DNA of 64,000 nucleotides, taken from positions 292,542 through 356,541 of the forward strand of contig JAOZOU010000003.1 in assembly GCA_029933125.1 (NCBI GenBank). Reading direction: 5' to 3'. The notes beneath the pieces are model-generated. The model was not told where the DNA came from and did no database searches. It saw only the letters and a program-made list of their open reading frames with translations. Position 1 is the stretch's first letter, and each line of letters opens with the position of its first letter. This stretch comes from a bacterium (GTDB lineage: Bacteria > Arandabacterota > Arandabacteria > Arandabacterales > Arandabacteraceae). Positions 1-64,000 of this stretch are shown here, piece by piece. The position numbers and the translations under genes were made by a program.

Positions 1-204
1 TCGGTTTTCGATTGCTTCATGCAGGCAGATATGACGCACACCCGGCAATTCTCAGGCGCAGGATTGGGTTTGCCGGTTGCCAAGGCAATAATCGAAGCCC
101 ATGGTGGAAAGATTGATGTATCCAGTCGCCCTGGGATAGGAACAAGGTTTCGAATTTGGTTGCCAAAGCGAAGTGGGGTGCAATATGGGGAACCAGGAAA
201 ATGA
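1..204 (+). CDS. Sensor histidine kinase, C-terminal fragment
   Basis: The reading frame is open from base 1, so the 5' part lies outside the window. What remains is the end of a HATPase_c domain. The G2 box GAGLGLPVAKAI and the following EAHGG with a beta strand ending in FRIWLP are typical of kinase ATP-lid C-termini. The kinase would autophosphorylate a histidine and pass the phosphate to a response regulator. The next gene begins about 10 bases downstream and encodes a receiver domain, so the two probably form a two-component pair. Nothing can be said about its sensor domain. Confidence 0.85.
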   Translation, partial: SVFDCFMQADMTHTRQFSGAGLGLPVAKAIIEAHGGKIDVSSRPGIGTRFRIWLPKRSGVQYGEPGK

Positions 205-214
205 AAGGAGCACT

Positions 215-1000
215 GTGAGAAATGATAAGGAGCTCGTTCGTATAGCTATAGTCGACGACAACGAAGATATTGTTGGTCTTCTTGGGGAGGTTCTTCAGGC
301 AGCAGACTATGCTCCCGATCTGTTTACCGATGCCAGGGATGCCCTGCTGGCTTCAACGTCAATGGAGTACGACGTTATCATCACGGATCTTGAGATGCCT
401 GAGGTAACAGGTATAGAGCTCCTCACACGTGTAAAAGAGGTTTTTCCGCTAACTCAATTTATCATGATAACTGGCTATGCATCTGTAAGGTCTGCTGCTG
501 AGGCAATGCACAGAGGTGCGGTTAGCTATCTCACAAAGCCTTTAACTTCCTCACAGGTTCTGGCACATGTTGAGAAAGCACTAGAGAACCGTCTGCTCAA
601 CCTTGAGAATCAGCGCCTCATCTATGAGCTCACAACAGCCAATAAGGAACTTGAAAGCAAGATAAATGAGCTAAACCATCTCAATGAGCTGCTCAAAAGA
701 ACTCAGGAGAATCTTGTCAGGGCAGAGCGCCAGAGTGCAATCGGTGAGGTAGTTGTTAGCCTTAACCACAGCATCAACAACAGCATCTCAGGTATCAAGG
801 CAGCTGCGCGCTTCATCCGCAACAATGCTCATCTCAACGAGGAGTGCCTCGAGGCAGCTACAAAGATCGATGAAGAATGCAGTGAGATCGAAGCCGTAAT
901 GCGCAGGCTTAAGAATTTGCGATCAGTATCGACAGCCGAATATGTTGACGGCATCAAGATGATAGATCTCGAGAGGGATGAGGCAGATGTCACGAGTTGA
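215..1000 (+). CDS. Response regulator with C-terminal HisKA-like (DHp) segment lacking an ATPase domain
   Basis: The start is taken as the GTG at 215 because GAAAGGAG lies just upstream; in-frame GTG 173 and ATG 185 would overlap the kinase. Residues about 7-125 form a receiver domain with the acidic pair D14/D15, phospho-acceptor D58 in TDLEMP, T86 and K108. A coiled coil (about 125-170) follows, then a segment resembling a kinase dimerisation box: SAIGEVVVSLNHSINNS, with H185 where the phospho-histidine of an H-box would sit. The protein stops about 75 residues later, so no HATPase domain and no DNA-binding or output domain is present. It may be a phosphorelay intermediate or a scaffold working with the upstream kinase; this role is inferred. 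Confidence 0.82.
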   Translation: MRNDKELVRIAIVDDNEDIVGLLGEVLQAADYAPDLFTDARDALLASTSMEYDVIITDLEMPEVTGIELLTRVKEVFPLTQFIMITGYASVRSAAEAMHRGAVSYLTKPLTSSQVLAHVEKALENRLLNLENQRLIYELTTANKELESKINELNHLNELLKRTQENLVRAERQSAIGEVVVSLNHSINNSISGIKAAARFIRNNAHLNEECLEAATKIDEECSEIEAVMRRLKNLRSVSTAEYVDGIKMIDLERDEADVTS

Positions 1001-1154
1001 CAGCCGGGAGGTTATAGCTTCAGCAACTCGCCTCAGGCGCCTGCGCCTCATAGCCAGGCTCCTGAGGGAGGAGGGCATCGTCTCTGAGAACTTCGATTTC
1101 GTCGTCAGTCTTGCCGATGCACTCCTTGCAAGTCTTGCGATCACTTACCCTTAG
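987..1154 (+). CDS. Small hypothetical protein (55 aa)
   Basis: An open frame starts at ATG 987 (an in-frame ATG also lies at 978) and overlaps the end of the response regulator by 14 bases. It runs to TAG at 1152-1154. A GAGAGGGATGAGG stretch upstream can serve as a ribosome binding site. The product is an Arg/Leu-rich amphipathic N-terminal half followed by a more acidic, hydrophobic C-terminal half, with no signal peptide and no recognisable domain. The tight overlap suggests translational coupling with the two-component genes. Its size makes chance opening possible, so confidence is limited. Confidence 0.45.
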   Translation: MSRVDSREVIASATRLRRLRLIARLLREEGIVSENFDFVVSLADALLASLAITYP

Positions 1155-1283
1155 GGTGCGCCAGGATCAATCCTTCATAGCACCGCATCGCGCATTAAGA
1201 TCTCTCCAGCCCATGCTTTTTGAGGCTCCTCTAGTGTTTCGCTTTCCAACCCCACCCATTCCCTACCCAGCGACGCGTAGATG

Positions 1284-1313
1284 TTGACGTCGGAGGCTAA
1301 AACGTGATACAAT
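1284..1313 (+). promoter_or_regulatory. Sigma-70-type promoter for the riboswitch leader
   Basis: TTGACG at 1284-1289 and TACAAT at 1308-1313 are separated by 18 bases. Transcription would begin near 1320, directly in front of the structured leader. The match to consensus is strong at both boxes. Confidence 0.65.
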
Positions 1314-1321
1314 TAACTTGT

Positions 1322-1446
1322 GACGGGGTAGAAGGGGGCGCCGTAGGGCGACACCGATAAAGGTGGGATCTCCCTGCAAAGCCCAGGTATTGGAGTTGAT
1401 AACCGGGCTGCCGAAGGTCGCTCATGACAATCGGCAGCCCTTTTTG
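1322..1446 (+). promoter_or_regulatory. Probable cyclic-di-GMP-I (GEMM) riboswitch with terminator expression platform
   Basis: The leader carries the hallmarks of the GEMM aptamer in order: AGGGCGACACC (1345-1355), a short CACC/GGTG hairpin with loop GATAAA, GCAAAGCCC (1376-1384) pairing back to GGGC, and a 3' half ending AACCGGGCTGCCGA (1401-1414), close to the conserved GCCGGG-UGCCGA end. GGTA (1386-1389) can pair with TGCC (1409-1412). The second strand of the first hairpin has about seven extra bases compared with the usual aptamer. The 3' conserved strand is also the left arm of an intrinsic terminator, so ligand binding should prevent termination (an ON switch). The class call rests on motif order, not on a covariance search; a cGAMP-type GEMM variant is possible. 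Confidence 0.68.
1405..1446 (+). terminator. Intrinsic terminator overlapping the aptamer
   Basis: GGGCTGCCGA (1405-1414) is a perfect complement of TCGGCAGCCC (1431-1440), a 10-bp stem with a 16-base loop, followed at once by TTTTTGATTT. It lies between the aptamer and the start codon at 1451, the expected layout of a transcription-attenuating switch. Confidence 0.85.
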
Positions 1447-1450
1447 ATTT

Positions 1451-2401
1451 ATGGCGAAAAAGGCGATGCGTTCAGTGAGGTTTGGAGCAGTCATAATTCT
1501 TGTTTTGGGCATAGCCTCCGTCTCCGCACAGCCGCTCAGTGTGCCTGGCACACTCGTTAAGATCTATCCTCCCGAGGAGGTCTTGAAGTACTGTCGCATG
1601 GAGGGAGAGCATCTCATACTCGAGTTTCCAGGTGCTCGACCGTGGGTGCTTGACACGACTGATTCCCTCTCAGCAATGCCGGCGGATGAGGTTGTGAGAG
1701 CAATAGAGCAGATGGAATTTCCCATCGATGGCATTCCAGTGGATGTTGTTATTCTCCCATTTGCGAGGAAACTTGTGGCAACTTCCTCTGCTGAGGGGCG
1801 TGTGATTTTTCTTTCACCGGGGCGCATTCCTGTGCCACCTGAACACGTGCACTATACCGTCTGTCACGAGTTTGGACATATTATCCACAAGGCCTTTATG
1901 CCCGACTCGAGGGTTGATCTCTGGCAAAGATACGCCGAGATAAGGGGGCTTAGCTCGACCAGTTTCGATGCAACAATTCATCACGAGCGCATCCATGAGA
2001 TCTTTGCTGAGGATTTTAGAGTGCTCTTCGGGAGCCCTCTTGCACGCAATGGGGGTGAAGTAGAAAACCATGATCTTGCTTCACCGATGGAGGTTCCTGG
2101 TTTGAGGGAGTTTATGCTGAGCCTCGCATTGTCAAGGAAAGCAGCGATTATTGCCTATCCCAATCCTTTTACCTCGCTTGTCGTTTTGAGCCTTGAGGAG
2201 CTTGTGGGCGAGGCTCATCTTGAGATCTACAATGTGGAAGGCAAGCTCGTGCGATCCATGAGCAGCGGCGCCCAAGGCAGCCAGGTCATCTGGGATGGTA
2301 GAAGCCAGTCTGGCGAGAAGGCTGCACCCGGCGTATACCTTGTGATCTGGGCAGGAAAGAATACTACAAGAGTAATCAAACTAATAAAGACAGGCCTCTG
2401 A
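1451..2401 (+). CDS. Secreted zincin-like protein with FlgD/type-IX-sorting-like C-terminal domain
   Basis: A signal peptide (hydrophobic core about residues 10-25, cleavage near VSA-Q) is followed by a globular region. The motif HEFGH at 139-143 matches the HExxH zinc site, and E183 or E187 in HEIFAEDF could be the third ligand, so a metallopeptidase fold of the gluzincin type is likely. The last roughly 80 residues start with YPNPF and end in GVYLVIWAGKNTTRVIKLIK, the pattern of FlgD-like/T9SS type-A C-terminal domains that direct export to or anchoring at the cell surface. The start is uncertain: ATG 1451 abuts the terminator U-tract and has no ribosome binding site, while ATG 1466 and GTG 1475 follow AAAAAGG. 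Expression is probably gated by the riboswitch. Substrate unknown. Confidence 0.8.
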   Translation: MAKKAMRSVRFGAVIILVLGIASVSAQPLSVPGTLVKIYPPEEVLKYCRMEGEHLILEFPGARPWVLDTTDSLSAMPADEVVRAIEQMEFPIDGIPVDVVILPFARKLVATSSAEGRVIFLSPGRIPVPPEHVHYTVCHEFGHIIHKAFMPDSRVDLWQRYAEIRGLSSTSFDATIHHERIHEIFAEDFRVLFGSPLARNGGEVENHDLASPMEVPGLREFMLSLALSRKAAIIAYPNPFTSLVVLSLEELVGEAHLEIYNVEGKLVRSMSSGAQGSQVIWDGRSQSGEKAAPGVYLVIWAGKNTTRVIKLIKTGL

Positions 2402-2548
2402 AGAACGCTGGATTGCATCCTGCATTGAATTGTTGCACCCTGCATATGCGCTATCCTCTGACTATCCTCTATAGGTAGTGAGCGGAGAATTTTCAATGTT
2501 ATCTCATTGAATCCCAAAAGATTAGAGAACCCTTGTCTTTTCCTCGGA

Positions 2549-2564
2549 TGGTATGCTTCTTGCA
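2549..2564 (+). promoter_or_regulatory. Putative sigma-54 (-24/-12) promoter
   Basis: TGGTATGCTTCTTGCA has the GG and GC dinucleotides exactly ten bases apart and matches TGGCACG-N4-TTGCA at all but two positions. It lies about 73 bases before the ATG of the fibronectin-III lipoprotein gene, placing the start site near 2575. The window also encodes an NtrC-type sigma-54 activator (14231-15643). Confidence 0.55.
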
Positions 2565-2636
2565 CAACTCACAGGATAGCAAATGAGAACTATGTTTTGT
2601 CGAGAGACATCTTTTCCGGGGAGGTGAGTGAGTCAC

Positions 2637-3059
2637 ATGCGAGCACGCAACCTTATTTTCATGCTTGCTGTATCATTCATCCTCATGCAAGGTGCCTGCG
2701 GAAACGATAGCAGCCCTGCCTTGCCTGAGGTGGATACAGTACCACCGAATCCTCCAGTAGGACTGCAGGTGGAAGACGGTAGTGGTGGAGTGCGCATATC
2801 GTGGAGTGAGAATGCTGAGCCAGACCTTGCTGGCTACAAGGTCTACAGGTCCTCGAATGAGGAAGGGCCCTTCTGGCTAATCTCGCCTAGCGTGTTGCTC
2901 TGCCCTTGGTGCTATGACACCCCAACTCCTATGGCTACAACCTACTATAGGGTTACTGCCGTGGATGAGAGTGGCAATGAAAGTGCCTTCTCCCAGGTGA
3001 TTGGTGTTTACTTTAACACTGGTCGCTCAGAGGCTGTCGATCAGCCAGCACAAAGATAG
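2637..3059 (+). CDS. Lipoprotein-like protein with a fibronectin type III domain
   Basis: ATG 2637 is preferred over the upstream GTG 2628 because GGGGAGGTGAG ends eight bases before it. The first 20 residues form a signal peptide followed by MQGAC, a lipobox-like end with C21 as the possible lipidated cysteine (position -3 is Q rather than L, so it is not perfect). Residues about 38-120 are one FN3 module, with the strands GVRISWSENAEPDLAGYKVYR and TYYRVTAVDESGNES typical of surface FN3 repeats. Such modules mediate adhesion or carbohydrate contact; no catalytic site is present. It stands alone between a sigma-54 promoter and a strong hairpin, so it is probably monocistronic. Confidence 0.75.
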   Translation: MRARNLIFMLAVSFILMQGACGNDSSPALPEVDTVPPNPPVGLQVEDGSGGVRISWSENAEPDLAGYKVYRSSNEEGPFWLISPSVLLCPWCYDTPTPMATTYYRVTAVDESGNESAFSQVIGVYFNTGRSEAVDQPAQR

Positions 3060-3070
3060 TCTGTTAAGAG

Positions 3071-3101
3071 GCCCCTCTGTCCTTGTTGGGGATAGGGGGG
3101 C
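3071..3101 (+). terminator. GC-rich terminator-like hairpin
   Basis: GCCCCTCTGTCC (3071-3082) can pair with GGATAGGGGGGC (3090-3101) over twelve base pairs including G-U pairs. It begins 12 bases after the lipoprotein stop codon. The following tail, TATCTCTTC, is only moderately U-rich, so termination efficiency is uncertain. Confidence 0.5.
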
Positions 3102-3354
3102 TATCTCTTCGGAATATCCATCTCAGCGGTCGAGGGAAAGACAGGAGTCCTGCGCAAGAAACTTCAGCCGTCTCGCTTCTCTACCTAAAGTCGTTGAGAC
3201 TACCTTAGCCACCAGAACAGGTCGATTATCTCACAGATCACACCAACGAGGAGAAGTTCACTGACGAGGATCATCGGCTTCGCCCCCTTTCGTAGCGAGC
3301 CCAACCCGTTGCCAGGCTTCCTACTAGGGTGATCGACCCGAGGCTGGGTGAGGT
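3102..3354. other. Gene-free stretch between convergent genes
   Basis: No frame carries a credible start plus coding pattern. One forward frame shows protein-like blocks (for example PPEQVDYLTDHTNEEKF around 3213-3263) broken by stop codons, which could be a decayed gene end. No RNA gene or repeat was recognised. Confidence 0.4.
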
Positions 3355-5925
3355 TTAGGATTTTCTCGGATTATGTCCGAGATGGCTAGGAACGAGGGCT
3401 TCAAGACGGATTACCAAAGCTGTGAGATCATCCTGAGGCTTGCCCATCGTATGACGCATTACTGCTGCATGAATATTGGCAAGAATGGTTTCGGGTTTGA
3501 GTTCATAGGCTTGCTTGAGCTCCTGAATCAATCTTCCTTCACCGAACGGCTGATCATAGGTGTTGAGTTCTTCAGTTATGCCGTCGGTGTAGAGGAAGAG
3601 AAGATCTCCTTCTCGAAGTTCAACATCTGTGTCACGATAGGTTGCCTCGCCATCGACACCAAGGACGATATCTGTCTCATCAAGCACCTTAACCGCCTTG
3701 TCCTTGCTAAGAATGAGGGGTGGAACGTGGCCAGCATTGCAATACGTGAGTTTTGCTCTTTCGAGATCGATGAGTCCGTAGAAGAGTGTAACAAAGGTTG
3801 CTCCATCGGTATGCTCGAAAATCGTCCTGTTGAGGTGTGAGACAACATCACAAGGGCTACGCATTGCATCTGCTTCGGCTCTGAGGGCTGATTGAAGGGA
3901 GGCCATGAGCAATGCCGCAGGAACACCCTTGCCTGAGACATCAGCAATGACAGCGCATATCCTCGTCGGGCTAAGAACGATTATATCATAATAATCCCCG
4001 CCTATGTGCTTGCTCGGGAAATTCATGGCTGCTGTCTCAATGCCATGTACCTTGGGAAATGCCCTTGGCATGAAACGTCTCTGGATTTCCTTTGCAACCA
4101 TGAGCTCGTTGTCGATCTTTTGTTTCTCTATTGCCTCCACATAAAGACGTGTGTTTTCTATTGCCACCGATACCTGATCACTCAAAGTTTCGAGGAGCTC
4201 AATCTCCGTTCCTCCATAGAATTCTTCGTCAGCCTTGCCTCCGACTGTCATGAAGCCAAGTAATCTTGACTTAAAGATGAAGGGAACGATCAGAGCCGTG
4301 TTGCTTTCCATCAAGCATGCAAGTTGAGTGGTGGGGACGGGCAGGGGGCGCCTGGAAGCAATGTGCCTCTCAATGTTGAAGATTCCCTTGGTACTCTTGA
4401 GATACCTAACCAGCGGGGAGTCATCCGCGAAGGATTTAAGCATCTCATGCTTCATCCTCACGGCATATGTTGCGGCATAGACACCAAGCCGTTCATCGTG
4501 AAGATACATTGCAACCGAGGTGGCATCTATTGCCTCGGCTACCCTTATGCAGATATAACTTACGAGGCCTTCAAGGTTCACCATCCCAACGAGTGAGTGG
4601 CTGATTTGTTTGACAAGTTTGCGGTAATTGTACTCATCTCTGAAGAATGTCTTGTCCACGGCGAGTCTTATTCGTGATCTCAGGGGTGAGATCAGCAAAG
4701 TTATCACAAAGATAGAGATGACTGAGAAGAGAAGATCAGCGCTTCCAATGAAGCTTGATGCAAGGCGTCCTATGCCATAGACGACGATGAAGTATATTGA
4801 GGCGAGGACAGCAACCAGCAGGGTATAGATAATGCTACGCCTGAAGACAACTTCCAGATCTAGCAGACCATAGCGCACAATGGCGTGGCCGAAAGCAAGG
4901 GGAACGAGAATGAGGGGGAGGAAGATGAACTTCTCACCTGGTATCTCCAGGCTCGGTCTAATGTTCAATATGATCTGAGTTACCAGAAGGGGGGTTACAC
5001 CTGCAAGTGTACCCCAGAACACTCCCTTAAGCTTCTGCTTGAACTTGTGATTCTCAACACGGCGGTAGCCTCGCACAAAAGCCACAAGCCCTGCACCCAA
5101 TGCAAGCGCAAAGTAGGTGGCAGTTGTCACTTGAATTCCTGAGAGACTCTGAGGAGCTATTCTTATGCCTCTATACATTCCGATTGTGAGTAAGGTTGAT
5201 GCACCGAAGAGAATTGCAGATGGAGCATAGATAAGAGGCTCAAGGGGGGGAAACCTCTCGAGCATCCTGCTTCTCAAAGGAAATAGGAGAAAGAAATGAA
5301 GAAAAAGAGCAGGAAGCATGAGTTGTAAGAGATCACTTAGAATCGAACGCAGGAGGGAGTGAGCAGGAGTAAGCTGGAAACTTGCAGCATTTGTAAGCAC
5401 GAGTCCAAACGACAGACAAAGGAGATAGAAAACAAGTGCGAGCTTATCAGAGCGTCTGAAGTAAACCACCAATCCAATGGCTACAAACGATAGTCCGACT
5501 ATGACCATCGAAATCTTGCGAATGAGTTCAGCCTGCGGTAAGCGCTCAAGCCTGACATCAAAGAGAAGAGGCTTGCCATCACGCAAGACCCCGAATGTCG
5601 TCATTTCTCCAGGACGGAGCCTTGCAAGGCAATCCGAAATCGATGCAACATTGGCACAGCTCACCCCATTTATGCTTACAATAGTATCTCCTTTTCGTAG
5701 TCCAGCTTTGGATACGGGGCTCAAGCTGGCAACTCTTACGATTTTGTTGCCCTTAAGTATCGCACCGCTGTATGGTTGCTCCACAATATTCATTGCAACC
5801 ACAAAGGCAAACACGATAGCTGCGGCTGTTACTGCAACAGCGAGCGCTCTGATGAGAGAATGGCGACGATAAGACGTCTCAGGGTAGGCGCTCCAGCCCT
5901 GCCCGCCACAAGGTCTGTCCTGCAT
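3355..5925 (-). CDS. PDZ / multi-pass membrane / GAF / PP2C (SpoIIE-type) serine phosphatase
   Basis: The ATG at 5925 follows GCGGAGGC eight bases upstream. Residues 25-45 are a membrane segment, and about 55-125 are a PDZ domain (VSKAGLRKGDTIVSINGV). Residues about 135-415 hold at least seven further membrane segments, 445-595 a GAF domain, and 610-840 a PP2C/SpoIIE phosphatase. Metal-binding acids are present: GGDYYD (642-647), ADVSGKG (661-667), YTDG (779-782) and QDDLT (831-835). RsbU-like enzymes dephosphorylate anti-sigma antagonists, so this is probably the sensor of a partner-switching pathway; the PDZ domain suggests sensing of envelope proteins. No STAS or anti-sigma partner is adjacent. 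It is transcribed alone from the promoter at 5980-6007. Confidence 0.88.
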   Translation of the reverse strand: MQDRPCGGQGWSAYPETSYRRHSLIRALAVAVTAAAIVFAFVVAMNIVEQPYSGAILKGNKIVRVASLSPVSKAGLRKGDTIVSINGVSCANVASISDCLARLRPGEMTTFGVLRDGKPLLFDVRLERLPQAELIRKISMVIVGLSFVAIGLVVYFRRSDKLALVFYLLCLSFGLVLTNAASFQLTPAHSLLRSILSDLLQLMLPALFLHFFLLFPLRSRMLERFPPLEPLIYAPSAILFGASTLLTIGMYRGIRIAPQSLSGIQVTTATYFALALGAGLVAFVRGYRRVENHKFKQKLKGVFWGTLAGVTPLLVTQIILNIRPSLEIPGEKFIFLPLILVPLAFGHAIVRYGLLDLEVVFRRSIIYTLLVAVLASIYFIVVYGIGRLASSFIGSADLLFSVISIFVITLLISPLRSRIRLAVDKTFFRDEYNYRKLVKQISHSLVGMVNLEGLVSYICIRVAEAIDATSVAMYLHDERLGVYAATYAVRMKHEMLKSFADDSPLVRYLKSTKGIFNIERHIASRRPLPVPTTQLACLMESNTALIVPFIFKSRLLGFMTVGGKADEEFYGGTEIELLETLSDQVSVAIENTRLYVEAIEKQKIDNELMVAKEIQRRFMPRAFPKVHGIETAAMNFPSKHIGGDYYDIIVLSPTRICAVIADVSGKGVPAALLMASLQSALRAEADAMRSPCDVVSHLNRTIFEHTDGATFVTLFYGLIDLERAKLTYCNAGHVPPLILSKDKAVKVLDETDIVLGVDGEATYRDTDVELREGDLLFLYTDGITEELNTYDQPFGEGRLIQELKQAYELKPETILANIHAAVMRHTMGKPQDDLTALVIRLEALVPSHLGHNPRKS

Positions 5926-5979
5926 GGGCGAGCCTCCGCTGTGGTTACCCCTGGGCAGGGCAAACGGACTTTGAACAAA

Positions 5980-6007
5980 AGTCTATGATGCCTGCAAGGA
6001 GTGTCAA
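5980..6007 (-). promoter_or_regulatory. Sigma-70-like promoter of the PP2C gene
   Basis: On the minus strand TTGACA (6007-6002) and TAGACT (5985-5980) are 16 bases apart, giving a leader of about 45-50 bases before the ATG at 5925. It lies in the divergent gap shared with the TPR gene. Confidence 0.5.
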
Positions 6008-6080
6008 GCTTTTTTGGCTCAAAATCTACTTGCATAAGGGACTCCGTTCTGATAGGTTTACACCCAATGGAGGTGAGAAC

Positions 6081-6770
6081 TTGGCGAGAGGCAAGAAACG
6101 GCTGACCCGGCGCGATATCAAAGAGGACGAGCTAGGTGAGTTCTTTGTAGACGCATGGAAATATGTGCATGAGCACTCAAGACAGGTTGCCGGCATTGTT
6201 GCCTTTGCTCTAATTGCTGCTATCATCGTGAGTTTTGCAATTCGTGAAAGGCGTGCAGCACAGGAGAATGCTCAGGTTCTGCTTGCTCAGGGTAATGCTC
6301 AGCTTGCTCAGGGTAATTTTAGGGCAGCCCTTGACATGTATGGCAATGTGATTGACAAGTTCAGAGGAACTCAGGGTCACTCGGATGCAATTTTCTTTGC
6401 AGCCAATGCTCACTTTCTATCCGGTAACTATGACAGCGCTCTTGTTTTCTTCCAAAGATATCTCAATATAAAGAAGCGCCGAGAGGAGTTCACAATATCG
6501 GCTGAAGAGGGTATTGCTCAATGCCTTGAGGAGATTGGTAGGTACAAAGAAGCTGCTGACGCCTACCTTAAGGTTCAAAGAGAGCACCCTGACAGCGAGC
6601 TTGCTCCTGATGCCCTTATGGGCGCCGGGCGGTGCTATGAACTTGCTGGTGACTTCAAGCAGGCAGAGAAGGTTTATAAGGAATTACTTGATCTTTATCC
6701 AGATTCCAATGAGGCTACTGCGGTAAAGATGCCATTGCTTGAGCTGCAGGCTAGACTCGAGAATTCCTGA
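6081..6770 (+). CDS. Membrane-anchored tetratricopeptide repeat protein
   Basis: The TTG at 6081 is taken as start because AATGGAGGTGAGAAC precedes it; earlier in-frame codons have no ribosome binding site. A basic N-terminus is followed by one membrane segment (about residues 35-55, QVAGIVAFALIAAIIVSFAI) and then TPR motifs to the end, including a BamD/YbgF-like ending with repeats around YKEAADAYLKVQREHPDS and FKQAEKVYKELLDLYPDS. The layout (one N-terminal helix plus a periplasmic TPR) resembles YfgM/CpoB-type helpers of envelope assembly. A seven-residue duplication (LAQGNAQ, then LAQGNF) opens the TPR part. Its TGA overlaps the ATG of the GH57 gene by one base, so the two are coupled. Confidence 0.8.
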   Translation: MARGKKRLTRRDIKEDELGEFFVDAWKYVHEHSRQVAGIVAFALIAAIIVSFAIRERRAAQENAQVLLAQGNAQLAQGNFRAALDMYGNVIDKFRGTQGHSDAIFFAANAHFLSGNYDSALVFFQRYLNIKKRREEFTISAEEGIAQCLEEIGRYKEAADAYLKVQREHPDSELAPDALMGAGRCYELAGDFKQAEKVYKELLDLYPDSNEATAVKMPLLELQARLENS

Positions 6771-8959
6771 TGGCGATCCCCCCACTTCGAATTGCATTCC
6801 TTTGGCACATGCATCAGCCCGACTATCGGAATCCCCGTACCGGCATCTACAGACTTCCCTGGGTGAGGTTGCATGGATCTAAGGATTACTATGATATGGC
6901 AGCGAGGTTGGATTTCTTTCCCAGAGTAAAGGTCAATTTCAACCTTGTTCCATGTCTTGTTGAGCAGATTCGTGATTATGCTCAAGGTAAGGCAATTGAT
7001 AAACATCTCGAGCTCTCGCGAAAGAGCGTTTCCGAGCTTACCCAGGATGATAAGATGTGGCTAATACAGCACTTCTTTCTGGGCAACTGGGCAACAATGA
7101 TCGAGCCCTATCCAAGGTTTCAGTCATTGTTTGAGAAGTGCTCCGATCTTGAGGCAGACTACAAGATTGAAACAACTTTGAGGAGATTTAAGGATCAGGA
7201 TTTCATTGATCTTCAGGTCTGGAGCAATCTAACCTGGATGGGTCCGATCGTCTCAAGAGATCCCATGATCGCCGAACTTCATGCCCGCCAAAGAAATTTC
7301 ACGGAAGAGATGAAAGCAGAACTTCTTGACAGACAACTTGCTATAGTTGCCTCAATCATCCCCACATACAAGAAGCTGAGCGATACGGGGAGGATAGAGA
7401 TTTCAACGTCACCATATTTCCATCCTATTCTTCCGCTGCTTTGTGATTCGGATGTGGCAAAGGTCGCTTGTCCAGACATAAGCTTACCAACCCATGCCAT
7501 CAGATTCAGAGATGATGCAATTGCTCAGATAACCAAAGCCAAGGAGTTCCATACCCAGGTTTTTGGGTCCGTTCCGGCTGGCCTTTGGCCCCCTGAGGCA
7601 GCGGTAAGCAATGATGTTATGCAATTGGCTAGCGAATGCGGATGCAAGTGGCTTGCGACGGATGAAGCCATTCTGGCTGCTACCCTCGGTGAGCAGGTTC
7701 GCGATGAGGATGGGAATGTAGTACGCCCCGATCTGCTTTATCAACCTCATAGTTATGAGAGCGGTGGGAGGGAGGTGGCTGTGCTTTTCAGAGATCGGTT
7801 TCTCTCAGATCTCATAAGTTTTGAATATCCTGGCTGGCCAAGCCGTGATGCGGTCGATGACTTCATGGCTCGTCTTGAGAAAATCCGTAAAGACCTCGGT
7901 AATGAGGCAGCTAAGTCACTTGTTCTCATAGCGCTCGATGGTGAAAACTGCTGGGAATTCTATGATAAGGGCGGCGATCTGTTCCTCGAGGAACTTTACA
8001 CTGCCCTTAGTAAGTCACAAACGATTGAGACTGTAAGAATATCAGACTTTCTCGTTGATACTCCACCAAGGCCAAAACTCAGGCACATTTATCCAGCATC
8101 ATGGATATCGACAAATCTGAGGACGTGGATAGGACAGCGCACGCATAATCTTGCCTGGGATATGCTCTATGATGCCAGAAGTGCACTCAAAGATGCATCG
8201 GAGAAACTTAGTGCCGATGCTGCCACTTCAGCCTGGCGAAGTATCCATGCCGCTGAGGGTAGTGATTGGTTCTGGTGGTACGGGGAAAGCCATATAAGCA
8301 GGGAGGATCCAGAGTTTGATGCTCTTTTTCGATCTCACATTCGGTATGTCTTCGAATCTATAGGTTCACATGTACCTCACAAGGTGCTCCAGCCGATAAT
8401 GACAGCCAGACGCAGTATCGCAATAACTCTTGAACCAGCTGCTGCCCTTGAGCCCGAGCTCGATGGTCGCGTAACCACTTTCTACGAGTGGAAGCTGGCT
8501 GGTCTCTACGAAAGCTACCGCGATGGGACGAAAGGGCTTGCATCAACAAGCACCATCGATGCCATCTACTTTGGCAACGACCGGGCCAATGTCTATCTGC
8601 GCATTGACACAACAGTCTCCCCATGTTCAAGGGAATTCACGCACCTCGCCCTTAACATAGAATTTGAGGAGCCTATCCATAAGGTGATAAAGCTTCGAGC
8701 ACAAAAGCCTTGCACGCCAGCTGATCCTAAGCTCGAGGTTACCTCAAAGGAGCCAACTGAGGCAGAGGCGGTAGCTCTCGAGGTCATCGAGATGAGAATT
8801 CCTCTGGTAGATCTCAAGGCGGGTCCAGACACCCTCGTAGCCTTGCGCATATCCGTTGAGAAGCAGGGCAAGGTGATCGAGCGTCGTCCAATCGATGATC
8901 TCATTACGTTCTCGATTCCTGGCCCAGAGCAAGAGGCTGAAACCTGGAGCACGCTCTAA
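6770..8959 (+). CDS. Glycoside hydrolase family 57 (alpha-glucan-acting enzyme)
   Basis: The N-terminus holds the GH57 signature WHMHQPDY (about residues 12-19). Further family blocks are GLWPPEAAVS (about 263-272), whose glutamate fits the nucleophile region, and ALDGENCWEFYDKGG (about 385-399), whose aspartate fits the acid/base. A conserved SDWFWWYGE stretch lies near 500, and the last 170 residues are a beta-rich accessory domain. GH57 enzymes act on alpha-glucans as amylases, 4-alpha-glucanotransferases or branching enzymes; which activity applies cannot be read from the sequence. No signal peptide is present, so it is probably cytoplasmic and works on glycogen-like storage glucan. Confidence 0.88.
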   Translation: MAIPPLRIAFLWHMHQPDYRNPRTGIYRLPWVRLHGSKDYYDMAARLDFFPRVKVNFNLVPCLVEQIRDYAQGKAIDKHLELSRKSVSELTQDDKMWLIQHFFLGNWATMIEPYPRFQSLFEKCSDLEADYKIETTLRRFKDQDFIDLQVWSNLTWMGPIVSRDPMIAELHARQRNFTEEMKAELLDRQLAIVASIIPTYKKLSDTGRIEISTSPYFHPILPLLCDSDVAKVACPDISLPTHAIRFRDDAIAQITKAKEFHTQVFGSVPAGLWPPEAAVSNDVMQLASECGCKWLATDEAILAATLGEQVRDEDGNVVRPDLLYQPHSYESGGREVAVLFRDRFLSDLISFEYPGWPSRDAVDDFMARLEKIRKDLGNEAAKSLVLIALDGENCWEFYDKGGDLFLEELYTALSKSQTIETVRISDFLVDTPPRPKLRHIYPASWISTNLRTWIGQRTHNLAWDMLYDARSALKDASEKLSADAATSAWRSIHAAEGSDWFWWYGESHISREDPEFDALFRSHIRYVFESIGSHVPHKVLQPIMTARRSIAITLEPAAALEPELDGRVTTFYEWKLAGLYESYRDGTKGLASTSTIDAIYFGNDRANVYLRIDTTVSPCSREFTHLALNIEFEEPIHKVIKLRAQKPCTPADPKLEVTSKEPTEAEAVALEVIEMRIPLVDLKAGPDTLVALRISVEKQGKVIERRPIDDLITFSIPGPEQEAETWSTL

Positions 8960-9078
8960 GAAAGTATAACTCGAGGTTGTCTGCGTAACCCATTGGAACA
9001 ATATCAATTAGTGGCCTTCTCGAATGTCTTTTCCTACGGCGGCTGGTAGCGTGTTAGCGATTTTGTGGAGCAATGTCG

Positions 9079-9094
9079 CATAATAAACATTATG
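9079..9094. repeat. Small inverted repeat in a convergent gap
   Basis: CATAAT, four bases, ATTATG. It sits in the 184-base gap between the GH57 gene and the convergent glycosyltransferase. It may be a weak operator or hairpin; no U-tract follows. Confidence 0.25.
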
Positions 9095-9143
9095 TAAACT
9101 TGGCTAAGCTAAGCACGTGAGGGGAGCAGATTGTCGATCCTCC

Positions 9144-10268
9144 TCACTTTGACCCCAGAAGCTCCTCATAAATGGTTTCAAGCTCCTTTAGTATGCTTGG
9201 CGGTGAGTAGCGCTCTACAGCTTTGGCTCTCGCCGAGGCTCCCAGTTTTTGTCTTAAAGGGGGATCATCCGAGAGCCTGATTACGGCGTCTGCAAGCGAT
9301 GCCACATCATGTGGGGGGACAAGGATGCCATCCTGGTCGGGCCTGAGTGTATCGGGAATGCCTCCAACTGCCGTTGCCACAATAGGTTTTGCAGCCATCA
9401 TGGCTTCGATGAGACTAAGGGGAAGTCCCTCGCGCCGGGAGGTTATGAGATAGATGTCCATGGCAGCCATAAGCTCAGGCACATCATGGCGGCTTCCGAG
9501 GAAGGTTACTATGCCCTCGAGGCCAAGCGCAAAGGCTAGATTCTCGAGTTCGGCTCGCAGAGGTCCATCCCCAACTATGAGGAAATGGATGTCATGACGT
9601 TTGTGGCTTACCTGGCGTGCTACTTCAAGCAAGAGGTCAAAGCCTTTGGCTTCCACCAGCCTGCCAACGCTTCCTACAATGAGGAAATCTTCGAGGCCGA
9701 GTTCGTTGCGTTTGCTTGTGCGTGAAGCTTCGCTCCTTCTAAAGATTTCGGGGTCAACTGCATTATAAACGAGCCTGAGCTTCGATGGCGGTGTACCTTC
9801 GAGTTTCATGCGGAGGTTGACGATGTCGCTAGAGACGGCGATTCTGAGATCGGTTCCGTGGATTGCTAGCCTTTCGAAGGCTCTATGGTACCACTTTTTC
9901 CAGAGGGTTTTACCATGTTCATGGGTTATAACAACAGGGGTTCTTGCAAGCCATGCAGCCAGTCTTCCAACAAAACCTGACTCAAAAAGATGGGTGTGAA
10001 TTACGCGCACTTTTCTCTTACGCAGGAGCCAGGCAAGACGCAGCACGGTCGGAATCAATTTCCTTTGTCTGTAACCAAGTTCGAAGATAGGTATGCCATG
10101 GCTTTCGATCTCATCAGCCAGCTCCCCCCTTCTGAAAAGACAGGCTATTCCATAAGCGAACCTGCTCTTAGCCATGTAGCGGGTGAGATAGTAAAGATTG
10201 CGCTCAGCTCCACCAGGTGACAATAAGCCAATTACATGAAGCACATCGATCCTTTTCAAGTGTGTCAT
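9144..10268 (-). CDS. Glycosyltransferase family 4
   Basis: A GT-B enzyme of 374 residues. The N-terminal half starts with VLHVIGLLSPGGAERNL, the acceptor-side loop typical of GT4. The C-terminal half carries the donor-binding signature SRREGLPLSLIEAMMAAKPIVAT (E-x7-E). It would transfer a sugar from a nucleotide donor to a lipid- or polysaccharide-linked acceptor at the cytoplasmic face. It follows leuS with a 9-base gap and is the last gene of that run. The operon context with LPS and exopolysaccharide genes further up suggests a surface glycan role; donor and acceptor are unknown. Confidence 0.88.
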   Translation of the reverse strand: MTHLKRIDVLHVIGLLSPGGAERNLYYLTRYMAKSRFAYGIACLFRRGELADEIESHGIPIFELGYRQRKLIPTVLRLAWLLRKRKVRVIHTHLFESGFVGRLAAWLARTPVVITHEHGKTLWKKWYHRAFERLAIHGTDLRIAVSSDIVNLRMKLEGTPPSKLRLVYNAVDPEIFRRSEASRTSKRNELGLEDFLIVGSVGRLVEAKGFDLLLEVARQVSHKRHDIHFLIVGDGPLRAELENLAFALGLEGIVTFLGSRHDVPELMAAMDIYLITSRREGLPLSLIEAMMAAKPIVATAVGGIPDTLRPDQDGILVPPHDVASLADAVIRLSDDPPLRQKLGASARAKAVERYSPPSILKELETIYEELLGSK

Positions 10269-10277
10269 GATATCAGC

Positions 10278-12755
10278 TCAGGAGACAACGAAGCTTATGA
10301 GTTTATCCTTTACATAGAAGGATTTCTTTATAGCTTTGCCCTCGAGCCATTTCTTAACGGCTGGGTCCTGTTTGGCAAGATGTGCGATCTCTTCTTGATC
10401 TGAGTCTGCTGGCACAACTATCGTAGCACGCACTTTACCGTTTATCTGGACAACGATATTGAGTGTGGCTGCCTGAAGCATGTCTTCGTCCCAGTCCGGA
10501 AAGCTGCTCAGGAATACGCTCTCTTTGTGTCCGAGGGCCTGCCACATCTCCTCGCAAATGTGGGGAGCCATTGGTGCAAGCATATGGATTGCCTTCTCAG
10601 CTGCATCCCTTAAGACACCGAGTGTTTGAGGACGTGGAGGATTTGTCACCTCAGGCCAAACCCTATACATCTCATTAACCAGCTCCATTATGGCACTTAT
10701 AGCAGTGTTGAAGTGGAACCTCTTTGCAACATCTTCCTTGACCTTCTTAATCATCCAGTGGGTCTTACGAAGCAGTGCCATCTCATCATCATTGAGATCC
10801 TCGGGAACGATATGTGAGGTTGACTTTACTGAAGCAATTCTTTCAACCATACGCCAGATTCGATTTAGGAAACGGTATGCTCCCTCGATTCCTCTGTTGA
10901 CCCATTCGACGTCCTTCTCAGGCGGACCCATAAAAAGTGTGGATATTCGAACAGTATCGGTTCCGAAGTTGGCTATGAGGTCATCAGCAGAGACAACATT
11001 GCCCTTGCTCTTTGACATCTTTGCTCCATCCTTGCAAATCATTCCCTGGGTGAAAAGCACGGGTAGAGGTTCACGGTAGGGTATGAGATCCATGTCAGCC
11101 AGGACTTTCCCAACAAATCTCGCATAGAGCAGGTGAGCAATTGCATGCTCGATACCGCCGATGTACATATCAACAGGTAACCACTCTCTAACCTCCTCCC
11201 TTCCGAATGGCTTCTCACTGTCATGAGGATTGAGGTAGCGAAGGTAGTACCAGGTGGAATCCACAAAAGTGTCCATTGTATCTGTTTCCCTTCGAGCAGA
11301 TCCTCGGCACCTGGGACAGGTTGTCTCCACAAATTCCTTCATGTAGACTAAGGGTGATTCACCCGTCGGCTTGAATTTCTCTACATCAGGCAGAATAACA
11401 GGAAGGCTATCCTTCTCAACTGCAAGTGCTCCGCATTTTTCGCAGTAGACTATAGGGATGGGGGTTCCCCAATAGCGCTGACGTGATATGAGCCAATCTC
11501 TCAGGCGATAGCGTATAGTCCTTTTGCCCAGACCCTTGGCTTCGAGATAGTCGGCGATGCGTTCCATGGCTTCTCTGTTGGGCAGACCATCAAAATCGCC
11601 AGAATTTACCTGGAAGCCATCTCCTTCATAAGCACGCTCAAGGTGGGAGCCTTCACGGAGCTTGCCATCAGGAGAAATGACTATCCTTATTGGGAGCCCA
11701 TATTTCTTGGCAAACTCAAAGTCACGCTGGTCATGGGCGGGAACAGCCATGATGGCACCTGTTCCATATTCACCGACGACATAGTCAGCAATCCAGAGTG
11801 GAATCTTTTCATCGTTTATAGGATTGATGAGATATTTACCTGTGAAGATTCCCTCTTTCTCAGTCTCATCGGGTTTTCGTTGGATGGTTCTTGCGCTTAT
11901 CTTATTTGCAAACTCTAAGGCCTGGGCTTTGAGGGGGCTACCTTTGAGTATGTCTTCGAGTTCCGGGTGATCAGCGGATATGACCGCATAGGTTGCACCA
12001 AAAAGGGTATCAACACGGGTTGTGAAGCATGGCAGAGTTCTGCCATCGTCAAGCTTGAAGAAGATGTCCACCCCTTCGCTCCTACCTATCCAGTTGCGCT
12101 GCATTGTCTTGACCCTTTCAGGCCAGTCCTCAAGCCTGTCAATGTCATTGAGAAGCTCCTCTGCATAGGCGGTTATTTTAAAGAACCACTGCTCGAGTCT
12201 TTTTGTGGTAACAGGTGTATCGCATCGCTCGCAACAGCCACCTACAACCTGCTCGTTTGCCAGGACAGTTGCGCACTTCGGACACCAGTTGACCGTAGCC
12301 ATTTTCCTGTAGGCAAGCCCGCGCTCATACATCCAGACAAAAAGCATCTGCGTCCACTGGTAATAATCTGGATCGCATGTCTTTATTTCGCGTTTCCAAT
12401 CGAAGCCAATTCCCCATGCCTTTAGCTGCTGGCGCATGCGATCGATGTTGGCTTCTGTCCATTGACGGGGATTTATGTTGCGTTCTATTGCTGCATTCTC
12501 AGCTGGGAGTCCGAAGGCATCCCATCCAATCGGGAAAAGCACTCTGTAACCTTCCTTGGTCTTCCAGCGCATAAGGCAATCCCCGAGGATGTAGTTGCGG
12601 CCATGTCCAATGTGGAGATCTCCTGAAGGGTAAGGGAACATGACGAGGCAATAGTACTTGGGACGCTCAGTTCGCCTAGTGGGCTCGAAAATCTCATACG
12701 CATCCCAGTACTTCCGCCACTTGCCTTCGATGTTCTTGAAATCATATTCTCTCAT
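10278..12755 (-). CDS. leuS: Leucine--tRNA ligase
   Basis: The enzyme charges tRNA-Leu with leucine in the cytoplasm. The 825-residue length is normal for bacterial LeuRS. The class I signatures are present: HIGH at residues 48-51 (PSGDLHIGHGRNY) and KMSKS in DGAKMSKSKGNVV. A zinc-like Cys cluster is seen in NWCPKCATVLANEQVVGGCCERC, and the CP1 editing domain carries GTGAIMAVPAHDQRD. A promoter of its own (12799-12827) overlaps the 3' end of trxB. The gene reads on into the glycosyltransferase. Confidence 0.98.
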   Translation of the reverse strand: MREYDFKNIEGKWRKYWDAYEIFEPTRRTERPKYYCLVMFPYPSGDLHIGHGRNYILGDCLMRWKTKEGYRVLFPIGWDAFGLPAENAAIERNINPRQWTEANIDRMRQQLKAWGIGFDWKREIKTCDPDYYQWTQMLFVWMYERGLAYRKMATVNWCPKCATVLANEQVVGGCCERCDTPVTTKRLEQWFFKITAYAEELLNDIDRLEDWPERVKTMQRNWIGRSEGVDIFFKLDDGRTLPCFTTRVDTLFGATYAVISADHPELEDILKGSPLKAQALEFANKISARTIQRKPDETEKEGIFTGKYLINPINDEKIPLWIADYVVGEYGTGAIMAVPAHDQRDFEFAKKYGLPIRIVISPDGKLREGSHLERAYEGDGFQVNSGDFDGLPNREAMERIADYLEAKGLGKRTIRYRLRDWLISRQRYWGTPIPIVYCEKCGALAVEKDSLPVILPDVEKFKPTGESPLVYMKEFVETTCPRCRGSARRETDTMDTFVDSTWYYLRYLNPHDSEKPFGREEVREWLPVDMYIGGIEHAIAHLLYARFVGKVLADMDLIPYREPLPVLFTQGMICKDGAKMSKSKGNVVSADDLIANFGTDTVRISTLFMGPPEKDVEWVNRGIEGAYRFLNRIWRMVERIASVKSTSHIVPEDLNDDEMALLRKTHWMIKKVKEDVAKRFHFNTAISAIMELVNEMYRVWPEVTNPPRPQTLGVLRDAAEKAIHMLAPMAPHICEEMWQALGHKESVFLSSFPDWDEDMLQAATLNIVVQINGKVRATIVVPADSDQEEIAHLAKQDPAVKKWLEGKAIKKSFYVKDKLISFVVS

Positions 12756-12798
12756 CTCAAGCCACTCTCCCCGCAGATTTCATTGCTGAATTGGAATC

Positions 12799-12827
12799 AA
12801 TCTACAAGCTCATTCACTGACTGTCAA
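12799..12827 (-). promoter_or_regulatory. Sigma-70 promoter of leuS
   Basis: On the minus strand TTGACA (12827-12822) and TAGATT (12804-12799) are separated by 17 bases. The -35 box overlaps the trxB stop codon, so leuS can be transcribed apart from the upstream genes. Confidence 0.6.
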
Positions 12828-13762
12828 GGTGACTGTTGGAGGCTTTGCAGGTAGGTATAGACCGCCATCGCAGCCAATGCACCATCACCAGCAGCGGTAA
12901 CGACCTGCCTTAGCTCTTTAGCACGCACATCACCAGCAGCAAAAACACCTTCCACCGAAGTTTCAAGATTTGATTTTGTCACTACGAATCCTTCCGGTGT
13001 CTTCTCGAATTCATCACCAAGACACGCAACGCTCGGTGAATAGCCCACATAGATGAAGACACCATCGGCAGAAATTGTCTCAACTACACCTGTTGCCTTA
13101 TCCTCCACCCTAACACCGGTAACCTTATCTTCGCCCTCGATTGAGAGGATACGCTTGTTAAGGTGCAGGATGATCTTGGGATTTCTCCGTATCTCATCCT
13201 GAAGCACCTTAGCACCCCTCAGCTGATCTCTTCTGTGAATAATGTGAACAGTCGAGGCAAGACCTGCAAGATAGATTGCCTCCTGCAAGGCAGAATCCCC
13301 TCCCCCTATCACCGTGGTCACCTTGTCCTTGTAAAGAGGACCATCGCAGGTGGCACAGTAAGAAACACCCTTACCGATATATTCCTCCTCACCGGGTACG
13401 CCTATCTTCTTGGGCGTTGACCCTGTTGCAACTATTGCAGCAAGCGCAAGGTGCTTGCCACGATCTGTCTCGATAAGGATCTGTCTCCCATTCTTTGCTA
13501 TCTTCTTGACATCTTCAGTGAGAATGGTGGCACCAAATCTCTCAGCTTGCTGGCGCATCCTATCGCCAAGTTCCATTCCCGATATGCCTTGAGGGAAGCC
13601 GGGGAAATTATCGATCCTATCGGTGATATTTACCAAGCCCCCGGCAAGGGCTTTTTCAAATACTAAAGTCTCGAGGCCACTTCTGGCTGCATAAATTCCA
13701 GCTGTCAGTCCAGCTGGACCAGCACCGACAATGACGACTTCTTTTAGTTGCATTTTTACCAT
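12824..13762 (-). CDS. trxB: Thioredoxin-disulfide reductase
   Basis: An FAD/NADPH flavoenzyme that reduces thioredoxin. The FAD motif GAGPAG is at residues 13-18, the redox-active disulfide C136-A-T-C139 in the middle, and the NADPH-binding VIGGGDSA follows. The C-terminal FAD contact GVFAAGDVR is intact, and the 312-residue length matches the low-molecular-weight family. The start overlaps the lptE-like gene by 7 bases, so the two are translated together. The link between trxB and an envelope lipoprotein gene is unusual but may only reflect operon packing. Confidence 0.96.
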   Translation of the reverse strand: MVKMQLKEVVIVGAGPAGLTAGIYAARSGLETLVFEKALAGGLVNITDRIDNFPGFPQGISGMELGDRMRQQAERFGATILTEDVKKIAKNGRQILIETDRGKHLALAAIVATGSTPKKIGVPGEEEYIGKGVSYCATCDGPLYKDKVTTVIGGGDSALQEAIYLAGLASTVHIIHRRDQLRGAKVLQDEIRRNPKIILHLNKRILSIEGEDKVTGVRVEDKATGVVETISADGVFIYVGYSPSVACLGDEFEKTPEGFVVTKSNLETSVEGVFAAGDVRAKELRQVVTAAGDGALAAMAVYTYLQSLQQSP

Positions 13763-14253
13763 CCCTCTATTGTGCGTGATACTATGTCCCTGGCAAGTGT
13801 CGCTATTGCTGCCTTAAGAGCTTCTTCCTCGCCCTCTAAGGGGTCCGTCTCACTGTAGGATTCCCAGGCTCTGAGATTGTCATCCCTCCAAAGAATCTTA
13901 CCCTTTCGCAGATCCTCAAACTCTACGGCTATAGCTATTTCGATTTTGAATTCATTCACACTTTGCGCTCGATCAAATGTCAAGGGTCCTTTCTCATAGT
14001 GAGTAATCACTCCACGTAGCATAGCATCAGCTTCAGCCTGAGATACAACCAGCAATCTATTGTCGTCTGTGAAAGCCTCTATCACAGCCGTCGTAAGATC
14101 CTGTTCTATACCGTACTTCGTGGTATGGTTCTCGAAGGGTGGTACATAGATTTTTCTGATGTGCCCAGGGAGAAGTTTTCCAGCCGAGTAGCCGCAGGTC
14201 AGGGAAAGCAAGCAAAGAGAGAGGACTGCCCTAAGTGCTTTCCCTTGAACCAA
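13756..14253 (-). CDS. lptE: LptE-like LPS-assembly lipoprotein
   Basis: A signal sequence ends at C20-GYS, the cysteine start seen in many LptE proteins, although the preceding SLT is not an ideal lipobox. The mature part opens with IRKIYVPPFENHTTKYGIEQDLT, which matches the LptE core (KIYVP-F-N-T), and later has AEADAMLRGVITHYEKGPLTFD. LptE plugs the LptD barrel that inserts LPS into the outer membrane. The 165-residue length is normal. The gene overlaps the end of the NtrC-type regulator by 23 bases and trxB by 7, so it is expressed with the two-component genes, which may respond to envelope state (inferred). Confidence 0.8.
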   Translation of the reverse strand: MVQGKALRAVLSLCLLSLTCGYSAGKLLPGHIRKIYVPPFENHTTKYGIEQDLTTAVIEAFTDDNRLLVVSQAEADAMLRGVITHYEKGPLTFDRAQSVNEFKIEIAIAVEFEDLRKGKILWRDDNLRAWESYSETDPLEGEEEALKAAIATLARDIVSRTIEGW

Positions 14254-15643
14254 TTTCCAATCCCAATCCTTTTATCTTATAGCGCAGCTTATCCCGCGAT
14301 ATTCGCAGCAGTCTTGCTGCTTGGCTCTGATTGTAATTGGCCCTGGCGAGAGCTGCCAGTATGAGCTCTTTTTCAATATCACATATGGTGCTATCGAAAT
14401 CAATACCATTTTCTGGTAGGCCAATGGCGATTATGTCATCAATCGACCTCAATGATTGGCTAAGGCGTCCGGATCCAAGCTCCCCTAGAGCAAGGTGCTC
14501 ACGCCTTATCACGCTGTCATCAAAAAGCAAGACAGCCCTTTCCATGACGTTCTTGAGTTCCCTCACATTGCCAGGCCATCTATACTCCTGCATTGCCTTG
14601 AGGGCTTCGGGTGATATTTCCCTAAAGTTCTTTGAGAAGGCAGAATTGAATTGGTTGAGGAAGTGTTTGGCGAGGAGCTCTATATCCTCAGTGCGCTCAC
14701 GCAGTGGTGGCACCCGGAGAGGTACAACCTTCAATCTGTAGTAGAGGTCTTCTCTGAATCTCCCAGCCCTTACCGCTTCAGGAAGGTCGCGATTGGTAGC
14801 TGAGATTACGCGCAGATCAACCTTGATGTCATGGGTCCCTCCCACACGCTTGAAAGTTCTCCTTTCTATGACTCGCAGGAGTTTTACTTGAATGGTGAGG
14901 CTCATCTCACCCACTTCATCAAGAAAGATGGTGCCACCATCCGCCAGTTCAAAAAGACCTCGCTTCTGAGTTTTAGCGTCGGTGAATGCTCCCCTCTCGT
15001 GGCCGAAAAGTTCGCTTTCGAGAAGGTGTTCAGGAAGGGATGCGCAGTTTATCTCCATGAAAGGCTCGTTCCTTCGTGAGCTCAGCCGATGGATCATGTT
15101 GGCAATCAGTTCCTTGCCTGTTCCGCTTTCACCTTCGATGAGCACAGTGGTTGTATTACTTCTTGCAAGATTCTCAACGATCTTCATGAGATCCTGCATC
15201 GATTTGCTCACACCGACAACAAAATCAAAATCGAAGCGCAGAAGCTCCTTGCGTCTCCAGTGAGCTATCTCAAGCCACAGCTTCTTACTTTCCAGTCCAC
15301 GATTGACGCTGAGGATGAGATGTTCGATGTCGATGGGCTTCGTTAGATAGTCGAAGGCTCCCTTCTTCATAGCCTTGACCGCAGAGGATATCTCGCCGTA
15401 GGCTGTTATCATTATTACAATGGTGTCCTTGCTCTTAGCACGGATGTTATCAAGCACGTCCATGCCACTTATTCCGGGCAGCTTGAGATCGAGAATGACC
15501 AGATCAATTGGTTGCCTTTCGAATAGCTCCACAGCCTCTTCACCTGAAGCTGCCACGCTGACCTCGTGTCCCTCGTCCTCAAGTGCCCTGGCAAGGAAAT
15601 GCCTGATGGAATCCTGATCATCAACTATGAGAAGCCTTGCCAT
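14231..15643 (-). CDS. NtrC-family sigma-54-dependent response regulator
   Basis: Residues 1-120 are a receiver domain with acceptor D52 (LVILDLKLPG). The AAA+ domain (about 140-370) has Walker A GESGTGKE (171-178) and the sigma-54 contact loop GAFTDA (218-223), a D replacing the second G of GAFTGA. Walker B is GGTIFLDEVGEM. A Fis-type HTH closes the protein (NYNQSQAARLLRISRDKLRYKIKGLG). It should activate sigma-54 promoters after phosphorylation by the kinase encoded one base upstream. One candidate sigma-54 site lies at 2549-2564, but no direct link can be shown. Confidence 0.94.
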   Translation of the reverse strand: MARLLIVDDQDSIRHFLARALEDEGHEVSVAASGEEAVELFERQPIDLVILDLKLPGISGMDVLDNIRAKSKDTIVIMITAYGEISSAVKAMKKGAFDYLTKPIDIEHLILSVNRGLESKKLWLEIAHWRRKELLRFDFDFVVGVSKSMQDLMKIVENLARSNTTTVLIEGESGTGKELIANMIHRLSSRRNEPFMEINCASLPEHLLESELFGHERGAFTDAKTQKRGLFELADGGTIFLDEVGEMSLTIQVKLLRVIERRTFKRVGGTHDIKVDLRVISATNRDLPEAVRAGRFREDLYYRLKVVPLRVPPLRERTEDIELLAKHFLNQFNSAFSKNFREISPEALKAMQEYRWPGNVRELKNVMERAVLLFDDSVIRREHLALGELGSGRLSQSLRSIDDIIAIGLPENGIDFDSTICDIEKELILAALARANYNQSQAARLLRISRDKLRYKIKGLGLEIGSREST

Positions 15644-15644
15644 T

Positions 15645-17165
15645 CTAGTCTTCTCCTATGGGAAGCCTTATGAGAAAACATGCGCCGCCATCGTCCGGAT
15701 GCTCTATTACAATATCTCCACCGTGTTGTTCGATGATGCGCTTGCTTATGCATAGTCCAAGTCCTGTACCACCAGGCTTGGTACTGTAGAAAGGTTCAAA
15801 AATCTTTACCTCATCCTCTCTGGCGACTCCAGGCCCGTGGTCTCTGATCCTAATCTCAATCCATTTTGGGCTTTGCTCAAGAGTCACCTTGATTTGAGCT
15901 TTTTCAGGTGAAACCTCTATGGCATTTTTCAAGAGATTTATTATGACCTGCTGGAGCCTGTCAGCATCGGCTCTTATCTCGGGTACCTCCTTGAAATCCT
16001 GGACTATGCTTAGATGCTTACGCAGGATGGGCTCGCCAAGGCTAAGGAGACTTCGCGTGACGATCTCATCAACTTTGACCATTGTGAGGTTGAGCTCGGG
16101 TGGGCGGGCTATGCGATAGAGGTCATCCACTATGCGATTGAGTCGATTTATCTCAGCCAATATGAATTCGACAGTATCGCCTTCTGGCATTCCTGGTCCG
16201 AGCTTGCGTGCAAGGTATTGAACGCCAGCTGCAATTCCAGTAAGCGGGTTTTTGATTTCATGGGCGATGCTAGACATGAATCTCATCAGTGCTGACGATG
16301 AAGATGCCCCGTGTGAGCAACTCTCGACGGTTTTTTCGAGAACAAGCATGTACTCGTCTCGCTCAGTCAAGGGATAAGCCCTGGCAACCACGTTAGGTGC
16401 CTGCTCACACCTGATTTCAGAAGCCTTCTCCTGTGGAGGCTTTGATAGAATGGCTTGATGGAGTCCTGACAATAGATGTGGTGGTGTTTCCTCCCTCAGC
16501 CATCCCGTTTTGGAAGAAAAGAGGCCATCGGGCGATGCTATGCATGTTGCCCTTCCGCATCTAGCCAGTTCCTCAAGGAGATAGGCTTCTATCTCTGAAT
16601 GCTCCCCCATTGCGCCTTCGACAATCTTCAGGGCGACCAGGCACCCACAGAGGACAGCTCTTGCCTCAAGGTTGCTCGGTTCAAGTTGGTTTGAAGTTGC
16701 GAGGAGAAAGTATTTGCTCAACTCGAGCTCAATCTCTGGCACCGCGGTCCCTGCGAGCTTAGCCAAAGGTAAGAAACTGAAATTGACATTGACGTCCATG
16801 GGAACAAAGTCACACCAGTCTGCCTCAACAGGAAATATCTCTCCCGTCGTGAATATGTTTCCTCTTCCCCTTGCGATACTCCCCTTCTCGATGAGCTCAA
16901 CAAGAGGACCAGGGCTTTCGGGTGAAGGTAAGGTGAAATTGCAGACATGATCGCTTGACGCACAAGCGAGATTTGCATAGATGACATCCACGGACCTATC
17001 TATGAGAGTGAGAACCTCAATATCAAGCGATTGGGACAGATGCTTGAGAAATGAGTTTATGTCTCGATGGGGGTGCTTGAAGATGGCGTCAAGCTTTAAG
17101 GAATTCTCAGAGAATATGTGCCTTTCTCGGGCTTTACCCAGTCTTATTCCCGGCAACGTGAGCAT
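15645..17165 (-). CDS. Soluble sensor histidine kinase
   Basis: A 506-residue protein with no membrane segments. The first 290 residues are an unrecognised, probably GAF/PAS-like sensor region with many cysteines (C68, C75, C118, C173, C175, C203, C208 among them). The H-box SSIAHEIKNPL has H302. The HATPase_c domain follows, with N (LLKNAIEVSP), G1 (DHGPGV), F (FEPFYSTK) and G2 (GTGLGL) boxes. It ends one base before the NtrC-type regulator, its evident partner. GAGG precedes the ATG. The cytoplasmic layout suggests sensing of an internal signal. Confidence 0.92.
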   Translation of the reverse strand: MLTLPGIRLGKARERHIFSENSLKLDAIFKHPHRDINSFLKHLSQSLDIEVLTLIDRSVDVIYANLACASSDHVCNFTLPSPESPGPLVELIEKGSIARGRGNIFTTGEIFPVEADWCDFVPMDVNVNFSFLPLAKLAGTAVPEIELELSKYFLLATSNQLEPSNLEARAVLCGCLVALKIVEGAMGEHSEIEAYLLEELARCGRATCIASPDGLFSSKTGWLREETPPHLLSGLHQAILSKPPQEKASEIRCEQAPNVVARAYPLTERDEYMLVLEKTVESCSHGASSSSALMRFMSSIAHEIKNPLTGIAAGVQYLARKLGPGMPEGDTVEFILAEINRLNRIVDDLYRIARPPELNLTMVKVDEIVTRSLLSLGEPILRKHLSIVQDFKEVPEIRADADRLQQVIINLLKNAIEVSPEKAQIKVTLEQSPKWIEIRIRDHGPGVAREDEVKIFEPFYSTKPGGTGLGLCISKRIIEQHGGDIVIEHPDDGGACFLIRLPIGED

Positions 17166-17229
17166 ATATACCTCATCGAGGATTTCCTTCTTCTATTTTT
17201 CGGCTTTTGAGGCTTAGGGCTTTAGAGGG

Positions 17230-18180
17230 CTATCTTTTGGAGGACGCGAGACGATCGCGGAACCACGCAACCGTCTTCTGGAGGCCATCCTCGAAGCTCA
17301 CCCTGGGATTGTAACCCAGGATCTCGGCAGCATATGTTATGTCGCCTTGAGAGTGGAGAACATCACCCGGCCTTGGATCCGTGTAAATGGGTTCAAGTCT
17401 TGTCTCCGTGAGATCCCAGAGCTTCCGAATGAGATCATTGAGGGTGTATCTTGTCCCGCAGGCAACATTTATGACTTTGCCTGGAGCAAGAGGTGATGTG
17501 ATGGCTGCAAGATTGGCTTCTATCGCATTGTCAATATATGTGAAATCTCTCGATTGATTGCCATCACCATAGACAATTGGTTTCTCCCCCCTAAGAAGGC
17601 GCGTAATGAAAATTGGAATAACAGCCGCATATTGAGAGTGAGGATCCTGATAAGGGCCGAAAATGTTGAAGTATCTCAGGCTAACGGTTTCGAGCCCGAA
17701 GACATCGTTGAAAACCTTGCAGTACATCTCACCAACAAGCTTTGAGACACCATAGGGTGACATAGGGTCAGGTTTCATGTCCTCCCTTTTGGGCAGAGTC
17801 GGGCTGTTGCCATATGCTGAAGATGAGGCGGCATAGACGAAGCGTTTGACACCAGCATCACGGGCAGCTACAAGGCAATTCAGCGTACCATCGACATTGA
17901 CCGCATTTGACCTTATGGGATCCTCAACTGACCTTACAACTGAGACAACCGCTGCGTGATGCAAGACGTAGTGACATCCCTTGGTTGCGTCTCTAACCGT
18001 CTGCATGCTGCATATGTCACCTTCTATGATTTTCACCCTCGATTGCAAGTCTTCCAAATTCTCCCGTTTGCCTGTGGAAAAATCATCGAGAATTACAACC
18101 TCCTCACCCATCGAGACAAGTTTTCTTGCAAGATTTGAGCCTATGAAACCTGCACCGCCCGTGATGAGAAATTTCGCCAT
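17230..18180 (-). CDS. NAD-dependent nucleotide-sugar epimerase (GalE/WbpP-like)
   Basis: An extended short-chain dehydrogenase. The NAD motif GGAGFIG is at residues 8-14, the catalytic Ser/Thr region SSSAYG near 119-124, and Y143-x3-K147 in SPYGVSK. The SLRYFNIFGPYQDPHSQYAAVIPIF block fits UDP-glucose or UDP-GlcNAc 4-epimerases. It lies 6 bases after the nucleotide-sugar dehydrogenase, suggesting a pathway producing an acidic or N-acetylated sugar donor for exopolysaccharide or LPS. Substrate specificity (Glc/Gal or GlcNAc/GalNAc) is not resolved. Confidence 0.88.
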   Translation of the reverse strand: MAKFLITGGAGFIGSNLARKLVSMGEEVVILDDFSTGKRENLEDLQSRVKIIEGDICSMQTVRDATKGCHYVLHHAAVVSVVRSVEDPIRSNAVNVDGTLNCLVAARDAGVKRFVYAASSSAYGNSPTLPKREDMKPDPMSPYGVSKLVGEMYCKVFNDVFGLETVSLRYFNIFGPYQDPHSQYAAVIPIFITRLLRGEKPIVYGDGNQSRDFTYIDNAIEANLAAITSPLAPGKVINVACGTRYTLNDLIRKLWDLTETRLEPIYTDPRPGDVLHSQGDITYAAEILGYNPRVSFEDGLQKTVAWFRDRLASSKR

Positions 18181-18186
18181 GTTCTC

Positions 18187-19512
18187 TTATATTCTCCTTA
18201 TCTTTGTTAGGCAATAGCCTCTTAGAGCATTTCGCGTGTCGACAATACGTTTGGCATGTTTAACGATCATGTCATAGTCGAAGGTGCTATGATCGGTGAC
18301 GATCACAACACAATCAAAGCTCCTTATGACACGCGGATTGAGGCGAACGCGCCTCATCCTTTCACCATCTACTTCTATGTTGGGAACATGTGGGTCGGCG
18401 TAGCTTACCTTTGCACCTTTCTTAAGCAGAATGCGCATTATGTCTATGGCTGGAGATTCGCGTGTATCACTCACATCGCGCTTGTATGCAGCGCCCAGTA
18501 TTAGCACTTTCGATGCCTTCATGCTCTTACGGTCATCGTTGAGACTATCGTTTATCTTGGAAACAACATAGTCGGGCATGCTCGAGTTGATCTGACCAGC
18601 GAGTTCGATGAAGCGCGGCTCGAAACCAGCCATCTTGGCTTTCCAAGACAGATAGAAAGGATCGATTGGTATGCAGTGCCCTCCTAGTCCAGGACCAGGA
18701 TAGTGTTTTAGGAAACCAAAGGGTTTTGTTGCAGCCGCCTCAATCACTTCCCAGACATCAATGTTCATTTTGTCACACATCAAGCACATCTCGTTGACAA
18801 GGCCGATGTTAACACTCCGAAATGTATTTTCGAGAAGCTTTACCATCTCAGCGACTGTGCTCGATGATACAGGAACAACGCTGGCTATGCATGTCTTATA
18901 AAGCTCGCATGCAATTCTGGTACATTGCTTGGTTACACCCCCCACAACCTTAGGAATTGTCGCAGTTGTGTAACGCCTGTTGCCAGGGTCCACCCTTTCA
19001 GGTGAGAATGCCAGGAAGAAATCCTTTCCTACCTGGAGCCCTCCTTGCTTAAGGCGTGGCAATATGACCTCTTCGGTTGTCCCAGGATAGGTTGTGCTTT
19101 CGAGGATAACAAGATGTCCCCTTCTAAGATGGGTCTTTATATGTTCGACGGCGTCGATGATAAAGGAGATATCAGGGTCCTTGGTCTTCCTCAAAGGTGT
19201 CGGTACACAGATATCTATCACATCACATTCCTTAAGAATCCCATAATCCGTTGTCGCTGAAATCCTGCCTTCCTTGACGAGGTCTCTCAGAAGATCTGAG
19301 GGAACGTCCTGGACATAGGAGATCCCCCTGTTTATGGATCTTACCTTCCTGGGATCAACGTCGATGCCATATACCTTGAGACCGGCCTTTGCCATCTCAA
19401 CCGCAAGTGGCAAGCCAACGTAGCCAAGACCAATCACACCAAGCTTTGCCTGGCGCTTTCTGATCTTCCCCTTCAATTCTTCGAATACGGTTTTCTTTCG
19501 CCGCTTAGCCAT
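18187..19512 (-). CDS. UDP-N-acetylglucosamine/mannosamine-type 6-dehydrogenase (WbpA/WecC family)
   Basis: A two-step NAD-dependent oxidation of C6 of a nucleotide sugar to the uronic acid is expected. The Rossmann motif GVIGLGYVGLPLA is at about residues 25-37, and catalytic C280 lies in GPGLGGHCIPIDPFY. The C-terminal UDP-binding region contains VLILGAAYKRDVSDTRESPA. The GHCIPIDP variant and 441-residue length favour the N-acetylated substrate group over UDP-glucose. The ATG at 19512 has AAGGA upstream and overlaps the diguanylate cyclase gene by 40 bases, an unusually long overlap. Grouping with a GGDEF gene suggests a c-di-GMP-regulated exopolysaccharide. Confidence 0.88.
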   Translation of the reverse strand: MAKRRKKTVFEELKGKIRKRQAKLGVIGLGYVGLPLAVEMAKAGLKVYGIDVDPRKVRSINRGISYVQDVPSDLLRDLVKEGRISATTDYGILKECDVIDICVPTPLRKTKDPDISFIIDAVEHIKTHLRRGHLVILESTTYPGTTEEVILPRLKQGGLQVGKDFFLAFSPERVDPGNRRYTTATIPKVVGGVTKQCTRIACELYKTCIASVVPVSSSTVAEMVKLLENTFRSVNIGLVNEMCLMCDKMNIDVWEVIEAAATKPFGFLKHYPGPGLGGHCIPIDPFYLSWKAKMAGFEPRFIELAGQINSSMPDYVVSKINDSLNDDRKSMKASKVLILGAAYKRDVSDTRESPAIDIMRILLKKGAKVSYADPHVPNIEVDGERMRRVRLNPRVIRSFDCVVIVTDHSTFDYDMIVKHAKRIVDTRNALRGYCLTKIRRI

Positions 19513-20531
19513 ACCTGATTCCTTCCATGCCTTTTCGCCCTGTAAAGTGCCTTATCGGCACTGTTTATCAGCTTCTGAACAGCTTTGCCATCCTCAGGAT
19601 AGGTTGCTATCCCCATGCTTGCTGTTATCTTACCTGTGAGACTTTCTCCGGGGAACCTGTGTCTTTCAATCGCTTGCCTTATGCGCTCAGCTGCTAAAGC
19701 AGCGCCCATTTTGGTTGTTCTCGGTAGGATAGCTACGAATTCGTCACCTCCGTATTTGCACAGCATGTCAATCTTTCGCAGGCATTGACTTACCACCTTT
19801 GCGAGCTGCTTGATCACCCCGCTGCCTTTGAGATGGCCATGGACGTCGTTGTATTCTTTAAGCCCATCGACATCAATCATTATGAGTGAGAAGTTGTCGT
19901 TGAACCTCTCAGATCTTCCGATCTCTTTTCGGATGGCATCTATGAGAAAGCGATAATTGTAGGCACCGGTTAGACCGTCGGTTATCGAGAGTGTCTGCGT
20001 CCTTTCATATTCTCTTGCAGTCTTGAGCGCAACCCCCGTTTCCCTCGCCAATACTTTGAAAAGCCTCAGACGTTCCCTAGGTATGGTTTCTCCTGAAAGG
20101 ATGACACAGATCATGCCCAGGCTTGTATGGTCGGTCCTCAGCTTGGCTGCTGCAACAGGTTGTGATGAAGGGTATGTCCTCAGCCAGGTAAGCTTTCTGA
20201 GGTTCACCACCTTTCCGAGCGTTGTGAGAGATGTCCTGCGACTTCCAGATCCGGTCTTAACTGCACTTGCATCTACTTCAACTGCCTTGACTACCTGCCT
20301 CCCACCCCGACTCGGCTGTCCATAGCATATGAGAGCCTTGACACCTGCCTTCTCCATGACGATAAAAGCCGCCTCGCCTGAGAGGACCTCGCGGGAGCAC
20401 ATGAGAAGGGGTGAGACAATTCGCGTCATGGAAGCTCCTGTCGTAATCAAGCCTGTAACCTCTATAAATGTGGAAAAGACAAGATCGAGAATCTCCGACA
20501 GGGATTTTTCAATTTGTGTGGATTTTGCCAT
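19473..20531 (-). CDS. Diguanylate cyclase (GAF-like sensor + GGDEF)
   Basis: Residues about 15-175 form a GAF-like sensor with no membrane segment. Residues about 180-345 are a GGDEF domain with an intact active site GGDEF at 261-265. An inhibitory-site motif RKID (252-255) lies five residues before it, so the enzyme should be active and subject to product feedback. It would make cyclic di-GMP from two GTP. This matters because a probable c-di-GMP riboswitch occurs at 1322-1446. It is preceded by a small membrane protein gene and followed, with overlap, by nucleotide-sugar genes, so it may control the same polysaccharide. Confidence 0.93.
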   Translation of the reverse strand: MAKSTQIEKSLSEILDLVFSTFIEVTGLITTGASMTRIVSPLLMCSREVLSGEAAFIVMEKAGVKALICYGQPSRGGRQVVKAVEVDASAVKTGSGSRRTSLTTLGKVVNLRKLTWLRTYPSSQPVAAAKLRTDHTSLGMICVILSGETIPRERLRLFKVLARETGVALKTAREYERTQTLSITDGLTGAYNYRFLIDAIRKEIGRSERFNDNFSLIMIDVDGLKEYNDVHGHLKGSGVIKQLAKVVSQCLRKIDMLCKYGGDEFVAILPRTTKMGAALAAERIRQAIERHRFPGESLTGKITASMGIATYPEDGKAVQKLINSADKALYRAKRHGRNQVWLSGERKPYSKN

Positions 20532-20542
20532 AGATGACGCCT

Positions 20543-20764
20543 TTATCCACTATCTCTCAGAGCAGCGAGAATCGTCTTGATACCTCTGTAGGTAAGCCAA
20601 GACGTTGCCAGTACGATTGCTAGCGGGAAATAGTAAACTCTCCGAATGGGAATACCCATCTTGGTCATTACGGAATTGAACTTGAACATCAAAACGATCA
20701 TGAGGGCTGCAACTGCAAGCAGGATAGCCCCACGGATTGTATCAGCGATGCACCTTGATTTCAA
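20543..20764 (-). CDS. Small two-helix membrane protein (73 aa)
   Basis: The start is set at TTG 20764, which follows GGAGGG four bases upstream. The alternative ATG at 20776 would use the last A of the tRNA-Arg CCA as its first base and has no separate ribosome binding site. Two hydrophobic helices (GAILLAVAALMIVLMFKF and VYYFPLAIVLATSWLTYRGI) are joined by a basic loop. No family was recognised. It lies 11 bases before the diguanylate cyclase and may be its membrane partner or simply share its transcript. Confidence 0.65.
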   Translation of the reverse strand: MKSRCIADTIRGAILLAVAALMIVLMFKFNSVMTKMGIPIRRVYYFPLAIVLATSWLTYRGIKTILAALRDSG

Positions 20765-20775
20765 GTAACCCTCCA

Positions 20776-20853
20776 TGGTGCCCCCGGCAAGACTCGAACT
20801 TGCGGCACACGGTTTAGGAAACCGTTGCTCTATCCTAACTGAGCTACGGGGGC
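20776..20853 (-). tRNA. tRNA-Arg (anticodon CCU)
   Basis: Acceptor stem GCCCCCG/CGGGGGC (20853-20847 with 20786-20780), D-arm GCTCAGTTAGGATAGAGC, anticodon loop TTCCTAA giving CCU (AGG codons), T-arm with GTTCGAGTC, discriminator A, and an encoded CCA (20778-20776). Only two bases separate it from the apt stop codon. Confidence 0.95.
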
Positions 20854-20855
20854 AC

Positions 20856-21374
20856 CTATTCATAATTTATGACAGAAAAGACATCATATTTGTCAAGAAG
20901 ATTTCTGCCGTTGAGGCCTCTAAGCTCGATGAGGAAGGCACAGCTTATAACTTCACCTCCCAATTTTTCAACAAGGTCAACAGCCGCTCTTGCTGTACCA
21001 CCTGTGGCAAGCAGATCATCAACAACGAGTACCTTCTCACCAGGCTGAATTCCATCTCTATGGACCTCGACAGTATCGGTTCCGTATTCAAGCTCATAGG
21101 TCTGCTTCTCAGTGGGAGCTGGCAGCTTGCCAGGTTTCCTCACGGGCACAAGGCCACAGCCAAGCCTATATGCTATAGCCCCACCGAGCAGGAATCCTCG
21201 TGCTTCAATACACACCACCTTATCAATATCGGCATTTTCATAACGTGAGGCAATGACTTCTATGGCTTTTCTGAAGCCATCGCCATCCTTAAGCAGCGTG
21301 GTAATATCGCGAAACAGTATGCCCTTTTTGGGAAAATCTGGGATGCTGCGAACAAGATTAGCAAGTTCTTGCAC
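20856..21374 (-). CDS. apt: Adenine phosphoribosyltransferase
   Basis: The enzyme salvages adenine with PRPP to AMP. GTG 21374 is preferred as start: AAAGGAGGAAAGCGA precedes it, and the product then begins QELANLVRSIPDFPKKGILFRD, the normal Apt N-terminus, with 172 residues. An ATG twelve codons upstream is open but lacks a site. The PRPP loop VLVVDDLLATGGTA and the flexible-loop region PVRKPGKLP are intact. It is the last protein gene before tRNA-Arg. Confidence 0.96.
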   Translation of the reverse strand: MQELANLVRSIPDFPKKGILFRDITTLLKDGDGFRKAIEVIASRYENADIDKVVCIEARGFLLGGAIAYRLGCGLVPVRKPGKLPAPTEKQTYELEYGTDTVEVHRDGIQPGEKVLVVDDLLATGGTARAAVDLVEKLGGEVISCAFLIELRGLNGRNLLDKYDVFSVINYE

Positions 21375-21399
21375 TCGCTTTCCTCCTTTCTGCTCTCCT

Positions 21400-21681
21400 T
21401 CAGAAGGCATAGTCGAAGCTCCTGAACTCGTTTTTGGGTTCTTCCCATTTCACATCAACGCGCTCAACATGGGCATAGCGAGGACCTATCTTGAGTTCCT
21501 CGATCAAAGCCCCAATGAGTGACCTATCTCCTTCAGCGACAACCTCAACACTTCCATCAGGTATGTTACGAACATAGCCCCCAAGCCCCAGGGATGTGGC
21601 TACATTACGCACAAAGTAGCGATAACCCACACCCTGGACAACTCCCCAAACTCTTATCCTTGCTCTTGCCCTTTCACCCAT
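21400..21681 (-). CDS. acyP: Acylphosphatase
   Basis: A small (about 93 residues) enzyme that hydrolyses carboxyl-phosphate bonds. The signature GVVQGVGYRYFVRN carries the catalytic arginine, and GYVRNIPDGSVEVVAEG carries the asparagine of the second motif. The ATG at 21681 follows GTGAGGAAA; a GTG at 21690 overlapping the upstream stop codon is the alternative. It sits between apt and a LOG-like gene with overlapping ends. Confidence 0.93.
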   Translation of the reverse strand: MGERARARIRVWGVVQGVGYRYFVRNVATSLGLGGYVRNIPDGSVEVVAEGDRSLIGALIEELKIGPRYAHVERVDVKWEEPKNEFRSFDYAF

Positions 21682-21686
21682 TTTCC

Positions 21687-22178
21687 TCACGAAGCAAGTG
21701 CCTTATTGACGGCTTCTTCAGCATCGTTTGCAGTCACTATGCCCGGATCAACATCCCAGGATCGCAGACTCACGACACGCTTCCCCAGGGCAAGCCCAAA
21801 ACTTATTTCAGAAAGTGTTCCGTAACGCCCTCCAACAGCTATAAGAGCGTCACATGTATGAGCAATAACGGCATTGCGCGCATGTCCCATATTGGTTGCA
21901 ATTGCAATATCGATGTAAGGATTGGCATCTGAACGCGAGCTTCCAGGAAGGACACCAACGGTCAAACCTCCACTCGCCTTGGCTCCCTTTGCTGCTGCTT
22001 CCATGACCCCTCCCAATCCACCGCATACAAGCACACAACCCTTTGATGCAATCAGGCTTCCAACCTTCTCAGCCAGCTCGAGCACATCCTGTGATGCCTC
22101 AGATCCACCGATGACACCAATAAACCTGGTCATGTTAATTTCACCAGCGAAAAGTTGGGTCTCATAGGGAAAAACCAT
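21687..22178 (-). CDS. LOG-like Rossmann protein (TIGR00725 family)
   Basis: The glycine-rich motif GVIGGSEAS opens the fold, and GGLGGVMEAAAKGAKASGG followed by GGRYGTLSEISFGLALGK (PGGxGTxxE-like) marks the lysine-decarboxylase-like/LOG group. Members of the best-known branch release cytokinin-like bases from nucleotides; this shorter branch has no assigned substrate. ATG 22178 is used because GAGGGAAAGGAA precedes it; a TTG at 22223 overlapping the methyltransferase stop is open but unsupported. Proximity to apt hints at nucleotide or base metabolism. Confidence 0.8.
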   Translation of the reverse strand: MVFPYETQLFAGEINMTRFIGVIGGSEASQDVLELAEKVGSLIASKGCVLVCGGLGGVMEAAAKGAKASGGLTVGVLPGSSRSDANPYIDIAIATNMGHARNAVIAHTCDALIAVGGRYGTLSEISFGLALGKRVVSLRSWDVDPGIVTANDAEEAVNKALAS

Positions 22179-22219
22179 TTCCTTTCCCTCGGAAATTCTA
22201 TCGGGCTTGCTTTTCAAAA

Positions 22220-22903
22220 TCAAGTTTGAGGCAGAGGTGCTCTCTGAGTGTCGCTCGTATCTAAAGTCAGAGTGACAAAGAAATCACGCGCTATGCGTTC
22301 GATGGTGAAGGTCTCAATGTGACATTTTTCAAGAAGTTCCTTTATCTGGTCACGTGTGTAAAGATAAAGATCGCACCTTCGGCGGTATCTTATCTTACGT
22401 TGCCATGCTAGCAATCCACCTGAAGCCGGAAAGCTCAGGAAAGCTTTATGTGTTGTAAGATCCTTGATCCTTGCCACTACTGCACCAGGTTCGGCTACAT
22501 AGTCCATAAATCCCATCGCTATTGAGTAGTCAAAGATTTCCTTAAATTCAAAAGTCATGAAGTCAGCACAAACGAACTCGCATACTTCAGCCACACCAGC
22601 CTGGGCTGCTCGCTTTCGAGCGAGTTCAATCATTGCAGGTGCAAAATCAATACCTAAAATGCGTCCAGCCCCTTTTATAGCTAAGGCAGTTGCATAGTGC
22701 CCAGGGCCACAGCCGATGTCGAGGATCTTTCTGCCTTCGACAGGGTGGCATCCCTCAAGCGTCTTGCGATATCTTATCATCATGCTTTGTCTAAAGAGCC
22801 TGTTTATCATCCTGTTCCAGAGGCTATTGCTCGTGCCGTAAATGGCGCTGAAGTCGTGAGCATAGGTGTCAAAGAAGGTAGATGTACGGGTTCTTGCCTT
22901 CAT
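22220..22903 (-). CDS. Class I SAM-dependent methyltransferase
   Basis: Motif I is ILDIGCGPGHYATALA (about residues 60-75), with GIDFAPAMIELARKRA and FVCADFMTF as motifs II and III, so it binds S-adenosylmethionine as a Methyltransf_11/25-type enzyme. The substrate is not evident. Its start overlaps the polysaccharide deacetylase by 4 bases and it is followed by the LOG-like gene, so it belongs to the surface-glycan run starting with the GT9 gene and may methylate a sugar or lipid carrier. Confidence 0.86.
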   Translation of the reverse strand: MKARTRTSTFFDTYAHDFSAIYGTSNSLWNRMINRLFRQSMMIRYRKTLEGCHPVEGRKILDIGCGPGHYATALAIKGAGRILGIDFAPAMIELARKRAAQAGVAEVCEFVCADFMTFEFKEIFDYSIAMGFMDYVAEPGAVVARIKDLTTHKAFLSFPASGGLLAWQRKIRYRRRCDLYLYTRDQIKELLEKCHIETFTIERIARDFFVTLTLDTSDTQRAPLPQT

Positions 22904-23748
22904 GCAACATTCTCCTCACACAATTCCACTTTGATAAAATCAATGAAGGTTGTGACTTCAAAGTCGTGCAGGATCTTTTGCAATTTAGGCTCTGTGGTTC
23001 TGAGATTGACATAGGATTTGAAGCGCCTTGCAAGGGACATCTGCATTCTTGGATGATCAGGGTCGACTTCCCTCGGGTGAACGTAGAAAACAACAGGACG
23101 TTTTTCACTCAAGACCTTGTGTGCCATCTTTCTTATCAACCCATAGGGGAAAAGTCGCAGGTAGCCACCGCCGAAAAGGCACAATGGTTTGCCAAGAATA
23201 TCAACAACCGAGATAGGGATTTCATAGAAAACCCTTGGCATCTCGACAACCTTGTAAGGAGCTCTCTTTTCAACATTCATCCCACCATGCTGTCTTGATG
23301 CTGGGAAGAGCGAGGAATCATAGAGAAAACCGGCTTCAATGAGCTTCTCAAAGAACCAGGGTGTTGCTTCAGTCAAGGAGAAACCAGCACCACGGAATCC
23401 CCTCACAGGCTTACCAATTGTGTCCTCAAGTATCTTCTTGCTTCTCGTGATATCATCGAGGAACTCCGATGGGGTCATCCTATATGCAAGCTCATGGAGG
23501 TAGCCATGCGATGCGATCTCATGACCATAGGTGTCAGCCTCAATTACAAGATGGGGAAATCTCTCAGCTATCCATCCTAAGAAGAAGAAGGTTGCCTTGG
23601 TATTGCATTGGGCAAGTATTTCAAAGAGCTTCATCATGCCAATTTCAATCCTTGATGGCAAATGTTCCCAATCGCTAGGTTTGGGTGCTCCCGGAACGTC
23701 AAGAATGTGAAACCAGTCTTCAACGTCAATTGATAGGATGCATCTCAT
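22900..23748 (-). CDS. Polysaccharide deacetylase (NodB domain, DUF3473 C-terminus)
   Basis: The NodB motifs are MRCILSIDVEDWFH at the N-terminus (catalytic Asp), GHEIASHGYLH (metal-binding His pair) and RGFRGAGFS. The C-terminal block ending YVHPREVDPDHPRM matches the DUF3473 extension found in the exosortase/PEP-CTERM-associated deacetylases. It would remove N-acetyl groups from an exported or periplasmic glycan; no signal peptide is seen. Four-base overlaps on both sides tie it to the GT9 and methyltransferase genes. No exosortase gene is in the window. Confidence 0.9.
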   Translation of the reverse strand: MRCILSIDVEDWFHILDVPGAPKPSDWEHLPSRIEIGMMKLFEILAQCNTKATFFFLGWIAERFPHLVIEADTYGHEIASHGYLHELAYRMTPSEFLDDITRSKKILEDTIGKPVRGFRGAGFSLTEATPWFFEKLIEAGFLYDSSLFPASRQHGGMNVEKRAPYKVVEMPRVFYEIPISVVDILGKPLCLFGGGYLRLFPYGLIRKMAHKVLSEKRPVVFYVHPREVDPDHPRMQMSLARRFKSYVNLRTTEPKLQKILHDFEVTTFIDFIKVELCEENVA

Positions 23749-24911
23749 TTTGCACTACCCAGATGGTGATCTCTTACAGCTCTCCAGACATCATCAACAC
23801 TGATATTCTCCATGCATACAGGATTTGTGCACTCAGGGGCATGGCCTCTATAGATTTCGACGCAAGGGCTGCAATTGGCACCCTGATATACGCTCGTATT
23901 GAGCCGACCGAATGGTGCATATCTCTTCGGTGACTCAGGGCCGAAAATACCTATTGTGGGTGTTCCCATGGCTGCAGCAATATGCATCGGACCTGTATCA
24001 TTGCTGATGAAGATGCCACATTTTGAGATCAGATAAGCTGTTTGCTTGATTGAGAACAGACCAGCGACATTGTACACATTCCTCGCTCCACTCTTTTCAA
24101 TGATTTGGCTACAGTATTCTGCCTCGTCTTGATTGCCTGTAAGGAAAATGGTAAATCCTTCAGCACTGAGTCTTTTGATGAGATCTGCAAATCTTGTGCT
24201 TGACCAACGCTTGAATGGAGCCCTTATTCCTGAACCAGCATGAATTCCTGCAAGATTAGATCCCTTAAGGTCGAGGCGGACGAGCCAGTCGTCCACTTTG
24301 TTGCGGTCTTCTTCAGCCAATCTTATGGAGACGAGCTCCTCAAGATCGGCACTGTCAACTCCGAGTGGCTCTAACAAGCGAAGATAGGATGTCACCATAT
24401 GAGATTGGGGATCGAGGAAAACCGGATGTGTAAAGAGGTGCTTGCGTGGATTGCCATGATAGTAGAGGCCTATTCGCCTGGGGGTTCCTATGAGATAGCT
24501 AAGAATAGCAGTCGACTGGAAGTGCTGCTCGAAGTCGATTGTGCAATCCGGATTGAGATTTCTCAGACGTCGCAAGACATTGAAAAAACCGCGAATCCCA
24601 CGCTCCTTACCAAAGATGTCATAGATAATCATTTCGTCAATTTGAGGTTGATCCTCCAATATCCCGCTTGAAAGAGGGGTGGTAAGCACGCAAATCTTTG
24701 AACGGGGCAAATGTGTGCGCAGCCTGTCGAGTGCAGTTAGCATGAGCACCGCATCTCCAATTCCCACAAGTTTTATGGCAAGTATACAGCGAGGTTGGAA
24801 TGTAGTTTCGGTCTTCCCCCGCACTAAGCTTGTCAATCTGTCGAAAAGAGCAAGACTAGCTGTGAGACCTCTTCCGAGTGATCTGTCAAGGTTCCTGAGA
24901 ATCTTTCGCAT
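23745..24911 (-). CDS. Glycosyltransferase family 9 (heptosyltransferase-like)
   Basis: A GT-B protein of 388 residues. It has the ADP-heptose:LPS heptosyltransferase features AIKLVGIGDAVLMLTALDRLR near the N-terminus, GIHAGSGIRAPFKRWSSTRFADL in the donor half, and FISNDTGPMHIAAAMGTPTIGIFGP. It should add a core-region sugar to LPS or a related lipid-linked glycan at the cytoplasmic face. It is the first gene of a three- or four-gene run behind the promoter at 24951-24979. The C-terminal cysteines (NCSPC and ECTNPVCM) match the family's iron-sulfur-like or structural Cys tail. Confidence 0.9.
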   Translation of the reverse strand: MRKILRNLDRSLGRGLTASLALFDRLTSLVRGKTETTFQPRCILAIKLVGIGDAVLMLTALDRLRTHLPRSKICVLTTPLSSGILEDQPQIDEMIIYDIFGKERGIRGFFNVLRRLRNLNPDCTIDFEQHFQSTAILSYLIGTPRRIGLYYHGNPRKHLFTHPVFLDPQSHMVTSYLRLLEPLGVDSADLEELVSIRLAEEDRNKVDDWLVRLDLKGSNLAGIHAGSGIRAPFKRWSSTRFADLIKRLSAEGFTIFLTGNQDEAEYCSQIIEKSGARNVYNVAGLFSIKQTAYLISKCGIFISNDTGPMHIAAAMGTPTIGIFGPESPKRYAPFGRLNTSVYQGANCSPCVEIYRGHAPECTNPVCMENISVDDVWRAVRDHHLGSAK

Positions 24912-24950
24912 TGTTTCAAAACCTCAAAAGAGGCAATTCTTACAACAAGG

Positions 24951-24979
24951 ATTCTAATCTAGTGTTGCGGGCTTCTCAA
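24951..24979 (-). promoter_or_regulatory. Sigma-70-like promoter of the GT9 operon
   Basis: On the minus strand TTGAGA (24979-24974) and TAGAAT (24956-24951) lie 17 bases apart, about 40 bases before the start codon at 24911. Confidence 0.5.
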
Positions 24980-24992
24980 GGGCTACCAAGAA

Positions 24993-25026
24993 GGGGTCGG
25001 AGCACACAATTCTTGGCTCCGACCCC
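24993..25026. repeat. Perfect 11-bp inverted repeat (REP-like or tRNA terminator)
   Basis: GGGGTCGGAGC (24993-25003) and GCTCCGACCCC (25016-25026) flank a 12-base loop. The position just behind tRNA-Pro and the TTCTT that follows on the minus strand suit a tRNA terminator. The sequence also resembles REP palindromes of the GGGGTCGGAG type known from genomes with REP-associated transposases. Only one copy was seen in this window. Confidence 0.6.
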
Positions 25027-25035
25027 GGCATTAAG

Positions 25036-25102
<67 letters not shown>

Positions 25103-25112
<10 letters not shown>

Positions 25113-25612
25113 CCAGATCCTAGTGCCCAATCGAAAAAGCTTATGGCGCCCTTTGCTGCAAAAGTAACTACCAAACCCGCAATAAGCACTCCAAGACCGA
25201 TACAGATGGCTGCCCACTTAAGTTTTATTCCGAATACGAAAGCTGCAAGAGCTCCTGTCCATGCACCTGTTACGGGCAAGGGTATCGCTACGAAGAGTGT
25301 CAAACCGATTGCCTCGTACTTCTCTACTAGTTTACCACGTTTCCGTGTTCTCGCAAATAGCCACTCAAGAAATCTGTCAAAAACGGGAACCCTCCGCAAG
25401 AAGCGTGATACGGGATCGAGAAGTAGTAAGATAGGGATTACGGGCACAAAATTGCCTCCAACTGCCAGCAGATACATTTTAGCAAGGGGAATGTTTGGAG
25501 CGAACTTGATTGCCCAAGGGATAGCCCCTCTGAGCTCGAGGATTGGAAGCATAGCCATAAGGAATACGATAGCCTCCTTAGGCAGACTACTTATCCATGA
25601 TATCTCATGCAT
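25103..25612 (-). CDS. Small multidrug export family membrane protein (PF06695/COG2426)
   Basis: A 169-residue protein of about four to five membrane segments. The conserved opening MAMLPILELRGAIPWAI (about residues 18-34) and the later FVAIPLPVTGAWTGALAAFVFG are diagnostic of the PF06695 family, distant relatives of DedA/SNARE-associated membrane proteins. The transported substrate is not established for the family. Its stop codon lies inside the 5' end of tRNA-Pro, and its start overlaps surE by 8 bases. Confidence 0.88.
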
Positions 25613-26387
25613 CGTTCAATCTCGGTTTGAGATTCCATGCTCTTATCTTTTCAATCGACTTATAGTCGGTCAGATCCAGATGGAGTGGCGTGACCGATAT
25701 CAATCCATTTTCGACAGCTTCGAAATCGGTATCTTCCCCGCTACACCAGATAGGGGGTTCACCGCCAATCCAGTAGTAATCCCTACCGCGCGGATCGGTC
25801 TTGCGTACAATGACATCGCGGTAAACACGTTTGCCCAGCTTGGTAACTTTGACACCCTTTATACGGTCGGGTGGCAATGATGGAACATTTACATTTAGCA
25901 ATGTCCCTTGAGGAAGGCCATGCCTGAGAACCTCTCTTGCAATTACAACAGCAAACTCAGCAGCAGCCTCAAATCGACACTCCTTCCACGACGATACCGA
26001 TATGGCAATTGACGGAAGCCCAAGTAGGGTGCCCTCAAAGGCGGCTGCAACAGTACCTGAATAGGTAATGTCATCGCCCAGATTGGGACCGTGATTGATC
26101 CCTGAGATGAGAAGATCGGGCTTTCGCTCAAACAGTCCTCGCATGGCTAGAAGTACGCAATCAGTTGGAGTACCGTCAACCGATATTGTGTGCTCATCTA
26201 TTCGGCTTATCCTCAGAGGATCCGAAAGCGTAAGGGCATGGCTTGACCCACTTTGCTGGCGTTCTGGGGCAACCACTGTGACCTCACCAATCCGCGAAAC
26301 AGCTTCCCTTAGAGATCTTAGTCCCTCGGCATTTATGCCATCGTCATTTGTCAAAAGAATTAGAGTTGGCTTTGAATCTTGTGACAA
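25605..26387 (-). CDS. surE: 5'/3'-nucleotidase SurE
   Basis: A metal-dependent nucleotidase for nucleoside monophosphates in stationary-phase and stress survival. The family opening LLTNDDG (about residues 11-17) supplies the metal-binding aspartates; VVAPERQQSGSSHALT and LLISGINHGPNLGDDITYSGTVAAA are intact. The start is TTG 26387, which overlaps the GT2 gene by 44 bases; no later start would leave the conserved N-terminus complete. Length (260) is normal. Confidence 0.96.
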   Translation of the reverse strand: MSQDSKPTLILLTNDDGINAEGLRSLREAVSRIGEVTVVAPERQQSGSSHALTLSDPLRISRIDEHTISVDGTPTDCVLLAMRGLFERKPDLLISGINHGPNLGDDITYSGTVAAAFEGTLLGLPSIAISVSSWKECRFEAAAEFAVVIAREVLRHGLPQGTLLNVNVPSLPPDRIKGVKVTKLGKRVYRDVIVRKTDPRGRDYYWIGGEPPIWCSGEDTDFEAVENGLISVTPLHLDLTDYKSIEKIRAWNLKPRLNDA

Positions 26388-27117
26388 GATAGCGTATCCT
26401 CCAGAAGATGCTACAAAACATCAATCCTAAGAATAATAATGGTTGCTTGACGGGATGTATATAGCTTTTCTCACTGCTATAGATTGTCGAGATTGGAGCT
26501 GATTCGATACGGAAACCCCTCATTGCAGCCTTTATGAGAATCTCACTCTCTGCAGCATAGCCCTTCGAGGTGGTTTGGAGACTTCTCAGGACTTGAGTTG
26601 AGAGAAAGCGATAGCCAGATTGAGAATCGGGGATATGAGTTCCTGCAGCAAGTGAGACTAGCCACGAACTCAAGGTGTTTGTGATGATTCTGAGTAAGGG
26701 CATCTTCCCGGGTTCTCGCTTACGACTTCCTACAACGATGGAGGCACCTGTTGCAAGCCAGCGCCTAAGAAGGTTTGGAATCTCCTCAGGAAGGTGCTGA
26801 CCATCGGCATCAAGCGTCACGACACCAGCGGCACCAGATCTTAGAGCATATTCGAAACCCGTCCTCAGGGCTTCCCCCTTGCCCTTGTTCTGTCCATGCA
26901 CAATTACCTTTGCACCGGAGCTTCTGGCAACTTCCGCCGTTGCGTCCTTTGAGCCATCATCCACTACGACGACCTCAAGTTGAGAGCTCAGCGATCTTAC
27001 GCGTTGGACAATCTCGCCAAGCGTATCCTGTGCATTGTAAGCAGGGATGATCACCTTTATGAAGCTGTAAGCCTCCTTTAGTGTCTTGGGTAATTCAGAG
27101 GACAGATGGTTCACCAA
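26344..27117 (-). CDS. Glycosyltransferase family 2 (dolichyl/polyprenyl-phosphate sugar synthase-like)
   Basis: A GT-A fold with IIPAYNAQDTLGEIV (nucleotide binding), VVVDDGSKDAT and the DxD-type TLDADGQH. GTHIPDSQSGYRFL and YAAESEILIKAA fit the branch that charges polyprenyl phosphate with a hexose or transfers to lipid-linked acceptors. One hydrophobic segment near the C-terminus (PLLFLGLMFCSIFWRIRYLV) could associate with the membrane. It overlaps the acyltransferase gene by 23 bases at its start and surE by 44 at its end. Function is probably in glycolipid or LPS assembly. Confidence 0.88.
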   Translation of the reverse strand: MVNHLSSELPKTLKEAYSFIKVIIPAYNAQDTLGEIVQRVRSLSSQLEVVVVDDGSKDATAEVARSSGAKVIVHGQNKGKGEALRTGFEYALRSGAAGVVTLDADGQHLPEEIPNLLRRWLATGASIVVGSRKREPGKMPLLRIITNTLSSWLVSLAAGTHIPDSQSGYRFLSTQVLRSLQTTSKGYAAESEILIKAAMRGFRIESAPISTIYSSEKSYIHPVKQPLLFLGLMFCSIFWRIRYLVTRFKANSNSFDK

Positions 27118-27976
27118 AGCCTATCCTTTCGAAGAAGTACCATTGCTCGGGATGCTCTGCTATCCGTTTCTCAAGGATTTTCACGAAGCGTTCGACGATT
27201 TTTTCTGGGGAGAGTCGTTGTTCGCTAGGCATATAGATCGGATCATCTATTTCAAGGTGATATCTACCTTCGTTATCCTTTATGCAGAATCCAGGTATCA
27301 CAGGAATACCCTCTGAGATTGCAAGACCCGCGTAACCTGAAGGCACCCTGGTCGGTATCCCCAAAAGCTTCACCACCGTTCCCCTGCCTGTGAAATCTCT
27401 GTCGGCAACTATGCCTATGCATGAGGCGCGCGGAAGATTCCTTATTCTTTTGGCGGATTCCTTAACTGTGAGAACCTTAAGTCCCTTTTCTTCGCGATGT
27501 TGCCGAAATAGCAAGGCAATTCGCCTATCAGGATGGTCATATGCAACCACGTGAAGATCAAGACCCATCATTGCAAATGTTGCAGCACCAAGCTCCCAGT
27601 TGCCTAAATGTGCGGTGATGAGGAGAGCTCTTCGGCCAGCAAGTCGGGTCTTAAGGATCTTAAAGCTCTCAAGATCAACCAATTGAGCGATTCTTCTAAG
27701 ATCCATCCTCGGCAGATAGAGAAATTCGGTCACAACCTCAGCAAAGTTGTGCATTATCCTTCTAGCAAGTCGTCTTGTTCTATCTCGATCGCAGACCCCG
27801 GTTGGTAAGAGATTGAGATTGTGGATCAATGCTTGACGCCTGTGAGGTGCAAAGACGTACCATATATCGGCTATTCTACGCGCAAGCCAATAGGATACCC
27901 TGAGCGGCAAAATACTAACCAAGGCCTTTGCAATGAGGTAACCGAGAAATAGCAACTGTCTTACTCCCTCCACCAA
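27095..27976 (-). CDS. Lysophospholipid/lipid A acyltransferase (LpxL/HtrB family)
   Basis: The LPLAT signature H-x4-D/E is present as HLGNWE. IGIVADRDFTGRGTVVKLLG and PSGYAGLAISEGIPVIPGF correspond to later blocks of the lauroyl/myristoyl acyltransferases of lipid A (LpxL, LpxM) or of phosphatidylinositol mannoside acyltransferases. An N-terminal hydrophobic stretch anchors it to the inner membrane. In a diderm the lipid A role is most likely. The gene follows the ABC permease with a 16-base gap. Confidence 0.9.
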   Translation of the reverse strand: MVEGVRQLLFLGYLIAKALVSILPLRVSYWLARRIADIWYVFAPHRRQALIHNLNLLPTGVCDRDRTRRLARRIMHNFAEVVTEFLYLPRMDLRRIAQLVDLESFKILKTRLAGRRALLITAHLGNWELGAATFAMMGLDLHVVAYDHPDRRIALLFRQHREEKGLKVLTVKESAKRIRNLPRASCIGIVADRDFTGRGTVVKLLGIPTRVPSGYAGLAISEGIPVIPGFCIKDNEGRYHLEIDDPIYMPSEQRLSPEKIVERFVKILEKRIAEHPEQWYFFERIGFGEPSVL

Positions 27977-27992
27977 TACACACGCGACCTGA

Positions 27993-28820
27993 TCATCCTT
28001 TGAGAGCTCCTCGTGTTATGTCCTGGATAACATAACGCTGGAATACCATTGCCAGGGTAACGAGTGGAAGACTGGCGAGAGTTGAGGCAGCCATAATGTA
28101 GCCCCAGGGAATCTCGCCGTGAAGCCCCTGAAAAAGGGCTATGCCCACCGGTATAGTACGGGCACTGTGATCGGTGGTTAACATGAGGGCAAAGAGGAAT
28201 TCGTTGAAAGCCGCTATGAATATGAGAAGAATAGCTGAGAAGAGCCCGGGAGCTGCGATGGGTAGCACAATTTTCCTGAAAACCAGTCCACGGCTTGCTC
28301 CATCAGCAATCGCTGCGTCGTCAAGATCATGGGGTATGCGTGAGATATAACTCAGGAGGATCCAGAATCCAAGTGGAACCGTCCAGGCGATGTAGGGCAG
28401 GATGAGTGCAGGATAGGTGTTTATGAGTCCTAGGGACCTCATGAGCTTGTAGAGGTAGCCTACGAGGCTTATCTGGGGGAAGGTGGAAAGTGCGAGAACA
28501 CCGAGTGAGATAGGCATGCGACCACGAAAACGCAGCCTCGAGACAGCGTAAGCAGCACTTGCAGCGATCAGGGCGCAGGCAAGGGCAACTGTTGCGCTTA
28601 CGATGAGACTGTTTCGTAGATGGTCGAGGAAGTGAAGTGAGCCTATAGTGATGATGTCGAGATAATTTCGGAATGTGACAACAAAGCTTTGGCTACCGAG
28701 GAAGTCAGGATACTTGCTGACGGATACAGCTATCATCCACATGAAGGGTGTGAGACAGAAGACAATCATAAAGGCAGTACCGACAGCGAGCAATATCTTC
28801 CTTACCCTGGCTTCGCTCAT
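27993..28820 (-). CDS. Carbohydrate ABC transporter permease (MalG type)
   Basis: A six-helix inner-membrane permease of 275 residues. The cytoplasmic EAA-type loop is ALDDAAIADGASRGLVFRKIVLP in degenerate form (DDAAIADGAS...PIAAPG), which docks the ATPase. MalG-like proteins end with the short charged tail seen here (QRYVIQDITRGALKG). It overlaps the partner permease gene by 4 bases and forms one importer with it and the binding protein. No ATPase gene is nearby, so a shared MsmK/UgpC-like ATPase encoded elsewhere is likely. Confidence 0.92.
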   Translation of the reverse strand: MSEARVRKILLAVGTAFMIVFCLTPFMWMIAVSVSKYPDFLGSQSFVVTFRNYLDIITIGSLHFLDHLRNSLIVSATVALACALIAASAAYAVSRLRFRGRMPISLGVLALSTFPQISLVGYLYKLMRSLGLINTYPALILPYIAWTVPLGFWILLSYISRIPHDLDDAAIADGASRGLVFRKIVLPIAAPGLFSAILLIFIAAFNEFLFALMLTTDHSARTIPVGIALFQGLHGEIPWGYIMAASTLASLPLVTLAMVFQRYVIQDITRGALKG

Positions 28821-29695
28821 TTAAACACCTTGCCAAAACCGGTTGCCCGGAGATAGGAAATCGAAAGCACGAAAGCAAGCAAAAACACAACAACTGCTAT
28901 TGCAGAGCCATAGCCGAAATCCCCTTCATTGAAATACTTGTAACCCAGAAGTGAAAGTGAGGTGGTAGAACCTCCAGGTCCGCCGTTTGTGAGCACATAG
29001 ATGAGATCTAGAATTCGCACTGTATCAATGCTTCGAAAAATCAGTACGACAGCAAGTGCAGGCTTGAGAAGAGGCAAAGTTATCTTAAGAAAGCGTTGCG
29101 TGAGTCCAGCTCCATCCACCTTGGCATGTTCGTAGATCCCCTCTGGTATGGTCTGGAGGCCAGCAAGCAGTATGATTGCCACGAAAGGAGTTGTCTTCCA
29201 GACATCCGCCACAACAAGAGCCACAAAGGCACTTGCAGGGCTGCCAAGCCAGTTAATAGGCTGATCGGAAAGGCCAACAGCTTGGGTGACATAATTTGCA
29301 AGCCCATAGGAGTAATTGTAGATGAGCTCCCAGGTGCGTGCTGAGACTATTGTCGGAACAGCCCATGGCACGAGGATGGTTGCACGTATGAGATTTCTCA
29401 TTGGAATCCGCTCGTTGAGAATCAGAGCAAAGCAAAGTCCGAGGACAACCTCGAGAGGGACACATACGCCTGTAAAGGCAGCAGTGAACTTCAGGGACTG
29501 CCAGAAATTCTCGTCCCTTATGAGTCTGGAGAAATTCCCAAGGCCAACGAATTTAGCGGGTAGATAGGTGACCTCCCTCAAGAAGCTGAGCCAGACAGTA
29601 CCACCAACTGGTAGCAGGACAAAGGCACAAACTACTATCAACATAGGGGCTATGAAAATATAGGCTGTCCTGCCGTTGTACCCCCTTGCAGGCAT
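28817..29695 (-). CDS. Sugar ABC transporter permease (MalF/UgpA type)
   Basis: A 292-residue permease with six predicted membrane helices; the EAA-like motif reads IYEHAKVDGAGLTQRFLKITLPLLKP. The conserved TNGGPGGSTTSLSLLGYKYFNE near the C-terminus is typical of this branch of the CUT1 sugar transporters. It pairs with the adjoining MalG-type subunit and the binding protein 12 bases upstream. Substrate unknown; an oligosaccharide or glycerol-phosphate-type compound would fit the family. Confidence 0.92.
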   Translation of the reverse strand: MPARGYNGRTAYIFIAPMLIVVCAFVLLPVGGTVWLSFLREVTYLPAKFVGLGNFSRLIRDENFWQSLKFTAAFTGVCVPLEVVLGLCFALILNERIPMRNLIRATILVPWAVPTIVSARTWELIYNYSYGLANYVTQAVGLSDQPINWLGSPASAFVALVVADVWKTTPFVAIILLAGLQTIPEGIYEHAKVDGAGLTQRFLKITLPLLKPALAVVLIFRSIDTVRILDLIYVLTNGGPGGSTTSLSLLGYKYFNEGDFGYGSAIAVVVFLLAFVLSISYLRATGFGKVFK

Positions 29696-29707
29696 AATTG
29701 CTGACTC

Positions 29708-30982
29708 TTACCTCTTGTACCTAGCGGCAATCTCCCGAGCTTCTGCCTGGGCTTCATCAAGTGCCTTCTCAGGTTCCATCATTCCTGAGAGAGCAGCATT
29801 GACCTTCTGTTGCAACATCTTTGAAAGCAAACTGTAGTAAGGTAAGGTGGGACGTGCAGTTGCTGACTCAAACACCTCGCGAAGTTTGACTAGATGCGGT
29901 GCTCGTTCCCTCACCTTTGGTGAATCATAGACATCACGCCGTGCTGGATTCCAGCCAAGATCTACTGCAAAATCAGTCTGAACCCTTCTTGAGACAACAT
30001 ACTTGAGGAATTCCCAAGCCTGCCTCTTTGCATCGCTGTTTCTTGAGATAGCGATATGCCAGCCACCAAGTGTCGCTGCGTGGTGTCCCCCCTCAAACTT
30101 CGGAAGGAGTGATATCCCTACCTTCCCTCTCACCTTAGAATCTGGACTCTGGTGCAAGCCCCAAGCATAAGGCCAGTTTCTTTCGAAGAGAGCGTTCCCG
30201 CTTTCGAAGAAGGACCGCACCTGTTCTTCCTTCATTTCGGTATAGGTATTGGGCGGTGAAATTCGATATTTGGCAAGAAGGTCTCTCATGAAGGTAAGAG
30301 CTTCTATGTTTGCCGGGCTATTGATTATGAGGCTCTCACCTCTTGCAACTATGCCACCGCCGTTTGACACGGCATATTCAAGAAAGTTGCAAATTAAGCC
30401 TTCATATTGGGCACCCTGCCAAACGAATCCCCAAAACTGAGGGTTGATCTTGCGCTGCTTCGCCTGAACCTCCATGGCTATTTTCGCAAGTTCATTCCAA
30501 GTTACAGGAGCTTCATTGTAGCCATATTCTGCCAGAAGGTCGGAGCGATAGTAGAGAAGCCCTGCGTCGACATATACCGGCAGGGCAATGAGATGGCCAT
30601 CGTAGCGATCTGCAAGATCAATGACGCGTTCAAAGAAAGGTGATAGATCGAACCCTTCATTGTCTACATAGGAATCCAGTGGCTCTAGCCAACCTGAAGC
30701 AGCAAACTGTCCAATCCATACGATATCCATAAGGAAGGCATCAGGATCCTTCTCCCCCGCTCGCAGTGGTACAACCAGTCCCTGACGTCGCTGGTCGGTA
30801 TCAGTAGGTTGGCGCAATATCGCTATGTCAATGCCTGTTGAGTCACTGAACTTCGAAGCAAGCGCTTCCCAGTAGTCAAGTTCAGCTGGGGCACCTCCAA
30901 TCATGAAAGTAACCTTTTGAGAAGTTCTCGAGCAGACTGTGAAGATCGCTAGAGCTATCAAGATAAGAGCCTTCCTCTGCAT
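29708..30982 (-). CDS. Extracellular sugar-binding protein of an ABC importer
   Basis: ATG 30982 follows GAGGAGGAAAACC; a TTG five codons earlier lies inside that site and is rejected. A hydrophobic signal sequence ends at FTVCSRTS, where C12 might be lipidated, but the residue before it is V, so the lipobox is weak. The rest is a family-1 solute-binding protein: FMIGGAPAELDYWEALASKF at the start and GGWHIAISRNSDAKRQAWEFLKYVVS in the C-lobe. It delivers a carbohydrate to the two permeases encoded just downstream and is the first gene of that operon. Confidence 0.93.
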   Translation of the reverse strand: MQRKALILIALAIFTVCSRTSQKVTFMIGGAPAELDYWEALASKFSDSTGIDIAILRQPTDTDQRRQGLVVPLRAGEKDPDAFLMDIVWIGQFAASGWLEPLDSYVDNEGFDLSPFFERVIDLADRYDGHLIALPVYVDAGLLYYRSDLLAEYGYNEAPVTWNELAKIAMEVQAKQRKINPQFWGFVWQGAQYEGLICNFLEYAVSNGGGIVARGESLIINSPANIEALTFMRDLLAKYRISPPNTYTEMKEEQVRSFFESGNALFERNWPYAWGLHQSPDSKVRGKVGISLLPKFEGGHHAATLGGWHIAISRNSDAKRQAWEFLKYVVSRRVQTDFAVDLGWNPARRDVYDSPKVRERAPHLVKLREVFESATARPTLPYYSLLSKMLQQKVNAALSGMMEPEKALDEAQAEAREIAARYKR

Positions 30983-31063
30983 GGTTTTCCTCCTCAAAAT
31001 TTAGGTTTTGGAGTCCAGTCGATCTGATTCAATAATGAAGGTTCTGCGAGAAGGATTCAACCC

Positions 31064-31840
31064 CTACTTTAACCATATCTCGTAGGTTTCGACGACAAGA
31101 ATCCTTGTTGCAAGAAGAATAGCTGCGACGATAAAGAGCCTTCTCAGCCATGGGCTACCATGTCGCAATGCAAGCTTGGCACCGATAAATGCCCCAGTTG
31201 AATACGTTGCTGCAAGCACAAGCGCCAGGCGATAATCTATCAAGCCATAGCTTCCAAGGAGCACCGATGTTGCTGCCGTCGAGAACATGCTCATGAGGCG
31301 AGTGGCAGCTGCGCCTTCGAGGAATGGAAATCCCAGGAAGAGCACGAAACTGTATGTCAGGAGCGTAGCATAGCCACCAGTAAAAACACCGCCATATATT
31401 GAAAGGGGAAGAAAAACGATAAGAGAGGACGCAAGACGTGCACGACTGAGGTTGCCTTGTCTCATTACCAACCCCATCGAAGGTTTGGTGAGGAGCAGAA
31501 GTGCAATGACAACGGTTGCAATTGCTATGAGTATTTTGAGCCCCTGAGCAGGGGTTCTCACGACAAGAATGGCACCTATCACGGATCCTATAACCACGGG
31601 GATGCTATGTGCATAGATCCACTTCTTGTGAGGTAAGGTGGTGCCTCTCAGCAGGATTATGCCTCCGACAATGCTTAGAAGAAGCGTGGCAAACTTGTTA
31701 GACGCAATGGCAACTTTGGTTTCCACGCCTAAGCCTATGAGCAGAGGAACCATTATGAGAGCAGTTCCACCAAGAGTTACGGAGAAGATGGCTACCACAA
31801 AGCCCGTTGCTCCTGCCAGCACAAGGGTGTTAGCATCCAA
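31064..31840 (-). CDS. TauE/SafE family membrane permease
   Basis: A 258-residue inner-membrane protein with about eight hydrophobic segments and two repeated halves. The first opens ATGFVVAIFSVTLGGTALIMVPLL and the second YGGVFTGGYATLLTYSF; both contain the small-residue motif (GGTALIMVPLL) of the TauE/SafE (DUF81) family. Members move sulfite, organosulfonates or other small anions. The neighbours give no hint of the substrate. It is transcribed alone, divergent from the sigma-factor gene. Confidence 0.9.
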   Translation of the reverse strand: MDANTLVLAGATGFVVAIFSVTLGGTALIMVPLLIGLGVETKVAIASNKFATLLLSIVGGIILLRGTTLPHKKWIYAHSIPVVIGSVIGAILVVRTPAQGLKILIAIATVVIALLLLTKPSMGLVMRQGNLSRARLASSLIVFLPLSIYGGVFTGGYATLLTYSFVLFLGFPFLEGAAATRLMSMFSTAATSVLLGSYGLIDYRLALVLAATYSTGAFIGAKLALRHGSPWLRRLFIVAAILLATRILVVETYEIWLK

Positions 31841-32102
31841 TTGTGGCTCCTTCCTCAGGCTTGCTATTAAATCAGGTATGAGTCAAAAGATCAAGCCAGG
31901 ATCCATGGGCACGGCAACGAGTCTGGGGCAGTGGGTGAAAAGTGAGATGGTATCAAGCTCAGTGCTTTCAGGTTCAGGATTCAAATACAGCTAGCTCCTC
32001 ACCAGCTAAAGTCCACTTTAGATCATTCCCCGCATCCCCGCGAGTTTGGAAATCTCCTCGATGAGCCTCAGGGGAAAGCACCCCCGATCGCTTAAGACCG
32101 GC
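31841..32102. other. Divergent intergenic region upstream of the sigma/CHAT operon
   Basis: No gene is supported here. A minus-strand open frame (31974-32189) runs antisense through the sigma-factor promoter and has no coding character. The notable element is a perfect inverted repeat at 32006-32021. Confidence 0.5.
32006..32021. repeat. Inverted repeat, possible operator
   Basis: CTAAAG, TCCA, CTTTAG: a perfect 6-bp dyad about 80 bases upstream of the putative sigma-factor promoter. It could bind a dimeric regulator; no protein is known to recognise it. Confidence 0.3.
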
Positions 32103-32132
32103 TTGATCGAAAGGCGACAAATGTGATAAACT
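32103..32132 (+). promoter_or_regulatory. Putative promoter of the sigma-factor/CHAT operon
   Basis: TTGATC (32103-32108) and TAAACT (32127-32132) lie 18 bases apart, with transcription expected near 32139, just before the AAGGAG site at 32156-32161. An ECF-type autoregulated promoter cannot be excluded. Confidence 0.4.
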
Positions 32133-32169
32133 ACGAAGGCGGGTTTGTAGACGACAAGGAGCGTTAGCA

Positions 32170-32781
32170 CTGCGAAATCCTCGGGACACAAAGACGCCGT
32201 CTGACGCAAGCCTGGCAGAGCTTTACCTCTCAGGGAACCAAGAAGCCATCAGATTGATTGGAAGCTGGATGCACAGGGTTGTAAATCTCAAATTCTACAA
32301 TCTCTCGCATGAGGCAAGTGATATAGTGCAGGAAGTGCACTTTAGGTTATTCCACAATCTCAAGTCCAAGCGGTTTGAGGGTCGATCGAGCCTCAAGTGG
32401 TATGTTCAGCGCATGACTATGAAGGTCTGCTGCGACATCCTAAGAAAAACACGTCCAGTTATTGCCCTCGGTAATCTTGATGACCCTCCGCAACTTCAAG
32501 CATCTGGCAGTGATCCGCTTGATGACGTAGTTTCGAATGAAAAAGCAGAAGCCTACGCGTGGATTCTTAAGAATCTTTCGGACCGAAGCCGTCAGGTTAT
32601 TCTTTTGCGGCTGAGAGGCCTTAAATACACTACAATTGCCCATATATTTGGTGTTCCTGAGGGGACTGTTAAATCCCGACTCTCAAGAGCAATTGATGAA
32701 GCTCAGGAGTTGCTTGAGAAATGGAAAATGAGGGAACGATCTCCTTGTTCTAGCGACACTAATAAGGGGACGCCGGGATAG
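32170..32781 (+). CDS. ECF-like RNA polymerase sigma factor
   Basis: Homology begins upstream of the first conventional start (TTG 32254): SLAELYLSGNQEAIRLIGSW is typical of region 2 of this group, so the start must lie earlier. The best candidate is a CTG at 32170, eight bases behind AAGGAG; no ATG, GTG or TTG is in frame there. Region 2 includes SDIVQEVHFRLF. Region 4 is a helix-turn-helix (YTTIAHIFGVPEGTVKSRLSRA). The 203-residue size suits an ECF or small group-specific factor. Eleven bases separate it from the anti-sigma/CHAT gene, its probable regulator. Confidence 0.85.
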   Translation: MRNPRDTKTPSDASLAELYLSGNQEAIRLIGSWMHRVVNLKFYNLSHEASDIVQEVHFRLFHNLKSKRFEGRSSLKWYVQRMTMKVCCDILRKTRPVIALGNLDDPPQLQASGSDPLDDVVSNEKAEAYAWILKNLSDRSRQVILLRLRGLKYTTIAHIFGVPEGTVKSRLSRAIDEAQELLEKWKMRERSPCSSDTNKGTPG

Positions 32782-32792
32782 GGGGTGACCGT

Positions 32793-35700
32793 GTGACTTC
32801 ACGGCATGAGTGCGAAAAGGTCAGGCATTTGCTTGATGCTTTTGTCGTCGAAGATCTCGCCCAAGATCAATGTGAAATTGTGCAAACACATCTCAAGCAT
32901 TGCGAGGCCTGCTCCAGGCGTGTCTTCTTGTTGCGAGGACTTGCTTCGGCCATTCACGAACTGGACAGAAAAGATGAGGCACAACACATTGCGAGTGATC
33001 TGATTGTTGATATAGCTCTTGAACCTGCCTCCGTCCCGCCTGCTAAGAGAAGTCAAGCTCTTGAGCACATAGCCACTTGTACGAGGTGCAGGGATGAGTA
33101 CAGACTGGCTCAGAAGGCAGGGCATGAGCTAGGGCTTATTTGCCCGGGTGAAACCCCCTCCACCTGGTTTGAGAAATTCCATAATGCTGTTGAGAAGATT
33201 CTCGGGCGTGGGCCTATCCCAGTGGTAACAGCTGGTCTTGCTGCTCTCGCCCTCTTGCTTCTTTTCCTGCTTTCTGGCCACGAAGGCATGAAGACGCGAG
33301 GGCTTCCTCACCCGGTCACGGTTGCCCCACATGGCAAAACTGCTACAGCCGAATACAAGGTGCACCATCTGGGTGATTGGTTTGTTCTCCTTAAGCAGTC
33401 GGAAAGAGAGGCTAAGGCAGGTGACACGACCTTTGCTCGTGTCCTTCTGGATTCAGCGTGGATTCTGGCTTTTAGAGATTTCGGTGCTCCCGAGTCTTCG
33501 CTTTCATTGCCTCTTCTGTATCGGTGGCCGCTTCAGTTCATCGATCCCAGCGATTATGGACGAGCTGAATCCTTGTTCGTCTATACTGTTCGTATAAGAT
33601 CGGCCCTGCTGGGTAGTGATAGTCCTCAACTTGCTATCCACTGGGAAGTCCTTGGGAGACTCTACGACTTACAATTGAGACACCGCGAAAGTGTGGAATT
33701 CTACAAACGTGCGGTTGCCTTAAGCGAAAAAGCTCCATTGGATTCAGCTCGCATTGCCTTTGTTCGCAGACTCGCAGGTTGTTTGCACCATCTTGGGCGC
33801 TATAGCGAATCTCAAGAAGTTCTCCTTACCGCAGCTGCTCTTTCCGAGAAATTCTATCGAAGACATATCACTGAATCCGCTTCGGCAGCCTATATACTTG
33901 CCATGGTGTATGACAATCTTGGACATAATTCCTTTGATTTGGGAAGATACGGTGAGGCTGAAGGCTACTACCATGAAGCACTTGAGATAAGAAAACGCGC
34001 CAAGGAGTTGGTACCACCTCAGGACTTGGGTGCATCCATAAGCTATTTCGGGCGCATCTATAATGCCCTCGGTAGATATGACAAGGCAGCCTCTTGCTTT
34101 AGGCAGGCAATCGAACTCAGGAGGAAGGGCCTTGGCGACTGTCATCCTGATGTTGCTTCGAGTCAGATTAATCTTGCCTGGGTTTATGAGGCACAGGGTA
34201 ATTACGCCAAGGCAGAATCACTTTTCAAGGCAGTTCTCGATACGCGTCTAAAGACCCTTGCTCCAGTTACCCCAGGCGGAGCGCATCCAGGAATCGCCTC
34301 TAGCTATAGCTCACTTGCAGCCATCTACACTGAGGAAGGTAGATACTCCGAAGCTGAACCCCTTTACAGGAAGGCGATAGAGATATGGCGCAAAGCATAC
34401 GGTGGTGAACATCCTCGCAGTGTCTTCACACTTCATGATCTCGCGTATAATTATGAAAAGAGTGGGCGCTACGGGCTTGCTGAATCGACCTATGCCTGTG
34501 CTAGGGATGTTGCTGAGCGGACGCTTGGGGAAGATCATCCTGATCTGGCTATGGTGCTTGAATCCATGTCAAGACTTCTAGGACTTGAGCGCCGCTATGG
34601 TGAAGCTGCAGGCCTTGCAAAGCGAGCCTTGGCAATCCAATATGCCAACTTCATAACCAATGCTGAGGTGCTTTCTGAAATGGATGCACTGAGCTATTTT
34701 GGCATGCTAGCTCACTCGCTCGATAGCTACCTTTCGTGTCTTGCTGATGCATCATTGCTTGAGGATGGTGATTGGGAGCTTGGGGGTATCATTTTGTCCT
34801 CTAAGGGTACTATTCTTGGCGAGCTCTTTGAACGCCAGCGGATGGTCTTCGAGAATGCTGACTCAACCACCAAGAGCATAGCTGCCACATTACGGGATGT
34901 GCGCTTTCAACTTTCAGAGCTCCGAATGATGGGGCCTGGTCATGACGTCTCAAAGTATCAAGTAGGTGTGGACTCCCTCGAGCACCTTGCAGAGAATCTC
35001 GAATCCATGCTTGCGAGGCATAGTGCATCCTTCAGGCAGAGGCAAAGTGAGAGGCAGAAGACGTGGGAGGATATGGCGCGTGATGTCGTTGCCAACCTTC
35101 CTCGAGATGCGGCTCTTGTCGAATACGAAAGGTGGAATTACATTGATCCGCAAACAGAAAGGTTAACTCCGAGATATCTGGCAATGGTCTTGCGGAAGGA
35201 TGCATCTCCAGAGTTCGTTGCGCTTGGTGATGCTAAACCAATTGATGATGTTGTGGCAACCTATCAAGCTCACATGGAGCGAATAGCTAAGTCGGGAAGG
35301 GGTGTCGGGATTGGTGATGAGATTGAATACGAAGAAATTGCCTCAAGGCTATATAACCTGATCTGGCTTCCTATTGAAAATCTCATTCCTGAGGGAGATC
35401 TGACTTTTATTGTGCCCGATGGAGCTCTCAACCTCGTCTCCTTCGTAACGCTGAAACGGCCTGATGGTAAGTACCTCATAGAAAGCAGGCGCATCCATTA
35501 CCTGACAACGGGTCGTGATGTTGCAAGGCTCAGGAGGGAAGATGGACGAAACCACGGTTTGCTTGTGATGGCTGATCCAGCATGGAAGCCTTCGCAGGGA
35601 ATTGCTGAGGAAGAAGGTGGCCGGGAGGTTGAGGTTCCACTAGTCGCTAGCCTCACGTTGAGGGGACCCTTGCTGCCGGAGGAATACCTCAAGGGAATCC

Positions 35701-36368
35701 AGTTTGAGCCGCTTCCTTGGGCAAGGAAGGAAACCGAGCTTATTGTATCTCAATGGCGCACGGTAAGTGATGAGCCTGTGAGAGCCTACTTGGGAGAGCA
35801 AGCCACCGAGCAACGCTTTAGGGTAGAAGCTCCTCGATCAAGGATCATCCATCTTGCTACTCATGGCTTCTTCCTTGAAGAGTCCTCACGCCGAAGCTCT
35901 CAGGGCCTCATGACATTTCGCGAGCGAACCCTACCCCATATCAACCCCCTCCTACTTTCAGGTCTTTTGCTGGCTGAGTCTCAAGAGGACACCACGGGTT
36001 CCTCGGCTGGTGAGGATGGTGTTCTCACAGCCTTGGAAGTTAGCACAATGGACCTTTCCGGAGTTGACCTGGTAGTACTTTCCGCTTGCGAGACTGGTCT
36101 TGGAACGGTCGCCCAAGGTGAGGGAATCTATGGTTTGCGCCGTGCCTTCGAAGAGGCTGGAGTACGTACGATAGTGAGTGCACTTTGGGCTGTCCCCGAT
36201 GAACCCACGGCAAGGATAATGAGCCACATGTATCTGAGGGGGGATGAAACCGTCGTTGACAGGCTGCGCAATGCTCAGCTTGAGATGATTGCAGACCTCC
36301 GCAAATCCAATCGTCCTGATCACCCATACTTCTGGGGAGGCTTCATAGCAGCAGGGTCCTGGCACTGA
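32793..36368 (+). CDS. Membrane-anchored zinc anti-sigma / TPR / CHAT protease fusion
   Basis: A 1191-residue protein starting at GTG 32793 behind GGGGGTGA. Residues 1-45 are a zinc anti-sigma (zf-HC2) domain: C7, H33-x3-C37-x2-C40. A second H92-x3-C96-x2-C99 unit follows. One membrane helix spans about 142-161. Residues about 250-680 are TPRs of the kinesin-light-chain type. The C-terminal 400 residues are a CHAT domain with catalytic H1024 (HLATHG) and C1099 (LSACETG), so it should be an active caspase-like protease. With the adjacent sigma factor this suggests signal sensing by the TPRs, cleavage of itself or a partner, and sigma release; the mechanism is inferred. The topology places the zinc domains in the cytoplasm and, with a single helix, the TPR-CHAT part outside. 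Confidence 0.93.
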   Translation: MTSRHECEKVRHLLDAFVVEDLAQDQCEIVQTHLKHCEACSRRVFLLRGLASAIHELDRKDEAQHIASDLIVDIALEPASVPPAKRSQALEHIATCTRCRDEYRLAQKAGHELGLICPGETPSTWFEKFHNAVEKILGRGPIPVVTAGLAALALLLLFLLSGHEGMKTRGLPHPVTVAPHGKTATAEYKVHHLGDWFVLLKQSEREAKAGDTTFARVLLDSAWILAFRDFGAPESSLSLPLLYRWPLQFIDPSDYGRAESLFVYTVRIRSALLGSDSPQLAIHWEVLGRLYDLQLRHRESVEFYKRAVALSEKAPLDSARIAFVRRLAGCLHHLGRYSESQEVLLTAAALSEKFYRRHITESASAAYILAMVYDNLGHNSFDLGRYGEAEGYYHEALEIRKRAKELVPPQDLGASISYFGRIYNALGRYDKAASCFRQAIELRRKGLGDCHPDVASSQINLAWVYEAQGNYAKAESLFKAVLDTRLKTLAPVTPGGAHPGIASSYSSLAAIYTEEGRYSEAEPLYRKAIEIWRKAYGGEHPRSVFTLHDLAYNYEKSGRYGLAESTYACARDVAERTLGEDHPDLAMVLESMSRLLGLERRYGEAAGLAKRALAIQYANFITNAEVLSEMDALSYFGMLAHSLDSYLSCLADASLLEDGDWELGGIILSSKGTILGELFERQRMVFENADSTTKSIAATLRDVRFQLSELRMMGPGHDVSKYQVGVDSLEHLAENLESMLARHSASFRQRQSERQKTWEDMARDVVANLPRDAALVEYERWNYIDPQTERLTPRYLAMVLRKDASPEFVALGDAKPIDDVVATYQAHMERIAKSGRGVGIGDEIEYEEIASRLYNLIWLPIENLIPEGDLTFIVPDGALNLVSFVTLKRPDGKYLIESRRIHYLTTGRDVARLRREDGRNHGLLVMADPAWKPSQGIAEEEGGREVEVPLVASLTLRGPLLPEEYLKGIQFEPLPWARKETELIVSQWRTVSDEPVRAYLGEQATEQRFRVEAPRSRIIHLATHGFFLEESSRRSSQGLMTFRERTLPHINPLLLSGLLLAESQEDTTGSSAGEDGVLTALEVSTMDLSGVDLVVLSACETGLGTVAQGEGIYGLRRAFEEAGVRTIVSALWAVPDEPTARIMSHMYLRGDETVVDRLRNAQLEMIADLRKSNRPDHPYFWGGFIAAGSWH

Positions 36369-36510
36369 ACAAGATTGACTTCCTGCCCTCTTGAATTGAA
36401 ACCCTGAGAAGTGGTGTGAGCAATCACATTGAGGTTTCTCTACTGTCTAAACAAGTTCCAGGATGCAAGCAATTGGGCGGAAATCCTGAGGCAGGCTCTA
36501 AAGTTGTATC

Positions 36511-36587
36511 TGGTCGGGGCGACTGGATTTGAACCAGCGACCACTGGCCCCCCATGCCAGTGCGCTACCAGGCTGCGCCACGCCCCG
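36511..36587 (-). tRNA. tRNA-Pro (anticodon GGG)
   Basis: Acceptor CGGGGCG/CGCCCCG, D-arm GCGCAGCCTGGTAGCGC, anticodon stem CTGGC/GCCAG with loop ATGGGGG giving GGG, T-arm GGTTCAAATCC, discriminator A and encoded CCA (36513-36511). It stands alone in the gap between the CHAT gene and the MerR gene. Confidence 0.94.
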
Positions 36588-36735
36588 ACCAACCTCTATT
36601 TGGTATGCTACATCACCGGTGGGAAGGTTTCAAGCGTAAAATGAGATGAGATAATCGAGCTTCGATCAGGCATCACGCGACGAGATTGGCTTTTCACGAA
36701 AGCTCCCTCAAGCCAAAGCCCATGCTCTCAGGTTG

Positions 36736-37083
36736 TTACTTTCCGGATTCAAGGATACGCTTCATCTCGAGGAGATCCTGCTTAAGTGAAGCAATGGTCT
36801 CTGCTATCTTGTTCTTCTTCGCCTTACCTGGATTTGCCTTTGCGGCAAGCAGCTTCTTCCTCGCTCCGGCAATTGTGTAGCCCTCCTCGTATAGCAGCTC
36901 CTTAATCTGTTCGATGAGCTTGATGTCATTAGCTCGATAGATGCGGTTTCCGGCTCTGTTTTTCTTGGGTCTGAGTGCCTTGAATTCCGTTTCCCAGTAG
37001 CGCAGAACATGAGGCTTGACATTCGTCAGTTCAGCAACCTCTGTAATGGAATAGTAAAGCTTGGGTGGTGTCTTCTTGCGCAT
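36736..37083 (-). CDS. MerR-family transcriptional regulator
   Basis: A 115-residue DNA-binding protein. The N-terminal winged HTH reads YYSITEVAELTNVKPHVLRYWETEF, followed by the wing NRAGNRIYRANDIKLIEQIKELLYEEGYTIAGARKKL and a lysine-rich coiled C-terminus. There are no metal-binding cysteines or ligand domain, so it belongs to the short MerR proteins often found beside gpsA/plsY or ihf-type genes in many phyla. It lies 12 bases behind gpsA and is the last gene of the der-plsY-gpsA run. Targets unknown. Confidence 0.9.
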   Translation of the reverse strand: MRKKTPPKLYYSITEVAELTNVKPHVLRYWETEFKALRPKKNRAGNRIYRANDIKLIEQIKELLYEEGYTIAGARKKLLAAKANPGKAKKNKIAETIASLKQDLLEMKRILESGK

Positions 37084-37095
37084 CTCATCCCTCCT

Positions 37096-38109
37096 TCACC
37101 ACCAGATCTCAGGTTTGGGTGGTCTAAGCATAAGGTCAGTCATAGCCTTCTGTGCCGGCTTACCTTCAAAGAGAATCTGGTAAACCTCAGTTGCTATTGG
37201 CATCTCGACTTCATACTTGGTTGCCAGTCCAACAGCACTTCTCGTAGTGCGTACACCTTCGGCTACCATCACCATCTCCGAAAGCACATCATCAAGATTG
37301 CGTCCTTTGCCAATCTCTTCCCCCACATAGCGATTCCTGCTATGGCGAGAGATGCAAGTAGTAATGAGATCACCGATTCCTGCAAGCCCTGAGAAGGTCT
37401 CCTGCCTTGCTCCCATCCTAACACCCAGACGTGTTATTTCAGCAAGCCCACGAGTAAGCAAGGCACCTTTAGTATTGTCACCATAGCCAAGTCCATCACA
37501 CATCCCAGCAGCTATGGCTATTACATTCTTAAGTGCCACACCGACCTCCACCCCAATCACATCGGGATTGGTATAGACCCTGAAACGGGGTGTCATAAAT
37601 ATGTCCTGAACTTCACGGGCGGTTGACTCACTATATGACGCTGCCACCACAGTGGTTGGGATCTGACGACTTACCTCCTCAGCATGGCTCGGACCAACAA
37701 GAGCAGCAATCCGCTCCCTTTCAATTCCTGTTACCTCCTCAATCACTTCTGACATACGCTTGAGAGTGCCCTCCTCGATACCTTTGGTTGCAATAACGAC
37801 TATCTCATCACCACGGAGCAAAGATTTAAGCAATTTGGCTGTTCCTCGCAGACCATGCGATGGGACTGCAAAAACCACAACATTGTTTCCGTGCTTGGCT
37901 TTCTCAATATCTGGAGTGATGAGAATCTTCTCATCAATGTGGATACCAGGTAGCATATCTTTGTTCTCACGGTCCTTGCTCATAGCAGCTGCCCTTTCGA
38001 CAACAACTTCCCAGATTGTAACCCTATGTCCTTTCGCATTTAGCAAGACCGCAAGTGTGGTTCCCCAGCTACCCCCTCCCAAGACAACTATGTTACGAGG
38101 CTTATCCAT
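37096..38109 (-). CDS. gpsA: NAD(P)H-dependent glycerol-3-phosphate dehydrogenase
   Basis: Makes sn-glycerol 3-phosphate from dihydroxyacetone phosphate for phospholipid synthesis. The Rossmann motif VVLGGGSWGTTLA is at the N-terminus, the catalytic lysine lies in VGVALKNVIAIAAGM, and the substrate-binding GDNTKGALLTRGL and SGLAGIGDLITTC are intact. Length (337) is standard. It is encoded two bases after plsY, which uses its product, so both steps of lysophosphatidate formation are coupled. Confidence 0.97.
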   Translation of the reverse strand: MDKPRNIVVLGGGSWGTTLAVLLNAKGHRVTIWEVVVERAAAMSKDRENKDMLPGIHIDEKILITPDIEKAKHGNNVVVFAVPSHGLRGTAKLLKSLLRGDEIVVIATKGIEEGTLKRMSEVIEEVTGIERERIAALVGPSHAEEVSRQIPTTVVAASYSESTAREVQDIFMTPRFRVYTNPDVIGVEVGVALKNVIAIAAGMCDGLGYGDNTKGALLTRGLAEITRLGVRMGARQETFSGLAGIGDLITTCISRHSRNRYVGEEIGKGRNLDDVLSEMVMVAEGVRTTRSAVGLATKYEVEMPIATEVYQILFEGKPAQKAMTDLMLRPPKPEIWW

Positions 38110-38111
38110 AC

Positions 38112-38735
38112 TTACCTATTTTCCCCCAGTGCTATTTTGTTTTCCGTACCCCTTGCAAGCCGTCTTATGTTTGCCCTATGACGGATGATGACTATCGCAG
38201 CGACAGCAAGGGCGAGATAGAAAACAGGATCTTGACTTGCCTGTTTTGAGCCCAGAAGACCTACAAGAATGGGCAGCGCAACAGCCCCGCAGATTGATCC
38301 AAGTGAGACGTATCTTGAAACTGCAACAACAATTGCCCATATCGCAAGGCATATACCTGTTGCTGCAGGATTGAGTCCAAGGAATACGCCAACCCCACTC
38401 GCAACTCCCTTTCCACCTCTCAGTCTGAGGAAGATGCTTGCGACCGCACCGAGGATGACGGCAAGACCACACAGAAGCGTCAAAGTGGAAACCTGCCAGC
38501 TTCGTGTCCCAATCATAGATACGAGGCGAGTGCCAGCAAACCCTTTGGCGACGTCGAGGGCAAACACGCCAAGCGCAACCCTCAATCCCAAAGCTCTGAA
38601 GACATTGGTCGCGCCGACATTACCGCTACCGACTTTTCTTAAGTCAATGCCTCTGGCTCGGGCAACAATAAAGCCAAAAGGGATCGATCCGACAAGGTAA
38701 GCTATCCCGACGGACACTATGGCTTCTACTGTCAT
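38112..38735 (-). CDS. plsY: Glycerol-3-phosphate acyltransferase (acyl-phosphate dependent)
   Basis: An integral membrane enzyme that transfers an acyl group from acyl phosphate to glycerol 3-phosphate. The three family motifs are present: VGSIPFGFIVARARGIDLRKVGSGNVGATNVFR (glycine-rich loop), LRGGKGVASGVGVFLGLNP and RHRANIRRLARGTENK. About seven membrane segments in 207 residues are normal. Four bases overlap with der upstream. Confidence 0.97.
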   Translation of the reverse strand: MTVEAIVSVGIAYLVGSIPFGFIVARARGIDLRKVGSGNVGATNVFRALGLRVALGVFALDVAKGFAGTRLVSMIGTRSWQVSTLTLLCGLAVILGAVASIFLRLRGGKGVASGVGVFLGLNPAATGICLAIWAIVVAVSRYVSLGSICGAVALPILVGLLGSKQASQDPVFYLALAVAAIVIIRHRANIRRLARGTENKIALGENR

Positions 38736-40063
38736 TCGCTCTTCCTCACTCTCAGCCTGATTGGACAGCCCTGGAATGGATAGAGCTGGCGTATCTGTCT
38801 CTCGATAAAACGCAAATAGCTATCACTGAAGAAATCAGGATGATTAACAAAGAGGGTAAAGGTAGGAGGTTTGCTACCTGTCTGCGCAACGTAGTAAACC
38901 TTCGGGAAGCGTCTACCCCCTTTCGCCCTTGGCGGTTTTCTTGATACTGCTGGAAGAAGTGCGCGGTTGAGGGGACCCGTGGGTATGCGGGTATCGCGGG
39001 CTTTATGAACTTCAAAACATAGCCTCACCAGTTCGTCAAGCCCTTCGCCAGTTCGGCAAGAGGTAAACACAACAGGAACATAGCGTATGTGACGCAAGCG
39101 TCTGGCTGTCGTCTCAAGCAGGAATTTCCTCTCAGCCTCATCCACGAGATCGGCCTTGTTCCAATCTATGACAAGACCCTTGCCTGAACGCTCAACATAG
39201 CTTGCGATGGTAAGATCCTGCTTGGCAATCTCAGCGCCGCAGTCAAGCATGAGGACGACAACATCAGAACGATCAATGGATCTTATGGTTCGCAGGTTCG
39301 CGTACTTCTCGAGGTCAGTCTTAGCCCTTGATTTGCGTCTTAGCCCGGCAGTATCAACGAGGCACAGATTTCCAAATGCTGTATCTATGTGGGTATCAAT
39401 CGAGTCGCGTGTTGTACCAGGTTGGTCATCAACAATCACAGTCTCAGTGCCCGCCAGACGATTAACAAGCGATGACTTCCCAACGTTAGGCCTGCCCACT
39501 ATGGATATTGAAGCAACCTCAAGTTCCTGTGTTTCCACATCCGGGAGCCTCCTGGCTATGTTGTCGAGGAGTTCACCAATGTTTGTTCCATGCTCAGCCG
39601 AGATTTGAACGAATTCCCCGAGGCCAAGTTCGTAGGCTTCAAGGGCTTTCTCTCTGGCAAGGTTGGTATCAATCTTATTTGCTACGAGTATGTATTGCTT
39701 GTTCCTCCTGCGTATTACCTCAGCAATCTCATGGTCAAGGGCGGTAATACCTGAGTTGAGATCAACTACGAAGACAACCAGTGTTGCCTCGTCGATGGCA
39801 GTTTCGACTTGCCGCTTGACAAGTGCCTCAAGGGGGTGCTTGGGATCAACAATGAGCCCTCCTGTGTCGACGACAAAGAAGCGCTTGTTGCGCCAGGTAG
39901 TCTCCTTGTAATTACGATCGCGTGTGACACCAGGTTCATCATCCACAATAGCTATTCTTCCTCTGACGAGACGATTGAAGAGCGTGGACTTACCGACATT
40001 TGGACGTCCAACTATTGCCACGACCGGAAGGTCACGATACAAGGACTTTGGCTTCTCACTCAT
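38732..40063 (-). CDS. der: Ribosome-associated GTPase Der (EngA)
   Basis: Two tandem GTPase domains for 50S ribosome assembly followed by a KH-like domain. Both P-loops read GRPNVGKS; switch and G3 motifs DTGG and DTAG, and G4 motifs NKID and NKAD, are present. ATG 40063 gives the usual 443 residues. The frame stays open for 40 codons upstream, but that part lies inside the radical SAM gene. It overlaps that gene by 8 bases. Confidence 0.97.
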   Translation of the reverse strand: MSEKPKSLYRDLPVVAIVGRPNVGKSTLFNRLVRGRIAIVDDEPGVTRDRNYKETTWRNKRFFVVDTGGLIVDPKHPLEALVKRQVETAIDEATLVVFVVDLNSGITALDHEIAEVIRRRNKQYILVANKIDTNLAREKALEAYELGLGEFVQISAEHGTNIGELLDNIARRLPDVETQELEVASISIVGRPNVGKSSLVNRLAGTETVIVDDQPGTTRDSIDTHIDTAFGNLCLVDTAGLRRKSRAKTDLEKYANLRTIRSIDRSDVVVLMLDCGAEIAKQDLTIASYVERSGKGLVIDWNKADLVDEAERKFLLETTARRLRHIRYVPVVFTSCRTGEGLDELVRLCFEVHKARDTRIPTGPLNRALLPAVSRKPPRAKGGRRFPKVYYVAQTGSKPPTFTLFVNHPDFFSDSYLRFIERQIRQLYPFQGCPIRLRVRKSE

Positions 40064-41402
40064 CACGGGGTCTCGGTCCATGCAAACGTTCATAGATTTT
40101 CTCCAGAGTCCTATCCGCTTCATAATCACCAAGAATAACTGGGACTCCGATTGCTCTCTCGAGCTCATCACAAGTGAGGTCATCTATTAGCAAACCGCTA
40201 TCATTGATAACATTCGGGGGTAAAACCACCGCATCGTAGCGATTCATGCCCTTAAGGGCCTGTAGGATATCCCTGCCGCTCAAGAGCCCACTAACCGTAA
40301 CACTCCTGCCGAAAAGGGTATTGTCCAGTGCTCGAACTTCGCATGATATACCTTCATCCCCAAGAATCTTTGCAAAATCCTCTATATAGCGGTGTGAAGC
40401 CCTGCCCGTTACGAGCACAAGATGCTTACCTGAGAGGGCGTAAGGGATCTTAAGGTGCTTGAGGCTTTCGAGCCAAACACGCAACATACCCACACCATTT
40501 TCAAGCTGAGGATAATCATCGTAATAGTCAGCCTCAGGAATGGGGACCGAAGCCAGCTCAAAAATCTCATCCGATGCATAGACCACTCCCCTCCCGATTT
40601 CACTCCTCATAGCCTCGTGGTTTCGAGCGACAAGCTCAACTATGTCGCGGGCCTCACGCGTACTCAAGGATCTAAGCTTGGGCAGGCCGAGGCGATGGCG
40701 TGTAAGGCCAACGGGGACTATACTCAGCGAAAGGACATATGTATGACGAGATGTTAGGTCAGCAATTGTACGCTCTAAAACCAAGCCATCATTGTAGCCA
40801 GGGACAACAACAGCCTGGGTGTGGAATCTTATACCTCTTTTGCCAAAGCGGTCGAGGACATTGAGAATTGGCTCACGCTGCTTCCTACCAAGAAGCGAAT
40901 CCCTTACATCGGGATCTGTGGCATGAACTGAGACATAAAGTGGTGAAAGGCGCAGTTCGAAGATGCGCTTTTCATCCTCAGCCGTGAGGTTGCCAAGTGT
41001 GATATAGTTTCCGTGAAGGAAAGAAAGACGGTAGTCCTCATCCTTCACATAGAGCTCAGGACGAAGACCGGGGCCAAGTTGATCTATGAAACAGAATATA
41101 CACTTGTTGGTGCACTGTTTGGGTTTGCCTGTCTCGAGAACAAGGCCTGTCTCGGCACCGCTGGCGCGCTTGATTTCCACTTTGCGACTGACCCCATTTC
41201 TTTCAAGCGTGAGCACTTGCATATCACCGAATGAGCTCAGATAGAGGTCAAGAAAATCCTTTATGGGTTTGCCACTTACGCTGACTACTCTGTCTCCAGG
41301 CTGAATTCCAGCTCTTTGGGCTGGCGAGTCCTTTAGGACGAAGGCAACGACGGCTCCGGCTGGATTTCCTCCCTCATCTCCAATGTTCTGAGGGAGGGAC
41401 AT
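40056..41402 (-). CDS. PDZ-containing radical SAM protein with DUF512 (COG1625)
   Basis: The first roughly 85 residues form a PDZ-like domain (AQRAGIQPGDRVVSVSGKPI). A radical SAM core follows with the cluster motif C-x3-C-x2-C in CTNKCIFCFIDQL, and DUF512 fills the C-terminal half (HLVLVTGRASHRYIEDFAKIL). The family is widespread in anaerobes and cyanobacteria and commonly adjoins der, as here, but its reaction is not established. It probably carries a [4Fe-4S] cluster and cleaves SAM to a 5'-deoxyadenosyl radical. It begins behind tRNA-Gly. Confidence 0.9.
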   Translation of the reverse strand: MSLPQNIGDEGGNPAGAVVAFVLKDSPAQRAGIQPGDRVVSVSGKPIKDFLDLYLSSFGDMQVLTLERNGVSRKVEIKRASGAETGLVLETGKPKQCTNKCIFCFIDQLGPGLRPELYVKDEDYRLSFLHGNYITLGNLTAEDEKRIFELRLSPLYVSVHATDPDVRDSLLGRKQREPILNVLDRFGKRGIRFHTQAVVVPGYNDGLVLERTIADLTSRHTYVLSLSIVPVGLTRHRLGLPKLRSLSTREARDIVELVARNHEAMRSEIGRGVVYASDEIFELASVPIPEADYYDDYPQLENGVGMLRVWLESLKHLKIPYALSGKHLVLVTGRASHRYIEDFAKILGDEGISCEVRALDNTLFGRSVTVSGLLSGRDILQALKGMNRYDAVVLPPNVINDSGLLIDDLTCDELERAIGVPVILGDYEADRTLEKIYERLHGPRPRDE

Positions 41403-41421
41403 AGCTTCCTCCAGAGCTATA

Positions 41422-41496
41422 TGGAGCGGGCAACGGGATTCGAACCCGCGACCCTCAGCTTGGGAAGCTGATACTCTACCACTGAGTTATGCCCGC
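41422..41496 (-). tRNA. tRNA-Gly (anticodon CCC)
   Basis: Acceptor GCGGGCA/TGCCCGC (41496-41490 with 41432-41426), D-arm ACTCAGTGGTAGAGT, anticodon loop TTCCCAA giving CCC, T-arm GGGTTCGAATCCC, discriminator T, encoded CCA (41424-41422). It lies between the mutagenesis operon and the radical SAM gene. Confidence 0.95.
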
Positions 41497-41569
41497 TCGA
41501 CAAGCGTTTTTGGTATCACCACTTCAATTCGCCTAACTTGTGAAACCATAACAAACTGCAGGAATCAGG

Positions 41570-44491
41570 TCAAGCTAAATCTGACATGGCTTGTCTCATA
41601 GGCAGCTTCTCGATGTGATTGATATGCCATGAGAGGCAACCATGCCTTCGAGATGGCCTTGCTCTAGCGCGATAGGCCTGCCCTATCTCGAGAGCCAATC
41701 TATGGCAACTTGCTGGGAGAAGGCACTCATGGGTACCGTCGGGATTATCGAGTGTGAGGAAGTAGAGCCGCTTACCGCCAGCCTCGTAGGGTCTTACCGC
41801 TGCAAGCAATCCCTCAATGTAGCGCTCGCCAGCCGGCTGGCTGGGACTGGCTGGAGTTCCGTCGGATTCGAAGAGAACCAGGGGATGGGCGTCTGGGAGA
41901 AAGCCAAGCGTGGCGTATTGCATGCGATACTTAGTAATCTGATCGAGCTCCCTTATGGTGATTGGGCTTTCGACCCTACCGAGAGCAAAGGCGGGCTGGT
42001 CAACGTTGCCAGGACTTGCCTTCGCAGCCAGATATGTCGCAAAAGCACCTGAGCGCAAAGGTTCGATTTCGTCGAAGGCACCACTTGCAACCAGCGCAGT
42101 CACCTCATCGCGGCTAGCGCGAATGCGGATTGCAAAATCGAGGAGCGACTCAAATGGCCTTCGCTCGCGCTCGGACAAAATAGCCTCGATAAGTGAAGAT
42201 GATAGATGCTTGATACTCCCCAGCCCCGTACGGATGGCACCCTTTACTACCGCAAAGTCCATATCGGAAAAATTGATGTCCGGTGGTAGGATCTCTATTC
42301 CCAGCCTTCGGGCTTCATTGACATGCACCCATTTTGGATACATGCCGGCATGATTCCTCAGAACCGCAGCATAGAACTCCACAGGATGATTAGCCTTGAG
42401 GTATGCCGTTGCATGGGCAAGGAGTGCATAGGATGCAGCATGAGCCTTCGAAAAAGCATACGTTGCGAAACGCTTAAGATATTCCCATATCTCGAGAGCT
42501 TTTTGATGGGCGTAGCCTGCACTCACAATAAGTGATATGAAGTGCTCGCGTGCAATCTCGGGAGCTTGCTTTATCTCCCTCCGCAGAATGTCGGCTTGGG
42601 CAAGACTGATACGTGCATGGTTTGCTATGGTTCGCATCACATCTTCTTCGTAGACGAGGCATTGAAAACCTTTGCGCGATGGTTTGATTTGCGTCGCTCG
42701 CTCCTTGACCATAGCCTGCTTCATACCGCATGCGGTCGGGCCTGGGCGCACAAGAGCAAGGGCGAGTGTGATATCATCGAGCGTTTGGGCTTTGAGCATC
42801 TTGAGCAATGTTCGCATCGCAGGCGACTCGAGTTGAAAGCAGCTTAGTGTCCTTCCCTCTCTCAAGAGTTTTGCTGTTTGCTCATCATTAATGTTTGTAA
42901 GATTTACCGGGGATTTGCCAATGCTTGCTGCGGTTTCATCAATGATGGAAAGAGCACGATTGCCGAGGAGGTCGATTTTTACGAGCCCCATTTTCTCGAT
43001 GGCATGCATATCAAACTGAGTTATCTGGATGCCCTTGGGAGCCATTTCAAGAGGTGTGTAATGCGTTAGGCGGCGGTCGGCAATCACTATGCCGCCACAG
43101 TGGACGCTTGTGTGATGGGGAAAGCCGACAATGTGCATAGCAACAGTTGCGATTGCATGCCTTGTTCTGGAGGGGAGCTCTGGCCTTATGTGTCCTAGCG
43201 CATCTGCTATGATTTTAGAATCACCATGTGAAGGCAACCTTCTGGCAAGAGCCTGGCTCTCATAGGGACTCAGCCCGAAAACCTTGGCAACCTCACGTGC
43301 CGCCGACCGCAGCTCGAAACGAGCGTGGGTTCCCACCATGGCTGTGCGTTCCCTCCCAAAGCGCCTGTAGACATAAGCGATAACCTCGTCTCTGCGCTGC
43401 CAGCAAATGTCAATGTCGAGGTCAGGATAATCAGGTCGGTGTTCATTGAGGAAGCGTTCAAAGAGCAGACGCTCTTTGATAGGATCAACATGGGTTATAC
43501 CGAGAAGATAGGCTACGATTGAGCCAGCTCCTGAGCCACGCCCTGCAACCCCAATCCCATTCGTCTTTGCAAAATCGACGATATCCTTGACGATGAGAAA
43601 ATAGTCGGTGAAACCAAGGTCTCGGATTATGGAGAGTTCCTTATCAAGCCGCCTCTTGGCTCGCCGTGAGCGATACTTGGCACGCAGGGCACGGTAGCAC
43701 GCGCTCCGGAGTTTAGCAAATGCCTTCTCCTGGGATCGCTCGAGTTGCGGGAAGTGGAGTTTGCCGATCCCAAGGTCGAGGTCCACCATGGATGTAACCT
43801 CGAGGGTCTCACGCAGAAGCTCTGGTGTCTGACTGAACATTTTCTCCAGCTGCAAGCAGGCACTCAGTGAGGCATCTTTGACTTCAAGCCTGACGTTCGC
43901 CACGAGTGCCTTATCGTGAATGCTCTTGAGAACGCGTGCTACAATTTCGTCCTGGGGGCGAAGGAAACGCACATCCCAGCTAGCAAGAGCCTTGATCTCA
44001 AGTCTTGATCTTGCCCTGAGGAGACTGCGTATCTCAGATGACTTGAGCCGATTGGCTATTATCTCAAGCCACACTCTTTTGCTACCAACGATCGCCAAGA
44101 TCTGCTCTGCAAGATCTGCATCCGATGTAAGGACAGCAATGCCCTGGGAGTGCTGTTGGAGCGTCTCCAGAAGTGAGGCTGAGGGGTTGAGATGACGTTG
44201 GGTAATGATCCCACACAGGTTGGAATAGCCTCTACCCGAGAGAGCAATGATCCCGAGTCTTACGCTACCGAAGGTTACTTCAGCACCTATCAGTGGCTTG
44301 ATTCCATTTGCTAAAGCACTCTCATAGAATTCCACTGCTCCGTAAAGATTGTTGCAATCGAGCAGAGCTGCGGCACTTAAGCCGAGCTTGCGGAGCTCAC
44401 GAGGTAACTTGCTAGGTGGAATTGTTGCCATCAGGCGACTCTGGTTACTTCGTAAGCGAAGGGGTACGAAGTATAAAGCCATAGGTATCAC
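41570..44491 (-). CDS. DnaE-type DNA polymerase III alpha subunit, mutagenesis-cassette variant (DnaE2/ImuC-like)
   Basis: A 973-residue C-family polymerase. The catalytic aspartates D359 and D361 are in PDLDIDIC, and the third carboxylate region GRGSGAGSIVAYLLGITHVDP and SKAHAASYALLAHATAYLKANHP are intact. The N-terminal PHP domain is degenerate: the usual HxHxxYS is replaced by PLRLRSNQS and the TDHGN block by LDCNN, so no metal-dependent exonuclease is expected. It is shorter than replicative DnaE (about 1150) and lacks a tau-binding tail. Context behind LexA and a Y-family polymerase supports a role in SOS translesion synthesis. The start overlaps the Y-family gene by 47 bases. Confidence 0.9.
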   Translation of the reverse strand: MIPMALYFVPLRLRSNQSRLMATIPPSKLPRELRKLGLSAAALLDCNNLYGAVEFYESALANGIKPLIGAEVTFGSVRLGIIALSGRGYSNLCGIITQRHLNPSASLLETLQQHSQGIAVLTSDADLAEQILAIVGSKRVWLEIIANRLKSSEIRSLLRARSRLEIKALASWDVRFLRPQDEIVARVLKSIHDKALVANVRLEVKDASLSACLQLEKMFSQTPELLRETLEVTSMVDLDLGIGKLHFPQLERSQEKAFAKLRSACYRALRAKYRSRRAKRRLDKELSIIRDLGFTDYFLIVKDIVDFAKTNGIGVAGRGSGAGSIVAYLLGITHVDPIKERLLFERFLNEHRPDYPDLDIDICWQRRDEVIAYVYRRFGRERTAMVGTHARFELRSAAREVAKVFGLSPYESQALARRLPSHGDSKIIADALGHIRPELPSRTRHAIATVAMHIVGFPHHTSVHCGGIVIADRRLTHYTPLEMAPKGIQITQFDMHAIEKMGLVKIDLLGNRALSIIDETAASIGKSPVNLTNINDEQTAKLLREGRTLSCFQLESPAMRTLLKMLKAQTLDDITLALALVRPGPTACGMKQAMVKERATQIKPSRKGFQCLVYEEDVMRTIANHARISLAQADILRREIKQAPEIAREHFISLIVSAGYAHQKALEIWEYLKRFATYAFSKAHAASYALLAHATAYLKANHPVEFYAAVLRNHAGMYPKWVHVNEARRLGIEILPPDINFSDMDFAVVKGAIRTGLGSIKHLSSSLIEAILSERERRPFESLLDFAIRIRASRDEVTALVASGAFDEIEPLRSGAFATYLAAKASPGNVDQPAFALGRVESPITIRELDQITKYRMQYATLGFLPDAHPLVLFESDGTPASPSQPAGERYIEGLLAAVRPYEAGGKRLYFLTLDNPDGTHECLLPASCHRLALEIGQAYRARARPSRRHGCLSWHINHIEKLPMRQAMSDLA

Positions 44492-45653
44492 GCTCGAGCT
44501 GGTTAAGAAGTTTTATAGACCGTCCTGCAATTACTGCTGAGTGACCAAAGCGCAGTCTTATCTGATCGAGTGCTTCATAGAGTGAATCACGATCCGTAGC
44601 CTCACTGAGAAAACTCGTCTGGATGGCATCGCCAGGCAAAAGATCGCTCAGGCAGATGCCGACGAGATGGATTCGGCATCGGCGCTTGAGTCTCGTCAGG
44701 AGATGCGAAGCTATCTGGAAGATCGCGCGATCACTTGTCGTCGGAGCTATAGGTTTTTGTGAAGCTCTTCGCATCAAGCCATCACCATAGCGCAGCTTGA
44801 CTTCGACCCTACCGGCAAGCATGCGCAGCGAACGAGCCTTGCGGCAGGCACGTTCAGCGAGATAGTAGAGGATGTTGGCAACCTCTGTGTAGTCGGTTGT
44901 GTCATGAGCCAGGCTTGTCTCGCGCGAGATCGACTGCGGCATGCTGGGGGGTGCCCAGAGATCGCGTCCGCGGAGGCGTTCATGGATGAGGTGAGCTGAG
45001 GTGCCAAAGATACACTCGAGGAACTTGAGAGGGAAAGCCTTGAGATCCGCCACGTATCTTAGGTTCATAGTTTCAAGGAGCTCCTGTGCCCTGCGTCCGA
45101 TGCCAGGTATATCACTAAGAGGACGGCTGTGCATGAAATCTTCTTCTTCCCCAGGTGGTACAATGGCGATACCGCTCGGTTTTACATCTTTCGCAGCAAG
45201 TTTGGCAATCATGCGATTAGAGCCTATGCCAATGGTTACACTCAAACCTGTTGCTGCATGTATATCCTGTTTGAGATCCTGGGCAACCTCGTAGAGCTGA
45301 CGCCTGGCAGCTGGAGTGCCTGTGAGGTCACAGAATGCCTCATCGAGATAGGCTTCCACTGCAGGAGAAAGCTTGCGACAGCAGGCGAATACCTTCTGAG
45401 CAAAAGCTCGGTAGGTGGGCTGGTGCCCCTTGAGTATGATACCTTGGGGACAAAGATGGGTTGCTGTCGTTATGGGTGTCCCTGCACGGATACCATATCT
45501 GCGAGCTTCATAGGAAGAACTTGCAGCGACACCAGAGCCCACAATGACAGGCTTGCCACGAAGGGTTGGAAACTTCACCTGCTCGACTGATGGGAAGAAG
45601 GCATCGATGTCAACATACAGGATCGTTCTTACATACCTGGCAGGCTCCCTCAT
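44445..45653 (-). CDS. Y-family DNA polymerase (Pol IV/DinB-like)
   Basis: Translesion polymerase. The metal-binding residues D15 (with D17) in LYVDIDAFFPSVE and D104/E105 in AYLDEAFCDLTG are all present, so unlike ImuB it should be catalytically active. The little-finger domain and the helix-hairpin-helix (LSDIPGIGRRAQELL) follow, and 402 residues is normal for DinB. The gene overlaps the small 84-residue gene by 4 bases upstream and dnaE downstream, forming the SOS operon. DinB-like or UmuC-like branch cannot be settled by eye. Confidence 0.94.
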   Translation of the reverse strand: MREPARYVRTILYVDIDAFFPSVEQVKFPTLRGKPVIVGSGVAASSSYEARRYGIRAGTPITTATHLCPQGIILKGHQPTYRAFAQKVFACCRKLSPAVEAYLDEAFCDLTGTPAARRQLYEVAQDLKQDIHAATGLSVTIGIGSNRMIAKLAAKDVKPSGIAIVPPGEEEDFMHSRPLSDIPGIGRRAQELLETMNLRYVADLKAFPLKFLECIFGTSAHLIHERLRGRDLWAPPSMPQSISRETSLAHDTTDYTEVANILYYLAERACRKARSLRMLAGRVEVKLRYGDGLMRRASQKPIAPTTSDRAIFQIASHLLTRLKRRCRIHLVGICLSDLLPGDAIQTSFLSEATDRDSLYEALDQIRLRFGHSAVIAGRSIKLLNQLERDTYGFILRTPSLTK

Positions 45654-45904
45654 GACTCCATCATCACCTGATCAAGGTGCCATGTCATGTCATCGGTGTT
45701 CAGATGGAGTTGATAGACATCACCTGAATCTGAAGTGACTGAGAAATAGTAGATCTTTGCCCTTCCTTCACGATCAATCCATCGGCAATTGATTCTCATG
45801 ATCCGATGAATCTGACCCCGTCTTATAAAGATAAGAGGTTTGATGAGGCCACCATCAAAATCAGCTCTTACTCTCACCTTCTCGTCAAGGCGTTCAACTA
45901 TCAT
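45650..45904 (-). CDS. DUF6504-like small protein of the SOS operon (84 aa)
   Basis: Encoded seven bases after lexA and overlapping the polymerase gene by 4 bases, in the place usually held by imuA. The sequence begins with acidic and basic beta-strand residues (DEKVRVRADFDGG), continues with a WIDREGRAKIYYFSV block and ends DDMTWHLDQVMMES. This pattern resembles the short DUF6504 proteins seen beside Y-family or DnaE2 genes in actinobacteria. No RecA-like or catalytic motif is present. It may be a polymerase accessory factor; that is inference from position. Confidence 0.72.
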   Translation of the reverse strand: MIVERLDEKVRVRADFDGGLIKPLIFIRRGQIHRIMRINCRWIDREGRAKIYYFSVTSDSGDVYQLHLNTDDMTWHLDQVMMES

Positions 45905-45911
45905 AGCTTCC

Positions 45912-46517
45912 TCATCTTAGCTTGCGAACCAGGCCGACAACTTTGCCACCGATGCGGAAAAGATCCTTTCCAGGACGCAATCTTAGGGATTCATAGCCCT
46001 CACCCCTTGGCTGGAGCTCTACAAAGCTGTGGTGTTTGCGAATGACCTTTACAGTGGCTTCAGGATCATCGCCTATGTAAGCTACAACTATGTCACCATC
46101 CTTGAAGCTTTGCTGTTGCCTTACAATCACATAGTCACCATCGAGGATACCTGCTTCCTTCATACTGTCACCCCTCACCCTCACTGCAAAATGGGTAGCA
46201 TCACCTTCAGCAAGTGAGGCAACATCGATGTAGCCCTCGTGGTTTTCAATTGCAGCAATCGGAAGTCCAGCTGCTACCCTTCCGACTATAGGTATACCCC
46301 GGGTTGCTCTGGCTTGAGGCGATAGCATGAGATGTTTGCCAACCCTGTTGAGGAAACCCTTCCTTACAAGAGCTTCAAGGTGCTGGCTTACAGTTGCTGG
46401 GGATCTCAGATTGAATCTTCGACCTATTTCCCTGTAGGAAGGGAATCTGTCTGTCGTTGTTATCGAATGAACTATGTACTCGAGTATCTCTCGTTGACGC
46501 TTGGTAAGGGATCTCAT
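45912..46517 (-). CDS. lexA: LexA repressor
   Basis: SOS repressor of 201 residues. The N-terminal winged HTH (FPSYREIGRRFNLRSPATVSQHLEAL) is followed by the autocleavage site A83-G84 (RVAAGLP) and the Ser-Lys catalytic pair S118 (RGDSMK) and K157 (ATVKVIRK). RecA-stimulated self-cleavage should relieve repression of this operon. Its own promoter carries a LexA-type box between -35 and -10, so it is autoregulated. The three downstream genes are co-transcribed. Confidence 0.97.
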   Translation of the reverse strand: MRSLTKRQREILEYIVHSITTTDRFPSYREIGRRFNLRSPATVSQHLEALVRKGFLNRVGKHLMLSPQARATRGIPIVGRVAAGLPIAAIENHEGYIDVASLAEGDATHFAVRVRGDSMKEAGILDGDYVIVRQQQSFKDGDIVVAYIGDDPEATVKVIRKHHSFVELQPRGEGYESLRLRPGKDLFRIGGKVVGLVRKLR

Positions 46518-46532
46518 TTTCTCACCCTCACC

Positions 46533-46561
46533 AATATACCAAACAATTGTTCGGTAGTCAA
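46533..46561 (-). promoter_or_regulatory. Sigma-70 promoter of the lexA operon
   Basis: On the minus strand TTGACT (46561-46556) and TATATT (46538-46533) are exactly 17 bases apart. Transcription would start close to the ATG of lexA (46517), leaving only a short leader. Confidence 0.8.
46540..46553 (-). promoter_or_regulatory. LexA operator (SOS box, CGAAC-N4-GTTYG type)
   Basis: CGAACAATTGTTTG on the minus strand matches CGAACNNNNGTTYG, the box of Bacillus-type and many non-proteobacterial LexA proteins. The core is a perfect dyad AACAATTGTT. It fills the spacer between the -35 and -10 boxes, so bound LexA would block polymerase. Confidence 0.85.
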
Positions 46562-46599
46562 GCTAAAATTATAGGTAGTCGGATGGGAGGCTCTAAGGA

Positions 46600-47280
46600 T
46601 TACAAACCCTTGGCAATCGCAATGGCACCTGCAAGCCAGCAGCCAGCAGCAGCCGCAAGTGATAGAGCATAAAAGCGTAAAGGTCGCCTCAGGGCAATCT
46701 GTGCTATACGCTCACTAAGCCTCTCACCAATGCGGTAGCCAACCGGAAAGGTTACAGCGCTAAGGGCTGCCCAGATGATGGCTTCGGCTCCAATAAAAGC
46801 AACGAAGCCCCCAGGACGATTGAAGGAAAGAAGGTAGCGGCATGGTGCCACATGCATCCCTATGAAGTAGAAAGATGTTGCTGTGAGGAAACCCGAAGCG
46901 GAACCAATACCTGCCCGCCCAAGATGTCCCCTTTTCAGATAAGGCGCTGTAAGCCTGGTAACTCCAGCAAGCGTTGTTCCACCGAGTATGACTGCAAGTG
47001 ATGAATTTGCTTTGCAAAATGTCGAAAGGTGAAGAATTGGAATGGCCATCTGGCGCATTGATGCTGCAAGTGCTGCAATTGCTATGAGCATAAGCGGCTT
47101 GCGATAGATAGCAAAGGCAAACGCCATGAGTCCCATGCCGAGGGCTGTAAGTACATCGCCTTTGTGTGGTATACCGGCTGAGTGCATGCCAGCGCCTAGG
47201 AATATCTCAAGCATGCCCCAGATTGAGCCTACCACAATCAAGCCAATCAGGATGTCGCTTGTCTTGTTTTGCTTCTTCAA
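46600..47280 (-). CDS. Multi-pass membrane protein of unknown function
   Basis: A 226-residue protein with about six hydrophobic segments (for example ILIGLIVVGSIWGMLEIFLG, LTALGMGLMAFAFAIY and FYALSLAAAAGCWLAGAIAI). No family is recognised. The overall shape, with a conserved-looking GIPHKGDVLTALGM loop and about 220 residues, recalls the small substrate-binding membrane subunits of energy-coupling transporters or core-component proteins, but this is only resemblance. It stands between miaA (114-base gap) and the lexA promoter and belongs to neither operon with certainty. Confidence 0.78.
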   Translation of the reverse strand: MKKQNKTSDILIGLIVVGSIWGMLEIFLGAGMHSAGIPHKGDVLTALGMGLMAFAFAIYRKPLMLIAIAALAASMRQMAIPILHLSTFCKANSSLAVILGGTTLAGVTRLTAPYLKRGHLGRAGIGSASGFLTATSFYFIGMHVAPCRYLLSFNRPGGFVAFIGAEAIIWAALSAVTFPVGYRIGERLSERIAQIALRRPLRFYALSLAAAAGCWLAGAIAIAKGL

Positions 47281-47394
47281 TTTTGCCTCCTGCTTCTAGA
47301 AGGTCATAGTGATTTTAGCCGAGAAACTTTGCGATGTCAATATGTCGTCACCGGATTTGCCGGAGCTCGAGATCTTGTGAACCAAGTACCTTCA

Positions 47395-48342
47395 TCAGGG
47401 ACTTGCCTGACGGCTTTCCCAGCCTTTGAGGAGCCGCGCGATGATATCTGCTACTGCTTTAGGATGGTTTTCTCCTGTTATGTCGAGCCAGCGAATATCT
47501 TCTTCTCTTCGGAACCACGTGAGTTGCCGCTTTGCAAACCTGCGTGTATTGCGCTTGATAAGACGGATCGCTGTTTCAAAAGAGATCTTGCCTTCAAGAT
47601 GCTCAAGCATCTCCCTGTAGCCAAGACTCCTTCTTAGAGCTTGAGAGTCACCGTAACCTTTTTCCACAAGAGCCTTAACCTCAGCAAGGAGCCCCTCTCT
47701 TACCATCTCATCGACCCTTACATCTATGAGGCTGTAGAGTTCCCGTCTGTTTCTATTGAGTCCAACTTTGAGATACCTTAGGCCGAAGGTATTTCTTGTC
47801 TTCTCAAGTTCACTCATAGGTCTGCCGGTTACCTCATGTACCTCAAGTGCACGGATGACTCTGACAATGTTACCTGGATCTATCTCCTGTGCTTTAATGG
47901 GATCGACTTCTTTGAGGCGTCTCCACAGCCAGTTACCTCCTCTCTTCCTTGCTTCCCTCCATAGCCTCTCTCTTATCGCTGGCTGAGCTTCAGGGCCATC
48001 GAAGATCCCGCGGGTTAAAGCTCGAACATAGAGCCCCGATCCACCCACAACTATTGGAAATTTGTCCCTTATCAGAATGTCCTCGATAGCACTTCTTGCT
48101 TCAGCCTCAAAGCGCTTGCATGTATAGATCTCATCAGGGTCAGCTATATCTATGAGATGATAGGGGACTTCTCGCTGCATCTGCTTTGTGGGTTTTGCTG
48201 TTCCGATGTCCATCATGCGGTAGACGAGTCGCGAATCGGCTGAAACGATCTCACCTCGGATTGCTTTGGCTAGTTCATGCCCTATGGCAGTCTTCCCTAC
48301 TCCTGTGGGACCAACGACTATTAAGAAGAAGTTCTTCTTCAC
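47395..48342 (-). CDS. miaA: tRNA dimethylallyltransferase
   Basis: Adds a dimethylallyl group to A37 of tRNAs reading UNN codons. The P-loop GPTGVGKT (about residues 11-18), SADSRLVYRMMDIGTAKPT and the tRNA-contact region GRPMSELEKTRNTFG are intact, and 315 residues is standard. Its product is the substrate of MiaB, encoded about 6 kb upstream in the same transcription unit. The gene overlaps mutL by 4 bases. Confidence 0.97.
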   Translation of the reverse strand: MKKNFFLIVVGPTGVGKTAIGHELAKAIRGEIVSADSRLVYRMMDIGTAKPTKQMQREVPYHLIDIADPDEIYTCKRFEAEARSAIEDILIRDKFPIVVGGSGLYVRALTRGIFDGPEAQPAIRERLWREARKRGGNWLWRRLKEVDPIKAQEIDPGNIVRVIRALEVHEVTGRPMSELEKTRNTFGLRYLKVGLNRNRRELYSLIDVRVDEMVREGLLAEVKALVEKGYGDSQALRRSLGYREMLEHLEGKISFETAIRLIKRNTRRFAKRQLTWFRREEDIRWLDITGENHPKAVADIIARLLKGWESRQASP

Positions 48343-50036
48343 CGTCGCATGAACCTTCTTTCAATCTCCTCCCAGGAAAGCCTTATCATGGTCGGTCTCC
48401 CATGGGGACACGAGAAGGGCATGCGTGAGGAGAAAAGCCGATCCAGGAGAGCCCTTATCTCTTCATCATTCATGTGATCGCCAGCCTTAACCGCTGCCTT
48501 ACAGGCATAGGCAGCAGCAAGCATATGGTTTACATCACTTGTGCGCGATCTTATCTCAATCACCTCGTCAATCATGTCCCGCAGGATGGTCTTATGCTGG
48601 GACTCCTTTAGATGAGCTGGAACGGCTTCAACAACATAAGTACGCTTTCCGAATTTTCTGAGGTCAAATCCCATGCGGCTTATGAGCTTGAGATGTTCAT
48701 CGATAACCTCTTCCTCCTCAGGTGTCACCTCAATCTGGTGAGGAAAAAGTAGTTTCTGAGCCGATGGCTCGGCTCCCTTGAGGTTCTCATAGGCTTCTTC
48801 ATAGAGTACACGCTCGTGGGCAGCATGCTGATCGATGAGATAGAAATCCGCCTCAGACTGCGCAAGAATGTAGGAATCCTTTATCTGGGCAATCGGTTGG
48901 ACAAAGCTTGTCCTCGGTGCTTCGGCTTTGTAGGTCTTTGAACTTTCAGCGATGAGAATCGGTTTCTTGCCAAGCAGAGGTGGTGGCTCACTTGGCTTTG
49001 TTCGGGACTTACTCCTCTTGTCAGGGCTTACAAGGGGTGGAATCATTTTGCGCGAGGTGAGGGCACTTGCCACTGCACGCCTCAGGAAATCCGCAACCTC
49101 CCTTTCCCTTCGGAATCTTATCTGGCGTTTTGCAGGATGTACGTTAACATCTATCTCGCGGGGATCGATATCTATCATGACAACACCCGTTGGATAGCGA
49201 TTCGCCGGGAGCATTGTTCCGTAAGCTTTACAGATAGCCCTTAGTACAGGACGACTTTCTACGGGACGTGAGTTGACAAAAATGGAGAGGAAGCCGCTCG
49301 AACTCCTTGCCTTTTCGGGCCGTGAAAGGAAGCCATAGACACGTATGTTCTCATCAGCTACATTAAGAACGAGCGCGCCCTCAGTGAATCCCCTTCCAAG
49401 AACTCCACCTATTCGATCCTCGATGGTCTCAACCGCAGGTAAACTGAGAATGATACGGCGATCCCTAATCAAGCGCATCCCTATCCAGTAGTGACTCAGA
49501 GCGTGGGTAGCAACAACACGTGTTACATGTCGCATTTCAGTCGCCTTCGACTTGAGGAATCTGGCTCTGGCTGGCGCATTGAAAAAGAGATTCTTGACCT
49601 TTACTGTTGTACCAACTGGTCTTGATGTCTTTTCAACACTTGTCACCTTACCTCCTATGACAACAATTCGGGTTGCCATATCCTCATCAGAAGTTTGCGT
49701 TATCATTTCAACCTCAGCTACACTTGCTATGCTCGGAAGTGCCTCACCGCGAAAGCCCAGGGTTGCAATGTGATTGAGATCATCACTTGATGATATCTTG
49801 CTGGTTGCATGTCGCTCGAATGCTAGAAGAGCATCTTCCTGCGTCATGCCTGTACCGTTGTCGGTTACCTTTATCAGCTCCCTTCCATCACCCTTTATTT
49901 CAACAGTAATCTGATCTGCTCCGGCGTCTATGGAATTCTCGATGAGTTCCTTGACAACCGATGACGGGCGCTCAACTACTTCACCCGCTGCAATCAGATT
50001 TATTATCTTCTCAGGGAGTACCTTTATCTTCGCCAT
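48339..50036 (-). CDS. mutL: DNA mismatch repair protein MutL
   Basis: A GHKL ATPase that couples MutS to downstream repair enzymes. The N-terminal motifs are VLPEKIINLIAAGEVVERPSSVVKELIENSIDAGA, TDNGTGM, and FRGEALPSIASVAE. The C-terminal domain contains an endonuclease-like region (IDQHAAHERVLYEE) and ends with CPHGRPT and a helix. A QHAAHER rather than DQHA-x2-E-x4-E reading should be checked for nicking competence. ATG 50036 follows GGAAGG; it overlaps the mutS end by 26 bases. Confidence 0.97.
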   Translation of the reverse strand: MAKIKVLPEKIINLIAAGEVVERPSSVVKELIENSIDAGADQITVEIKGDGRELIKVTDNGTGMTQEDALLAFERHATSKISSSDDLNHIATLGFRGEALPSIASVAEVEMITQTSDEDMATRIVVIGGKVTSVEKTSRPVGTTVKVKNLFFNAPARARFLKSKATEMRHVTRVVATHALSHYWIGMRLIRDRRIILSLPAVETIEDRIGGVLGRGFTEGALVLNVADENIRVYGFLSRPEKARSSSGFLSIFVNSRPVESRPVLRAICKAYGTMLPANRYPTGVVMIDIDPREIDVNVHPAKRQIRFRREREVADFLRRAVASALTSRKMIPPLVSPDKRSKSRTKPSEPPPLLGKKPILIAESSKTYKAEAPRTSFVQPIAQIKDSYILAQSEADFYLIDQHAAHERVLYEEAYENLKGAEPSAQKLLFPHQIEVTPEEEEVIDEHLKLISRMGFDLRKFGKRTYVVEAVPAHLKESQHKTILRDMIDEVIEIRSRTSDVNHMLAAAYACKAAVKAGDHMNDEEIRALLDRLFSSRMPFSCPHGRPTMIRLSWEEIERRFMRR

Positions 50037-52665
50037 CTTCACCCTTCCTTGTTCCCTCTGCGAGCTCCTTTAGCTCAGCAAGCTTCTTGAGAGCCTCCAG
50101 AGGTGTCAGATTCTCAATGTCAATTTCCTTGAGGCGTTCCGTGAGCTCCCTTTCACTGTCCCAGAGATTGAGCTGAATGTCACCCCCAATTGGCGAATGC
50201 TTGCCGCGTGCAAGCCTTGGAATATCTCCAACACTGAACTCATCCTCCTCAAGATTCTTGAGAATCTCCTTCGCTCGCTCAATTACACTCTCAGGTAAAC
50301 CCGCGAGCTTTGCCACATGTATTCCATAGCTTCTGTCACAACCGCCCTCTACGATTTTTCTTAGGAACACAACGTGATCGCCATATTCCTTCACAAGCAC
50401 ATTGAAATTCTTAACCCTCGGCAAGACACCTGCCAGATCGGTAAGCTCATGATAGTGGGTTGCGAAAAGTGTCATTGGGCGCCTCTCCTCATGATCGTGC
50501 AGGTATTCAACGACAGCCCATGCGATGCTTAGCCCATCAAAGGTGCTTGTTCCGCGTCCCACCTCATCAAGCAGAACCAAACTTTGCCTTGTTGCATTGT
50601 TGAGTATTTTCGCAGTCTCTATCATTTCAACCAAGAATGTGCTTTGACCTCTTGCAACTCTGTCAGCTGCACCTATGCGAGTAAATATCTTGTCAACAAT
50701 GCCAATCCTTGCACTTGCTGCAGGTACGAAGCTTCCCACCTGAGCCATTATCACAATCAGTGCAACCTGGCGAAGAAAGGTTGACTTCCCTGCCATGTTA
50801 GGGCCGGTAATGATAAGAATTTGATTTTCAGGATTGAGCTCAACGTCGTTAGGCACGAATTGCTCATCGCTGAGGAATTGCTCAACAACAGGATGTCTTC
50901 CATCACGAATTTCGATGCCAGGAGATTCAACGATCTCCGGTCGGACATAGTCATTATCACTTGCGACTTCAGCAAATGCCGCAAGTACATCGAGGTGAGC
51001 AAGCATGTCAGCGACCTTCTGGATGCGCTTAACTTCCAGAGCAATCCGTGAACGCACTTCCTTGAAGATTCTTTCCTCCATCTCAGCGGCAACTTCTTCA
51101 GCCTTGAGGATCTCAATCTCCTTTTGCTTCAATTCCTCTGTTATGAATCTTTCCGCACCTACAAGAGTCTGTTTGCGAATGTAATGTGGCGGGACACTCT
51201 TGAGATTTGACCTACTTACCTCGATGTAGTAACCGAAGACCTTGTTGTAGCCAATCTTCAGGTTGCTTATGCCAGTCTTCTCGCGCTCGTGTGCTTGAAG
51301 CTCAAGAATCCACTGCTTAGCACTTCCCGATGTCTTCCTCAATTCATCGAGTCTGGGATCGTAGCCCGGCTTTATGACAACACCGGGTTTGAAGATAGCC
51401 GGTGCATCATCAGCGATTGCATGGGATATGAGGTCCTCGATATCACTGAGATCCGGTAGGTCTCTTTCTATGCTGGCTATTATTCGTGAACCTGCTCCCG
51501 AAATTATCTTCTTTATCTCGGGTAAAAGCCTAAGGGTATCTCTTATCGCAATGAGATCGCGTGGGCCAGCCTTCTCACAGCACACACGCGCCTGAAGGCG
51601 TTCGATATCGCGGGCGTTCCTCAGAATGCTCCTGAGATCCTTGCGACGGATTTCATCTATGAGCAGATCCTCAACCGCCTCATGACGTAAGATAATTTCC
51701 TCACGGTTGATTGAGGGATTCTTTATCCACGCTCTGAGCTTCCTTCCTCCCATTGCTGTTAGTGTCCTGTCGATAACATTGGTAAGACAGGCTCCTTCGT
51801 CTTCAGCATGGAGGGGTTTCAGGATTTCAAGGTTGAGGAAAGAATCCTCGTCAATTTCCATAAACTGAGACTTCTGATGCACCTTGAGTGATGCAAGATG
51901 CGGCAGCACGCGTTTCTGTGTCTGTCTAAGATAGGTAATCAAAGCACCAGCAGCTCCGATCGCAAGCGGGAGCCCCGAGCATCCGAAGCCCTCGAGCGAT
52001 GAAACACCGAAATGATCCTTCAGAATGGCTTCAGCACTCTCGGGAAGGAAAAGCCACTCATCAAGCTCTGTGATGAATGCCTTAGGGCTCAGTTGCCTAA
52101 AGCGTGTGATGATAGCCTCATCGATTTCACCTTTCGGAATGAGCACTTCGCTTGGCGTTGTCTTGGCGATCTCCTCAAGGATCTCACGGAGCGTCCCCTC
52201 GGCGACAGTGAAGTCACCAGTTGAAAGATCAGCTCTTGCTATTGCCCATCTTTCCTTAGAACCTCCTATTGCTGCGATGAAATTATTTTCCTTGTCCTCA
52301 AGTAGGAGTGATGAAGTGACCGTTCCAGGTGTGATAACCTCGACGACCTTGCGCTTCACCAAGCCTTTGGCGAGCTTGGCATCTTCAACTTGTTCACATA
52401 TGGCTACCTTGTATCCGGCTCTAACAAGTCGAGCAATGTAGGTGTCAGCTGCGTGATAAGGCACACCTGCCAGAGGTATCTTGCGCTCACCCTCTTTCGA
52501 GCGTGACGTTAGAGCAATTCCAAGCACACGCGATGCAATTTCGGCATCCTGATAGAAAGTTTCATAGAAGTCACCCATGCGGAAGAAGAGAATGGCATCA
52601 GGATACTCCGACTTCACGCTCATATATTGCGCCATCATGGGTGTGGTATGAGTTTGCTTCATCAT
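50011..52665 (-). CDS. mutS: DNA mismatch repair protein MutS
   Basis: Mismatch recognition ATPase. The N-terminal mismatch-binding motif is FFRMGDFYETF, the Walker A GPNMAGKSTFLRQ, the Walker B region LVLLDEVGRGTSTFDGLSIAWA, and a conserved ATHYHEL near the end. About 884 residues is normal. ATG 52665 gives the usual start MMKQTHTTPMM; a TTG eight codons upstream is open. The first codons follow the lapB gene by 39 bases. It is followed by mutL and miaA. Confidence 0.97.
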   Translation of the reverse strand: MMKQTHTTPMMAQYMSVKSEYPDAILFFRMGDFYETFYQDAEIASRVLGIALTSRSKEGERKIPLAGVPYHAADTYIARLVRAGYKVAICEQVEDAKLAKGLVKRKVVEVITPGTVTSSLLLEDKENNFIAAIGGSKERWAIARADLSTGDFTVAEGTLREILEEIAKTTPSEVLIPKGEIDEAIITRFRQLSPKAFITELDEWLFLPESAEAILKDHFGVSSLEGFGCSGLPLAIGAAGALITYLRQTQKRVLPHLASLKVHQKSQFMEIDEDSFLNLEILKPLHAEDEGACLTNVIDRTLTAMGGRKLRAWIKNPSINREEIILRHEAVEDLLIDEIRRKDLRSILRNARDIERLQARVCCEKAGPRDLIAIRDTLRLLPEIKKIISGAGSRIIASIERDLPDLSDIEDLISHAIADDAPAIFKPGVVIKPGYDPRLDELRKTSGSAKQWILELQAHEREKTGISNLKIGYNKVFGYYIEVSRSNLKSVPPHYIRKQTLVGAERFITEELKQKEIEILKAEEVAAEMEERIFKEVRSRIALEVKRIQKVADMLAHLDVLAAFAEVASDNDYVRPEIVESPGIEIRDGRHPVVEQFLSDEQFVPNDVELNPENQILIITGPNMAGKSTFLRQVALIVIMAQVGSFVPAASARIGIVDKIFTRIGAADRVARGQSTFLVEMIETAKILNNATRQSLVLLDEVGRGTSTFDGLSIAWAVVEYLHDHEERRPMTLFATHYHELTDLAGVLPRVKNFNVLVKEYGDHVVFLRKIVEGGCDRSYGIHVAKLAGLPESVIERAKEILKNLEEDEFSVGDIPRLARGKHSPIGGDIQLNLWDSERELTERLKEIDIENLTPLEALKKLAELKELAEGTRKGEDGEDKGTP

Positions 52666-52704
52666 GGCATCTTCAAGAGGCACCGACAAAGCCTGAAAAG
52701 GTTT

Positions 52705-53835
52705 CTAAACAAAGGTCTCCCAGGCTTTGCAACGGGGGCAACGCCACAGGACTTCATTTGACTTATGGCCACAGTTGCTACAATAGTAGTATTCTTCATC
52801 GGAAGAGAAGCCATTGAAGGCCTCAACCATTGCTTGAAGTGAACGCTCGGTTTCACCCTTCTCGTAGTAAAGCCTTGCGAGCGCCTGCTTCACTCTGCGT
52901 GATTCAGGTTCGAGCTCGAGGGCTGTCTGACAGAGTCTCAGAGCTTCATCCAGGTTGCCTTTCTTACGCTGGATGTTAGCCAGGGTCATAATTGTCTTTA
53001 TGTCACGAGGATTGCGCTCAAGAACGTCGTTATAGAGATCAACTATCTTTTCAAACCTACCCTTCTCATAGAAAGCCTTCTCAAGCCTGCGGAAGGTTAT
53101 GTAAGCGATCTCAGGATAGAGTGTGATAATTCTTCGCCAGGCTGAAATGGCATCGTCTATATTGCCCATCTCATAATATAGGTCCCCAAGATAGAGATAT
53201 GCAGCTGCGCATTCAGAATCTATCTTGAGGGCATCCTTAAGATTGGATTCAGCGCGCTTGGCATCCTTCCTGTCAAGGTACATCTTTCCAATGTATGCCT
53301 TATAGAGAGCTAACATGTGGGTGTCATCTACCTTCCTCACCTTGGCGATATCGCGCCTTAGGAGGTAGGCTTTGTCCCATTCACCCATTTCCTCGTATAT
53401 TTGGAGAAGCTCCTCCATTATCTTCTCATTCTCGGGTGCAAGATTCAATGCCTGTTCATAGGTCGCGGATGCCCGATCGTAGCGCTTAGCGGCGGCATAG
53501 TCGCGCGCAAGGCTGAGGAAGATACGTGCCATTGTCTTCTTAGGTATTCCAGGCCTTACGGTAAGTTCACGGTGTATCTGGATTGCCCGCTTGACCTCAC
53601 CTGTATCCCTGAGGACATCACCGAGACGCAAGTACGGCTCAATGTCCTGAGGCTGATCCCTGACAGCCTCTTTAAGCAGATTGATCGCTGAGTTATAGTC
53701 GCCATCGAGGAGGGCAACAAGTCCACCGACGAAGGGGCTTCCGCCTGCAGACCTGCGCCGCTTCGCAGCAACACTCACCCAAATTCGATGCACGATTACA
53801 GCGATCACACAGAGGATTAGAATAATCCAGATCAC
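52705..53835 (-). CDS. lapB: LapB-like TPR protein with rubredoxin-type C-terminus
   Basis: Residues 2-20 form an N-terminal membrane helix; TPR motifs run to about 330. The C-terminal domain has the four metal-binding cysteines C352, C355, C366 and C369 (YCSNCGHKS and WRCPRCKAW). This order is exactly that of LapB (YciM), the membrane adaptor that controls LpxC stability and LPS assembly through FtsH in enterobacteria. The preceding gene encodes a LapA-like protein and overlaps by 4 bases. In this phylum the regulatory target is not known. Confidence 0.93.
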   Translation of the reverse strand: MIWIILILCVIAVIVHRIWVSVAAKRRRSAGGSPFVGGLVALLDGDYNSAINLLKEAVRDQPQDIEPYLRLGDVLRDTGEVKRAIQIHRELTVRPGIPKKTMARIFLSLARDYAAAKRYDRASATYEQALNLAPENEKIMEELLQIYEEMGEWDKAYLLRRDIAKVRKVDDTHMLALYKAYIGKMYLDRKDAKRAESNLKDALKIDSECAAAYLYLGDLYYEMGNIDDAISAWRRIITLYPEIAYITFRRLEKAFYEKGRFEKIVDLYNDVLERNPRDIKTIMTLANIQRKKGNLDEALRLCQTALELEPESRRVKQALARLYYEKGETERSLQAMVEAFNGFSSDEEYYYCSNCGHKSNEVLWRCPRCKAWETFV

Positions 53836-54170
53836 TTAACCACATCCTTTCCTTCCTCACTCTCCCCCATTGACTCTTCGATGGGGAGGTTGCGGAGTGC
53901 TATCAGCTCCTCCTCCAGCAAGCGATTGCGTTTCTTGAGGCGTCTTACAGTTAACCCAAGATCAATGAAGTAATAAAGCGTATACAGCAAGGTGAGTCCA
54001 ACCCCTATAACAAAGGCTATAAAGAGTGCCAGTACGAGCGGTACATCCTCATATTTCTGCCATCCAAGATTGATGCTCACATGTTCATCAGGATTGAGAA
54101 CCACAAAACCTATTATGGCTATCAGAATAACGAGCAGACTTATTGCTGCTATAACCCTTGAAACATTCAT
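53832..54170 (-). CDS. lapA: LapA-like two-helix membrane protein
   Basis: A 112-residue protein with two hydrophobic helices (VIAAISLLVILIAIIGFVVLN and VPLVLALFIAFVIGVGLTLLYTLYYF), the NPDEHVSINLG loop between them, and a C-terminal coiled coil (RRLKKRNRLLEEELIALRN). This matches the LapA/YciS (DUF1049) family. It overlaps lapB by 4 bases, which mirrors the lapAB operon of proteobacteria. Confidence 0.9.
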   Translation of the reverse strand: MNVSRVIAAISLLVILIAIIGFVVLNPDEHVSINLGWQKYEDVPLVLALFIAFVIGVGLTLLYTLYYFIDLGLTVRRLKKRNRLLEEELIALRNLPIEESMGESEEGKDVVK

Positions 54171-54172
54171 TG

Positions 54173-55495
54173 CTAAGCCCTCACCTTTTTAGAGGTACAT
54201 TCGCATGTTAACATCCATCTGGTAGCACTCGTAACTTTGGCAACAACCACTTCACCCTTACTTACACCTTTTGAGGGCACAATTGCAAGCCAGTTTTTTC
54301 GTGTTCTGCCATAGAGGTGATCGGGATGGCGCTGGCTCTGGCCCTCGACAAGAATCTCGACATTCTTACCGACAAGGGCCCTCTTTTTCTCGTCTACGAT
54401 GCTGTTCTGTAATTGGATGACCTCGTTGAGGCGTCTTATCTTCTCCTCCTCGCTGACATCATCTTCAAGCTGGCTGGCTACTGTTCCACTACGAGGTGAG
54501 TATTTGAACATAAAAGCAGAATCAAATCTTATCTCACCCAGAGCACGAAGGGTAGCTTCATGGTCTTCGGGCGTCTCACCCGGGAAACCTACGAGGATAT
54601 CCGTACTCAGTGCGATATCGGGAATTGCGCTTCGGATGCTTGCGATGAGATCACAATAGCTGGCAAAGGTGTAGCTTCTGTTCATCAGCTTGAGTATGCG
54701 ATCAGATCCACTCTGAAGGGGGAGATGCAGGTATTCGCAGACCTTCGGGAGATCCCTCATTACGCGAATAACCCTTTGAGATAGATCCTTTGGATGGGAC
54801 GTTGTGAACCTGATCCTTACAAGTCCATCGATTTCATTAACCATCTCAAGAAGCCTTGGGAAATCAACTTCCCCGTCATTGTATGAGTTAACATTCTGGC
54901 CAAGTAGGGTTACCTCTTTGACCCCCAAGTGAACAAGATGGCTTATTTCACTCATAATTTCCCTATACGGCTTGCTCCTTTCCGGTCCCCGCACATAGGG
55001 AACTACACAATAAGAACAATAGTTGTTACAACCACGCATGATCGTAACAAATGCTGTTACCTCATCGTATCTACTGGGTCTGAAGGTGTAGATGGCCGAG
55101 CTATTGCGATAGGTATTAACAATGGGAAGCTGCTCACGCTCAAGATCCTCAATAACTCTTGGGATGGAATCGTAAGCGTCCGGACCAATTATGAAATCGG
55201 GTCGCACCTTTGATTTGACAAGCTCTTCCCCCAGTCTTTGAGCCATGCATCCGACAATGCCAATTCTCACGTGCCTGTTGCTTGTGCGCATGGCATTGTA
55301 TTCAGCCAATCTTGAAAGAGCCTTGCGCTCGGCACGTTCACGCACACTACATGTGTTGATAAGTATGATATCTGCTTCTGCTGCATTTCGGGCTTCATCA
55401 TAGCCGCACCTCTTGAGTGCCTCACCGATGATGCTGCTATCGTAGGCATTCATCTGGCATCCATGGGTTTCAATGAAAAACCTCCTGCGCTTCAT
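54173..55495 (-). CDS. miaB: tRNA-2-methylthio-N6-dimethylallyladenosine synthase
   Basis: Radical SAM methylthiotransferase acting on i6A37. UPF0004 cysteines in FFIETHGCQMNAYDS, NTCSVRERAERKA and GIVGCMAQRLGE bind the auxiliary cluster. The radical SAM motif C-x3-C-x2-C is in GCNNYCSYCVVPYVRG, and a TRAM domain closes the protein. At 440 residues it is full length. It overlaps mtaB by 4 bases. Together with miaA it completes ms2i6A synthesis. Confidence 0.96.
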   Translation of the reverse strand: MKRRRFFIETHGCQMNAYDSSIIGEALKRCGYDEARNAAEADIILINTCSVRERAERKALSRLAEYNAMRTSNRHVRIGIVGCMAQRLGEELVKSKVRPDFIIGPDAYDSIPRVIEDLEREQLPIVNTYRNSSAIYTFRPSRYDEVTAFVTIMRGCNNYCSYCVVPYVRGPERSKPYREIMSEISHLVHLGVKEVTLLGQNVNSYNDGEVDFPRLLEMVNEIDGLVRIRFTTSHPKDLSQRVIRVMRDLPKVCEYLHLPLQSGSDRILKLMNRSYTFASYCDLIASIRSAIPDIALSTDILVGFPGETPEDHEATLRALGEIRFDSAFMFKYSPRSGTVASQLEDDVSEEEKIRRLNEVIQLQNSIVDEKKRALVGKNVEILVEGQSQRHPDHLYGRTRKNWLAIVPSKGVSKGEVVVAKVTSATRWMLTCECTSKKVRA

Positions 55496-56793
55496 CTCTG
55501 AATGAGCCTTCCTCCAAGTCCATTACCTATTGTTTCAAGTGCCTCAACCTCAACAATTTCATTGGGATCAATGTCCTCATCGAGATAGATCTCAACGTAG
55601 TTGCCGCTCAAACCTGTTGTATAACCTCTGACTTTCTTGGAAAGGATGATCACTTCAAGGTTGCTGCCCTTAAGCTTTTGCCTGAAAGCGGTAGCCTTCG
55701 CCTTTCCGAGGTCCCTCAATATGCGGCTCCTCTCCTTCTTGGTCTCTGTCGCAATCTGCCCAGGCATGTTTGAAGCTGGCGTATTTGGACGAGGCGAGTA
55801 TGAGAATACATGAAGGTATGAAAGCGGTAGATCCATTATAAGATTCAAAGTATTTCTGAATGCAGCTTCATCCTCACCTGGAAAGCCAACCATTACGTCT
55901 GCACCCATTCCGCAGTTTGGTATGCGATCTGCTATGGTTAGAATGAGGTTGCTGTAGAAGCTGCGGGTATAATTTCTGCCCATGAACTCGAGGATGCGAT
56001 CATCACCACTTTGGAGCGGAATGTGTACATGGGGGCATACTCGAAAGGCAGGATCAGCAATTACATCGATGAGTTCGGGCGTAAAATCGGTCGGTTCAAC
56101 AGAGCTCAGGCGTAGTCTCGAGAGGCCATCAATCTTTGAAAGTCTCCGTAGAAGTTGGGCAAGATTGATTCTCCCATCTAGATCCTTGCCGTAACTGCCG
56201 AGATGAACACCTGTGAGCACAACCTCCCTATAACCTCTCTCGACCAGGATTCTGACTTCCTCTTCCACCTCATGTTGGGGCTTACTACGGCTCCTACCTC
56301 TTGCCAGAGGAACGGCACAGTAGGTGCAGCAGTTGTTACATCCGTCCTGAATCTTAACAAAGGCTCTCGTATAGGAGCCGAAGGCACTTATTTGGCGTGC
56401 CGATCTCAGGACACCAGCCCCTGGGGCTTCCACATCAATCACGGGTAAAGTCTGCTTAGCGAGACATGCGTAGTCAGCAATCGAAGCCTTACGCGAATTT
56501 CCAATGACAGCATCTACTCCTCTTATCGATGCAATCTCATTCGGGGCAATCTGGGCATAGCAGCCAGTAACAATTATGGTTGCCTCAGGATTACATCTGA
56601 TCGCTCTTCTCACAGCCTGTCTTGATCTGTAGTCACTCTTGGAGGTTACGGTACATGTGTTTACAATGTAGACATCAGCCGGCTCGCCAGGGTTAGATAT
56701 GCGGTATCCCTCGGCTTCCATAATCTCCCTCATCTGCTCAGTCTCGAACTGATTGAGCTTGCATCCTATTGTAAAGAATCCAACTGACCTCAT
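55492..56793 (-). CDS. mtaB: tRNA (t6A37) methylthiotransferase MtaB
   Basis: The second methylthiotransferase, for ms2t6A37. Family cysteines are in GFFTIGCKLNQFETEQM, VNTCTVTSKSDYRSRQ and VTGCYAQIAPNEI, and the radical SAM motif is in DGCNNCCTYCAVPLARG. The KLNQFET signature separates MtaB from MiaB. ATG 56793 is preferred because its ATGA overlaps the stop of the upstream ATPase gene; the frame is open to 56829. The TRAM domain is present. Confidence 0.94.
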   Translation of the reverse strand: MRSVGFFTIGCKLNQFETEQMREIMEAEGYRISNPGEPADVYIVNTCTVTSKSDYRSRQAVRRAIRCNPEATIIVTGCYAQIAPNEIASIRGVDAVIGNSRKASIADYACLAKQTLPVIDVEAPGAGVLRSARQISAFGSYTRAFVKIQDGCNNCCTYCAVPLARGRSRSKPQHEVEEEVRILVERGYREVVLTGVHLGSYGKDLDGRINLAQLLRRLSKIDGLSRLRLSSVEPTDFTPELIDVIADPAFRVCPHVHIPLQSGDDRILEFMGRNYTRSFYSNLILTIADRIPNCGMGADVMVGFPGEDEAAFRNTLNLIMDLPLSYLHVFSYSPRPNTPASNMPGQIATETKKERSRILRDLGKAKATAFRQKLKGSNLEVIILSKKVRGYTTGLSGNYVEIYLDEDIDPNEIVEVEALETIGNGLGGRLIQR

Positions 56794-57740
56794 TCCCTGA
56801 TATCCCACCTTTCGCATCTTCCGCCCCATCGACCCATCAGGACTGAACCATCGTAGATCTCAGCGATTTCGCACGTGATAGGACAATCCATGCATATGAA
56901 GGTCTTAACTGACAGCGACATCTCACCAATGCGCCTGCCCCTGAAGTGGGATTTTTCGTTGCCTGCTTCCTCGCCAGCTATAAGAGCTGCTCCAATGGCT
57001 CCCATAACCTCATGATGCTTGGGCAAGCGAACCTCCATTCCAAGCTGCTCCTCAAGTGCTCTTCTTACTCCCGCATTAGAAGCAACCCCTCCCTGAAAGA
57101 CAACAGGATGTTCAATAGACTTTCCCGCCCCTACCGTGGAAAGATAGTTGCGTACGAGAGCTTCACAAAGCCCACGTGCAATAGCCGCTCGCGTTGCTCC
57201 ACGCTGCTGCCTTTCAACCACGTCGGATTCAGCAAAGACTGCGCATCTGCCACCTATTGGTACTGTTTCCTCGGATGTTGCAGCGAGGCTACTAAGCTCC
57301 TCAACTGTCATTCCCATGCGACTTGCCTGGTAATCAAGAAAGCTGCCAGTTCCGGCAGCGCAAATTGTATTGACGGCAAAGTCCACGACCTCGCCATCAC
57401 GGACTATTATGATCTTTGAATCCTGGCCACCTATCTCTATGATGGTACGAACATCAGGGAAGAAGTGGATTGCTGCGGAAGCATGAGCTGTGATTTCGTT
57501 CTTTACCACATCAGCGCCAATAAGTGCCTTTGCAAGATGGCGACCACTGCCCGTCGTTCCTGCCGCTTTAACCTGAATTTTCCCAAGCAATTGACTTGCC
57601 ATCTTCATAACTTCCTTTATGGATCCAATGGGGTCGCCCTGCGTCCTCAGATACCACTTTCCAAGAACTCTTTTGGTGGCATCCATAATGACAAGATTTG
57701 TGCTTACAGCACCGAGATCCAGCCCAAGATAGGCCTCCAT
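56790..57740 (-). CDS. Acyl-CoA dehydratase activase-like ATPase (HgdC/BadF family)
   Basis: An ASKHA-fold ATPase of 316 residues starting at ATG 57740, eight bases behind AAGGAG. It has the phosphate loops GLDLGAVSTNLV and EIGGQDSKII. Two cysteines, C127 (NTICAAGTGSFLD) and C166 (GGRCAVFAESD), bind the intersubunit [4Fe-4S] cluster at positions equivalent to the classical HgdC. Such activases inject a high-energy electron into a partner iron-sulfur or dehydratase protein. No dehydratase subunits are adjacent; the neighbours are homocysteine methyltransferase and corrinoid genes, so reactivation of a corrinoid is a possible alternative role (inference). Confidence 0.9.
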   Translation of the reverse strand: MEAYLGLDLGAVSTNLVIMDATKRVLGKWYLRTQGDPIGSIKEVMKMASQLLGKIQVKAAGTTGSGRHLAKALIGADVVKNEITAHASAAIHFFPDVRTIIEIGGQDSKIIIVRDGEVVDFAVNTICAAGTGSFLDYQASRMGMTVEELSSLAATSEETVPIGGRCAVFAESDVVERQQRGATRAAIARGLCEALVRNYLSTVGAGKSIEHPVVFQGGVASNAGVRRALEEQLGMEVRLPKHHEVMGAIGAALIAGEEAGNEKSHFRGRRIGEMSLSVKTFICMDCPITCEIAEIYDGSVLMGRWGGRCERWDIRE

Positions 57741-57803
57741 TGGACTCACTCCTTCAGGGTGATTCTAATGCCGTGGTGAGAGGCTGTCAATGGAAGGGAG
57801 GAT

Positions 57804-58682
57804 CTAACATTTGCCCATGAGAAGAGCTATCTCCCTTATGTGCTCAGGTGTCGTTCCACAGCAGCCACCAATGATACTTGCTCCCTCTGCCAGCACCTTT
57901 TCCATGCCTGCTGCGAAGGATTCAGGGGTTTCAGGATAGATAGCGTTGCCACCTTCAAGCTTCGGCAGGCCTGCATTGGGTTGAGCAACTAGGGGGCAAT
58001 CGGTTGTCTGCCTCATCTCGGAGAGGATTTCTGCCGCCTCGAGGGGGCCTGCACAGCAGTTGGTACCGACAAGATGCGCTCCAGCATCAACGAGGGCTAG
58101 GGCAGCCTGTTGAGGGGTTGCCCCCATCATGGATCGATAGCCTTTAGCACCTTTGGAAAAAGCCATTGTTGCAACAATAGGCTTCCGCGAATACTCTTTT
58201 ATTGCACCTATCGCCAGTTTGGCCTCCTCAAGGTCACTCATGGTTTCAACGATGAAAAAGTCAACCCCAGCTTTCTCCACAAGGCGAGCTGTCACCCTGA
58301 AGGCGTCGGCAACCTTTTCCCTCGAGATATCCCCATAGGGCTGAAGCAAAGCACCTGTCGGACCGATCGAAGCAGCTACCATACATCTTTCACCAGCCGC
58401 CCTCCTTGCGATATCGACTGCAGATGCTATTATCTCTTCGATCTTGCCCTCGAGTGCGAAGCGGGAAAGCTTTATTGGATTTGCACCGAAAGTGTTGGTT
58501 TCAATGAAGTCACATGAAGCGGCTACATAGTCATCGTGGATGCCTTTTACAACATCAGGATGGTCAAGATTCCAGGCCTCGGGACAATCACCCATTTGGA
58601 GTCCGCGTGCCAGGAGCATTGTTCCCATTGCCCCATCGCCAAGGATAGGTCTTAGTTCTACAAGCTCCAGTAACTCAGTCAT
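57804..58682 (-). CDS. Homocysteine S-methyltransferase domain protein (MetH N-terminal module)
   Basis: Transfers a methyl group to homocysteine. The family opening LGDGAMGTMLLARG and the zinc ligands C209 in GTNCCAG and the C274-C275 pair in GGCCGTTPEH are present. At 292 residues it corresponds only to the first module of MetH. The corrinoid module is encoded by the adjacent gene with 4-base overlap, but the pterin-binding and reactivation modules are absent here. It may take methyl groups from methylated corrinoid delivered by another enzyme, as in methylotrophic anaerobes. Confidence 0.92.
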   Translation of the reverse strand: MTELLELVELRPILGDGAMGTMLLARGLQMGDCPEAWNLDHPDVVKGIHDDYVAASCDFIETNTFGANPIKLSRFALEGKIEEIIASAVDIARRAAGERCMVAASIGPTGALLQPYGDISREKVADAFRVTARLVEKAGVDFFIVETMSDLEEAKLAIGAIKEYSRKPIVATMAFSKGAKGYRSMMGATPQQAALALVDAGAHLVGTNCCAGPLEAAEILSEMRQTTDCPLVAQPNAGLPKLEGGNAIYPETPESFAAGMEKVLAEGASIIGGCCGTTPEHIREIALLMGKC

Positions 58683-59314
58683 GCCAATCCGACAAAACGC
58701 TTTGCAAGGTCAACGGCTGAGGCAGCATCGTCACCATAGCCATCGGCACCAATTTCATCTGCGAAGGCCTGGGTGACAGGTGCCCCACCAACCATTGTCT
58801 TAACCTTGCCATCAAGACCATGAGCTTTGAGTAGATCTATAGTTTCCTTCATCACATACATTGTTGTGGTAAGCAAGGCAGACATGCCAATAATGGATGC
58901 CTCACTCTGGGCTGCAGCTTCAACAAAACTCTCAGGCGCAACATCGTTACCAAGATCTATTATCTCAAAGCCTGCTCCCTCCAGCATCATTGCAACGAGA
59001 TTCTTGCCAATGTCATGGAGGTCACCTCTCACAGTTCCAACCACAACCTTACCCCTTGGCTCAATTCCGCCCTTCACGAGAAGAGGCTTAAGAAGCTGCA
59101 TCCCCTGTTGCATGCTCTTGGCTGACAACAGAACCTCAGGAACGTAGATTTCATTTGCTTTGAAAAGCTCTCCCACAACATCCATACCTGCAACGAGAGC
59201 CTCATTGAGGATAGTGCCCGGGTCGATACCAGCCTCAATTGCCTTCTGAGTCAGGTTCCTGGCACCAGCCATGTCGCCAGCAATAACTGCCTGCTTGAGT
59301 TCGTTGAGATCCAT
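58679..59314 (-). CDS. Corrinoid-binding protein (MetH/MtbC-like)
   Basis: A B12-carrying shuttle of 211 residues. Residues 1-85 are the helical cap (methionine synthase-like), and the Rossmann part begins VVVGTVRGDLHDIGKN with the cobalt-binding H100 of D-x-H-x-x-G. SALLTTTMYVMKETIDLL and VGGAPVTQAFADEIGADGYGDDA complete the B12 site. It donates methyl to the homocysteine methyltransferase encoded just downstream. The methyl donor enzyme is not in the window. Confidence 0.94.
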   Translation of the reverse strand: MDLNELKQAVIAGDMAGARNLTQKAIEAGIDPGTILNEALVAGMDVVGELFKANEIYVPEVLLSAKSMQQGMQLLKPLLVKGGIEPRGKVVVGTVRGDLHDIGKNLVAMMLEGAGFEIIDLGNDVAPESFVEAAAQSEASIIGMSALLTTTMYVMKETIDLLKAHGLDGKVKTMVGGAPVTQAFADEIGADGYGDDAASAVDLAKRFVGLA

Positions 59315-59323
59315 ATCCTCCTC

Positions 59324-60751
59324 CTATTGGCTTCTCCAGAAGTTGAAACACACAAGTTTTTCCTCTGTCATTTCAGCGATTGCATATCTTAGTCCCTCTC
59401 TCCCGATACCACTATCTTTTACTCCACCATAGGGCATGTGATCGACTCGATAGGTAGGAACATCATTTATGATAACCCCACCGACCTCGATTCTCTCCGC
59501 AGCTGCAAACGCCTCTTCGAGTGAATTTGTGAAGATGCCTGCCTGGAGACCATACCTCGACTGGTTAATGGCATCGATACCTTCATCAAAGTTGTCATAA
59601 GGATTTATGCAAACAACAGGCGCAAAAGCCTCATCTTTCCAGACTCTGCTTGAGGCACTCACATTTGTAAGCACTGTTGGATCAAAGACTGTTCCGTTGC
59701 GCCTCCCACCGGCTACGATGCTTGCATCTGATGCACTAGCCTCTTCCACCCATTGTGCAATTCGCTGAGCATCCTTTTCAGAGATCATGGGACCCATCTG
59801 TGTTTCCTCTTCGAGAGGATTACCAACCTTGAGGCTCCGAGCGATCTTTGCCACACCATCGACAACATAATCAAAGACATCTCTGTGAACAACTACCCGC
59901 TGTACGGAAATGCATACCTGCCCAGCCAGAGCAAATGCGCCAAGTGCAATTCGTTTGATCGCGAAATCCACATCAGCTGAAGAGGCTACTATGACACCCG
60001 AATTTGATCCGAGCTCCATGGCTATTTTCTTGAAACCACAGTTGGTGGCAATCTCCTTGCCGATAGCAGCACTACCTGTAAACGTCACCATCCGGGGTCT
60101 TTCATCTCTCACAAGGCGAAGGCCAACCTCCCCACCTGGACCTGGCAAGACACTCATAGCCGCCTCAGGAAAGCCTGCTTCAAGTATGATTTCACCAAGG
60201 ATGAGATCTGCAATCGGTGTCTGACTCGCAGGTTTGAGAATGAAAGGATTTCCCGCTGCAATGGCAGGTGCAACCTTGTGAGCAGCCAGATTGAGCGGGA
60301 AGTTGAAAGGCGTGATGGCTACGATGGTTCCGATTGGCACCTTGATTGTATAGCCTCGTCGGGAGACACCGCCTGATGCAGCATCAAAAGGTATCTCATC
60401 GCCAGCAAGACGCCTTACCTCTTCAGCTGCAAATTCGAAGGTGGACGAAGCCCGGTCAACCTCAGCGCGAGCCTCCTTAAGTGTCTTGCCAACCTCACTT
60501 GCAAGTATTTTTGTGAGCTCTTCACGTCGCTTGATAAGAGCCTCTGCGACCCGCCTGAGGACTTTCGCTCGCTCGTACCTTGTAAGTTTCTTAAGCGTTG
60601 CTCTCGATCTTTCACAGGCTTCCAAAGCCTTATCCACTTCAGTGGGACTTGCACATGCAACTTCCTCAATGAGGCTTCCATCATATGGGCTATGCACTTC
60701 AAAGCATGCTCGACCCTCCACTTTCCTTCCAGCTACAATCATTGACCGCAT
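59324..60751 (-). CDS. NAD(P)-dependent aldehyde dehydrogenase
   Basis: A 475-residue member of the aldehyde dehydrogenase superfamily. The coenzyme region reads AITPFNFPLNLAAHKVAPAIAAGNPFILKPA, the general base is E in MELGSNSG, and the catalytic cysteine sits in AGQVCISVQR. Closest branches are non-phosphorylating glyceraldehyde-3-phosphate and lactaldehyde dehydrogenases; the substrate cannot be fixed. It lies 9 bases before the corrinoid gene in the long operon. Confidence 0.93.
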   Translation of the reverse strand: MRSMIVAGRKVEGRACFEVHSPYDGSLIEEVACASPTEVDKALEACERSRATLKKLTRYERAKVLRRVAEALIKRREELTKILASEVGKTLKEARAEVDRASSTFEFAAEEVRRLAGDEIPFDAASGGVSRRGYTIKVPIGTIVAITPFNFPLNLAAHKVAPAIAAGNPFILKPASQTPIADLILGEIILEAGFPEAAMSVLPGPGGEVGLRLVRDERPRMVTFTGSAAIGKEIATNCGFKKIAMELGSNSGVIVASSADVDFAIKRIALGAFALAGQVCISVQRVVVHRDVFDYVVDGVAKIARSLKVGNPLEEETQMGPMISEKDAQRIAQWVEEASASDASIVAGGRRNGTVFDPTVLTNVSASSRVWKDEAFAPVVCINPYDNFDEGIDAINQSRYGLQAGIFTNSLEEAFAAAERIEVGGVIINDVPTYRVDHMPYGGVKDSGIGREGLRYAIAEMTEEKLVCFNFWRSQ

Positions 60752-60764
60752 GTGGTTTCACCAC

Positions 60765-61835
60765 CTATTGAAAATTCACGCTTGCCGATATGCGATGAGT
60801 ATTGTCTATGTCTGCATCTCTCCAGAAAGCATAATCGGCGCTAAAGCGGCTGATCCTCAATCCTATCCCAGCACTCAGGCGCTTGTGGTCAAGACCGAGG
60901 CTTACGCGAATTGTATTGCTATAATCATAGAAACCGCCAACGTGTACATCACCACTCATCTTGCCAAGAGAGAAATCAACCTCATCATCTTTGAGGCCCT
61001 CGAATTTGAAGTCGCAGTCGAGTGCAAAACCAATCTTTCCTGAGAGTGAGATAAGTGGCAATTCATAGGAAGAGCCGAGTTTGACAGTGGGATAGATTGT
61101 CTCCTTGGTACTCACCTTGTACTTACCGCTCGGTGATTCACTTGAATAATACCATCCATCCCAGTAAAGAGGTGTAGTTGTTAAATCCTGAATATTAAGA
61201 CCGATTCTCCAATTGTGAGAAACCTCATGCAACAGGGCAGCATCGAGTCCGAATCCCAGTGCGCTTATGTCAGCTATTTCCTTCCAGATAAGCTTGGCAT
61301 TGAGGCCAAGGGAAGTCTTGGCATTGAGACTCCTTGCATAGGAGAGAAAACCAGCAATTTCGTTGTCGCTTTCCCATCTAACTCGATCGGGACGCCAGAG
61401 TCGTCTCTCACCTGGATCCCATACTCCATTGCCATTTGAGTCAATGAAGTCTTCACCAGGCTGATCAAGATGCGATGTGAAAGCTATGTCACTAACTCTT
61501 AGCCAAACAAGTCCAATTCCCCCGGCTACCGCTACTCCGTCTGCCCTGGAGAGTGGGCGACTGAATCCAAAACAGTTGTAATCGACGAGGCCACCAAATC
61601 TTTCCGAGTGCATGAGCAGCAGTTGGCTCATCTCGAGACGGGCAAGCCCGGCAGGATTCCAGTAGATTGCGCTTGCATCGTCAGCAATTGAAACAAAGGC
61701 TCCTCCCATTGCGAGTGCACGTGCACCAAAACCTGTTGTAAGAAATTCACCTGCCAGTTTGGTTCCCCAGCAAGGCGTTAAAGGAGCTGCACTCAAGAGC
61801 AAAGCGATTATCAATATTGTAGTAGATTTACTCAT
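60765..61835 (-). CDS. PorV/PorQ-family outer-membrane protein (UPF0164)
   Basis: A 356-residue secreted protein with a signal peptide (LLLSAAPLTPCWG) and a conserved N-terminal block GARALAMGGAFVSIADDASAIYWNPAGLARL, diagnostic of the UPF0164/PorV beta-barrel group. The remainder alternates hydrophobic and polar residues as in beta barrels and ends in an aromatic-rich strand (HRISASVNFQ). PorV acts as a type IX secretion shuttle in Bacteroidota; here the sorting-like domain at 1451-2401 is a possible client. GAGAGGAGAAG precedes the ATG. Confidence 0.87.
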   Translation of the reverse strand: MSKSTTILIIALLLSAAPLTPCWGTKLAGEFLTTGFGARALAMGGAFVSIADDASAIYWNPAGLARLEMSQLLLMHSERFGGLVDYNCFGFSRPLSRADGVAVAGGIGLVWLRVSDIAFTSHLDQPGEDFIDSNGNGVWDPGERRLWRPDRVRWESDNEIAGFLSYARSLNAKTSLGLNAKLIWKEIADISALGFGLDAALLHEVSHNWRIGLNIQDLTTTPLYWDGWYYSSESPSGKYKVSTKETIYPTVKLGSSYELPLISLSGKIGFALDCDFKFEGLKDDEVDFSLGKMSGDVHVGGFYDYSNTIRVSLGLDHKRLSAGIGLRISRFSADYAFWRDADIDNTHRISASVNFQ

Positions 61836-61869
61836 ATCTTCTCCTCTCTGAATGACCCTACTGACCGCA

Positions 61870-63546
61870 TCATCTCCTTCCCATGATTTCAGATGTCACA
61901 CAAGTCTGCAACAGATTAAGTGGGAGTGCTCCACAGCCAAGAAGTGTATCGTGAAATCTCTTAAGGTCGAAACTTCCCCCCTGGATTTTCTCCACCTGAT
62001 CCCTGATCTTCATTATTTTCCTCTTGCCAACAAGATAGCTCATCGCCTGACACGGATGAACTGCATATCTTTTCACTTCACGCTCAATAAAATCACGGTC
62101 AGCTCCCGTTTCATTTATCATAAAATTGATTGCATCATCAAGTGAGAAGTCACCGACCTGGAGTTTGACATCCACAATCGCACGGGCAGCACGAAATATT
62201 ATACCACCGAGGGCATGATCGATTGAATCGTCGCCATAGTAACCACTCCTTGCCATGAATTCCTCACAGTAAAATGCCCAGCCCTCGATGGCAAAAGTAT
62301 TTTCAGCCATGCGTCGAATCAATGACCGATTACCATTGGCAACAACAAATTGGAGGTGATGTCCTGGAAAGATTTCGTGAAATATGATTCCAGCCAATTG
62401 CCTCGACTTCATAATTCTCACGAATCTCAGTTTAAAATCTTCACTGAGGCTATCGGGAAGTGGGATGTAAAGATAGCCAACCTGTTTCGAATCAAATGGT
62501 CCAGGTGGTTCATAGGCATAGCCCGGAATGAGATCTTTTAGAAAGCGCGGTGTCTCGACTATCCTCACCTCGCCTGTGTCGGTGATGGAGACAATGTTGT
62601 TTCTCGTCAAGAAAACCTTAGCCGATTCAATCTCAGCATATGTGTGCCTTATTATGTCGCTTCGCCCAAGAGCCCTAGCCCTAAGGCTATCAGCTTTCGT
62701 AAGATGCGCTTGCTCGATGCTCTTTCTCTGCCTTTTCGCCTCTTCGAGCACCTGGGTCGCATAGGCTACTATCTCCTCAGGGCTCTCACTCACCTGGTTG
62801 AAACTGAGAAGCTCACCAAACCTTTCTCTTCCAAGTGCGAAATCTGGGTCAGCGGTTATAGCCAAAGAATCACAGAAATCGGCGAAGCCTGCCAAGGCCG
62901 CTCGAGCCTTGTCAACGAGACCTATGTCGAGATGCTTGAGCTTGGGATGGGTGTTAAGAGTGCCCAGAAATTGTGCAAAATCTCTCGTCTTTGTGGCAGC
63001 GATCTCACAATGAAGCTCAATCGGATCGCTTAGGTTTGCTCTCGCACTTGCAATAATCTTTGGGATTGCTCTAAGGCGGGAGGACAACTTGGTATCCAGG
63101 CCCTCTATATCAGGCTTTATAAGAAGATAATAGATGCCATTGATGCAGGCATCGGCATAGGTAAGTGGAGATCTCTGCCATATCTTAAGATCATCGAGGA
63201 GAAATTGCTGGTAGGCTATATCATTCTTGAGGAGATTGTAGTCTATCCATGATTGCAATGAGAGGCTATCCTCGATGAAGCTCTCAAGTGCGGGCTGGAT
63301 ATGGGAAAGACGCCTTCTATAGATGCTAAGAGCCCTGGGACTGAAAGTTGCGAGACGGTCATCGAATCTATGAATCCCCTTCGAGGTCGCATAGTCAGGA
63401 TAGAGCTCGAATTTGGCTTCAAAATAAGCTTTTCCCAGCGTGTCAAGGAATGCTTCAGCATCGGCAGGAGATAGTGGCAATTTTTCGGGACCATGCCAGC
63501 CTATGCGCGGTAGAGCAAGAAGAGCAAAGAGTATGAGATAACGCAA
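61870..63546 (-). CDS. DUF885 family protein, putative metallopeptidase
   Basis: A 558-residue protein with a short hydrophobic N-terminus that may be a signal peptide. The zinc motif HEIFPGHH and the following TFAIEGWAFYCEEFM with a glutamate are hallmarks of the DUF885 family, whose members are related to M32/M3-like peptidases of unknown substrate. The C-terminal block PCQAMSYLVGKRKIMKIRDQ is typical. It is the first gene of a long minus-strand run (PorV, aldehyde dehydrogenase, corrinoid genes). Confidence 0.9.
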   Translation of the reverse strand: MRYLILFALLALPRIGWHGPEKLPLSPADAEAFLDTLGKAYFEAKFELYPDYATSKGIHRFDDRLATFSPRALSIYRRRLSHIQPALESFIEDSLSLQSWIDYNLLKNDIAYQQFLLDDLKIWQRSPLTYADACINGIYYLLIKPDIEGLDTKLSSRLRAIPKIIASARANLSDPIELHCEIAATKTRDFAQFLGTLNTHPKLKHLDIGLVDKARAALAGFADFCDSLAITADPDFALGRERFGELLSFNQVSESPEEIVAYATQVLEEAKRQRKSIEQAHLTKADSLRARALGRSDIIRHTYAEIESAKVFLTRNNIVSITDTGEVRIVETPRFLKDLIPGYAYEPPGPFDSKQVGYLYIPLPDSLSEDFKLRFVRIMKSRQLAGIIFHEIFPGHHLQFVVANGNRSLIRRMAENTFAIEGWAFYCEEFMARSGYYGDDSIDHALGGIIFRAARAIVDVKLQVGDFSLDDAINFMINETGADRDFIEREVKRYAVHPCQAMSYLVGKRKIMKIRDQVEKIQGGSFDLKRFHDTLLGCGALPLNLLQTCVTSEIMGRR

Positions 63547-63850
63547 TCCTTCCTCTCAACGTTAGCGCTACTTGAGTAGGATATTTCACGAGACACCAAA
63601 TGTCAATAGGTGAACCCCTGGCCGATGCAAGCGTTGTGGTCAACGCCCTGTGACGCATCCCAGCAGGCCACGATATCGGGCGCGTGTGGCATCGGCTCGA
63701 AGCTCGTGTGCCGAGCGTTGTGTGGATCAAAGGAACGCTCAACCTGCCTAGGATGCGGGCGAGTGGGTTAGCCAGGCCTCCCTGCCCCGCACCACAACCT
63801 CGCATCGGCCAATTTAGATTTTAAGCTCCTGGGGTGCTAAAGTCAAGCTC
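63547..63850. other. GC-rich gene-free stretch with hairpin potential
   Basis: No supported gene. A minus-strand frame (63455-63805) crosses it but overlaps the start of the DUF885 gene and has no coding character. Stems include GCGTTG (63631-63636) with CAACGC (63641-63646), framed by GATGC and GCATC. Base composition differs from flanking genes; a non-coding RNA or a decayed element is possible. Confidence 0.35.
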
Positions 63851-63877
63851 AAAAGCCCATTCTTGGCGAGGCTTTTT
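63851..63877. terminator. Bidirectional terminator-like hairpin
   Basis: AAAAGCC (63851-63857) pairs with GGCTTTT (63870-63876), with T-rich flanks on both strands. On the minus strand it would stop transcription from tRNA-Leu before the DUF885 gene. Confidence 0.55.
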
Positions 63878-63927
63878 AATTTAATGTAAAGAAGTTACAT
63901 TCTATACCTGATGTATTACTTGAGAGA

Positions 63928-64000
63928 TGGTGCCGGGGGTCGGAGTCGAACCGACACGGATCTTACGATCCAGAGGATTTTAAGTCCCCTGCGTCTACCA
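63928..64000 (-). tRNA. tRNA-Leu (anticodon UAA), 5' end cut by the window
   Basis: Anticodon stem GGGGA/TCCTC with loop CTTAAAA giving UAA, a long variable arm of the class II type, T-arm GGTTCGACTCC, 3' acceptor strand and encoded CCA (63930-63928). The first bases of the acceptor and D-arm lie beyond 64000. Confidence 0.93.

Follow-up and report, generated by a model that had tools for sequence, protein, structure and literature searches.

A fused membrane anti-sigma/TPR/CHAT protein encoded beside an ECF sigma factor, and the association of CHAT genes with ECF sigma and zinc-finger anti-sigma genes in bacteria

What does a caspase-like CHAT protease do when it is built into the same polypeptide as an anti-sigma factor, and how common is the association behind such a protein? 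The question arises from two adjacent genes on the plus strand of a 64,000-nucleotide stretch of a bacterial contig (JAOZOU010000003.1), hereafter the window. A previous reading made from the letters of this stretch (the sequence-only reading) had described an ECF-like sigma gene 11 bases before a gene for an anti-sigma/TPR/CHAT fusion, and had suggested a CRISPR-independent, protease-gated transcription switch. The gene arrangement agrees with the limits of the reading frames, as the sigma gene (32170..32781) and the fused gene (32793..36368) are separated by exactly 11 bases. The sigma product matches TIGR02937 with 68.7 bits (cut-off 42.9), and we assign it to the ECF factors, which have sigma regions 2 and 4 only, with region 4 (Sigma70_r4_2) above its cut-off and region 2 slightly under (22.3 vs 24). 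Its nearest relatives in the family are sigma genes adjoining double-zinc-finger anti-sigma genes in the congeneric genome G001 and in genome G002.

The sigma reading frame, open from 32107, stops at 32781 and has two candidate starts. TTG at 32254 is the first common start codon, while CTG at 32170 lies 8 bases past an AAGGAG (32156-32161) and would retain more of the conserved frame. A putative sigma-70 promoter, TTGATC-N16-GATAAA with TGT preceding the second hexamer (32103..32130, plus strand), was read directly from the DNA, and the matching place in G001 has TTGACA-N16-GATAAA. A scan for the sigma-70 consensus upstream of the sigma gene returned nothing above threshold and did not report this candidate, and a DNA alignment of the two upstream regions gave nothing informative. 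In the congener, the -10-like element and the first ATG in frame with the sigma gene overlap, and hence the true sigma start should be further in.

The fused gene begins with GTG and encodes a protein of 1191 amino acids, in which profile matches and a single hydrophobic segment account for each of the parts previously named. The N-terminal double zinc-finger anti-sigma domain (32805..33107; C7-H33-C37-C40 and H65-H92-C96-C99) matches Pfam zf-HC2 with 25.8 bits (cut-off 22.2), and the ligands H33, C37, C40, H65, H92, C96 and C99 are invariant across seven related anti-sigma factors. The zinc-finger profile also matches RsiW, ChrR, RsrA and, weakly, the zinc domain of DdvA (8rlz, E 0.35). The domain is followed by one transmembrane helix (about residues 142-162, 33216..33278, hydrophobic segment at about residues 144-160, hydropathy maximum 2.81), which is aligned in three relatives, and by a TPR superhelix (about residues 200-640, 33390..34712; TPR_12, 185 bits), which is predicted to be extracytoplasmic and has fold matches to kinesin light chain, Rap/NprR and Csx29. 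The C-terminal part (residues 767-1191, 35091..36365) comprises a pseudo-caspase and a CHAT caspase-like protease, with residues 848-1189 matching Pfam CHAT at 206 bits. The domain matches of the gene pair are not due to chance.

The predicted catalytic residues, His1024 (codon 35862..35864) and Cys1099 (codon 36087..36089), had been numbered correctly, and both are invariant in 32/32 aligned relatives. CHAT homologues lacking this pair had been named as evidence that would speak against the switch; in our wide sample the His and the Cys are present together in 87/90 CHATs. Tyr replaces the catalytic His in two ECF-linked CHATs (L122 and L139). In the AlphaFold model of the whole fused protein, confidence is mostly good from about residue 194 onward and low in the zinc-finger and membrane part (pLDDT mostly <50). 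We modelled the CHAT region separately with AF2 from 32 sequences (pLDDT 82.6), and obtained a pair of pseudo-caspase and caspase whose best fold match is Csx29 (VIA, Z 29.1, 313 residues, 3.0 A), in line with the kinship proposed earlier. Separase is the second-best fold (Z 25.3), and DdvA matches with Z 19.5 over 274 residues (3.2 A, 16-17% identity in the structural alignment).

The union of anti-sigma, sensor and protease in one polypeptide is real here, but as a layout it is not new, being known from DdvA of Myxococcus xanthus, which is titled transmembrane anti-sigma factor in PDB entries 8rot and 8rw5. Like the window protein, DdvA is a membrane-bound anti-sigma factor that is paired with an ECF sigma (DdvS) and has a zinc-binding domain at its N terminus as well as TPR-CHAT, and the window protein has all elements of this type: the zinc anti-sigma domain, one helix, TPR-CHAT after the helix, and an adjacent ECF gene. 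DdvA reportedly has a single zinc motif and an active site said to be incomplete, and its autoproteolysis is said to have been proposed to take place ahead of RseP. In contrast, the window protein is larger (1191 vs 991 residues), contains two zinc motifs and a CHAT domain with both His and Cys, and has no convincing defence match among the seven neighbouring proteins. DdvS is active once DdvA has been inactivated by an unknown signal (PMC4374960), and an antiphage island carrying CBASS and type III-B CRISPR-Cas is under its control (PMC12288465). The description of the switch as CRISPR-independent is supported at the locus only, given this DdvS island, a regulon that may lie elsewhere and a Cas1 gene in another part of the genome (contig C171). 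Around the gene pair, we found no direct repeats in positions 22000-47000 of the window, and PADLOC gave no convincing defence match for the sigma factor, the fused protein and seven neighbour proteins (matches to EngA, a GTPase, were deemed generic); the surrounding ORFs look like genes for transport and housekeeping functions.

The second known system, Csx29/Csx30/CASP-sigma of type III-E CRISPR, resembles the window pair in combining a TPR-CHAT protease, a sigma inhibitor and an ECF sigma factor. It is cytoplasmic and RNA-guided through Cas7-11, with a separate inhibitor. The window protein shares with it the TPR-CHAT part with a His/Cys dyad, whereas Cas7-11 and a CRISPR array are absent from a locus with such neighbours and no repeats, and the inhibitor domain is not a separate soluble protein like Csx30 but belongs to the membrane-bound chain of the protease. 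Csx29 cleaves the sigma inhibitor Csx30 (PMC10028731). In the ECF54 group, which is listed without an anti-sigma factor, CHAT genes are conserved neighbours and proteolytic control has been proposed (PMC8999054); the window pair resembles this group in these two traits but includes an anti-sigma factor. RseA/DegS/RseP and RsiW are likewise membrane anti-sigma systems freed by stepwise proteolysis, as proposed here, but in those systems the first protease is a separate protein, while in the window the anti-sigma factor itself would contain it. The fused kind (DdvA), the ECF-CHAT neighbourhood (ECF54) and protease-gated sigma release (Csx29) are already known. New are the association of ECF, zinc-finger anti-sigma and TPR-CHAT genes in many bacterial groups and a rule for their compartments, both described below; a search of the open-licence literature found no paper on the three-gene module, the compartment rule, or the CHAT domain combined with zf-HC2.

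We analyzed the linkage in two samples. The first comprised 61 CHAT genes from loci chosen by CHAT score alone, with 173 control ORFs of >=400 codons from 380 kb of other regions in genomes of the same sample. An ECF gene was located within 3 kb of 26/61 CHAT genes and 4/173 control ORFs (Fisher p=7e-14, uncorrected for shared ancestry). At 17 of the 61 CHAT genes a zinc-finger anti-sigma gene was present in addition to the ECF gene, and 12 of these 17 had the order sigma, anti-sigma, CHAT on one strand. The second sample, the best 80 loci of another genome collection, comprised 98 CHAT genes and shared two contigs with the first sample; 17 of these genes were ECF-linked, a count again uncorrected for shared ancestry. 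The linked genes include representatives of Zixiibacteriota, Ignavibacteriae, Calditrichaeota and Acidobacteria; cyanobacterial and magnetococcal CHATs of this sample were not ECF-linked. In the CHAT tree, the window gene belongs to a clade (support 0.99) with many ECF-linked members, several of them from the second sample. Scanning the genome collection with the full fused protein found no relatives, whereas the CHAT profile did retrieve them. Many CHAT genes do not adjoin an ECF gene (53/90 TPR-CHATs lack an adjoining sigma gene), so CHAT has other uses. For instance, genome G004 of the same family has close relatives (L037 and L038) that are exported TPR-CHATs standing alone, without a sigma gene inside 3 kb.

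The genome of the window contains 12 ECF region-4 matches over the cut-off and three CHAT genes, each beside ECF and zinc-finger anti-sigma genes. The second CHAT gene (L004) encodes a TPR-CHAT protein with an N-terminal hydrophobic segment and is divergent from a sigma gene, which is followed by a gene for a double-zinc-finger anti-sigma factor that has a membrane helix. The third, in L005 on contig C42, is followed on one strand by genes for a redoxin-like protein, an ECF sigma factor and a soluble zinc-finger anti-sigma factor, which has no membrane helix; the row lies at 4625-7805. The product of this third CHAT gene is without an N-terminal signal, has a membrane helix near the C terminus, and its CHAT part is predicted to be cytoplasmic; it also carries a PEGA-like tail.

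The sequence-only reading had regarded an extracytoplasmic protease as a difficulty, with a more complex topology as one way out. The split relatives remove this difficulty, and we set the complex topology aside in favor of an exported protease. Signal peptides are present in stand-alone TPR-CHAT relatives, so the protease of the window is expected outside the cytoplasm. In the linked triplets, we set the hydrophobicity of each CHAT protein's N terminus against whether the anti-sigma factor of the triplet had a membrane helix. A crude hydropathy rule, with thresholds of our own choosing, gave 21 exported CHATs with membrane anti-sigma factors and none with soluble ones, and 6 non-exported CHATs with membrane and 5 with soluble anti-sigma factors (p=0.002, uncorrected for ancestry). 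On a manual pass, we left out two loci with contig-edge N termini (L208, L209) and the congener with the TGA codon discussed below (L036), and called signal peptides by eye in L087 and L207. The counts then became 23, 0, 1 and 5 (p=5e-5, uncorrected for ancestry and adjusted after the rule-based result had been seen). Four of the cytosolic cases (L123, L142, L153 and L155) share a similar layout, and the fifth, L005, is different. Exported CHATs go with membrane anti-sigma factors, and cytosolic CHATs go with soluble ones.

With a probability of about 55%, we interpret the gene pair as a DdvS/DdvA-type signalling system in which the CHAT domain starts stepwise proteolysis, based on the catalytic residues, the fold, the linkage, the compartment rule and the cleavage of a sigma inhibitor by Csx29. 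From the observed domains, residues, predicted fold, gene linkage and compartment agreement in split relatives, we infer how sigma binding, cleavage, a second cut, a signal and a regulon would fit together. The N-terminal double zinc finger would hold the ECF sigma factor at the inner face of the membrane, the single helix would cross it, and the outer TPR superhelix would serve both as a sensor and as a regulator of CHAT. A signal at the TPR part would make CHAT active, and the active protease would cut the extracytoplasmic stalk of the anti-sigma factor, in its own chain or in a neighbouring copy. The stub left by this cut would then be cleaved by an intramembrane protease of the RseP type, and the sigma factor would be freed; an RseP-like M50 protease is encoded in the genome. 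The idea of a protease-gated switch is thereby upheld as an interpretation in which cleavage and sigma release are the conjectural steps.

CHAT might instead be a structural or allosteric, pseudo-enzyme-like module, with ligand sensing altering the hold of the zinc finger on sigma across the membrane and no proteolysis involved. The reportedly incomplete active site of DdvA, whose structure is the nearest solved one with this layout, and the two linked CHATs with Tyr for His would fit such a role, but a purely structural module is not expected to retain both His and Cys, as nearly all CHATs of the wide sample and all close relatives do, and we consider this explanation unlikely. The protease might also act on other envelope proteins in defence, death or turnover, with the fused anti-sigma domain only reporting on, or feedback-controlling, its own synthesis. 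This would suit the common TPR-CHATs without an adjoining sigma gene; in split systems, however, anti-sigma factor and protease agree in compartment, and feedback alone needs no such match. We consider this proposal quite unlikely.

The congener, G001, encodes the same sigma factor and the same zinc-finger and membrane part, then has an in-frame TGA (at about 3042 of L036), directly after the membrane helix and before the TPR array, and continues with TPR-CHAT in the same frame up to the contig end. This TGA may represent an error, a recent mutation or read-through, and it may put the stability of the fused form in this genus in question. Its position, together with the absence of another intact fusion among the sampled CHAT genes (61-gene and 98-gene samples), could point to an assembly artefact, or a decaying gene, derived from a normal two-gene operon. 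Against this, the window ORF is open across 1191 codons, and the alignment with G001 (41% identity) crosses the junction in one frame. In G001, neither a signal peptide nor a convincing start follows the TGA, so that a separate exported protein is unlikely there. An artefact or decay seems very improbable. Conservation of the fused order in relatives, a further expectation of the sequence-only reading, was not seen, given the TGA in the congener and separate genes elsewhere: fusions like the window gene are rare, and most relatives encode the parts as separate genes. Three long zinc-finger proteins of other genomes (L089, L090 and L091) were inspected by eye as possible further fusions, and no CHAT was seen in them.

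More tentatively, and at somewhat less than even odds, the ECF sigma/zinc-finger anti-sigma/TPR-CHAT set could be a widespread module with a shared compartment, of which the window pair, DdvA and Csx29/Csx30/CASP-sigma would be derived versions, the RNA-guided complex replacing the original signal in the last. If true, caspase-like CHAT proteases would join the DegS- and PrsW-type site-1 proteases as another large class of proteases acting on anti-sigma factors, and the CRISPR craspase may represent older wiring that was borrowed. Many unassigned CHAT genes would gain a testable function, and the signal peptide alone would predict the compartment of the CHAT target.

A common extracytoplasmic beta domain in the split anti-sigma factors was also considered and rejected, as a profile seeded from L004 and L044 gathered no further members. 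Two other arrangements of CHAT genes were observed. In genome G054 (L041-L043), five large TPR-CHAT genes within about 33 kb are interleaved with genes for proteins with hemolysin-type calcium-binding-like repeats, and genome G214 (L087) carries a tandem pair of complete sigma/anti-sigma/CHAT operons.
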